From positions 1-24,892 of the IMG/VR virus record IMGVR_UViG_3300017727_000149: a stretch of DNA of 24,892 nucleotides; one strand, given 5' to 3'. Under the pieces are notes generated by a model. The model saw only the letters and a program-made list of their open reading frames with translations, was not told the DNA's origin and made no database searches. The position numbers and the translations under genes were made by a program. This document shows, one piece after another, positions 1 to 24,892 of the stretch. This DNA comes from a virus. Within the stretch, counting starts at the first letter, position 1. Each line of letters starts with the position of its first letter.

Positions 1-73
1 TTATAGAATATAAGTAATCTTCAGCATAAGCTGTAGGTGTGGTTATTATGGATGCTTTTTGTAGTAAACTCAT
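1..73 (-). CDS. Virion-associated protein, N-terminal fragment cut by window edge
   Basis: Only the first 24 residues are present; the frame is open when the sequence ends, so this is a partial gene. It begins MSLLQKASIITTPTAYAED and continues LYSI. Openings of the form LLQKASIITTPTAYAE are, from memory, typical of structural genes near the portal end of flavobacterial phage clusters, where a short start is followed by a tail fibre or lectin-like domain. The start is firm because it overlaps the previous stop as ATGA. Function cannot be assigned from the fragment; a tail or head decoration protein is the most likely class. Confidence 0.6.
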   Translation of the reverse strand, partial: MSLLQKASIITTPTAYAEDYLYSI

Positions 74-249
74 TGTATATTCTCTAATAGTTGTATGGTC
101 ATTGTGTTGTTCTCGTATATCTGCACTCTCCTGTTTAAATCAGAAGTCAAATACTCTACTATATAATCATCTCCCCAACTATTGGTTGTTGTTGCGTTGC
201 CCCAATAACTCTCGCTGTATGATTTTCCCCAATTTATCGTATTTGCCAT
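70..249 (-). CDS. Small Trp/Asn-rich structural-region protein, 59 aa
   Basis: The protein opens MANTINWGKSYSESYWGN, an N/W/G-rich start I associate with short virion proteins in Bacteroidota phages. The second half (about residues 27-59) is more regular and could form one helix. Its ATG lies just after a TATATA tract and its stop overlaps the next start as ATGA, so the two are probably translationally coupled. It sits between the connector gene and a further virion gene, which suggests a minor structural or assembly role. No catalytic motif, signal peptide or membrane segment is visible. Function unknown. Confidence 0.65.
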   Translation of the reverse strand: MANTINWGKSYSESYWGNATTTNSWGDDYIVEYLTSDLNRRVQIYENNTMTIQLLENIQ

Positions 250-290
250 TTATATATTTTTTTAATTTTACTTCGTTTCTTTTTTTGGGT

Positions 291-791
291 TTATAACACC
301 CATCCATTAAATGTTGCATCTTTATCTGGGTTAATATCCTCATTACTATTGCTTGTGTATTCTGGAAATAGATTGCTATTAAAGTTCATATAATCTATAA
401 ATCTTCTAGTATAATATTCTGCAAACTCCCTTTCCTTAGCCACTAAATAATCTACCTCACTCTTACTTGCTGTTTCTGCATTCTCGCTAGATCCTTTAAA
501 CACCCCACCATTTTTTACACTAAAAGCAGCAAAGGGTAAGTAATCCATCATAGCAAAATGTATAAGCATTGGTTGTATGTAATCATTAACTAATGCCAAG
601 TAATTACCAGCTAAACTTCCTGTGCTTATATCGGTGCTAATCTTATTGTATAAATCAGATCCTAAATAGTTTCTTATATGTATCTGTTGTGCTAGTTTTA
701 TAAACTGAATGAACTTGTCTGTGTCAACGTTGCCATCCATTATGGTGTTTTTAATTAGATCTGATCTTTTTATAAATAATACTGTTGCCAT
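291..791 (-). CDS. Putative head-tail connector (DUF6712-like)
   Basis: A 166-residue protein immediately downstream of the portal gene (3-bp gap). It is largely helical: residues 1-50 carry a pattern of the type I-x2-AQQ-x2-I-x-NYLG-x-DLY, followed by a second helical block and a polar, disordered C-terminus. This pattern and position match small connector or head-completion proteins of the DUF6712 type found in Bacteroidota phages, which are thought to bind beneath the portal. The ring-connector role is inferred from position and helical content; the family name is from memory and not tested by a search. Confidence 0.55.
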   Translation of the reverse strand: MATVLFIKRSDLIKNTIMDGNVDTDKFIQFIKLAQQIHIRNYLGSDLYNKISTDISTGSLAGNYLALVNDYIQPMLIHFAMMDYLPFAAFSVKNGGVFKGSSENAETASKSEVDYLVAKEREFAEYYTRRFIDYMNFNSNLFPEYTSNSNEDINPDKDATFNGWVL

Positions 792-794
792 ATC

Positions 795-2555
795 TTATCC
801 TTTATAATCTGGGTGATGTCCGTTATTAGGCATATCAAATGGTGCTACCTTGCTTTGTGCTGATCCTGCAGGTTTTGCTTTGTAGCTTTTTGGTATGCTA
901 TCTACTTCATTGTAATCTTTTATCTTGTCGCTTTTTTTGGTAGCATCTTTTAACCTATATAAAACCTCTTCCCAAACGTGACCACAGTTTACACCACCTT
1001 TAAATTTAAACAAATCATAAGCTTCTCCATTATGTCCAAATGATTGGTTTACACCATCTCTACTGGCTTTGTCTATATCCTCTAATCTATAAACTACATT
1101 GCCTTTGCTTCTAATCATCATTCTTATACAGAAATCTCTAGAGTTGCTACTTGGGTATTCTTCTTTATATCTATATCTTACTTTATAAAAGCTTTTATCT
1201 AAGTAACTAAATCCATCTGGTTTAGATTTAATAAAATCTTGTAACTTTTGTAATCCTGTTTTCTTAACCTCTATGTTATCTGTTGCCCACTCTTCTACAC
1301 TTTTATTACTATCACAATGGTTTCTGCTGTCTACCTCTTCCCATTCCCCACTCATTGTTTCTCCTTGTAAATTATCTAACAATACATTTGCATAATCATC
1401 TGTTAGCTCATTGCTAAGTTTTACACCTGTTTCTTCTTCTTTAGTTTCTTCATCCTCTATCCCCTCTAAATCTGTAAACTCTAATGGCTGTAATGTTTTA
1501 AAATATAGTTTTAGTGATATTTCATTAAATGCTAATATTTGATCGAATGCATCTATTAACAATCTTTGGAATGGTCTAATTACTGTATTGTCCATTAATA
1601 TACTAGCAGTTTTTAATTCGTCTGCATTATTACCTAAACCTGTATTATCCTTAATACCTATCAGCATAGGGCTTACTACTCTGTGTGCAACTAATATTTT
1701 TCTAGCACTTTCATCTGATAAAAACTGATACTGATTATGTGCATCACTTAATTGGATGGGCTCGATGCTTGCAGCAGTAGCTGGATCATCATTAAAAGCA
1801 AGTATAAATTTACCTGCGTTACTAGAGCCACTAAATTTCTGGTATATCTTTTTTTCTATTAATTCTCTTTCTTCTGCGTTGGGTGTTCCGTTGTTAAAGT
1901 TAATTAACATACTAGGTGCTAATCCGTTTAGTATATTGTTTAAATGATAGTTAGAGATCTCTTCTTCTAGATCTGCATATTGTAAACCACCTGCATAATC
2001 AGGGCTAGAATAATATTTAAAACCTGCACGATAAGGCTTGACATATAGAATCTCAATACTTTCTTTGCTCATACCAAATGCTGGTATTCTTGTTAGCGTA
2101 TCACCTTTCCTATACTTGCTCCAATCTTGGAAATAAAGATATGCGGGGATCTCACCATCCTCATTAGATTTCTCTGCTCTTAATGTTTCAACAGGCATAT
2201 GCTCTACTTGTGCTATTGTTTTTCTATCCTTAGAGTATATAATCTGCATTGCACATTGCCCCATAAGTTTTAGATCATAACATAATTTTCTAACACAATC
2301 CTTGTTAAACAAAGAAATCATTTTAGCATATTCCTCTGGCTTTCTATTGCTATCGGTTGCATCTAATCCTTTACCAAATATCATTTCACTAATAGCATTC
2401 ATACAAGCACTATTTGTAGGGCTTCCATTATATCTATCTATTAAATACTGAAAGTAATTATTATCTTCTCCATATGCTATCCAGTCCTGATAGGGCTTTT
2501 CTACTATGTTTGGAGTAGTATATGTTGCTAGGTTTACTATTCTTAAATCGTTCAT
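795..2555 (-). CDS. Portal protein fused to a C-terminal head domain
   Basis: The portal is the dodecameric ring at one capsid vertex through which DNA enters and leaves. Residues 1 to about 360 look like an SPP1/PBSX-type portal: an N-terminal wing, the region around 200-300 with HRVVSPMLIGI, then the stem and crown with DNTVIRPFQRLLIDAFDQIL. An acidic linker (about 364-376) leads to a separate domain at about 456-535 with conserved RDFC, a tyrosine-rich strand and KGGVNCGHVWEEV. In relatives I recall, this C-terminal motif occurs in head morphogenesis proteins, so this looks like a fusion. At 586 aa it is longer than a typical portal of 400-500. The start overlaps the preceding stop as ATGA. 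Confidence 0.85.
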   Translation of the reverse strand: MNDLRIVNLATYTTPNIVEKPYQDWIAYGEDNNYFQYLIDRYNGSPTNSACMNAISEMIFGKGLDATDSNRKPEEYAKMISLFNKDCVRKLCYDLKLMGQCAMQIIYSKDRKTIAQVEHMPVETLRAEKSNEDGEIPAYLYFQDWSKYRKGDTLTRIPAFGMSKESIEILYVKPYRAGFKYYSSPDYAGGLQYADLEEEISNYHLNNILNGLAPSMLINFNNGTPNAEERELIEKKIYQKFSGSSNAGKFILAFNDDPATAASIEPIQLSDAHNQYQFLSDESARKILVAHRVVSPMLIGIKDNTGLGNNADELKTASILMDNTVIRPFQRLLIDAFDQILAFNEISLKLYFKTLQPLEFTDLEGIEDEETKEEETGVKLSNELTDDYANVLLDNLQGETMSGEWEEVDSRNHCDSNKSVEEWATDNIEVKKTGLQKLQDFIKSKPDGFSYLDKSFYKVRYRYKEEYPSSNSRDFCIRMMIRSKGNVVYRLEDIDKASRDGVNQSFGHNGEAYDLFKFKGGVNCGHVWEEVLYRLKDATKKSDKIKDYNEVDSIPKSYKAKPAGSAQSKVAPFDMPNNGHHPDYKG

Positions 2556-2917
2556 ACTATAATATAATCATTATCAAAAGAGTTCTCTGTAACGTAATCG
2601 CCATTATTCATATCGTAATAGTTGTTTGTGGCTTGATTTAATGTTTGATCGGTTACAAACATCCTATCCCTATATATTACATTAGAGCCACTTTCTAAAG
2701 TTAGATTATAAAATCTACCTTCTTTTAAAATACTGCTGCCAGAATGCGTGTAAACGTTGTCTATGCTTATGTGGTTACCAACTGTTGTAGCACTAATACT
2801 ATAAGTATAGCTTTTATTAGTAGATTCATCTCTTACTTTTAAAGTGCCACTACTTATATATTCTCTGGGTATTATTTTAATATTTTGTGAACTTGAACTC
2901 GTGGTTAATACTTTCAT
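2552..2917 (-). CDS. Conserved small virion protein of unknown function, 121 aa
   Basis: A beta-rich protein with a serine/threonine-rich start (MKVLTTSSSSQNIKIIPREY), then alternating strands about 25-95 and an acidic Asn-rich tail. The opening LTTSSSSQNIKIIPREY type is familiar from flavobacterial phage structural clusters, but I know no assigned function. It lies between the tail tube and the portal and ends in ATGA overlap with the portal start. It has its own promoter-like block, TGCAAA and TATATA ending 5 bases before the ATG, and lies just after a strong terminator, so it probably starts a separate transcript carrying the portal and connector genes. Confidence 0.7.
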   Translation of the reverse strand: MKVLTTSSSSQNIKIIPREYISSGTLKVRDESTNKSYTYSISATTVGNHISIDNVYTHSGSSILKEGRFYNLTLESGSNVIYRDRMFVTDQTLNQATNNYYDMNNGDYVTENSFDNDYIIV

Positions 2918-2922
2918 ACTAA

Positions 2923-2950
2923 TATATAAAGAAAAGTTTATTTTTTTGCA
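2923..2950 (-). promoter_or_regulatory. Promoter-like element upstream of the 121-aa gene and portal
   Basis: On the minus strand TGCAAA is followed after 16 bp by TATATA, which ends 5 bases before the ATG. The same hexamers, spacing and distance to the start occur before the protease and scaffold-like genes. The block directly follows a rho-independent terminator, the position expected of a promoter. A sigma-type start would fall at or next to the start codon. Confidence 0.5.
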
Positions 2951-2951
2951 T

Positions 2952-2985
2952 AAAAAAAAGGGATGCTATTAACATCCCCTCTTTT
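2952..2985 (-). terminator. Rho-independent terminator after the tail tube gene
   Basis: Read on the minus strand, GGGATG, a 7-base loop TTAATAG and CATCCC form a perfect 6-bp stem followed by eight T residues. It lies about 20 bases after the tail tube stop codon and before the next gene's promoter-like block, so it separates the capsid/tube transcripts from the portal transcript. Confidence 0.85.
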
Positions 2986-3005
2986 GAAATACACACTAAA
3001 AAATA

Positions 3006-3563
3006 TTAGTTCGGTGCTATTTGGGATCCTGATACTGTTACTTGTGCAAAAGAAGTTGAGTTCATAAATGGCGGTGGGAATTTCTCCATCGCTTGGAAGC
3101 TTAAGGTGAATCCTGAAAGATCACCCATAGCTGCACCACTTACAATTGTACCTCCATTAACATCTGCTCCATTTTCATAACCAACAACAAATCTGTTTCC
3201 ATTGTAATCCTCTACAATAACCTGTGGTCTAGAATAAGCTAAAAGCTTTAATTCTTGATTAGTAGCTGCATCTAAAAAAGGTAATGTTAAATTTAAAACA
3301 CTTTCGTAAAAAGTAGTGCCGTTTTCTCTACTAGAATTTACAGTCGTTTCTAAACTAGAATTTCCCTTTATATCAAATTTATATGCAGTAGGTGTTCCTG
3401 TTATGTTGTTAATTGTTCCGTCAAAAGCTGATGCTGCAGGCTCTAATGAGCTATCATCAGTAGCAGTTCCTAACCCACCAAAATCTACAAAGTAAATATG
3501 TTTTAATCCACCTACTCCAGATTTGCAAGGTAGTCCCCTACCAGTTGTTAGTAAACACGCCAT
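3006..3563 (-). CDS. Major tail tube protein (putative)
   Basis: A 185-residue, beta-rich protein beginning MACLLTTGRGLPCKSGVGG, an opening common to abundant virion proteins of Bacteroidota phages that are usually called the major tail protein. The middle (about 60-130) has alternating strands and turns, and the last third ends in a flexible Pro/Ser-rich segment. It is expected to polymerise into the tail tube around the tape measure protein. It is framed by hairpin terminators on both sides, consistent with an abundant, separately dosed structural protein. The alternative is a capsid decoration protein, because it sits directly after the major capsid gene rather than with the other tail genes. 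Confidence 0.65.
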   Translation of the reverse strand: MACLLTTGRGLPCKSGVGGLKHIYFVDFGGLGTATDDSSLEPAASAFDGTINNITGTPTAYKFDIKGNSSLETTVNSSRENGTTFYESVLNLTLPFLDAATNQELKLLAYSRPQVIVEDYNGNRFVVGYENGADVNGGTIVSGAAMGDLSGFTLSFQAMEKFPPPFMNSTSFAQVTVSGSQIAPN

Positions 3564-3579
3564 AGTTTATTATTTTTAA

Positions 3580-3613
3580 AATTATTAAATAAAGGGGGCT
3601 TTTACACCCCCTC
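3580..3613 (-). terminator. Hairpin terminator after the major capsid gene
   Basis: On the minus strand AGGGGG and CCCCCT form a 6-bp stem (7 with one G-T pair) around a short loop, starting 6 bases after the capsid stop. The downstream tract is TTATTTAATAAT rather than a pure T run, so termination may be partial. Confidence 0.6.
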
Positions 3614-3618
3614 TTATA

Positions 3619-4578
3619 TTATGAATATAGTACTACTTCTGATCCAATGCCGTACTGAACACCACTTGTAAATCTCATAATGATTCTCACGTTTTGATCT
3701 CCAAGAGTTTCAGATGTGTCAATTAAGCGAACCTCTGCGTGATCTGATAAAAGACCAGTACCGAAGTATAAGTTGCTTTTTTGCGCACATACCATTTTGT
3801 TAGAAGCAAGTCCTGGTGCTACAAATAAATTAACACCATCAAAAGATAATGCTCCATTATTCCACCATTGCGTTCCTTGTGCATTTACACCATTAGCACC
3901 TAATCCTGATGCTCCAAATCCTCCTAATGCTCTTACGTATGCTTTAGCAACATTTTGTGGGATGTAAATAAATAGATCCTCTTTACCATAGATCTTGCTT
4001 GGAATAGCATCTACAATTTTTCCTAATTCTGCAATTACATTAGAAGCAGTTACAGTTCCTGCAGCTACATCTACCACATCACTATCTGCACCAAATAGGG
4101 CTACAAAACCATCAAACTCACCTGCATTACCATTCGCACCACCCCAGATAGTTTCTTCTGTTTTCTCTGCTACTTTTGCAGCAACGTGAGAAATTAAGAA
4201 ATCTGAAAACTTTGGTGGCATATTGTCGTAAGCTGTTATACCCATAGCAATTGCTTCCCAGTCGTTTCTGTAGTCTTTCTTACATAATTGTAGGTTTACT
4301 TGAAATTCTTCTGGCTGTAATATTCTTTCTGTTAAAGTAAGAGCATCAGCAGTTAAAGCAAAATCACAAGTAGCATCTGCAACAATACCACTAGAGGCAA
4401 CCTTTTTAATTACTTCCTTATACTTAATGTTAGGCTTTACAGTTATCCCTCCATTAGAAATCGTAGCACCACTCAAAAGTGCAGCAGCAATATAATCGCC
4501 TGCAAATTCACCAGCGTAACTTGTTGTTAAACTGTTTAATGAGTTGTCTACATCTAAATTAATTTTTCTTGTACTCAT
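3619..4578 (-). CDS. Major capsid protein (HK97-fold, putative)
   Basis: A 319-residue protein with the features of a phage major capsid protein: an N-terminal segment rich in small residues, a helical spine region (about 130-155) followed by WGGANGN, an Ala/Gly/Val-rich body, and a C-terminal strand set with an inserted LFVAPGL segment. It follows the XkdF-like protease and an acidic scaffold-like gene, the usual order of protease, scaffold and capsid. Base use is slightly richer in G+C than its neighbours, as expected of a highly expressed gene. No separate delta domain can be pointed to, so the scaffold is likely the upstream gene. A hairpin terminator follows immediately. Confidence 0.85.
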   Translation of the reverse strand: MSTRKINLDVDNSLNSLTTSYAGEFAGDYIAAALLSGATISNGGITVKPNIKYKEVIKKVASSGIVADATCDFALTADALTLTERILQPEEFQVNLQLCKKDYRNDWEAIAMGITAYDNMPPKFSDFLISHVAAKVAEKTEETIWGGANGNAGEFDGFVALFGADSDVVDVAAGTVTASNVIAELGKIVDAIPSKIYGKEDLFIYIPQNVAKAYVRALGGFGASGLGANGVNAQGTQWWNNGALSFDGVNLFVAPGLASNKMVCAQKSNLYFGTGLLSDHAEVRLIDTSETLGDQNVRIIMRFTSGVQYGIGSEVVLYS

Positions 4579-4599
4579 TTTAATTATTGATTTTAATTG

Positions 4600-5154
4600 T
4601 TATTTATTTTTGTTAATCATTGCAAGCACTCTATCCATAGTTGTTTGACTTCTATTTTGTGAGTACAATACTTTTTTCTTTTCATTTACTACCTCTGGAG
4701 AATGCTTAATAGGTTCTGCAGCAGGTTGTGATAGTTCTTCTACTACCTCTTCTGGTAATTCATTGCTCATTTCTTCTTTGCCACCCATTGATTCTTTCAT
4801 ATCCATTACCATTTTCTTTAGAGCCTCAAACTCTTCTTTACTAGGGTACTTTTCTTCCATCTCTTCTTTTTCCTCTTCCTCTTCTTCTTTATCCTCGTAC
4901 TCTTTCTTTTCGTAGCCTAGATCAGCAATAATGCCCTCTTCTTCTATTTTGAGCATATCACCTGATTCCATTTCATATTCTCCTACAGGTAAAGCCACCT
5001 TAGTATCTTCTGTAAGAATAAATACCTCATTGCCAGATGCAAACTTCTCAGCTTCTAAAACTGTTCCATTCTCTAGCTTTAATTGTTCCAACCTAACCTC
5101 TTCGGATGGGTTGATAACATCCTTGATTTTATTTAACATTTCTGTTGCTTTCAT
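4600..5154 (-). CDS. Acidic scaffold-like head assembly protein
   Basis: A 184-residue protein with two parts. Residues about 20-80 form a small beta domain containing LENGTVLEAEKFASGNEVF and PVGEYEMESGDML. The rest is extremely charged, with a long Glu/Lys run near residues 83-103 and a helical, coiled-coil-like stretch about 106-125, ending in a basic tail. This layout and its place between protease and capsid match scaffold-type proteins of flavobacterial phages, which guide capsid assembly and are then digested. The beta domain resembles one I recall next to XkdF proteases. It has its own promoter-like block 5 bases upstream of the start. A role as a capsid-associated structural protein cannot be excluded. 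Confidence 0.65.
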   Translation of the reverse strand: MKATEMLNKIKDVINPSEEVRLEQLKLENGTVLEAEKFASGNEVFILTEDTKVALPVGEYEMESGDMLKIEEEGIIADLGYEKKEYEDKEEEEEEKEEMEEKYPSKEEFEALKKMVMDMKESMGGKEEMSNELPEEVVEELSQPAAEPIKHSPEVVNEKKKVLYSQNRSQTTMDRVLAMINKNK

Positions 5155-5159
5155 ATTAT

Positions 5160-5187
5160 TATATAAATTAAAAATTACTATTTTGCA
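5160..5187 (-). promoter_or_regulatory. Promoter-like element upstream of the scaffold-like and capsid genes
   Basis: TGCAAA, a 16-bp spacer and TATATA on the minus strand, the last ending 5 bases before the ATG. It has the same geometry as the elements before the protease gene and the 121-aa gene, although the spacer sequences differ. It would drive scaffold and capsid expression. Confidence 0.5.
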
Positions 5188-5196
5188 TTTTGTTTA

Positions 5197-5355
5197 TCAA
5201 ATTCTTCCAATACCCTGTGCGTGTAATGATCCATCACAACAATCTATATGGTATCTATCATCCTTACATAAACAACCCTTTCTGCTTCCATAGGGGCTTG
5301 TTTTACTAGGTGTAACAAATTCTGTTACCTTTTTTTTAAATCTCTTAGTATGCAC
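5197..5355 (-). CDS. Small Cys-rich protein with CLC-x8-CCDGS-x2-AQGIG motif, 52 aa
   Basis: A short frame starting at GTG, 11 bases inside the end of the protease gene. The first half is basic; the second half reads GCLCKDDRYHIDCCDGSLHA followed by QGIG. The four cysteines (28, 30, 39, 40) and the AQGIG ending form a motif I recognise from Bacteroidota phages and prophages, often near virion genes. The cysteine pattern could bind a metal or form disulphides in the particle. No function is known to me. GTG is the only good start after an in-frame stop. Its conservation and position argue that this is real despite its size. Confidence 0.6.
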   Translation of the reverse strand: MHTKRFKKKVTEFVTPSKTSPYGSRKGCLCKDDRYHIDCCDGSLHAQGIGRI

Positions 5356-5950
5356 TTAATATACCTTTTATTTGATCTATTAAACCTTGTGCGTTATTTT
5401 CTTTGCTTAATTCACTTTTGGGCTTATCCTTTGGTCTTTCCATCTTATCTGCAAAGTAACCCTCTATACTAAATCCTTTTACCTTGCCTGTCTTAACAAA
5501 CTCTTGCCAGATCTTTTCGTTGTTTACTTTTACAGCACCCATCCACGTACCCATAGGAACATTCATATCATACTTTCTAGATTTGTCGTGGGTTTCATCC
5601 TCTACTATCCAGCTTTCTACAAGGCTTAATCCATTTAAACTATGCTGATGTTCTAATGTAGTTTTATTTTGATTACCTTTCATTAGGTATAATTGAGATG
5701 CTTTCTGTACCGTATCCTTAGAAAAGTAAATGTAATATTCTTCTTCGCCATTAGTACGATAAATAGGTTTGTTAGGAATAAGCAAAGCACCTAATAAAAT
5801 TCTTTTCTCGTTATCTACCTCTGCTAATTTAACCTCTTGTGATTTAAGAGCAATAAAATCTTCTTCTATCGCAGGATTCTCTACAACTGATATTGCTTCA
5901 ATACCACCCAGTTCATCCATTTCATCTATTACTAATTCTATAACTTTCAT
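5345..5950 (-). CDS. XkdF-like prohead protease (Peptidase_S78_2 type)
   Basis: A 201-residue protein of the PBSX XkdF type, a serine protease that matures the prohead by cutting scaffold and capsid proteins. The N-terminal signature is ISVVENPAIEEDF (residues 20-32). The core then runs LLGALLIPNKPIYR (52-65), YIYFSKDTV, a TLEHQH segment with candidate catalytic histidines 101 and 103, GTWMGAVKV, and GFSIEGYF with serine 161. This His/Ser arrangement is as in the family. The C-terminus is charged and probably flexible. It precedes the scaffold-like and capsid genes, fitting its role. A promoter-like block ends 5 bases before the ATG. Confidence 0.85.
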   Translation of the reverse strand: MKVIELVIDEMDELGGIEAISVVENPAIEEDFIALKSQEVKLAEVDNEKRILLGALLIPNKPIYRTNGEEEYYIYFSKDTVQKASQLYLMKGNQNKTTLEHQHSLNGLSLVESWIVEDETHDKSRKYDMNVPMGTWMGAVKVNNEKIWQEFVKTGKVKGFSIEGYFADKMERPKDKPKSELSKENNAQGLIDQIKGILSAY

Positions 5951-5955
5951 AATTA

Positions 5956-5983
5956 TATATAAATTAAATTTATTTTTTTTGCA
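5956..5983 (-). promoter_or_regulatory. Promoter-like element upstream of the protease gene
   Basis: TGCAAA, a 16-bp spacer and TATATA on the minus strand, ending 5 bases before the protease ATG. Identical hexamers and spacing occur before two other structural genes. It sits just after the tape measure gene and would start a head-gene transcript. Confidence 0.5.
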
Positions 5984-5985
5984 TT

Positions 5986-7785
5986 TTAATCCCCAATACT
6001 TGCACCCTCTATAATGTTATTCTCCAGGCTTTGTGCTGAGGTTACATCCTGGCTAACTACGTAAGCCTGTACTGGTTGTTGTTCTTGTTCTGCTAGGCTT
6101 TGTGCTAATTGGTTTTCTGGTGATGCCCCTACTATATTAAATGCAGGTGCAACAGATCCTTGTGCTACTGCTGATGGCAATGCGCCCCCACCACCCTGTC
6201 CAGGTACTTTTACAGACATAATATTCTTTACGTTTCCAATACCTGTGGATATTACTGTAAACATTGCAGCTATTCTTGCAAAGGTATTAGGTATTGTTTC
6301 ATCTTTTAATGTTTTGTTTGCAGCTTCATAAGTGTTCATTAAAGCACTCGCTATTGCAAAACCCTTACCTATTGCAGTTTGTTTTCCTAACATATTGCTC
6401 ATAGCTTGTGATGCATCTGCAAATATACTTAAAGCACTTTTTTTGGCTACCTGTGTTTCTTCTTCTATCTCTACTTCTGCTGTTTTATATTTCTCATTTA
6501 TTTCTGCTAGCTTTTTCTTTTCCGCTTCATCTAATTCTGCCAATAATGGTGACATAATACCGTAATGTTCTATAATCTGTTGTCTGAGTTTGGAGAAATG
6601 TTCTTCGTTTTTTCTTATTTCTTCTGCTTTTCTTTCTGCATCTGTATCTATAAGGGCCTGTCTAATAGCTTCTATTTCAGAAGCCTTTTGTTTTTCTCTA
6701 TTGATTGCGTTAGCATCTCTTTTTGCCTGTTCGTTATCCTCTATCTGTGTTACACTATTTTCAAAACCTGCCAAAGTATTTTTTAAAGTATCTAATTTAT
6801 TCTGTGTTTCTTCTATTGCAGCATCTCCTTCTTTTGCCACCTCTTCAGGATCAAATACTAATCCAGCTATACCACCAAACAAGCCTTCCCTTAATCCAAA
6901 GTCCTTGCCTAAAAATTTACCTATTTCATCTACAACTACTAAGACCGCTGTTAATGGTGCAGATAATAAGGATAACAACCCTTGAAGAATTTCTTTATTT
7001 CTTTGTGCTGTTTCTTCTTGTGATTGTTTTATTTGTTTCTGTGTTTCTAGTTGTGCCTCTAATTGTGATATAACAGCTTTAGTTTGATCTATCTTAAAGC
7101 CTAATATTTCTTTTTCTGTTTTGCCTTGTTGCTTTAATATGTTTTCAGATCCCTCGATAGCTTTGAATCTTTTTTCTTCTTCAGCCACAGCCTTTTGTTG
7201 AGCAGTTAAAAGATCTTTAGTTTCTCTACTGACACCACTAACTAATTTTTTAATCTTGTCAAAGTTAGCTATCAATAACCCAACAGCTAAAACTACTGCG
7301 CCTATACCAGATGCTATTAATGCTTTGCTAAAAACACTTACACCCCTAGCAGCACTTATAAATCCTAATCTTGTAAGCCTTAAAAGTTTTACACCTTTTC
7401 TTAGCTGACCAAAATATCCACCTGTCACCATATTAAGTGCAGCAGTATTTTGCCTACTCTTAATTAATTCCTTAGAAATAAATCCTTGTCTTTTCTGAAA
7501 GCTAATATCTGCTTTAGATTCTTGCTTTTGTAGATTTAAACTTTTTAAAGCTATTCTTTGTTCTTTTAATGAATCTGTTACACGATCAATAGAGCCCTGT
7601 ACCTTTTGTCTTGCAGCTAATTGTGTTTTAGGAATATCTTCTTGAATTCTTTTTAATCTAAGCAGTTCTTCTTCTAACTCAATAGTTATTTTTTTCTGCT
7701 CTAATATAGTATCTGTAAGTTCTTTAAAGGATTGCTCTGCTTGTTTCAGATCCCCTCTAATCCTAATTACTCTTTCTTCTGCCAT
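5986..7785 (-). CDS. Tape measure protein (tail length determinant)
   Basis: A 599-residue protein that is mostly long charged coiled coil (about 1-115 and 180-260, then 330-450). It is interrupted by a hydrophobic segment at about 155-174 and a second hydrophobic patch near 266-289. The C-terminal third is Ala/Gly-rich with GKGFAIASALMNTYEAANK, a motif I recall from tape measure proteins of Bacteroidota phages. Such proteins fill the tail tube and set its length; 599 residues would fit a short tail of roughly 90 nm if about 0.15 nm per residue applies. It is small for the family. The start overlaps the end of the small gene before it by 23 bases. Confidence 0.75.
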   Translation of the reverse strand: MAEERVIRIRGDLKQAEQSFKELTDTILEQKKITIELEEELLRLKRIQEDIPKTQLAARQKVQGSIDRVTDSLKEQRIALKSLNLQKQESKADISFQKRQGFISKELIKSRQNTAALNMVTGGYFGQLRKGVKLLRLTRLGFISAARGVSVFSKALIASGIGAVVLAVGLLIANFDKIKKLVSGVSRETKDLLTAQQKAVAEEEKRFKAIEGSENILKQQGKTEKEILGFKIDQTKAVISQLEAQLETQKQIKQSQEETAQRNKEILQGLLSLLSAPLTAVLVVVDEIGKFLGKDFGLREGLFGGIAGLVFDPEEVAKEGDAAIEETQNKLDTLKNTLAGFENSVTQIEDNEQAKRDANAINREKQKASEIEAIRQALIDTDAERKAEEIRKNEEHFSKLRQQIIEHYGIMSPLLAELDEAEKKKLAEINEKYKTAEVEIEEETQVAKKSALSIFADASQAMSNMLGKQTAIGKGFAIASALMNTYEAANKTLKDETIPNTFARIAAMFTVISTGIGNVKNIMSVKVPGQGGGGALPSAVAQGSVAPAFNIVGASPENQLAQSLAEQEQQPVQAYVVSQDVTSAQSLENNIIEGASIGD

Positions 7786-7906
7786 CTTTAATTTGTTTAA
7801 TTGCTTCCTTTAAATTTGTTGCTATTTTATATTTACCCTTTGCTATTCTTATTTCCTCTGTTTCGTTTGTTGCAAACTTTAAACCCTCTAATATTGTTTT
7901 TATCAT
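7763..7906 (-). CDS. Small basic protein between tail-tip and tape measure genes, 47 aa
   Basis: The frame begins as an ATGA overlap with the large tail protein stop and ends 23 bases inside the tape measure gene. The product opens MIKTILEGLKFATNETEEIR and is helical and lysine-rich. Its size, tight coupling and position fit a small tail assembly or chaperone-like accessory, but no family is recognised. The ATGA start is the best evidence that it is translated. Confidence 0.5.
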   Translation of the reverse strand: MIKTILEGLKFATNETEEIRIAKGKYKIATNLKEAIKQIKDGRRKSN

Positions 7907-9990
7907 ATCTTTACAATTAATTCTAGATCACTTTTGTTTGTTAATAGATTTGTTTTAATACTATTAATTCTATACTCTTTACCATCTATTACAAATATGT
8001 CATTTAGGTTATAGTTAATTAATATTTTCTGGGGTAAGTATGCTTTTAGTTTTAATAACCTATTTTTTCTGTTAAATATATCTTGTATGTATGTTTTGTA
8101 GTAATTCTCAAACAATGTTCCTGTAAATGCAGAATCCGCTGAAAACTCATTTGTCATTAATCCAAAGTTTATATTTGCTGTGCTTGTAGCAGCTGTAAGA
8201 CTTAAACTATTCGATGGCACATTATAAGTTACTAAAGTACTTGTTGCTGATGCAGATTCCTGAAAAGATATTGCTAATGATGCCGACCTTTGTATGGGAT
8301 AAAAAAGAAGAGGTAAATCTTTGTCAGGTTGTTGATCTTTGTTTACGCTCCAGCCCCATTGTATTGTTGTTTTTGTGCTTCCTGTCGTGTCATTAATATC
8401 GTATAATGTTTCGAACATAAAATGCTCAAAAGGTAATTCTACTTTATAGCTACCACCATCTATTTTGCTATCAGAACTATCTTGATTAAATCTTAATGTG
8501 CCCCACTCTTCATTGTTAATCTCTTTATAGGCATTAGCTAAAAAACTTTTTAAACCTTTAAATCTAAATATTATTTCACTATAAGGCAAAGCTACATTTG
8601 ATTGACTAGAGGTTACATCTACAAACTCTGTTATATCATAGCTTGTACCTGCAGAATTAAAAGCATCTAAAGTGTTTACAAATATAGTTCCATCGTCCTG
8701 TTCAAATGCAACAAGGTTAAACATCTTAAATAAACCGGTTAAAAAATCTATAACTTTTATCTCGGGTATTTGCTCTGTAATTACAAAATCAAAAGTGTTA
8801 AACAAAGTTATAGGGGAATCAAATGATTGTGATGCAAAGCCACCCTCTTCTTGCTGTACTATCCATCTACATTTTGTTAAGGTTTTATCTGCAGTATGTG
8901 TTATAGTTACAGTCCAATCTCCTGCTGCAAAAGTTTGAAACTGCCCAGGTGTTGAAAGCCACCCAAATATGTTTAACTTACCTTCAGTTATTAATGTATT
9001 GCCTGTTAGTCCTGTTTCCTCTCTTCGCAATACACCATCTTTATAAACTTTAACGCCATAAGCTACACCATCATTAGATTCAACGTCAAGCGACATACTT
9101 GTTAAAGATCCAAGTCGATTGTCATCATCCCAATCACTTGTTATTCTCAATGTTGATGCATCAATCATATTCGCATATAAATTACCTGATGTAGGTGTCC
9201 AATCATTTACAGGTGTTTCTAATATTTGTACTTCTGTTCCTGTGCTTACTGTTTGTTCAGGTGCGCCAGACTTTCTATGTAACCACATAAATAAGTCATC
9301 ATAAACATTATTTGTGCTTGTAAAAAAATCATTAGAAAAAGTTAAACTATATTTACTTTCTATTGCTTCTAATATTTTTCTTACCCTTATTGCATATTTT
9401 AGTTGATTCCAAATAACACCCCTTACTTTACCTGTATGTGGATATAAGTTAAATGTATTTTGTGAAGAGGTATCTCCACTATCATAATATAATCTATCAG
9501 TGTGCGTAATTAAAGGGACTATAAGATCGTGTGTGTTATGGCTTAATTGTAATCTGGCTTTTACATTAGCCATATTCCAAACTATATTGTTAGAGTTTAA
9601 GCCTGTAAGTGTATTTAGTTTATCTTCTCCAATAAGATCTTTTAGATCTACCGTATTGCCAAAGAAAACTATTTTATAAGTATGTGCTTTGTTAAACTTT
9701 AAACTTACATTGTTTAATTTTATTTTACCCTTTTTATAATCTACTCCATTAAGTTTTATAAGAGCATCTTTTTTAATTCTTGCATCAAATCCATCATCTA
9801 TATCAAAGTTGTAATAGTGTTTAAATATCTTATTATTTACTCTACTGGCTGGTAACGAAAATTGTTGGGAGAATGCAGTAAATATTTTTTTAATATCCCT
9901 AACGTTTTTAAGCGTATCGGTAACTGTAATAGATTCATCTTTAAACAGATCTACTCTTTGCCCCTCTATATATAATTCAAGGTTTTGCAT
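7903..9990 (-). CDS. Large tail-tip/baseplate structural protein, 695 aa
   Basis: A 695-residue beta-rich protein starting MQNLELYIEGQRVDLFKDES, an opening I recognise from a widespread Bacteroidota phage tail protein whose next segment reads FTAFSQQFSLPASRVNNKIF. The N-terminal third resembles a distal-tail type domain that would dock on the tail tube. The middle contains jelly-roll-like strands, and the end has a compact domain with KILINYNLNDIFVIDGKEYR. It follows a related tail gene with a 1-base TAATG overlap. A baseplate or receptor-binding adaptor role is inferred from order and family; no enzymatic motif was seen. Confidence 0.7.
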   Translation of the reverse strand: MQNLELYIEGQRVDLFKDESITVTDTLKNVRDIKKIFTAFSQQFSLPASRVNNKIFKHYYNFDIDDGFDARIKKDALIKLNGVDYKKGKIKLNNVSLKFNKAHTYKIVFFGNTVDLKDLIGEDKLNTLTGLNSNNIVWNMANVKARLQLSHNTHDLIVPLITHTDRLYYDSGDTSSQNTFNLYPHTGKVRGVIWNQLKYAIRVRKILEAIESKYSLTFSNDFFTSTNNVYDDLFMWLHRKSGAPEQTVSTGTEVQILETPVNDWTPTSGNLYANMIDASTLRITSDWDDDNRLGSLTSMSLDVESNDGVAYGVKVYKDGVLRREETGLTGNTLITEGKLNIFGWLSTPGQFQTFAAGDWTVTITHTADKTLTKCRWIVQQEEGGFASQSFDSPITLFNTFDFVITEQIPEIKVIDFLTGLFKMFNLVAFEQDDGTIFVNTLDAFNSAGTSYDITEFVDVTSSQSNVALPYSEIIFRFKGLKSFLANAYKEINNEEWGTLRFNQDSSDSKIDGGSYKVELPFEHFMFETLYDINDTTGSTKTTIQWGWSVNKDQQPDKDLPLLFYPIQRSASLAISFQESASATSTLVTYNVPSNSLSLTAATSTANINFGLMTNEFSADSAFTGTLFENYYKTYIQDIFNRKNRLLKLKAYLPQKILINYNLNDIFVIDGKEYRINSIKTNLLTNKSDLELIVKI

Positions 9991-11126
9991 TAACGTATGT
10001 TGTTTATAGTTTGGAAAGCAAATTCTACTTCTATTGTATAATCTATTAACTTGTCATTAACATTTGTCTTGTAACCTAGATTGCTAGATGTTATATGCAC
10101 AGGCAAATTATTGCCCTGATAATCTATCCATACCATCTCACTAAGCATTAGTTCTTTAAATATAGAATTATTTTCTTCTGGATAATATCCACTATTTAAC
10201 ACAAGCTTTTGTGTAGCGTTTTTGCTAAGTATTTTTTTCTGGTGACTATAGGTATTGTAGCTACCATCTACAACTATATTGCTTTTATAGGTTTCTTCTG
10301 TTGTATTAATAGATAGATTAGATCTTTTAAACATCCAGAAATCCTGTAACGCTCCATACTTATTTACAAATACTAATTTATATGGCTGATACTTACACTC
10401 TTCTATATTTGTAACACGCAGTTTTGTAACACCCTCTGTTGCATTAACAAACACCTCATCCACTCCATAAATACCAAACTCACCTAAAAAGCTTTCTAAA
10501 CAAAAACTATCCTCAAACGTTCCACCATCTTCTAACACCCTATCTTCGTAGCCATCAGCACCTGCTTGAGATTCATTTGTTATGTATTCTATTCTCGCTT
10601 TACTATCTGTAACATCTGCCACTGCATCTGTATATATTTCTTTTCCCTTATAAAAGAAGCTAACACTTGTTGTATTGTTGGGATCAACTGGTATTCTTAA
10701 CGGTGCGTCATCTGGTTTTAATATAGTAGTGTTGTTAATTAATAGCCCCTCTAATAAACTAGGGTTTACACCATCTTCAAAATATCCATATCCATCATAA
10801 GCAATATTTCCTACAACTGCTGTGTCTGGTGATTGTGCTGTTCCTGAAATACTTTTTGTTATCCTGTAATCTACATTAATAGTTGAATATAGATTTGTCG
10901 TATTATATTCCCCATCAAAGCCTGTTGTTAAATAATCTCTTATCAATTCACTTATCTCAAAAGATACCTTTGCACTATATGCAGTTGATGTTAATGAATA
11001 CGTTACACTACCTCCCCAGCTGCTACTTGCAGTTCCAGTATATATGTAAAGTTCTAATTGTGCTGATGTTAAATTACTAGCACTTACATTTATAAAGTAT
11101 GGGCTTCTTACATTTATCTTAGCCAT
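9990..11126 (-). CDS. Tail-tip structural protein, 378 aa
   Basis: A beta-rich protein starting MAKINVRSPYFINVSASN, followed by Ser/Thr-rich strands. A hallmark segment at about residues 247-268 reads YKLVFVNKYGALQDFWMFK, which I recall from structural proteins of flavobacterial phages that always precede the large tail protein downstream. It probably contributes to the tail tip or host recognition. It overlaps the gene before it by 8 bases and the one after it by 1. No signal peptide or catalytic residues are visible. Confidence 0.65.
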   Translation of the reverse strand: MAKINVRSPYFINVSASNLTSAQLELYIYTGTASSSWGGSVTYSLTSTAYSAKVSFEISELIRDYLTTGFDGEYNTTNLYSTINVDYRITKSISGTAQSPDTAVVGNIAYDGYGYFEDGVNPSLLEGLLINNTTILKPDDAPLRIPVDPNNTTSVSFFYKGKEIYTDAVADVTDSKARIEYITNESQAGADGYEDRVLEDGGTFEDSFCLESFLGEFGIYGVDEVFVNATEGVTKLRVTNIEECKYQPYKLVFVNKYGALQDFWMFKRSNLSINTTEETYKSNIVVDGSYNTYSHQKKILSKNATQKLVLNSGYYPEENNSIFKELMLSEMVWIDYQGNNLPVHITSSNLGYKTNVNDKLIDYTIEVEFAFQTINNIR

Positions 11127-11673
11127 TTAAATTTATTTCTTGGTTTTTAATATCATTATATATTTGTCCTTCTAAATCTAGTGCGTATGCTTTTAATATA
11201 TCATCTGGTAAATACTTCATTACTTGGTTTAATGCTTTAGTTAAAAACATACTGGGTGCAATACCCCTAAACCAAATGCTCCTAACTATTAAATGTTGTA
11301 ATGATTTTTGTGTGATAAACCTACCTGTCTTTTGATCTCTACCTTTTATGCCTCTTCGCTTAATCCATTTCTCTATACCCTCTGTTAATCCACCTTTTCT
11401 ACCTGTGCCTGATCCAAACTTGTATGGGCTGTTAGGTGCTTTGTTTCCGCTTCCAGTACCTTGTACACCTTGATCTATAAACTTTGCATAGTCCTTAGCA
11501 AATATGCTTAAATCAAAACGACCTACACCTGTTGTTACTTCTTTTTTAATACTATTATATAAAGCACCAGATACAACCCTTCCATCTTCTTTTAAGTTTG
11601 CCTTGCTTTGATTTACCAAAAACTTAGCATAACCATTTAAGGTTTTTTTTAATTCTTTAGGATCTTTTAACAT
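11119..11673 (-). CDS. HK97 gp10-like neck/tail completion protein
   Basis: A 184-residue basic alpha/beta protein. Its N-terminal helix (MLKDPKELKKTLNGYAKFLV) is followed by SGALYNSIKKEV, a strand pair with YAKFIDQGVQGTGSGNKAPN, and a C-terminal helix region with APSMFLTKAL. The elements R-x-SGAL-x-NSI and YA-x-F-x-x-x-G match the HK97 gp10-like family, which forms the ring that closes the head-tail joint. Gene order (before the tail-tip genes, after the tail terminator) agrees. It overlaps both neighbours by 7-8 bases. The start is a clear ATG. Confidence 0.75.
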   Translation of the reverse strand: MLKDPKELKKTLNGYAKFLVNQSKANLKEDGRVVSGALYNSIKKEVTTGVGRFDLSIFAKDYAKFIDQGVQGTGSGNKAPNSPYKFGSGTGRKGGLTEGIEKWIKRRGIKGRDQKTGRFITQKSLQHLIVRSIWFRGIAPSMFLTKALNQVMKYLPDDILKAYALDLEGQIYNDIKNQEINLNG

Positions 11674-12137
11674 ATTGTTATGTCATTGTGTATTAATATA
11701 TCAAAGGTACTTGCCCATCCTGCTAATCTGTTTTCAAACCTTTCATAAAAGGGCTCACACCCAGCTATGCCATCTAACTGATATAGATCTGTATGTAGTG
11801 ATCCACCTCTTAAAACACCTATTAGTTTATTTACTACGCCCAGTTGTGTGTTTAATATATCGTGCTCATTGTTATTTCCTATAAACTTATCTGCCCCCTC
11901 TTCTTTATTCTCATCTACAATATCCATTGTTAGGATCGTAACATTAAATCTTAACACCTGATCTTCCTGTGATACATTGTTAATAATAATATGTGCTAAT
12001 GGAAATATGGTTTGCTTGTTAAGATCTATGTCTGTAATATCTCCTGTTGTTACTGTATTACAATTTGCATCTGCTATTAACTGCTCTTCTATTTTATTCA
12101 ATACTAAATAAAAACCTCTTATACCTTTATGGCTCAT
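11667..12137 (-). CDS. Putative tail terminator/completion protein, 156 aa
   Basis: A 156-residue protein with an N-terminal helix (KGIRGFYLVLNKIEEQLI), a strand region PLAHIIINNVSQEDQVLRF followed by NVTILTMDIVDENK, then a helix NTQLGVVNKLIGVLR and a final strand pair. This alpha-beta pattern, with a date-like DIVDENK segment in the middle, is what I know from Bacteroidota phage proteins taken as tail terminators, which cap the tube and join it to the neck. Position between the chaperone pair and gp10-like gene supports that. The start forms an ATGA overlap with the small membrane protein gene before it. Confidence 0.6.
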   Translation of the reverse strand: MSHKGIRGFYLVLNKIEEQLIADANCNTVTTGDITDIDLNKQTIFPLAHIIINNVSQEDQVLRFNVTILTMDIVDENKEEGADKFIGNNNEHDILNTQLGVVNKLIGVLRGGSLHTDLYQLDGIAGCEPFYERFENRLAGWASTFDILIHNDITIC

Positions 12138-12259
12138 TTCTTATATGTTTTAAAATTATATACTGCTATTCTAAATAATATAATTAACAGGATCAGGGAA
12201 TAGATATTTAGGTGGGGCTCACCACATAAACCGAATAGATGCTTTATTGTTTCAATCAT
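12134..12259 (-). CDS. Small membrane protein with GLCGEPH motif, 41 aa
   Basis: The frame runs exactly from an ATGA overlap with the frameshift-frame stop to an ATGA overlap with the tail terminator start. The protein opens MIETIKHLFGLCGEPHLN, followed by one hydrophobic segment (about residues 18-33, YSLILLIILFRIAVY) and a short basic tail, so it should be a single-pass inner-membrane or membrane-bound peptide with the tail in the cytoplasm. I recognise GLCGEPH as a motif of tiny proteins in flavobacterial phages. A link to lysis or tail assembly is possible; function is unknown. Confidence 0.65.
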   Translation of the reverse strand: MIETIKHLFGLCGEPHLNIYSLILLIILFRIAVYNFKTYKK

Positions 12260-12510
12260 TTAAAACTTTTTTTTATTAATCTTTTTTCTATCTCTTGTTT
12301 TTCTTTTTCAAATGTGAGATAGTATAAACATTTGTGTATATTTAATTTAGTGATATTTTCAAATCTTGTAACGTCTCCTTTAGCGAGTGCATAAATGGAG
12401 TTATACCATCCATATTTTCTAGTAAAATTTGTTGCTCCATCAAGTTGTCCTTGTCCGCTTTCTGAATATAGTTGGTCATAACTTTGCATAAGTCGATCCC
12501 TAAATTGTAA
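12256..12510 (-). CDS. Tail assembly chaperone, -1 frameshift extension
   Basis: An open frame in the -1 phase relative to the upstream 214-residue gene, open back to 12525 and overlapping it by about 170 bases. Shifting at the T9 run gives an extension of 84 residues starting LQFRDRLMQSYDQLY and containing KYGWYNSIYALAKGDVTRF, then KLNIHKCLYYLTFEKEKQEIE. The W-Y-x3-I-Y-x-LA-x-GD-x3-F pattern is what I recall from GT-type chaperone extensions in flavobacterial phages. The fused product would be 243 aa. Such fusions bind the tape measure and tube protein during tail assembly. An independent start at the ATG at 12489 (77 aa) is a weaker option. Confidence 0.7.
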   Translation of the reverse strand, partial: LQFRDRLMQSYDQLYSESGQGQLDGATNFTRKYGWYNSIYALAKGDVTRFENITKLNIHKCLYYLTFEKEKQEIEKRLIKKSFK

Positions 12511-12986
12511 AAAAAAACAATCGAACTAAACACAACATCCAAAGGCATATAATTATATATTTCATAATTGCCAGGGTTGTAATCTTCTATTGTATATTTA
12601 TCTCCTTTCTTAAGAGTGATCGGTCTATATAATACTGCCATAGCCTTTTCTATATCATCCCACTTCCCTATGTAGGTATCAAGATCTACATACTCACCAA
12701 AAGTCATATCGTCAAGATTAGGTATAAATCCATATTCAACACCATCTAGTTTATATCTATTTATTAATGGCTGTTTAGTTTCCAGTATCTGAAATATTTG
12801 ATTTGTTATGCTTGTTATGTCATTAGCCCTCATTCGCATTACACTTGTATAAGGAATATTACAGAATATCTTAATGCTTTCTATTTGTAGCTTTGTATCA
12901 TCTAATTCACCCAGTTGCATAAACTTCTTATATTGACCTAGGGTAATGTCATTTAAACTCGTTGGTACTGTTATGCTAGTTTTCAT
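12342..12986 (-). CDS. Tail assembly chaperone, gpG-like short form
   Basis: A 214-residue protein opening MKTSITVPTSLNDITLGQYK, then helices with KIFCNIPYTSV and a segment reading DGVEYGFIPNLDDMTFGEY. The TLGQY and PNLDDMTFGEY motifs are familiar from a conserved gene between terminase and tail genes in Bacteroidota phages. In the zero frame it ends PFMHSLKETLQDLKISLN; a -1 shift at a T9 run would replace the last 55 residues with an 84-residue extension. The pair therefore has the G and GT organisation of tail chaperones. The ATG is preceded by TTTATATA ending 5 bases upstream. Confidence 0.7.
   Translation of the reverse strand: MKTSITVPTSLNDITLGQYKKFMQLGELDDTKLQIESIKIFCNIPYTSVMRMRANDITSITNQIFQILETKQPLINRYKLDGVEYGFIPNLDDMTFGEYVDLDTYIGKWDDIEKAMAVLYRPITLKKGDKYTIEDYNPGNYEIYNYMPLDVVFSSIVFFYNLGIDLCKVMTNYIQKADKDNLMEQQILLENMDGITPFMHSLKETLQDLKISLN
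12509..12517 (-). other. Candidate -1 ribosomal frameshift site (T9 run)
   Basis: Nine T residues on the coding strand contain the heptamer T TTT TTT in the zero frame of the chaperone gene (after a GTT codon, at 12516-12510). Both P- and A-site tRNAs can re-pair fully after a -1 slip, and the -1 frame is then open for 84 codons. A homopolymer sequencing error is the main alternative. Confidence 0.65.
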
Positions 12987-12991
12987 ATTAA

Positions 12992-12997
12992 TATATA
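12992..12997 (-). promoter_or_regulatory. TATATA box 5 bases before the tail chaperone start
   Basis: TTTATATA ends 5 bases before the ATG, the same distance as in the promoter-like elements of three head genes. The upstream TGCAAA hexamer is replaced by a weaker ACAAAA at the matching place. It could be a weak promoter or an A/T-rich translation start context. Confidence 0.35.
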
Positions 12998-13021
12998 AAC
13001 TTTTTTAAATTATTTTTGTTA

Positions 13022-14185
13022 CTAATTAATTGTATATCTTCCAAAGTTAGGTCTGCTTAATATACTATAAGTTGCATATCTCACAGCATCTATTATGTGA
13101 TTGTTCTTATCCTCTGGAATATTTGTCAGCTTTCCGCTTTTATCTTCTTTCCATTTATAGTTCCTAAACTCCTGTATCGCATTGTTGCTGGGTGTTGTTA
13201 TAAATAGTTTATACCTCTTCAATAAATCAATACCTGCATTTATACTATCCCTACCTTTTAAGCTTGGTCTAATGTTCCAACCCATTCTTCTTAACTCTTC
13301 TATTAATCGAGGCTCACTGCTATCCATATACAACTGATTTCTTGCAACCCCTACTTCTTTAAATGTGTTGTGTAGATCTTTGGTGGTCATTTGTGTTCTG
13401 TATAAATGTTCTTTGATATAAAGATTATAATCTAAACTATAAACACTTACAAGTGTTGAGGGATCATTAGAATATCCTGCATCTGCACCATAGGCTATAA
13501 ACTTTGCATCATCTGGTATTTGTGAGCATTCATAATAATTAAATATAGTTGCTTTGCTTATACCTTTTAAACCTAATCCATATATCTGCCAGTATTGTTC
13601 ATCTGTTTCTTTTAACCTTTCTATCTCAGATTTAATGCTTTGTTCTAAAAAAGGATTATCTAAATAAGTTGTTCTGTAAAAGTCGCAATCTTCCCTTGTA
13701 ATTACTTTGTCGTATATCCAATGGTATTCATCACTAGGATTATAATCTATTATTATCTTCCCATCTGTTCTAAATATTAGCTGTTGCCAATCTTCCCAGT
13801 TTAATTCGTTGGCTTCATTAATAAACAATAGATTCCTTTTCCTACCCCTAACCTTTTGTGGCATATCCAGGCTAATAAACTCTACAAGATTATTAAACAG
13901 CTTATACTCACTATTAGATTTATTATGATTCTCTTCTTGATATATATTTAGTTTGCGTAATATATCTAGGAAGTCACGCATTACGGATGCTCTTAGACTA
14001 GGAAAAGCTTTACGGCAAATTGTTATTGTTTTGTCTGTGTTACTTGCACAATATTGCAAGATAATCCATAGCAGTATATTATATGTTTTACCAGATCGTG
14101 TTCCGCCTTGCTCAACAACAATCTTTTTATTGCTGTTTACTAAATGCTTATAAACTTTGTTTGTCTGTATCTTCTGTTTTATCAA
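13022..14185 (-). CDS. terL: Terminase large subunit (PBSX/Terminase_3-like)
   Basis: The packaging ATPase and headful nuclease. Of 387 residues, the N-terminal ATPase has Walker A GGTRSGKT (27-34), Walker B LLFINEA (119-125) and the coupling motif DYNP (147-150). The C-terminal RNase H-like nuclease has acidic residues D235 (AYGADAGYSNDP), D288 (LYMDSSEP) and D366 (NNHIIDAVRYA), all expected for cleavage. This is shorter than many (400-450 aa) but complete. The only usable start is TTG, placed 38 bases inside the small subunit gene; an in-frame stop lies just upstream, so no ATG start is possible near the N-terminus. Confidence 0.93.
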   Translation of the reverse strand: MIKQKIQTNKVYKHLVNSNKKIVVEQGGTRSGKTYNILLWIILQYCASNTDKTITICRKAFPSLRASVMRDFLDILRKLNIYQEENHNKSNSEYKLFNNLVEFISLDMPQKVRGRKRNLLFINEANELNWEDWQQLIFRTDGKIIIDYNPSDEYHWIYDKVITREDCDFYRTTYLDNPFLEQSIKSEIERLKETDEQYWQIYGLGLKGISKATIFNYYECSQIPDDAKFIAYGADAGYSNDPSTLVSVYSLDYNLYIKEHLYRTQMTTKDLHNTFKEVGVARNQLYMDSSEPRLIEELRRMGWNIRPSLKGRDSINAGIDLLKRYKLFITTPSNNAIQEFRNYKWKEDKSGKLTNIPEDKNNHIIDAVRYATYSILSRPNFGRYTIN

Positions 14186-14516
14186 TGATCTCTACTTGAA
14201 AATTAGTAGGCACTCCATCAGCACCTGTTATCTCTTGTCTTTCTACATACCCCCTTTTCTTTCCTTTTGTTTTCAAATAAAATATAGTCGCACTTGTTGA
14301 GTTCTCTGCTATTTGTCTATGTAATTGTGATTCAGCAAAATCTAATGCTACATTCTGCACATCATCTACTAGCTTTTTAAATTCTGGATCTGTATTATAC
14401 CAGTCGTAATAAGTTGTTCTTCCTATTCCTACTTTCTTACAGGCTGTTGTAACAACGCCTAAAGATTTTTCTAATGCATCTAATAATGCTTTTTTATGCT
14501 GTTCGGTTTTGTTCAT
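14148..14516 (-). CDS. terS: Terminase small subunit
   Basis: A 122-residue DNA-recognition subunit that selects phage DNA for packaging. Residues about 20-50 form a helix-turn-helix (VTTACKKVGIGRTTYYDWYN) followed by a helical oligomerisation part with FAESQLHRQIAENSTSATIF and LKTKGKKRGY. This is the layout of small terminases of the homeodomain-like/phBC6A51 type. The gene overlaps the dioxygenase gene by 23 bases and the large subunit by 38, so it is translated in tight coupling with DNA modification and packaging genes. Confidence 0.85.
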   Translation of the reverse strand: MNKTEQHKKALLDALEKSLGVVTTACKKVGIGRTTYYDWYNTDPEFKKLVDDVQNVALDFAESQLHRQIAENSTSATIFYLKTKGKKRGYVERQEITGADGVPTNFQVEIIDKTEDTDKQSL

Positions 14517-15384
14517 TTTCTATACTATCTTTATAATCTTTTGCTTCCTTTTTTCTTTGTCGTAATGAATCTAAATGATTAGGATCTAATCGGTTAGCTT
14601 CACGCACCATTTTCTTTTCTCTTATTCGGTCGATCTCTTCTTCTATTGTGTTGCATTGCCACATTCTTTCCAAAGAATAATAAACAACACTATACCTATA
14701 AGCTTTGTTGTTTTTATATTCAATGGGGCTTACTCCGTGTAATAAATCTTGCCCATCAAATATGGTTAATGAATTATCTGCTACTTCTAATGATATGTCT
14801 AGTTCTGGTATTACTAAATGCCCACCTTGCACATCTCCTTTAAACACAACCATATTGCTGTAAACATTTTTAAAGTTACCTGAATCGTAGTGATATTTCA
14901 GTTGATTGTTTTTGTTTACTATACCGCTTGTAAACACACTATTATTAATTACCCATTGTTCCTTTACCTTATCTTTTACTTTGTTTTTGTGGTCGTAATA
15001 TGTTTCAGGAAAAAACTCGTGATAATATTTGGATACTTCTTCTGCAAATCTGCTAATAACATAATGTTGTTTAGGGTGTGATGTACCCATTGCGCTAGCA
15101 CTACAATAATCGTGTTTGTTTTCTTGTCTTGGATTGTAACCAAATACTGCACTTGTGTTAACTAATCCGTGTGTTCTTTTGCCAGTTGCGTATTTTATAT
15201 TTTTAACCGCCCATCTTACATCGTTAGGTTTCTTTGGCAATATCCTGTAAAGCAAAATAGGTTTATTATTATGATATATAATTACATCATCTTTAATGTG
15301 TCTGCTTACATCAGATAGGATTGCAGTTCTTCTAATGTAATCTTTTTTATCAATAGGTTTTCTATCTACATCTATTCTTTTCAT
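14494..15384 (-). CDS. TET/JBP-family 2-oxoglutarate/Fe(II) dioxygenase
   Basis: A 296-residue oxygenase predicted to hydroxylate the methyl group of 5-methylcytosine or thymine in DNA, using Fe(II) and 2-oxoglutarate. Family landmarks are visible: FGYNPR near residue 81; VFTSGIVNKNNQLKYHYD ending in H165 and D167 (iron ligands); GGHLVIPELDISL (187-199); FDGQDLLHGV with H216 as the third ligand; and R230 in YRYSVVYYS, which binds 2-oxoglutarate. All catalytic residues are intact. The C-terminal 50 residues are a charged helix. The start overlaps the glycosyltransferase stop as ATGA and the end overlaps the small terminase gene. I am confident in the family; the base target is not determined by sequence. 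Confidence 0.88.
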   Translation of the reverse strand: MKRIDVDRKPIDKKDYIRRTAILSDVSRHIKDDVIIYHNNKPILLYRILPKKPNDVRWAVKNIKYATGKRTHGLVNTSAVFGYNPRQENKHDYCSASAMGTSHPKQHYVISRFAEEVSKYYHEFFPETYYDHKNKVKDKVKEQWVINNSVFTSGIVNKNNQLKYHYDSGNFKNVYSNMVVFKGDVQGGHLVIPELDISLEVADNSLTIFDGQDLLHGVSPIEYKNNKAYRYSVVYYSLERMWQCNTIEEEIDRIREKKMVREANRLDPNHLDSLRQRKKEAKDYKDSIENEQNRTA

Positions 15385-16124
15385 CGCATATCTTTTAATC
15401 TTAATTCAGCATTGCCTGTTGTTTTTCTAATATACATTTTACAAAATTCAGGAAACATACTTTGGATTTGATATATAGAATCATATACATATTGTTTTGT
15501 TCTTATCTCTTGTAGCCCTCCTTGTTCTTTATAATAGTTTGATTTAACTGTTAAGTAATCTAATCTGACAAGCCTTTTGTTTTTTATGTATTGCCTAATG
15601 CTGTATTCATAATCTTCTCCGTGGTTTGTAACACGATCTAAAAATTTATCGTGGTCAACTATAACACCAAACATAGAAGCAATTATATAACATAGCTTTG
15701 TGTATATTCTGTTCTTCATAAAATAGGGATTACCTGCTGCATAAATACCAAAAGTTTTAGCTTCTATTTGCTCACAAGCATTAAATCCTTTATAAAATAC
15801 ATCTTTTTCTAAATCCTCTACATCAATTAACTTATCTCTTTTTTTTCTTTGCACCTTTTCTATATCATCATCAAACATCATTAGCCTTGTTCCCTCTGGG
15901 TAATACTTTTCTATAAAGTTTCTTTGTCTGCCAATTGTTGGAACACCCACAACTATTTTATAATTATTACCAAGGCTTTCTTTATATATTTTTTCTTCTT
16001 CTTTATTTGCTACAAAAATTGTAATTAAATCTTTGTTAATGTTATAGTCTAATAAAAGCTTTAATGTTTTCTGTTTTATTGTTTCTGGTCGCTTATAAGA
16101 GGGTATTGCGATTTTATAATCCAT
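15381..16124 (-). CDS. TET/JBP-associated-type glycosyltransferase (GT-A)
   Basis: A 247-residue enzyme predicted to add a sugar to hydroxymethylated bases in DNA. The N-terminal strand and loop IAIPSYKRP (5-13) is the nucleotide-sugar site of GT-A enzymes. LMMFDDDI (about 81-88) supplies the DxD metal motif. GEDYEYSIR (169-177) is the acidic ED motif near the active site. The segment with NYYKEQGGLQEIRTKQ is reminiscent of the glycosyltransferases found beside phage TET/JBP genes. The ATG chosen lies 9 bases after an alternative TTG and overlaps the ParB-like gene end by 11. A virion-protein glycosyltransferase is less likely given the ATGA coupling to the dioxygenase. Confidence 0.78.
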   Translation of the reverse strand: MDYKIAIPSYKRPETIKQKTLKLLLDYNINKDLITIFVANKEEEKIYKESLGNNYKIVVGVPTIGRQRNFIEKYYPEGTRLMMFDDDIEKVQRKKRDKLIDVEDLEKDVFYKGFNACEQIEAKTFGIYAAGNPYFMKNRIYTKLCYIIASMFGVIVDHDKFLDRVTNHGEDYEYSIRQYIKNKRLVRLDYLTVKSNYYKEQGGLQEIRTKQYVYDSIYQIQSMFPEFCKMYIRKTTGNAELRLKDMR

Positions 16125-16695
16125 ACTTATCAATTAAAAATTTAAATGCCTGTGTGTTGTCCGTAAGGTTTTCCTTTTCTCTTATTGTTTCTAAATCTTT
16201 AATAGCCTTTTCATATTCATCTGCATTAAAATATAATGTTATTTGTTTTACCTTTGCATTGATATAGGTATCTAATTCTTGATCAAATATATCTTTGTCT
16301 AGCTGAGGCTCTTCATCCTCATCAAAATATATTCTTGGTAGATCTAATCCCCATTCCTTTAATTCATTTAGCTCCCATTCATTTGCTAACACATCCCAGT
16401 CCCACTCTCCGAAGCTACTGTTATCTTTAATAACAAACTCTTGTTTTTGTTTTTCTGATAAACCATTTGCCTGTATTACATAAACGTTTGTTAATCCTGC
16501 CTGTACTGCTGCTTTATATCTCATATTGCCACCCAGTATAATATTATTCTCATCCACAACAATTGGTCGCAACTGCATCATTTCTGGAAAATCCTTTATG
16601 CTTTTTACAAGCTTTGTAAACTTATAATCTTTTATTACCCTAGGATTTTCTGGATTGTTTTTTATTTTATTTATATTTATTTTAATAGGCTTCAT
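16114..16695 (-). CDS. Stand-alone ParB/Srx-fold protein of the DNA-modification type
   Basis: A 193-residue protein with a ParB-like N-terminal domain: NPENPRV (14-20), a central PIVVDENNIILGGNMRYKA with the GGNMR loop (55-59) that binds nucleotide in ParB proteins, and FVIKDNSSFGEWDWDVLANE (87-106). This is the ParB version usually joined to a phage DNA methyltransferase, and the EWGLDLP linker that normally leads into the methylase is present. Here a short helical tail (KQITLYFNADEYEKA) follows and no methylase. It is coupled to the glycosyltransferase gene. It might guide or regulate base modification; no partition role is expected. TTTATATA ends 5 bases before its ATG. Confidence 0.8.
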   Translation of the reverse strand: MKPIKININKIKNNPENPRVIKDYKFTKLVKSIKDFPEMMQLRPIVVDENNIILGGNMRYKAAVQAGLTNVYVIQANGLSEKQKQEFVIKDNSSFGEWDWDVLANEWELNELKEWGLDLPRIYFDEDEEPQLDKDIFDQELDTYINAKVKQITLYFNADEYEKAIKDLETIREKENLTDNTQAFKFLIDKYGL

Positions 16696-16709
16696 ACTTA
16701 TATATAAAT

Positions 16710-17261
16710 TTATTTAGTTTTTTTTATTAACTTTTTTATGTTTCTAAAACTATGATACACTTCCCAATAACTTATTTTTTTATCATTTGCATATTTTGTT
16801 AGATTACCATCAGTATTATAATATATATCTTTAAACATTTCTATATGTTGATCTATAAAATACAAATTTCTGTTCCTTTTTTGAATTATATTTAATCTTT
16901 TTTCAAGTTCTTTATGTAATTTATAAAAATCATAATAGTGAGGGGATCTTAATTTTACAGGTTTAGCGTTTACAAATCTACCTTCTTTATTCATAGCAAC
17001 CACATCACCATTTCTATCTATTCTTAAAGTTAGCATTTCTTTTTTATCTTTTCTTTTTATGTCTATAAATAAACTTCTTAATGTATTATAGATATACATA
17101 TGATTAAAGGTGTCTTCATAATCTATATTTAAGCCATTGTTTAATTTATTTAGTATTTTAAAATACATCTGGCTTACTATTTCTTTTGCATCCGTTTTGT
17201 TTGCGCCTAATTTCATAGCATATCTTAACCAGATTTTATGTTTGCTATATAAATTAATCAC
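16710..17261 (-). CDS. Sigma-70-like factor (paralog A), 183 aa
   Basis: A two-domain protein with the layout of small sigma factors. Residues 8-37 resemble region 2 (HKIWLRYAMKLGANKTDAKE then IVSQMYFKI). NIDYEDTFNHMYIYNTLRSL with FIDIKRKDKK (45-74) matches regions 2.2-2.4 in spacing. Residues 152-177 form a helix-turn-helix (NLTKYANDKKISYWEVYHSF) like region 4. Members of this type could direct phage late transcription on host RNA polymerase; this is inference. It starts with GTG 8 bases inside the DnaA-like gene and lies 14 bases before the ParB gene. A second copy with the same plan lies upstream. Confidence 0.65.
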   Translation of the reverse strand: MINLYSKHKIWLRYAMKLGANKTDAKEIVSQMYFKILNKLNNGLNIDYEDTFNHMYIYNTLRSLFIDIKRKDKKEMLTLRIDRNGDVVAMNKEGRFVNAKPVKLRSPHYYDFYKLHKELEKRLNIIQKRNRNLYFIDQHIEMFKDIYYNTDGNLTKYANDKKISYWEVYHSFRNIKKLIKKTK

Positions 17262-17676
17262 TTTGTGTTAGGTTTTTTATGGGCAGTTTATTTACTATTC
17301 TATAAATTCTACTTACATAATCATCACCTATGTAATCTATCTTATGCTTTATTGTTTCTCTTTTTAATCTTTTAAGATCTTCATCTGTATATCTTTGTTT
17401 AAAAATATCCAACCATTCATCTAGCTTTTCATTATACTTTCTATATACCTCAAAATTTCTTAAACTATATAGGGCGGTTGCGTGATTGTAACTCTTTCCC
17501 ATACTTATATAATAATCTTTAATATCATATAATGTAAAATTATAATGATTTCTTAATATAAAATTAAATAGAGATCTGGGCTCTGTATGTTTTCTGCTTC
17601 TGCTATCTTCAAATATATCTACACCAGATAAATCTTTTAGTAATTTTGCTATGTCTTTTAATTCTTTATTTTTCAT
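17254..17676 (-). CDS. DnaA domain IV-like DNA-binding protein, 140 aa
   Basis: A 140-residue protein whose centre (about residues 20-85) resembles DnaA domain IV: SRSRKHTEPRSLFNFILRNH, then YNFTLYDIKDYYISMGKSYN and HATALYSLRNF. The last part parallels the DnaA signature GRDHSTVxxA, with S-Y-N-H-A-T-A in the recognition helix. No AAA+ domain is present, so it is not an initiator ATPase; it may bind DnaA-box-like sites at the phage origin or regulate transcription. The ATG was preferred to an upstream TTG (9 codons earlier). The tail is basic. It precedes the sigma-like gene with an 8-base overlap. Confidence 0.65.
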   Translation of the reverse strand: MKNKELKDIAKLLKDLSGVDIFEDSRSRKHTEPRSLFNFILRNHYNFTLYDIKDYYISMGKSYNHATALYSLRNFEVYRKYNEKLDEWLDIFKQRYTDEDLKRLKRETIKHKIDYIGDDYVSRIYRIVNKLPIKNLTQSD

Positions 17677-17686
17677 CCTCACTTTT

Positions 17687-17968
17687 TTATTCTGTTCCTG
17701 CAATAATATGATCTGATGGATGTCTATTCCTGTTATACTGATCTATTCTCCATTGATCCTTTCTTTCTAACTTTTCTAATTCAAATGTTAAATGGTCTAT
17801 TGCTTTTTGTAAATCCTGATTAGGTGTTTTATGCTTTTTATATGCTCTAAGTATATAAGTTACTGCTGTGCCTAAATGATAATTTAACTCAAAATTATCC
17901 ACTACTTGCTTTGCTGTATATTCATTATCACCATTATAATATTCTGGTGTTTTAACTTTTGTTTTCAT
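17687..17968 (-). CDS. DUF3310 family protein
   Basis: A 93-residue helical protein with the family pattern: PEYYNGDNEYTAKQVVDNFE, then LNYHLGTAVTYILRAYKK and DLQKAIDHLTFELEKLE. The H-L-G-x-A-x-x-YILRA-x-KK core is the DUF3310 hallmark. The family is common in phages and has been called nucleotide kinase-like because of distant similarity, but the function is unproven. It sits between the RecE-like exonuclease (ATGA overlap) and the DnaA-like gene, in the DNA metabolism operon. Confidence 0.8.
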   Translation of the reverse strand: MKTKVKTPEYYNGDNEYTAKQVVDNFELNYHLGTAVTYILRAYKKHKTPNQDLQKAIDHLTFELEKLERKDQWRIDQYNRNRHPSDHIIAGTE

Positions 17969-18732
17969 AATGTTCCACTAATATAATAATTATCTATATC
18001 TACCCCGTCTATAAAATATGTTTCAAATATCTTCAATGCTTTCTTTACTTTCTCTTGACCTCTTAAATAAAATTCTTCACTACAATCCCACACCCCTATG
18101 TCTAAACTACCTTTGTCAATAACTACAAATTTAAAATCTTTATAGGATCTATCAAATAAATTACAATATAAATAACATTGCACATCATAAGAATATCTAT
18201 TTGCACTATGATGAAAATTTTTTATGTCAGTTGTGGTTTTTAAATCACAAATATAATGTCTTCCTAATACATCTGCTTTACCCCTAAAAGGGTAGCCATC
18301 TATTATTTTAATCATAGGCTGCTCAAAGATACTGTCCGTAATCATTTTTAAAGCTGTTTCGTTTCTAAAGAAAGCATCTGCTAATTTCTCTGCATTTTCT
18401 TTTTCTTTTATAGTAAACACTTTGCCGTGTTCTTCCTTAGCCAACTTATATGCTTTTGTGTTTTTCGATTGTACATCTACAAATATTTGTTTCTCAAATA
18501 CATCTGGCTCTAGAATTGCTGTGTGAAATAGCCACCCATCACGCAAGGCCTGAGATTGTGCACTTCCGTACTTCAAAACATACTTATAAGTTTTAGGGCT
18601 ACTTAATAAAAGCTTAATACTAGAACTAGATAATGCTAAATGATTTAATTCTCCATAATAAAAATCATCATTATACATTTTGTTAATTAGATCTTCTTCT
18701 TCGTAATGTTGACCGTTTAATAATTGTATCAT
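17965..18732 (-). CDS. RecE-like PD-(D/E)XK exonuclease (DUF3799)
   Basis: A 255-residue nuclease of the RecE/exonuclease VIII type, expected to chew one strand of linear DNA for recombination. Landmarks in order: LSSSSIKLLLSSPKTYK (34-50), GWLFHTAILEP with H70, the FRGKADVLG segment with D154, CDLKTT with D163 and K165, and QCYLYCNL with the QxxxY pair Q185/Y189. All catalytic positions of the fold are present. No RecT-like annealing protein is visible nearby, but the SSB-like proteins upstream may serve in the same pathway. ATGA overlaps join it to genes on both sides. Confidence 0.82.
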   Translation of the reverse strand: MIQLLNGQHYEEEDLINKMYNDDFYYGELNHLALSSSSIKLLLSSPKTYKYVLKYGSAQSQALRDGWLFHTAILEPDVFEKQIFVDVQSKNTKAYKLAKEEHGKVFTIKEKENAEKLADAFFRNETALKMITDSIFEQPMIKIIDGYPFRGKADVLGRHYICDLKTTTDIKNFHHSANRYSYDVQCYLYCNLFDRSYKDFKFVVIDKGSLDIGVWDCSEEFYLRGQEKVKKALKIFETYFIDGVDIDNYYISGTL

Positions 18733-18848
18733 CTCATATCTGCTTCAAAACAATTAATACTACAATATGGTTTTTGTTCTTCCATATCTTTTCCACATAC
18801 TCCGCACTCGTATTTATCCTCATAAGGATTATCTAAATAAATAAACAT
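18729..18848 (-). CDS. Mini zinc-binding protein, 39 aa
   Basis: A 39-residue protein with four cysteines in a CxxC...CxxxC layout (C15, C18, C29, C33): KYECGVCGKDMEEQKPYCSI then NCF. The YCS-x2-CF ending resembles TRASH/YHS-type treble-clef zinc ribbons. It ends in ATGA overlap with the RecE-like gene, so it may be a cofactor or regulator of that nuclease, but there is no direct evidence. Confidence 0.65.
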   Translation of the reverse strand: MFIYLDNPYEDKYECGVCGKDMEEQKPYCSINCFEADMR

Positions 18849-18877
18849 ATATTAAAGTTAAAATTAAACCCAGATAG

Positions 18878-19171
18878 CTAAAGCTTAATGCTATCATTTT
18901 TTCTTTGTATTTTTTCATATTCTTCTAATTTTTCTTCTACCCTCCTTGCTCTTTGTATTGCTCTTAGTTTATCACTTCTTAATCTATCTATAATATTATC
19001 AAAGGTTTTTCTTTCATTCTGTAACTGCCAGATATATAAACTAATATTAATCATCATCTTTTCAAACTCTTTCAGATCTTGATTATCACTTTTATCCCTC
19101 CACCTTTTTAATAATTCTAATACTGCGTGAAGATCTGCATTTGCTTGTAGGGTTGATAGATCCCTAATCAT
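18878..19171 (-). CDS. Coiled-coil protein of unknown function, 97 aa
   Basis: A soluble helical protein. The first half has a mixed pattern with RDLSTLQANADLHAVLELLK; the second half (about 50-95) is a charged coiled coil with QNERKTFDNIIDRLRSDKLR and RARRVEEKLEEYEKI. Small phage proteins of this style are often SbcC-like fragments or replication accessories, but I cannot name a family. ATGA overlap with the preceding 49-residue gene supports the start. Confidence 0.6.
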   Translation of the reverse strand: MIRDLSTLQANADLHAVLELLKRWRDKSDNQDLKEFEKMMINISLYIWQLQNERKTFDNIIDRLRSDKLRAIQRARRVEEKLEEYEKIQRKNDSIKL

Positions 19172-19317
19172 TTTATATTATAAATAATAGATCTTGCAAC
19201 GTTTTCTTTACCCTGCCAATAACTCCATTTATTAATGTCAGCTTCTTCTATTGCTATCTTTTTATTTATTTCACATAATCTTACTTCTGCTTTTAAATCA
19301 TCTAATTGTGTTCTCAT
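19168..19317 (-). CDS. Small helical protein, 49 aa
   Basis: The protein opens MRTQLDDLKAEVRLCEINKK, with a helix to about residue 28 and a Trp-containing end. It is separated by one base from the preceding stop and overlaps the next start as ATGA, so it fits precisely in the operon. It may be a partner of the next coiled-coil protein. No family recognised. Confidence 0.6.
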   Translation of the reverse strand: MRTQLDDLKAEVRLCEINKKIAIEEADINKWSYWQGKENVARSIIYNIK

Positions 19318-19318
19318 T

Positions 19319-19552
19319 TTATAATTTCTTTTTTAATTGTTTGTATTTCTTTTCTCTTGCTTTTTCCCACCCCTCTTTTGCTATTGTTGCAAATTCATAC
19401 AAAGCAGGTATGTCATCTAACATAGCGTCAGCATTCCATTCTAAATGAATAGTTCTTGCTTCATCTTGCCAGTCATCTACCTCTGCTTCTATATGTAAAA
19501 CCCCTGGGGATTGACTTAGGCTAATTGTTCTTGTTACGTAATATTCTTTCAT
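19319..19552 (-). CDS. Small acidic protein of unknown function, 77 aa
   Basis: Two parts: strands in residues 1-40 (EYYVTRTISLSQSPGVLHIE) and a C-terminal helix rich in Lys/Glu (AREKKYKQLKKKL). The first part contains several Trp and Asp residues, giving an acidic face. It follows the DUF8033-like gene with a 3-base gap and is in the same operon. No motif identifies a function. Confidence 0.6.
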   Translation of the reverse strand: MKEYYVTRTISLSQSPGVLHIEAEVDDWQDEARTIHLEWNADAMLDDIPALYEFATIAKEGWEKAREKKYKQLKKKL

Positions 19553-19555
19553 AGC

Positions 19556-19798
19556 TTATATAAAATTTTTATACTTATTTAAATTGCTTTTAAAATTATA
19601 TTCATCTTTGTCTACAACTTCTAAACCACATTCTCTTGCTACATAATTTATATGCTTTGAAGTCGTGGGGCTTGTTGTTCTACCCCCTACATTCCAGGGT
19701 AGCTTAACTAAATAAGGGTATTTTTTCACAGCCACTAACGTATCGTATGAATATACATTGTTGCCATCTACTCTTAAATTTTGTTTATATTTTTCCAT
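19556..19798 (-). CDS. DUF8033-like small phage protein, 80 aa
   Basis: A pattern of NNVYSYDTLVAVKKYPYLVK and TTSKHINYVARECGLEVV. The VYSYDT-x-VA and SKHINYVA elements recur in small marine phage proteins that I associate with DUF8033. The fold seems to be a strand pair followed by a helix. Function unknown; it may be a DNA- or protein-binding accessory. A TATAAT-containing A+T-rich gap lies upstream of its ATG. Confidence 0.65.
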   Translation of the reverse strand: MEKYKQNLRVDGNNVYSYDTLVAVKKYPYLVKLPWNVGGRTTSPTTSKHINYVARECGLEVVDKDEYNFKSNLNKYKNFI

Positions 19799-19838
19799 AG
19801 TTATAATTTTTATTAGTTATTGAATAAATTTAATAAAT

Positions 19839-19844
19839 ATTATA
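19839..19844 (-). promoter_or_regulatory. TATAAT -10-like box in the intergenic gap
   Basis: The 74-base gap between the DUF8033-like gene and the nuclease gene is nearly all A+T. On the minus strand it contains a perfect TATAAT about 40 bases before the ATG, but no convincing -35. It is a possible promoter; it is one of the few real gaps in the operon. Confidence 0.3.
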
Positions 19845-19872
19845 ATATAAACCAAATAATTCTTATAAAATT

Positions 19873-20292
19873 TTAATTATTATACGATTGTACTCTGTGC
19901 GCAAGATTTTCTGGAATTAAATAACAAGGCTTCTGAATCTTTTTTTTTGTCCATAATGTAGTGTCAGGGCAAAACATATTTACTTCCTCTGGCATCTCCA
20001 AATCATTTAGCCAAAAAAGATAATTGCCACTAGGATCATTAACAAAATATAATGCCACGCAATCTTCTTTAATAAGTTTTTCATATTTATATTTTTCTAT
20101 CATTTTATCTTTATAGTGTGTTTTTCTAAACTTCATTTCTATTACACAGCATTTGCCTTTTGGGGTATAACCTTTGGCGTCGTAATGCTCATAGCCTTTG
20201 CCACACCATTCCAGGTTCCATCCATCAAAGTTTAACAAAGTTACTATGGCTTGTTCCCACTTATGTACCTTATCTATCTTCATAAATTTCAT
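19873..20292 (-). CDS. PD-(D/E)XK nuclease-like protein, 139 aa
   Basis: A compact protein with the core PD-(D/E)XK residues in order: WEQAIVTLL with E13, the segment GYEHYDAKGYTPKGKCCVIE with D38, then E52-M-K54, all in the expected spacing for Holliday junction resolvases and small phage endonucleases. A strand-helix-rich C-terminal half follows (DCVALYFVNDPSGNYLFW). The assignment is from motif only, and an exonuclease, resolvase or restriction-like role remains open. Its start is either the first ATG or one three codons later; the former overlaps the upstream gene by 23 bases. Confidence 0.65.
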   Translation of the reverse strand: MKFMKIDKVHKWEQAIVTLLNFDGWNLEWCGKGYEHYDAKGYTPKGKCCVIEMKFRKTHYKDKMIEKYKYEKLIKEDCVALYFVNDPSGNYLFWLNDLEMPEEVNMFCPDTTLWTKKKIQKPCYLIPENLAHRVQSYNN

Positions 20293-20482
20293 TAAGATCG
20301 TTTATCCATCCTTGTACCTTTTTAATAGTGCCTTTACAATTACATCCACCTACATACTGATATTTATGATTCATATACTTTGCGTGCAACCTACTGATTA
20401 ATTCTAATTCATCCTTAGATATTCTATTTGGGCTTTGATTGTTTCTAAATGCTGTCCAGTCAGTGTAGTCTATATAGTCCAT
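20270..20482 (-). CDS. Small CxC protein, 70 aa
   Basis: Residues 1-40 are polar and helical. The second half reads YQYVGGCNCKGTIKKVQGW followed by INDLNEIYE, with an isolated CNC pair. The CNCKG-x3-K-x2-GW-x2-DLN pattern resembles small proteins adjacent to the DCGCEER gene in flavobacterial phages. The start forms a TAATG overlap with the gene before it. It may bind a metal; function unknown. Confidence 0.6.
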   Translation of the reverse strand: MDYIDYTDWTAFRNNQSPNRISKDELELISRLHAKYMNHKYQYVGGCNCKGTIKKVQGWINDLNEIYEDR

Positions 20483-20619
20483 TATTTTCTTTTAATCTTA
20501 ATGTTGTTCAGAAAATTCTTTCTTTCTTCACACCCACAATCCTCACCCCAGATTTTTTTTACCAAATACTTAATGCCTGTTATTGTTGTTATTTTCTCTA
20601 CTAAATCTCCTAATCGCAT
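20482..20619 (-). CDS. Small DCGCEER-motif protein, 45 aa
   Basis: The protein reads MRLGDLVEKITTITGIKYL, then KKIWGEDCGCEERKNFLN. This GxGD-x-VEK-x3-x2-GI and DCGCEER-K-x3-LN combination is a well-known tiny protein of Bacteroidota phages whose function is unknown to me. The two cysteines could bind a metal or redox partner. The start overlaps the sigma-like gene end by 10 bases and the stop overlaps the next start as TAATG, which argues strongly that it is translated. Confidence 0.7.
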   Translation of the reverse strand: MRLGDLVEKITTITGIKYLVKKIWGEDCGCEERKNFLNNIKIKRK

Positions 20620-21125
20620 AGCTTATCTTTTAAATGTTGTTTGGCGTTCCTATATGTATTATATAAACTATAATAACTTATTTTGCTTTCCCTACTTAGT
20701 TTGCTTATGCTAGTTCCTGTTGCTACTATTGTAAAAATCTTTTTATCATACCAATACATTTCAGATAATTCCTCGTTAAGTTTGGTTCGCATCTGTTCAT
20801 ACTCCACTTCGTTAACACCTACGATCTCAGGCATTTTAGTTTGATCTACAAAATCTAATGGGATTTTTTTAATTCTGGATTCTACCTTGCGCAGATTTAG
20901 ATACATACCTTTCAATATTTTGTAGATATAATAATAATTTACATCATCATCAAAAGTTATATTAAGCCCTTTCTCGACATCTTGTTGTAGTTGTATATAC
21001 ATTTCTTGACATATATCTTGTGCTACAACTTCATTGCATCCAAAAGATTTCAAAACATTTATCCAATCCTTATGTTTTAAAAAAGCTTTTTCTACTACAT
21101 TAAAATGGTAATTCTTTTTTGGCAC
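20610..21125 (-). CDS. Sigma-70-like factor (paralog B), 171 aa
   Basis: This protein has the same plan as the 183-residue sigma-like protein: an N-terminal part with HKDWINVLKSFGCNEVVAQD and ICQEMYIQLQ (18-47), NITFDDDVNYYYIYKILKGM (55-74), then a basic segment, and a helix-turn-helix with SISKLSRESKISYYSLYNTY (139-158). Sequence identity with paralog A is low, but segments line up with equal spacing. It begins at GTG 26 bases inside the helicase gene, because no ATG exists before residue 42. It might direct early or middle phage genes; that is inference. Confidence 0.62.
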   Translation of the reverse strand: MPKKNYHFNVVEKAFLKHKDWINVLKSFGCNEVVAQDICQEMYIQLQQDVEKGLNITFDDDVNYYYIYKILKGMYLNLRKVESRIKKIPLDFVDQTKMPEIVGVNEVEYEQMRTKLNEELSEMYWYDKKIFTIVATGTSISKLSRESKISYYSLYNTYRNAKQHLKDKLCD

Positions 21126-22014
21126 TAGGTTTCTGTTTAATAATATTTACATTATCAATCTCAAAACCTACATTATTAATGATGCTTTTTAACCTTATGG
21201 GTGCATCTATTGGTGTTGGTCTTGATCCTGTATCTGTATCTTTTATTTTCCTAGTGTGTATCATTGAGTACATCCAGTCAGTAGGATGTTGTATGTATCT
21301 GTGTATTACAAAAAAATCATCTGCTCTATTAACAAATTTGCCACCACCCTCTACATCAGAAGCCATTGGCGGTATAGGGTGCCCCTCATAATAATCACCC
21401 TTGCTATGTTTCTTTCTTAATGCTTCGGTGGCTGCGTGTGTATTTAGCCATATCGTTATGTTGTTTTGTTTACAGAAAATTCTAAATTCGCTGGTAGCTT
21501 GATAATCATATTCGTGCCCATTAATACCTTTCAAAATATCTCTATCTTTCATTAAGCTGTTATAGGGATCTATTAAAAACCCCTGATAATCCCACGCATC
21601 TTTTATGTTGCCTGCTAATTTTAACAAATCTTTATAGCTATATAATTTATCTGCTTGTACTAATTTAAAATGATTGTTTACATAATCACTTACTTTGTCA
21701 AGCTTCATTTTGCTCATTTTATTAATTGGCTGACAAGCTATAAACTCACAAAGCTTTCTAATGATGCTATATGCTTCGTTTTCGCTTGAATATACCAACC
21801 AACGTATATTGTGTTTTAGTGTGTATAAGAGCATTAAATAAAGGATTACAGTTGTTTTACCAACATTTGCGTGTCCTAGTATTACATTAAAATTAGATCT
21901 TTTAAATCTTATGTGTTCATCTAATTTCTTGTGTCCTAGTTTTAATCCTTCTTTTAATTTTCCTGTTCTTACTTGGTTTAATTTATCTAGTTCTTCTTTA
22001 AAGTTTATGAGCAT
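21100..22014 (-). CDS. Replicative helicase-like RecA-fold ATPase
   Basis: A 304-residue ATPase of the DnaB/RecA-like class, expected to unwind DNA at the phage fork. The core shows Walker A GHANVGKTT (47-55), catalytic E80 in SSENE, Walker B FLIDPYN (146-152), a sensor-like NTHA (191-194), and the DVEGGGKFVNRADDFFVI block (220-237) with an arginine-finger-like R254/R256 region. There is no primase domain, and a DnaB N-terminal domain is missing or very short. The C-terminus ends KKELPF, like an SSB tip. It follows an SSB-like gene after a strong terminator. A replicative helicase or a Rad55-like ATPase cannot be told apart from sequence alone. Confidence 0.75.
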   Translation of the reverse strand: MLINFKEELDKLNQVRTGKLKEGLKLGHKKLDEHIRFKRSNFNVILGHANVGKTTVILYLMLLYTLKHNIRWLVYSSENEAYSIIRKLCEFIACQPINKMSKMKLDKVSDYVNNHFKLVQADKLYSYKDLLKLAGNIKDAWDYQGFLIDPYNSLMKDRDILKGINGHEYDYQATSEFRIFCKQNNITIWLNTHAATEALRKKHSKGDYYEGHPIPPMASDVEGGGKFVNRADDFFVIHRYIQHPTDWMYSMIHTRKIKDTDTGSRPTPIDAPIRLKSIINNVGFEIDNVNIIKQKPSAKKELPF

Positions 22015-22041
22015 TCTTAAGTTAGTTATTTTTTTTTAAAT

Positions 22042-22065
22042 AAAAAAGGGGGCAACTAAGCCCCC
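22042..22065 (-). terminator. Strong rho-independent terminator after the SSB-like gene
   Basis: On the minus strand GGGGGC, TTAGTT and GCCCCC form a perfect 6-bp G+C stem followed by six T residues. It begins 5 bases after the SSB-like gene's stop, so most transcription would end there and the helicase operon needs read-through or another promoter. Confidence 0.9.
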
Positions 22066-22069
22066 AATA

Positions 22070-22399
22070 TTAAAAAGGTAAATCATCATCTCTGTCTGGA
22101 GATTGTTCTACTGCTGTAATCTCTTCTACATAAGATCCTATTCTCCAGCCAACAATTGTATTAAAGTATTTTATCTCTTTGCTTTGTGGGTTTTCCCATT
22201 TTTTACCATATAAATTTACCTCTACATCTACTTTATCATTCGCTTGATAATGATCCAATAAATTACACTTATCTTTTCTAAATTGTAGTGTAAGAAATTG
22301 TGGGTAATCTCCAAAGGTTTTTATTATTAGATTTCTAAAGCTAAAATTACCTCTTGTTTCTGTTTGATTTATTTCTACTATTTGTCCTTGTAATTTCAT
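22070..22399 (-). CDS. ssb: DUF3127-like single-stranded DNA-binding protein
   Basis: A 109-residue protein of the DUF3127 type (OB-fold, Bacteroidota). The sequence shows a strand set of the OB kind: LQGQIVEINQTETRGNFSF, DYPQFLTLQF with a Trp/Phe core, DKVDVEVNLYGKKW, and WRIGSY. The acidic C-terminal tail DRDDDLPF closely matches the protein-binding tip DDDIPF of bacterial SSBs. It therefore probably coats phage ssDNA and recruits replication or recombination proteins. The start overlaps the gene before it as ATGA and a strong terminator follows, so it is expressed in large amounts. Confidence 0.72.
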   Translation of the reverse strand: MKLQGQIVEINQTETRGNFSFRNLIIKTFGDYPQFLTLQFRKDKCNLLDHYQANDKVDVEVNLYGKKWENPQSKEIKYFNTIVGWRIGSYVEEITAVEQSPDRDDDLPF

Positions 22400-22761
22400 T
22401 TTAATATTTTATTAAATTCGTCAGTAAATTCTCCTATATCTTTTATGTTTATAACACCTCTGCTCGCAAGTTCTATTGCTCCTTTAAATGCTACCTGCCT
22501 AATTATACTATCATTTGTGCTCATTGGTTTTTTATAATCAAACTCTGCTTTGCCCATTGCTTTTGCTGATTTATACTTTTCACTTGTTACATCATAGCTT
22601 ATGCTATCACCTACAACATACGAAAAATTATCTGGTGCAGGAGTACTAAACCCGTAAACATCACCATTTTCAAATGTTACAGATACCTTTTTAAATTCCT
22701 TGCCATCTTTAGATGTCCAATTATTTTCTTGTTTAATAAATTTAATTTTTGATTTTTTCAT
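22396..22761 (-). CDS. OB-like/ssDNA-binding-like protein, 121 aa
   Basis: A 121-residue protein with a beta-rich first half (KIKFIKQENNWTSKDGKEFK, then VSVTFENGDVYGFSTPA) and a helical second half containing SIIRQVAFKGAIELASRG. The first part reads like a small OB fold, and the SIIRQVAFKGA-type helix is one I recall from phage ssDNA-annealing or binding accessory proteins. It is directly coupled to the SSB-like gene by ATGA. It could be a partner or a second ssDNA-binding protein. No catalytic motif. Confidence 0.55.
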   Translation of the reverse strand: MKKSKIKFIKQENNWTSKDGKEFKKVSVTFENGDVYGFSTPAPDNFSYVVGDSISYDVTSEKYKSAKAMGKAEFDYKKPMSTNDSIIRQVAFKGAIELASRGVINIKDIGEFTDEFNKILK

Positions 22762-22876
22762 AATTTTTAATTTTAGTTTTATATAATTTAATTTGTACTT
22801 GTTGGTCGTTAATTTTATCTGACATAGTTTGCACCCTATAATTCAAATAATCTATTAATTGATCTTTGCTTGTCAT
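22742..22876 (-). CDS. Small coiled-coil protein, 44 aa
   Basis: The protein opens MTSKDQLIDYLNYRVQTMSD and continues as a lysine-rich helix to the stop. The start is an ATGA overlap with the preceding gene, and the end overlaps the next gene by 20 bases. Heptad-like L/I/Y spacing suggests a short coiled coil. No known family. Confidence 0.55.
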   Translation of the reverse strand: MTSKDQLIDYLNYRVQTMSDKINDQQVQIKLYKTKIKNYEKIKN

Positions 22877-23082
22877 TTTCTTCTTTTTCTTATATACTCA
22901 GGTTTAATGTTTATTATGGCATCTGTATTATCTAGGTCATCTATATTATATTTATTAATAATTCTGCTTTCCAGATCTATTATTGTATATCCCTGTCTTG
23001 CTAATAACCTTACCGCCCTTATCTGTTCTTTTGCTCTTTCCTGTATTCTAAAAGATTCAAATATTTCATTAGTTATCGGCAT
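22873..23082 (-). CDS. Small helical protein, 69 aa
   Basis: It begins MPITNEIFESFRIQERAKEQ and ends in a basic RKRRK tail. The middle (RAVRLLARQGYTIIDLESRI) reads like a small DNA-binding or replication accessory, but no family is recognised. It overlaps the previous gene by 14 bases and the next as ATGA, fitting a tight early operon. Confidence 0.6.
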   Translation of the reverse strand: MPITNEIFESFRIQERAKEQIRAVRLLARQGYTIIDLESRIINKYNIDDLDNTDAIINIKPEYIRKRRK

Positions 23083-23275
23083 CTAGTTTGTATTTAGAAA
23101 GTTTGTTATTAATCATTTGTATTAGTGTTTGTGCATCAGCATCATACTGAAGATCCCAATCACCTGTTTTTACACTATGTATTAATGATTCTCTAATTAA
23201 GTCTAGTTCAAATATGCTTAAATCAATTTTAAGTATATCGTCTGTTGTGTGTTGTTTTTTAAATATATTTTTCAT
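23069..23275 (-). CDS. Small hypothetical protein, 68 aa, first gene of the early operon
   Basis: An acidic helical protein (ILKIDLSIFELDLIRESLIH, then QYDADAQTLIQMINNKL) with no recognised motif. It is the first gene after a terminator and a TTGAAT-16-TATAAA promoter-like sequence, which places it at the head of the transcript carrying the OB-like and SSB-like genes. First genes of phage early operons often encode host-takeover peptides; that is only an inference here. Confidence 0.6.
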   Translation of the reverse strand: MKNIFKKQHTTDDILKIDLSIFELDLIRESLIHSVKTGDWDLQYDADAQTLIQMINNKLSKYKLDADN

Positions 23276-23288
23276 AATTATAAGTTAT

Positions 23289-23316
23289 TTTATATAAAAT
23301 TATAAAAAATATTCAA
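23289..23316 (-). promoter_or_regulatory. Sigma-70-type promoter candidate for the early operon
   Basis: On the minus strand TTGAAT, a 16-bp spacer and TATAAA, followed by an A+T-rich leader to the ATG 14 bases on. It lies between the NinG terminator and the first early gene, where a promoter is needed. It differs from the TGCAAA elements of the structural genes. Confidence 0.5.
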
Positions 23317-23323
23317 TAAAAAC

Positions 23324-23355
23324 AAAAAAAGGGCAAAAAATTAATTTCACCCTTT
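23324..23355 (-). terminator. Terminator after the NinG-like gene
   Basis: On the minus strand AAAGGGT and GCCCTTT can pair over 7 bp (one G-T pair) around an A+T-rich loop, with further T residues beyond. It begins about 65 bases after the NinG stop. The large loop makes it weaker than the terminator after the SSB-like gene. Confidence 0.6.
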
Positions 23356-23420
23356 GCTAACTAACTCAAATTATAAGAAAATTAAACTATTCAAAAACTG
23401 TCTAAATATAGTCATTTATT

Positions 23421-23801
23421 TTAACTTACCAAATTTTTGTAATGTAAAATTAATTCTTCTAGATCTTTATTAGAAAATTTTTTTATTTGTCTAGACATTG
23501 TTATTAGTTCGTCGGCTGTACCTTCTCCATAAGTACGATCAATATATTTACCCATTAAATAGTTTTGTCCCCCGTGAAACCCATTACAGCTTTTACACTG
23601 CACGTGTACGTTTTGGCTATTCCATCTTGTTGCGTAATGTCTGCGCGATACAAAGTGTCCAGCATCTACTTCTTTCCAGTGTTTTCTAATACCGCAAGTA
23701 ACACACTGTACCTGTTCTTGTTTTGCTAATCTTGTTCTTATAAACTTGCTAAATGCTGTGTCTAACTTTCGCACTAAACCTTTTCTAGATATTTTTCTCA
23801 T
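23421..23801 (-). CDS. ninG: NinG/Rap-like recombination nuclease
   Basis: A 126-residue protein of the lambda NinG (Rap) family, a nuclease that helps resolve recombination intermediates. It has C33-x2-C36 (CVTCGIRK), AGHF (47-50), a conserved histidine H55 with R-R-H-Y-A, NVHVQCKSCNGFHGG with C69-x2-C72 and H76, and a C-terminal helix. The four cysteines give a zinc ribbon in an HNH-like setting. It is shorter than lambda NinG but keeps the core. It follows the A+T-rich repeat region and precedes a terminator. Confidence 0.85.
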   Translation of the reverse strand: MRKISRKGLVRKLDTAFSKFIRTRLAKQEQVQCVTCGIRKHWKEVDAGHFVSRRHYATRWNSQNVHVQCKSCNGFHGGQNYLMGKYIDRTYGEGTADELITMSRQIKKFSNKDLEELILHYKNLVS

Positions 23802-23914
23802 TTTTTATAAAGTTATAAAAAAATTTAATATTTTATATAATTATATATATAGTATATTATATAAGTATATTATATATACTTTATTATTAATAATATATAT
23901 ATTATATATAATAA
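23802..23914. other. Nearly pure A+T stretch between NinG and the 42-aa gene
   Basis: 113 bases with only 4 G/C, rich in TATATA and near-palindromes such as AGTATAT-ATA-ATATACT. It contains no gene. It would melt easily, and it holds two tandem 13-bp repeats, so it may be an origin or a promoter/regulatory region. A replication role is inference. Confidence 0.45.
23851..23876. repeat. Two perfect tandem 13-bp repeats
   Basis: AGTATATTATATA occurs twice in direct tandem (23851-23863 and 23864-23876), followed by a partial continuation TACT. They lie in the most A+T-rich stretch of the window. The length and A+T richness recall the 13-mer unwinding repeats of bacterial origins. Confidence 0.7.
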
Positions 23915-23919
23915 GGAAA

Positions 23920-24048
23920 TTATCTTCCTTGTCCTATATACTTTTTTTGGTAACCTTTAGAACTTTTTAACCTAGATTGATTTTTACTATGCGGATGGCT
24001 TTTGCGTTTTGGTTTTCTATATATTGCTACTTGTGCTTTCCTAGCCAT
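23920..24048 (-). CDS. Small basic protein, 42 aa
   Basis: The start overlaps the previous stop as TAATG. The product opens MARKAQVAIYRKPKRKSHPH and ends YQKKYIGQGR, with about one-third Lys/Arg. I recall close relatives ending KYxGQGR in flavobacterial and marine phages. The charge suggests nucleic acid or ribosome binding, or a capsid-associated role because it is coupled to a head-type gene. Function unknown. Confidence 0.65.
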   Translation of the reverse strand: MARKAQVAIYRKPKRKSHPHSKNQSRLKSSKGYQKKYIGQGR

Positions 24049-24892
24049 TACTTACTACTTTTTGGATGTTTCTTAGGCAGTATATCATAATCCTGTGTAT
24101 ATTTTGCATTCTGAGATCTACCGTTTTTTATTAAATACAAAAAAGCATTTACCCTAGCAAACCCCCATTGTGATGCGCTTTTAACATTAGGGCTATGCGA
24201 GGTATTAAACGCACCTAAACCCCTTTGATAAACACTAGATAACATACCAACTGTTACACCATAACCTAATTTGTCTTTATATCTTTTGTTAAAGTCATTA
24301 GCTTTTTTTTGTAAAGTAGCACGATCTTTTGCAGTAACTTTAGCACCAGTTTTGCCTTTGGCACTACCTCCTGCACTTCCTTTCCCTTTAGGGTTTTTGT
24401 TTGGTGTTCCAGATCCTGGTGCTTTAGGTGATTTTACTATACCACCTCTTTTGCCAACTTTTGCATAGCCATCTTTTTTAACACATTTACCTTTTCTTTT
24501 GACATAACCTTTAGGGCATTTTTTAGATTTCTCATATAACTCGTGCTGTTCACAAGGCATATACCAAACCTTATCACCTTCTTTATGTATATGATGACCA
24601 CTACAGCCAATATCCTCTGCTACTTGTTCAGCTTTTTCTTTGGTGCTATAAGCTAATCTTCCATTTATTACAGCATAATCATCATTTACTTTAATATATT
24701 CTTTAGATAGCTTCTTTTTGTCAATTTGTTTTAGCTTAGATATAGCCCAGTTTACGCCTGCACTACCACCCCAAGCATCCCACATTAATCCACCGCAACC
24801 CTCTGAGTAAGGTACATCTTTGTTTTGTTGATGTCTTTTAAAACTAGCCATTCTTGCAATAGTAGATCTTGTAAGTGCTTCACCACTAGCAA
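24048..24892 (-). CDS. Head-type multidomain protein (DUF5824-like C-terminus), 5' end beyond the window
   Basis: The frame is open to the right edge, so the gene is partial; the ATG at 24851 is probably internal because the 13 codons before it read ASGEALTRSTIARM, the start of a recognisable module. That module (GEALTRSTIARMASFKRHQQ to WDAWGGSAGVNWAISKLK) is common in phage head proteins and is followed by GCSGHHIHKEGDKVWYMPC, a Lys/Gly-rich linker, and a C-terminal block (YGVTVGMLSSVYQRGLGAFN, then ASQWGFARVNAFLYL) resembling DUF5824. These modules are seen with portal/prohead genes. A structural or packaging-related role is likely; the enzyme class is not known. Confidence 0.6.
   Translation of the reverse strand, partial: ASGEALTRSTIARMASFKRHQQNKDVPYSEGCGGLMWDAWGGSAGVNWAISKLKQIDKKKLSKEYIKVNDDYAVINGRLAYSTKEKAEQVAEDIGCSGHHIHKEGDKVWYMPCEQHELYEKSKKCPKGYVKRKGKCVKKDGYAKVGKRGGIVKSPKAPGSGTPNKNPKGKGSAGGSAKGKTGAKVTAKDRATLQKKANDFNKRYKDKLGYGVTVGMLSSVYQRGLGAFNTSHSPNVKSASQWGFARVNAFLYLIKNGRSQNAKYTQDYDILPKKHPKSSK

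Follow-up and report, generated by a model that had tools for sequence, protein, structure and literature searches.

Why should genes for DNA-modifying enzymes be set into a terminase operon, and what would they make of the phage's own DNA? This question is raised by a viral fragment (the window, i.e., the whole 24.9-kb stretch of DNA analyzed here) in which genes for a ParB-like protein, a TET-associated glycosyltransferase (TAGT), and a TET/JBP-family dioxygenase (TET) precede the terminase genes, all genes of the locus being on the minus strand (Table 1). The overlaps claimed in the first-pass annotation proved exact on recomputation (11 bp between ParB and TAGT, 4 bp [ATGA] between TAGT and TET, and 23 bp between TET and terS). 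For this count, the TAGT gene was taken to start with the ATG at 16124; translation from a TTG at 16133 is also possible. Gene order and the single strand also bear out the proposed operon with terS and terL.

Table 1. Features of the modification locus and the adjoining terminase genes in the window
Feature	Coordinates	Strand	Evidence or remarks
ParB-like protein, 193 aa	16114..16695	-	ParB_N 2e-6; NCBIfam parB_part 2.4e-6, below cut-off
ParB N-domain, residues 1-120	16336-16695	-	Motifs GGNMR (55-59) and DN (91-92)
ParB C-terminal tail, module specific, residues 121-193	16117-16335	-	Tail sorting by module
TAGT, 247 aa, GT-A type	15381..16124	-	PF20691 1.9e-18
TET/JBP-family Fe(II)/2-oxoglutarate DNA dioxygenase, 296 aa	14494..15384	-	PF12851 5.6e-14; H165/D167/H216, R230
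Exchangeable block, ParB tail start to just before terS	14523..16334	-	blastn against L249 and L251
Terminase small subunit, terS	14148..14516	-	phrog_4044 1.2e-9; 23-bp overlap with TET
Terminase large subunit, terL, TTG start as listed	13022..14185	-	PF04466 4.6e-24; PF17288 4.2e-19

We found 85 viral relatives and kept 80, many of them on short contigs and the longest reaching 33.7 kb. Genes for terS, ParB, and terL were present in 76, 73, and 71 of the 80 relatives, respectively, and ParB lay upstream of TET in all 73 loci holding both. Because it recurs across the 80 relatives with this constant order, the ParB/TET/terminase arrangement exceeds chance. The slot between ParB and TET was occupied by one gene in 70 of these 73 relatives (a member of the TAGT group in 25) and by three genes in the other 3. 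The three-gene slots encoded an ADDT, a FAD oxidase (just below the cut-off), and a P-loop protein weakly similar to Ploopntkinase3; the same trio, with strong matches, occurs in Microbacterium phage MO526. A host search with TET against genome contigs recovered no relative, and a Flavobacteriia host is a guess from TerL matches at 37% to Flavobacterium phages. In the window, CpG and GpC dinucleotides occur at 0.42 and 1.37 of expectation, respectively.

The family assignments made in the first-pass annotation were upheld for all three proteins. HMM search placed the dioxygenase in Pfam Tet_JBP (52.1 bits; cut-off, 34.9), and the claimed residues H165, D167, H216, and R230 were not only present but invariant in two alignments, one of 22 diverse phage TETs and one of 23 viral-contig TETs. 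Its predicted model (pLDDT 91.0) points to a TET-type double-stranded beta-helix fold, with Z scores of 16.1 to 19.4 across TET2, CMD1, NgTET1, and CcTet (19.4 for human TET2, 18.8 for CMD1, and 18.5 for NgTET1) and 14.6 for the next non-TET fold, FTO. The gene is confirmed as a TET/JBP dioxygenase; since Pfam and the fold both give TET, the phrog_6059 label "queuine tRNA-ribosyltransferase" was judged wrong. TAGT matched PF20691 (67.6 bits; cut-off, 27.5), phrog_25200 (1.5e-38), and phrog_842 (1.1e-21). Its motifs DDD and GEDYE occupy residues 85 to 87 and 169 to 173 of the 247-aa form, and D85 and D86 were invariant across 17 sequences. The best Foldseek matches of its AlphaFold2 model (pLDDT 87.2) were mostly GT-A glycosyltransferases (top match, 9.5e-8; TM-scores modest, about 0.5), consistent with a GT-A fold carrying an acidic metal motif. 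The ParB-fold protein exceeded the ParB_N cut-off (28.2 against 26.3 bits) and scored 27.4 bits with the canonical-ParB model TIGR00180, below 58.45.

What the first-pass annotation overlooked is that close relatives of this phage carry unrelated modification modules in place of the cassette. In relative L249, whose TerL is 98% identical, the block from the ParB tail to terS is wholly replaced, with a Mom gene in its stead; relative to L251, the replaced block spans 16341 to 14518. In blastn comparisons with these two relatives, the flanks were 85% and 91 to 92% identical, and the block was without a match. Homology breaks off within the ParB gene, where the conserved N-domain ends, and restarts 6 bp ahead of the terS start codon. 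We examined 80 TerL relatives, of which 9 were dropped as cut; at the same site, the 71 evaluable loci carry genes of the TET, Mom, ABC-GNAT, lone GT, ADDT-plus-kinase, deazaguanine, or C5-methylase class. The stretch from the ParB N-domain to terS is an exchange site for unrelated modification modules.

ParB tails group by the enzyme class of the module. Among 104 ParB proteins (113 collected; those with a tail of at least 30 aa and an N-domain of at least 90 aa were kept), tails were shared in 2,379 of 2,463 pairs of the same module class. For pairs of different classes, the counts were 0 of 2,851 where N-domain identity was <90% and 5 of 42 where it was >90%. In profile comparisons, window-type TET tails matched the tails of actinophage proteins beside TET at 91% (40 column shuffles, ≤0.5%), HTVC tails at 70% (shuffles, up to 31%), and six non-TET tail sets at ≤1.3%. 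MED4-type TET tails reached only 32% against window-type TET tails, a value equaled by one non-TET set (ABC-GNAT). The TerL relative L316 has a MED4-type TET and a ParB tail that resembles that of cyanophage MED4-184 (97%) and the set from 72 MED4-type loci (99%). For the tail, dN was 0.028 and dS 0.59 to 0.66 (2 scorable among 12 relatives tried).

Of 81 window-clade, 37 HTVC112P-type, and 77 MED4-type loci, 73, 30, and 72, respectively, had a ParB gene no more than 3 kb from TET, the remainder being cut upstream (the MED4-type scan covered 78 loci, 1 without a TET open reading frame and 5 cut upstream); ParB was almost absent from Melnitz-type (C5-methylase-linked) TET loci. A profile built from window-clade N-domains alone also recovered the window-, HTVC112P-, and MED4-type ParBs, including that of MED4-184, and 0 of 9 actinophage proteins. 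For most of the actinophage proteins beside TET, the depositors chose the name ParB; those of Rich, Stinger, and MO526 gave no ParB_N match. A broader profile, seeded with the window, HTVC112P, MED4-184, and six actinophage proteins picked by annotation or place, found a counterpart in 10 of 12 named phages; 7 of these 10 were themselves seeds of the profile, which makes the count circular for them. ParB is not TET specific, as it also occurs with Mom and with lone GTs. In the open-licence literature searched, we found neither the ParB tail nor this exchange site in print.

We propose, as an evenly poised reading, an interchangeable hypermodification module in which thymine is oxidized and then glycosylated by enzyme docked through the ParB tail. 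The three genes would be one version of such a module, set between a constant ParB-like N-domain and the terminase genes. TET would hydroxylate a pyrimidine of phage DNA at its 5-methyl group, thymine being the most probable base and 5-hydroxymethyluracil (5hmU) its product, and TAGT would add a sugar to the new hydroxyl, yielding a base-J-like glycosylated uracil. The N-domain may bind DNA, with the tail serving as a module-specific adaptor that docks the modifying enzyme. Phage DNA would be modified before or during packaging and could thereby escape host restriction; the suggestion that modification is coupled to packaging comes from gene order.

One rival reading, which we regard as somewhat improbable, is that ParB is a transcription regulator (DndB-like) or nuclease-like protein rather than an adaptor, its tail covarying with the module through recombination breaks inside the ParB gene. 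As neighbors on DNA, tail and module could co-travel by linkage alone, and the break falls where the conserved N-domain ends, a point at which homologous recombination could naturally anchor. The available text of one report (PMC12704722) describes a modification operon whose ParB-like repressor is DndB. Against this stand the profile relatedness of window-type TET tails to those of proteins next to TET in phages of actinobacteria and SAR11, despite a differing gene order between these proteins and TET, and the MED4-184-like tail of L316.

As for the base, the first-pass annotation had invoked action on 5-methylcytosine (5mC). By that route, which we consider rather improbable, a host methylase, or a phage methylase encoded beyond the fragment, would supply the 5mC that TET oxidizes to 5hmC and TAGT then glycosylates. 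No cytosine C5-methylase was found in the 24.9-kb window, and PF00145 exceeded its cut-off in 3 of the 76 records searched among the 80 relatives, each time as a small form. L066, L074, L077, and L079 were searched without PF00145, by tblastn and a local profile that detects full-length forms only and missed the small forms found by PF00145 and tblastn. Over whole records, 15 of 16 named TET phages likewise yielded no C5-methylase. A full C5-methylase was seen beside TET only in Melnitz-type loci (64/70), a clade separated from the window clade by a 100/100 branch in the TET tree; that tree, to which a long-branch warning applies, places the window clade with actinophage TETs and MED4-184 (100/100). 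Action on 5mC is therefore not supported as written, and the annotation's broader reading of base hypermodification stands in its enzyme families, fold, and operon but not in its substrate.

Some evidence does favor cytosine. In 3 of the 80 relatives (L017, L018, and L027; TET 83 to 85% identical), a small C5-methylase-like gene lies within the cassette, between TET and terS, and several of the solved TET structures among the matches are, by their entry titles, complexes with modified-cytosine DNA. In T2 and T6, TAGT is described as adding glucose to glucosylated cytosine (available text of PMC13216743), a role termed likely in an excerpt of another report (PMC13390438). For thymine, excerpts of two reports describe ADDT, FAD oxidase, and P-loop-kinase type enzymes for 5hmdU in phages (PMC6449724; PMC11955845). 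ADDT was found in relatives L068, L070, and L072; neither it nor the thymidine-hypermodification gene set was found in the window, and no kinase was among the families found at the window locus by Pfam and phrog matches. One Nonlabens-type TET locus (L183) combines ADDT, a kinase, and a small C5-methylase-like gene. Thymine is a TET substrate no less likely than 5mC, and its conversion through 5hmU to a glycosylated base-J-like uracil is the favored, putative route.

Two candidate markers of the base were rejected. A kinase family is also present in 25 of 72 Melnitz-type loci, with their C5-methylase-linked TETs (ADDT was not found there), so it does not mark a thymine route. At HxD+3, all 81 window-clade TETs carry N and all 69 readable Melnitz-type TETs carry D; because D also occurs in the HTVC112P and P12024L clades and in Cr30, which bears ADDT, this residue was discarded as a sign of thymine or cytosine preference.

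That the dioxygenase acts instead on RNA, protein, or a nucleotide, and TAGT on another acceptor, is highly improbable: 13 of the 71 evaluable loci do carry TAGT-like GTs without TET upstream of terL, but the nearest folds are DNA-acting TET/CMD1 enzymes, and other occupants of the site often belong to DNA-modification families (Mom and ADDT).

Extended to all modules, the thymine-and-adaptor reading would make the ParB-fold protein a general plug-in, whose constant DNA-binding/NTP-switch N-domain and exchangeable docking tail deliver TET/GT, Mom, ABC-GNAT, or lone GT beside the packaging motor, with a base-J-like glycosylated thymine as the TET/GT product. We offer this generalization tentatively and think it unlikely to hold in full; in the literature searched, we found no report of a base-J-like glycosylated thymine from a phage. 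If ParB is a module-specific adaptor, ParB-like genes beside phage DNA-modification enzymes gain a testable function. The exchange site would also provide natural pairs of closely related phages differing in base chemistry, which could inform what each modification protects against.

The cassette by itself is of a known type, TET and TAGT beside terminase genes being already known from actinobacteriophages. In mycobacteriophage Rich (Acadianvirus), gp1 to gp6 run on one strand, mostly overlapping or abutting, in the order gp1, TET (gp2), TAGT (gp3), two further genes, and terminase. We take gp1, "hypothetical" in the record, as the ParB-like counterpart. Unlike the window, Rich also encodes a PIG-L-type deacetylase and a P-loop kinase, and its TET precedes TAGT; the two TETs are 26% identical. 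The five-gene thymidine-hypermodification system of Rhodococcus phage Tonitrus (PMC11955845), as far as the available text goes, resembles the window in having annotated ParB-like, Tet-like, and transferase genes upstream of the terminase and, in its record, no C5-methylase found; it differs in having ADDT and a kinase and no glycosyltransferase annotated in the region seen. Exchange near the terminase has a parallel in a Mu-like cryoconite phage, where the genes exchanged in a variable island between integrase and terL are DNA methylases or, in one variant, an acetyltransferase, and ParB is among the island's labeled genes; the available text mentions neither a TET/GT module nor any tie between the ParB tail and the type of enzyme (PMC7468147). 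C5-methylase-linked loci are nearly without ParB, whereas the window has it. Phage 5mC hypermodification by TET and C5-methylase with glycosyltransferase partners was reportedly described by Burke et al. in PNAS in 2021; such systems have TET and a glycosyltransferase in common with the window, in which the linked C5-methylase was not found. The kinetoplastid base J pathway (JBP1/JBP2 and JGT) uses a different glycosyltransferase from TAGT. Its logic, thymine to 5hmU to glucosyl-hmU, is the one proposed here with a predicted product, and if the base is thymine, the product in these phages would be glycosylated hydroxymethyluracil, which is known from trypanosomes.

The window (an IMG/VR virus record; 24,892 bases; G+C content, 31%) carries on its minus strand the gene order ParB, TAGT (TET-associated glycosyltransferase), TET, terS, and terL, with overlaps of 11, 4, and 23 bp among the first four genes. 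These overlaps and the Pfam families confirmed the three-gene cassette adjoining the terminase genes that the first-pass annotation had described, and HMM searches placed its two enzymes in the TET/JBP and TAGT families, as proposed there. The predicted TET model (pLDDT, 91.0) was closest to TET2 (Z, 19.4; 252 residues; rmsd, 4.0), with Z scores of 18.8, 18.5, and 16.6 against CMD1, NgTET1, and CcTet, respectively, and 14.6 for the next fold, FTO. The name "queuine tRNA-ribosyltransferase," given to TET genes by phrog_6059 and several GenBank phage records, is contradicted by fold and Pfam. The TAGT model (pLDDT, 87.2) matched largely GT-A glycosyltransferases (best E value, 9.5e-8; modest TM-scores). 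The middle of the TAGT (residues about 55 to 160) differs from those of contigs L012, L016, and L029, and the ends are alike, as if recombination inside the gene had exchanged sugar or acceptor specificity.

Coordinates of cassette genes and related features (L-numbers denote related viral contigs)
Feature	Coordinates	Strand	Family match or context
ParB-like	16695-16114	minus	ParB_N, 2e-6 (Pfam)
TAGT	16124-15381	minus	TAGT family, 1.9e-18 (Pfam)
TET	15384-14494	minus	5.6e-14 (Pfam)
terS	14516-14148	minus	after TET in gene order
terL	14185-13022	minus	terminase, 4.6e-24 (Pfam)
Small proteins of the window	16710-17261; 20610-21125		no clear family match; sigma-factor-like by eye
Small C5-methylase-like, about 200 aa	L017 2482-3120; L018 9217-9855; L027 9074-9712; L183 1883-2533		beside TET; CGIGG, PPC, ENV motifs
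TAGT-like glycosyltransferase	L251 871-1584; L255 950-1663		upstream of terL; TET absent nearby
ABC-type ATPase plus GNAT domain, one protein	L258 595-1662		in modification slot
ParB-like, 497 and 375 aa	L270 199-1692; L311 553-1680		sole occupants of slot

Other window proteins matched portal, virion structural, protease, tape measure, exonuclease, helicase, SSB, and NinG families. A relative (21 to 34% identical) of the first small protein in the table occurs in several contigs, often directly after the helicase, a place that the second occupies in the window itself. CpG is strongly depleted in the window (0.42 of expectation) and GpC is enriched (1.37).

The TET is not fixed at its site upstream of the terminase genes, as revealed by the variable contents among TerL relatives (the best 80 of at least 600 matches, 74 to 100% identical). 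Two contigs with TerL 98% identical to that of the window, L249 and L251, lack the TET. Their DNA is 85% identical to the window up to positions 16335 and 16342, inside ParB at residues 121 and 118, respectively; no DNA match to the window was found between the break points, and identity (91 to 92%) resumes at the start of terS, from 14522 (L249) or 14517 (L251). The intervening block holds a Mom gene in L249 (3.6e-32, Pfam) and a TAGT without TET in L251 (8.1e-15, Pfam).

Slot contents were scored 1.2 to 2 kb upstream of terS, or of terL where no window-like terS was present, in 71 evaluable loci (9 of the 80 were cut). The site held Mom (14 loci), TAGT-like glycosyltransferases without TET (13, of which 3 lacked ParB or window-like terS), MED4-type TET (8), ABC ATPase-GNAT (8), window-type TET (6), other glycosyltransferase-like genes with DDD (5), small C5-methylase-like genes (4), GT-B (3), ADDT plus kinase, QueE/FolE, and a Dcm-like gene (1 each), and other contents (7); the small C5-methylase, Dcm-like, other glycosyltransferase-like, and QueE labels rest on motifs judged by eye. 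A Pfam check of ten representatives returned Mom twice, ABC plus GNAT, TAGT twice, Tet_JBP, Glycos_transf_1, GTP cyclohydrolase I, ADDT, and a weak kinase match. The ABC-GNAT protein of the eight loci is possibly a so far unstudied DNA-modifying enzyme, and the ParB-like proteins of L270 and L311 may be fusions of ParB with a modifying domain.

ParB was seen in 40 of the 71 TerL loci, whose flanks are short, and also precedes Mom, ABC-GNAT, and lone-glycosyltransferase modules; ParB_N scored above the cutoff in L249, L251, and L258 and narrowly below it in L272 and L316. Among the 104 of 113 ParBs whose C-terminal tails were compared, tail families followed the class of the adjoining modification module. 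All 68 tails of window-type TET modules formed one family, whatever their glycosyltransferase group or ADDT; Mom c10, ABC-GNAT, and other-glycosyltransferase modules had one family each, and the Mom c4 and lone-glycosyltransferase tails were linked through a few matches. Searched against 6,772 ORFs, the TET-type tail profile found only 8 proteins outside the window clade (E values, 1e-4 to 0.13); all 8 come from TET loci of other phage groups, and a mixed ParB profile recovered every one of them. In profile-profile comparisons, window-type tails scored 91% against actinophage tails (column shuffles, at most 0.5%), 70% against HTVC tails (at most 31%), 17% against the MED4-184 tail (at most 3.2%), 19% against that of L316, a contig from the TerL set whose TET is of MED4 type (at most 3.3%), and at most 1.3% against six non-TET tail sets. 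The L316 tail resembles that of cyanophage MED4-184 (97%), as do the 72 MED4-type loci taken as one set (99%). That all TET-associated tails belong to one family is disfavored, because the MED4-type set matches window-type and ABC-GNAT tails equally (32% each).

These patterns led us to propose that the tail may dock the modification enzyme. The ParB N-domain would load onto DNA, the tail would hold TET, or TAGT, TET would oxidize thymine in place, and TAGT would then glycosylate the oxidized base, with coupling to terS/terL leading to packaging of modified DNA. The main alternative is that tails and modules covary through linkage on the DNA; distant phages whose gene order differs nevertheless have related tails, which argues against linkage as the sole cause.

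The distribution of ParB differs among TET clades. A ParB gene no more than 3 kb from TET was present in 73 of 81 window-clade loci (window counted; 8 cut upstream), 30 of 37 HTVC112P-type loci (7 cut), and 72 of 77 MED4-type loci (5 cut), but in just 1 of the 70 loci of Melnitz type (9 cut) and in none of 16 C48C1-type loci, 18 P12024L-type loci (1 cut), or 2 others (L187 and L188). An N-domain profile built from the window clade only agreed (73 window-clade, 30 HTVC-type, and 73 MED4-type loci, plus MED4-184), with no match in Melnitz, P12024L, or C48C1 types. Among the TET groups searched, full-length C5-methylase genes were confined to the Melnitz type (64 of 70 loci); ParB and full C5-methylase are therefore nearly mutually exclusive. 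By the mixed profile, 10 of 12 named phages had ParB near TET, seven of the ten being seeds of that profile. Since Pfam found no ParB_N in the Rich, Stinger, and MO526 proteins and the window-only profile recovered none of nine actinophage proteins, the ParB nature of the latter rests on the depositors' annotation, and the case for ParB beside actinophage TET is weaker. Elsewhere, many N-domain homologs belong to proteins whose annotation is phage DNA methylase; NTP binding is reported for some ParB folds that are fused to methylases (PMC12704722).

Between ParB and TET lies a variable slot. TET searches found 85 viral contigs, of which 80 were kept (TETs 52 to 100% identical); among the 73 loci holding both ParB and TET, 70 had one slot gene and 3 had three. 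At 40% identity, the single genes formed seven groups: a TAGT group of 25 and groups of 21, 11, 5, 4, 2, and 2. Those of 21, 5, and 4 matched TAGT or phrog_842 (some below the cutoff); that of 11 matched neither, although it shows homology to the group of 5 (8.6e-42). Of the two smallest groups, one matched phrog_25200, like the window TAGT, and the other had no clear family match. The three-gene slots (L068, L070, and L072) encode ADDT (1.5e-8), an FAD oxidase (4.7e-6, narrowly below the cutoff), and a P-loop protein (Ploopntkinase3, 0.006, below the cutoff); these three genes also occur together in Microbacterium phage MO526, where the matches are strong (2e-23, 1.2e-11, and 2e-18).

The first-pass annotation had the enzyme families right, but its substrate, 5-methylcytosine, now seems the less probable of two candidates: thymine is tentatively favored by a modest margin, because of the scarcity of C5-methylases, the distribution of ADDT, and the grouping in the TET tree. 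In whole records, PF00145 (C5-methylase) scored above the cutoff in none of 25 (the window and 24 relatives; one weak match below), in 1 of 19 comprising 16 named TET phages plus L068, L070, and L072 (Melnitz-3), and in 3 of 50 further relatives (L017, L018, and L027). The gene in these three (about 197 aa), between TET and terS, has C5-methylase motifs and is too short for a recognition domain; a homolog adjoins the TET of L183. Five of the 16 named phages carried ADDT, the C5-methylase-bearing phage not among them; a wider local count found ADDT in 36 loci (7 being profile seeds), none Melnitz type and one (L183) also carrying the small methylase. The kinase is also present at 25 of the 72 loci of Melnitz type. 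In a tree of 66 TETs (midpoint rooted for drawing only), the window clade joined actinophage TETs and MED4-184 (100/100), apart from the Melnitz clade, a region for which the program warns of long branches.

By itself, the cassette is a further member of an already known kind of system. TET relatives were found in 99 and TAGT relatives in 22 of 50,697 phage records (1e-5), and the hosts of 84 of the 99 TET-bearing phages belong to Mycobacterium, Microbacterium, Arthrobacter, Gordonia, or Rhodococcus. Inspection of nine actinophage regions showed a ParB-like gene near TET (by annotation in seven, otherwise by place) and, in eight, a terminase gene following, Altadena being the exception; a modification cassette beside the terminase, common to the window and these regions, is therefore not new. 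For the exchange site, there is a partial precedent in a Mu-like phage, for which a variable region near terL with methylases or an acetyltransferase is described (PMC7468147). As far as our searches of the openly licensed literature reach, an exchange site with module-matched ParB tails is a new variant.
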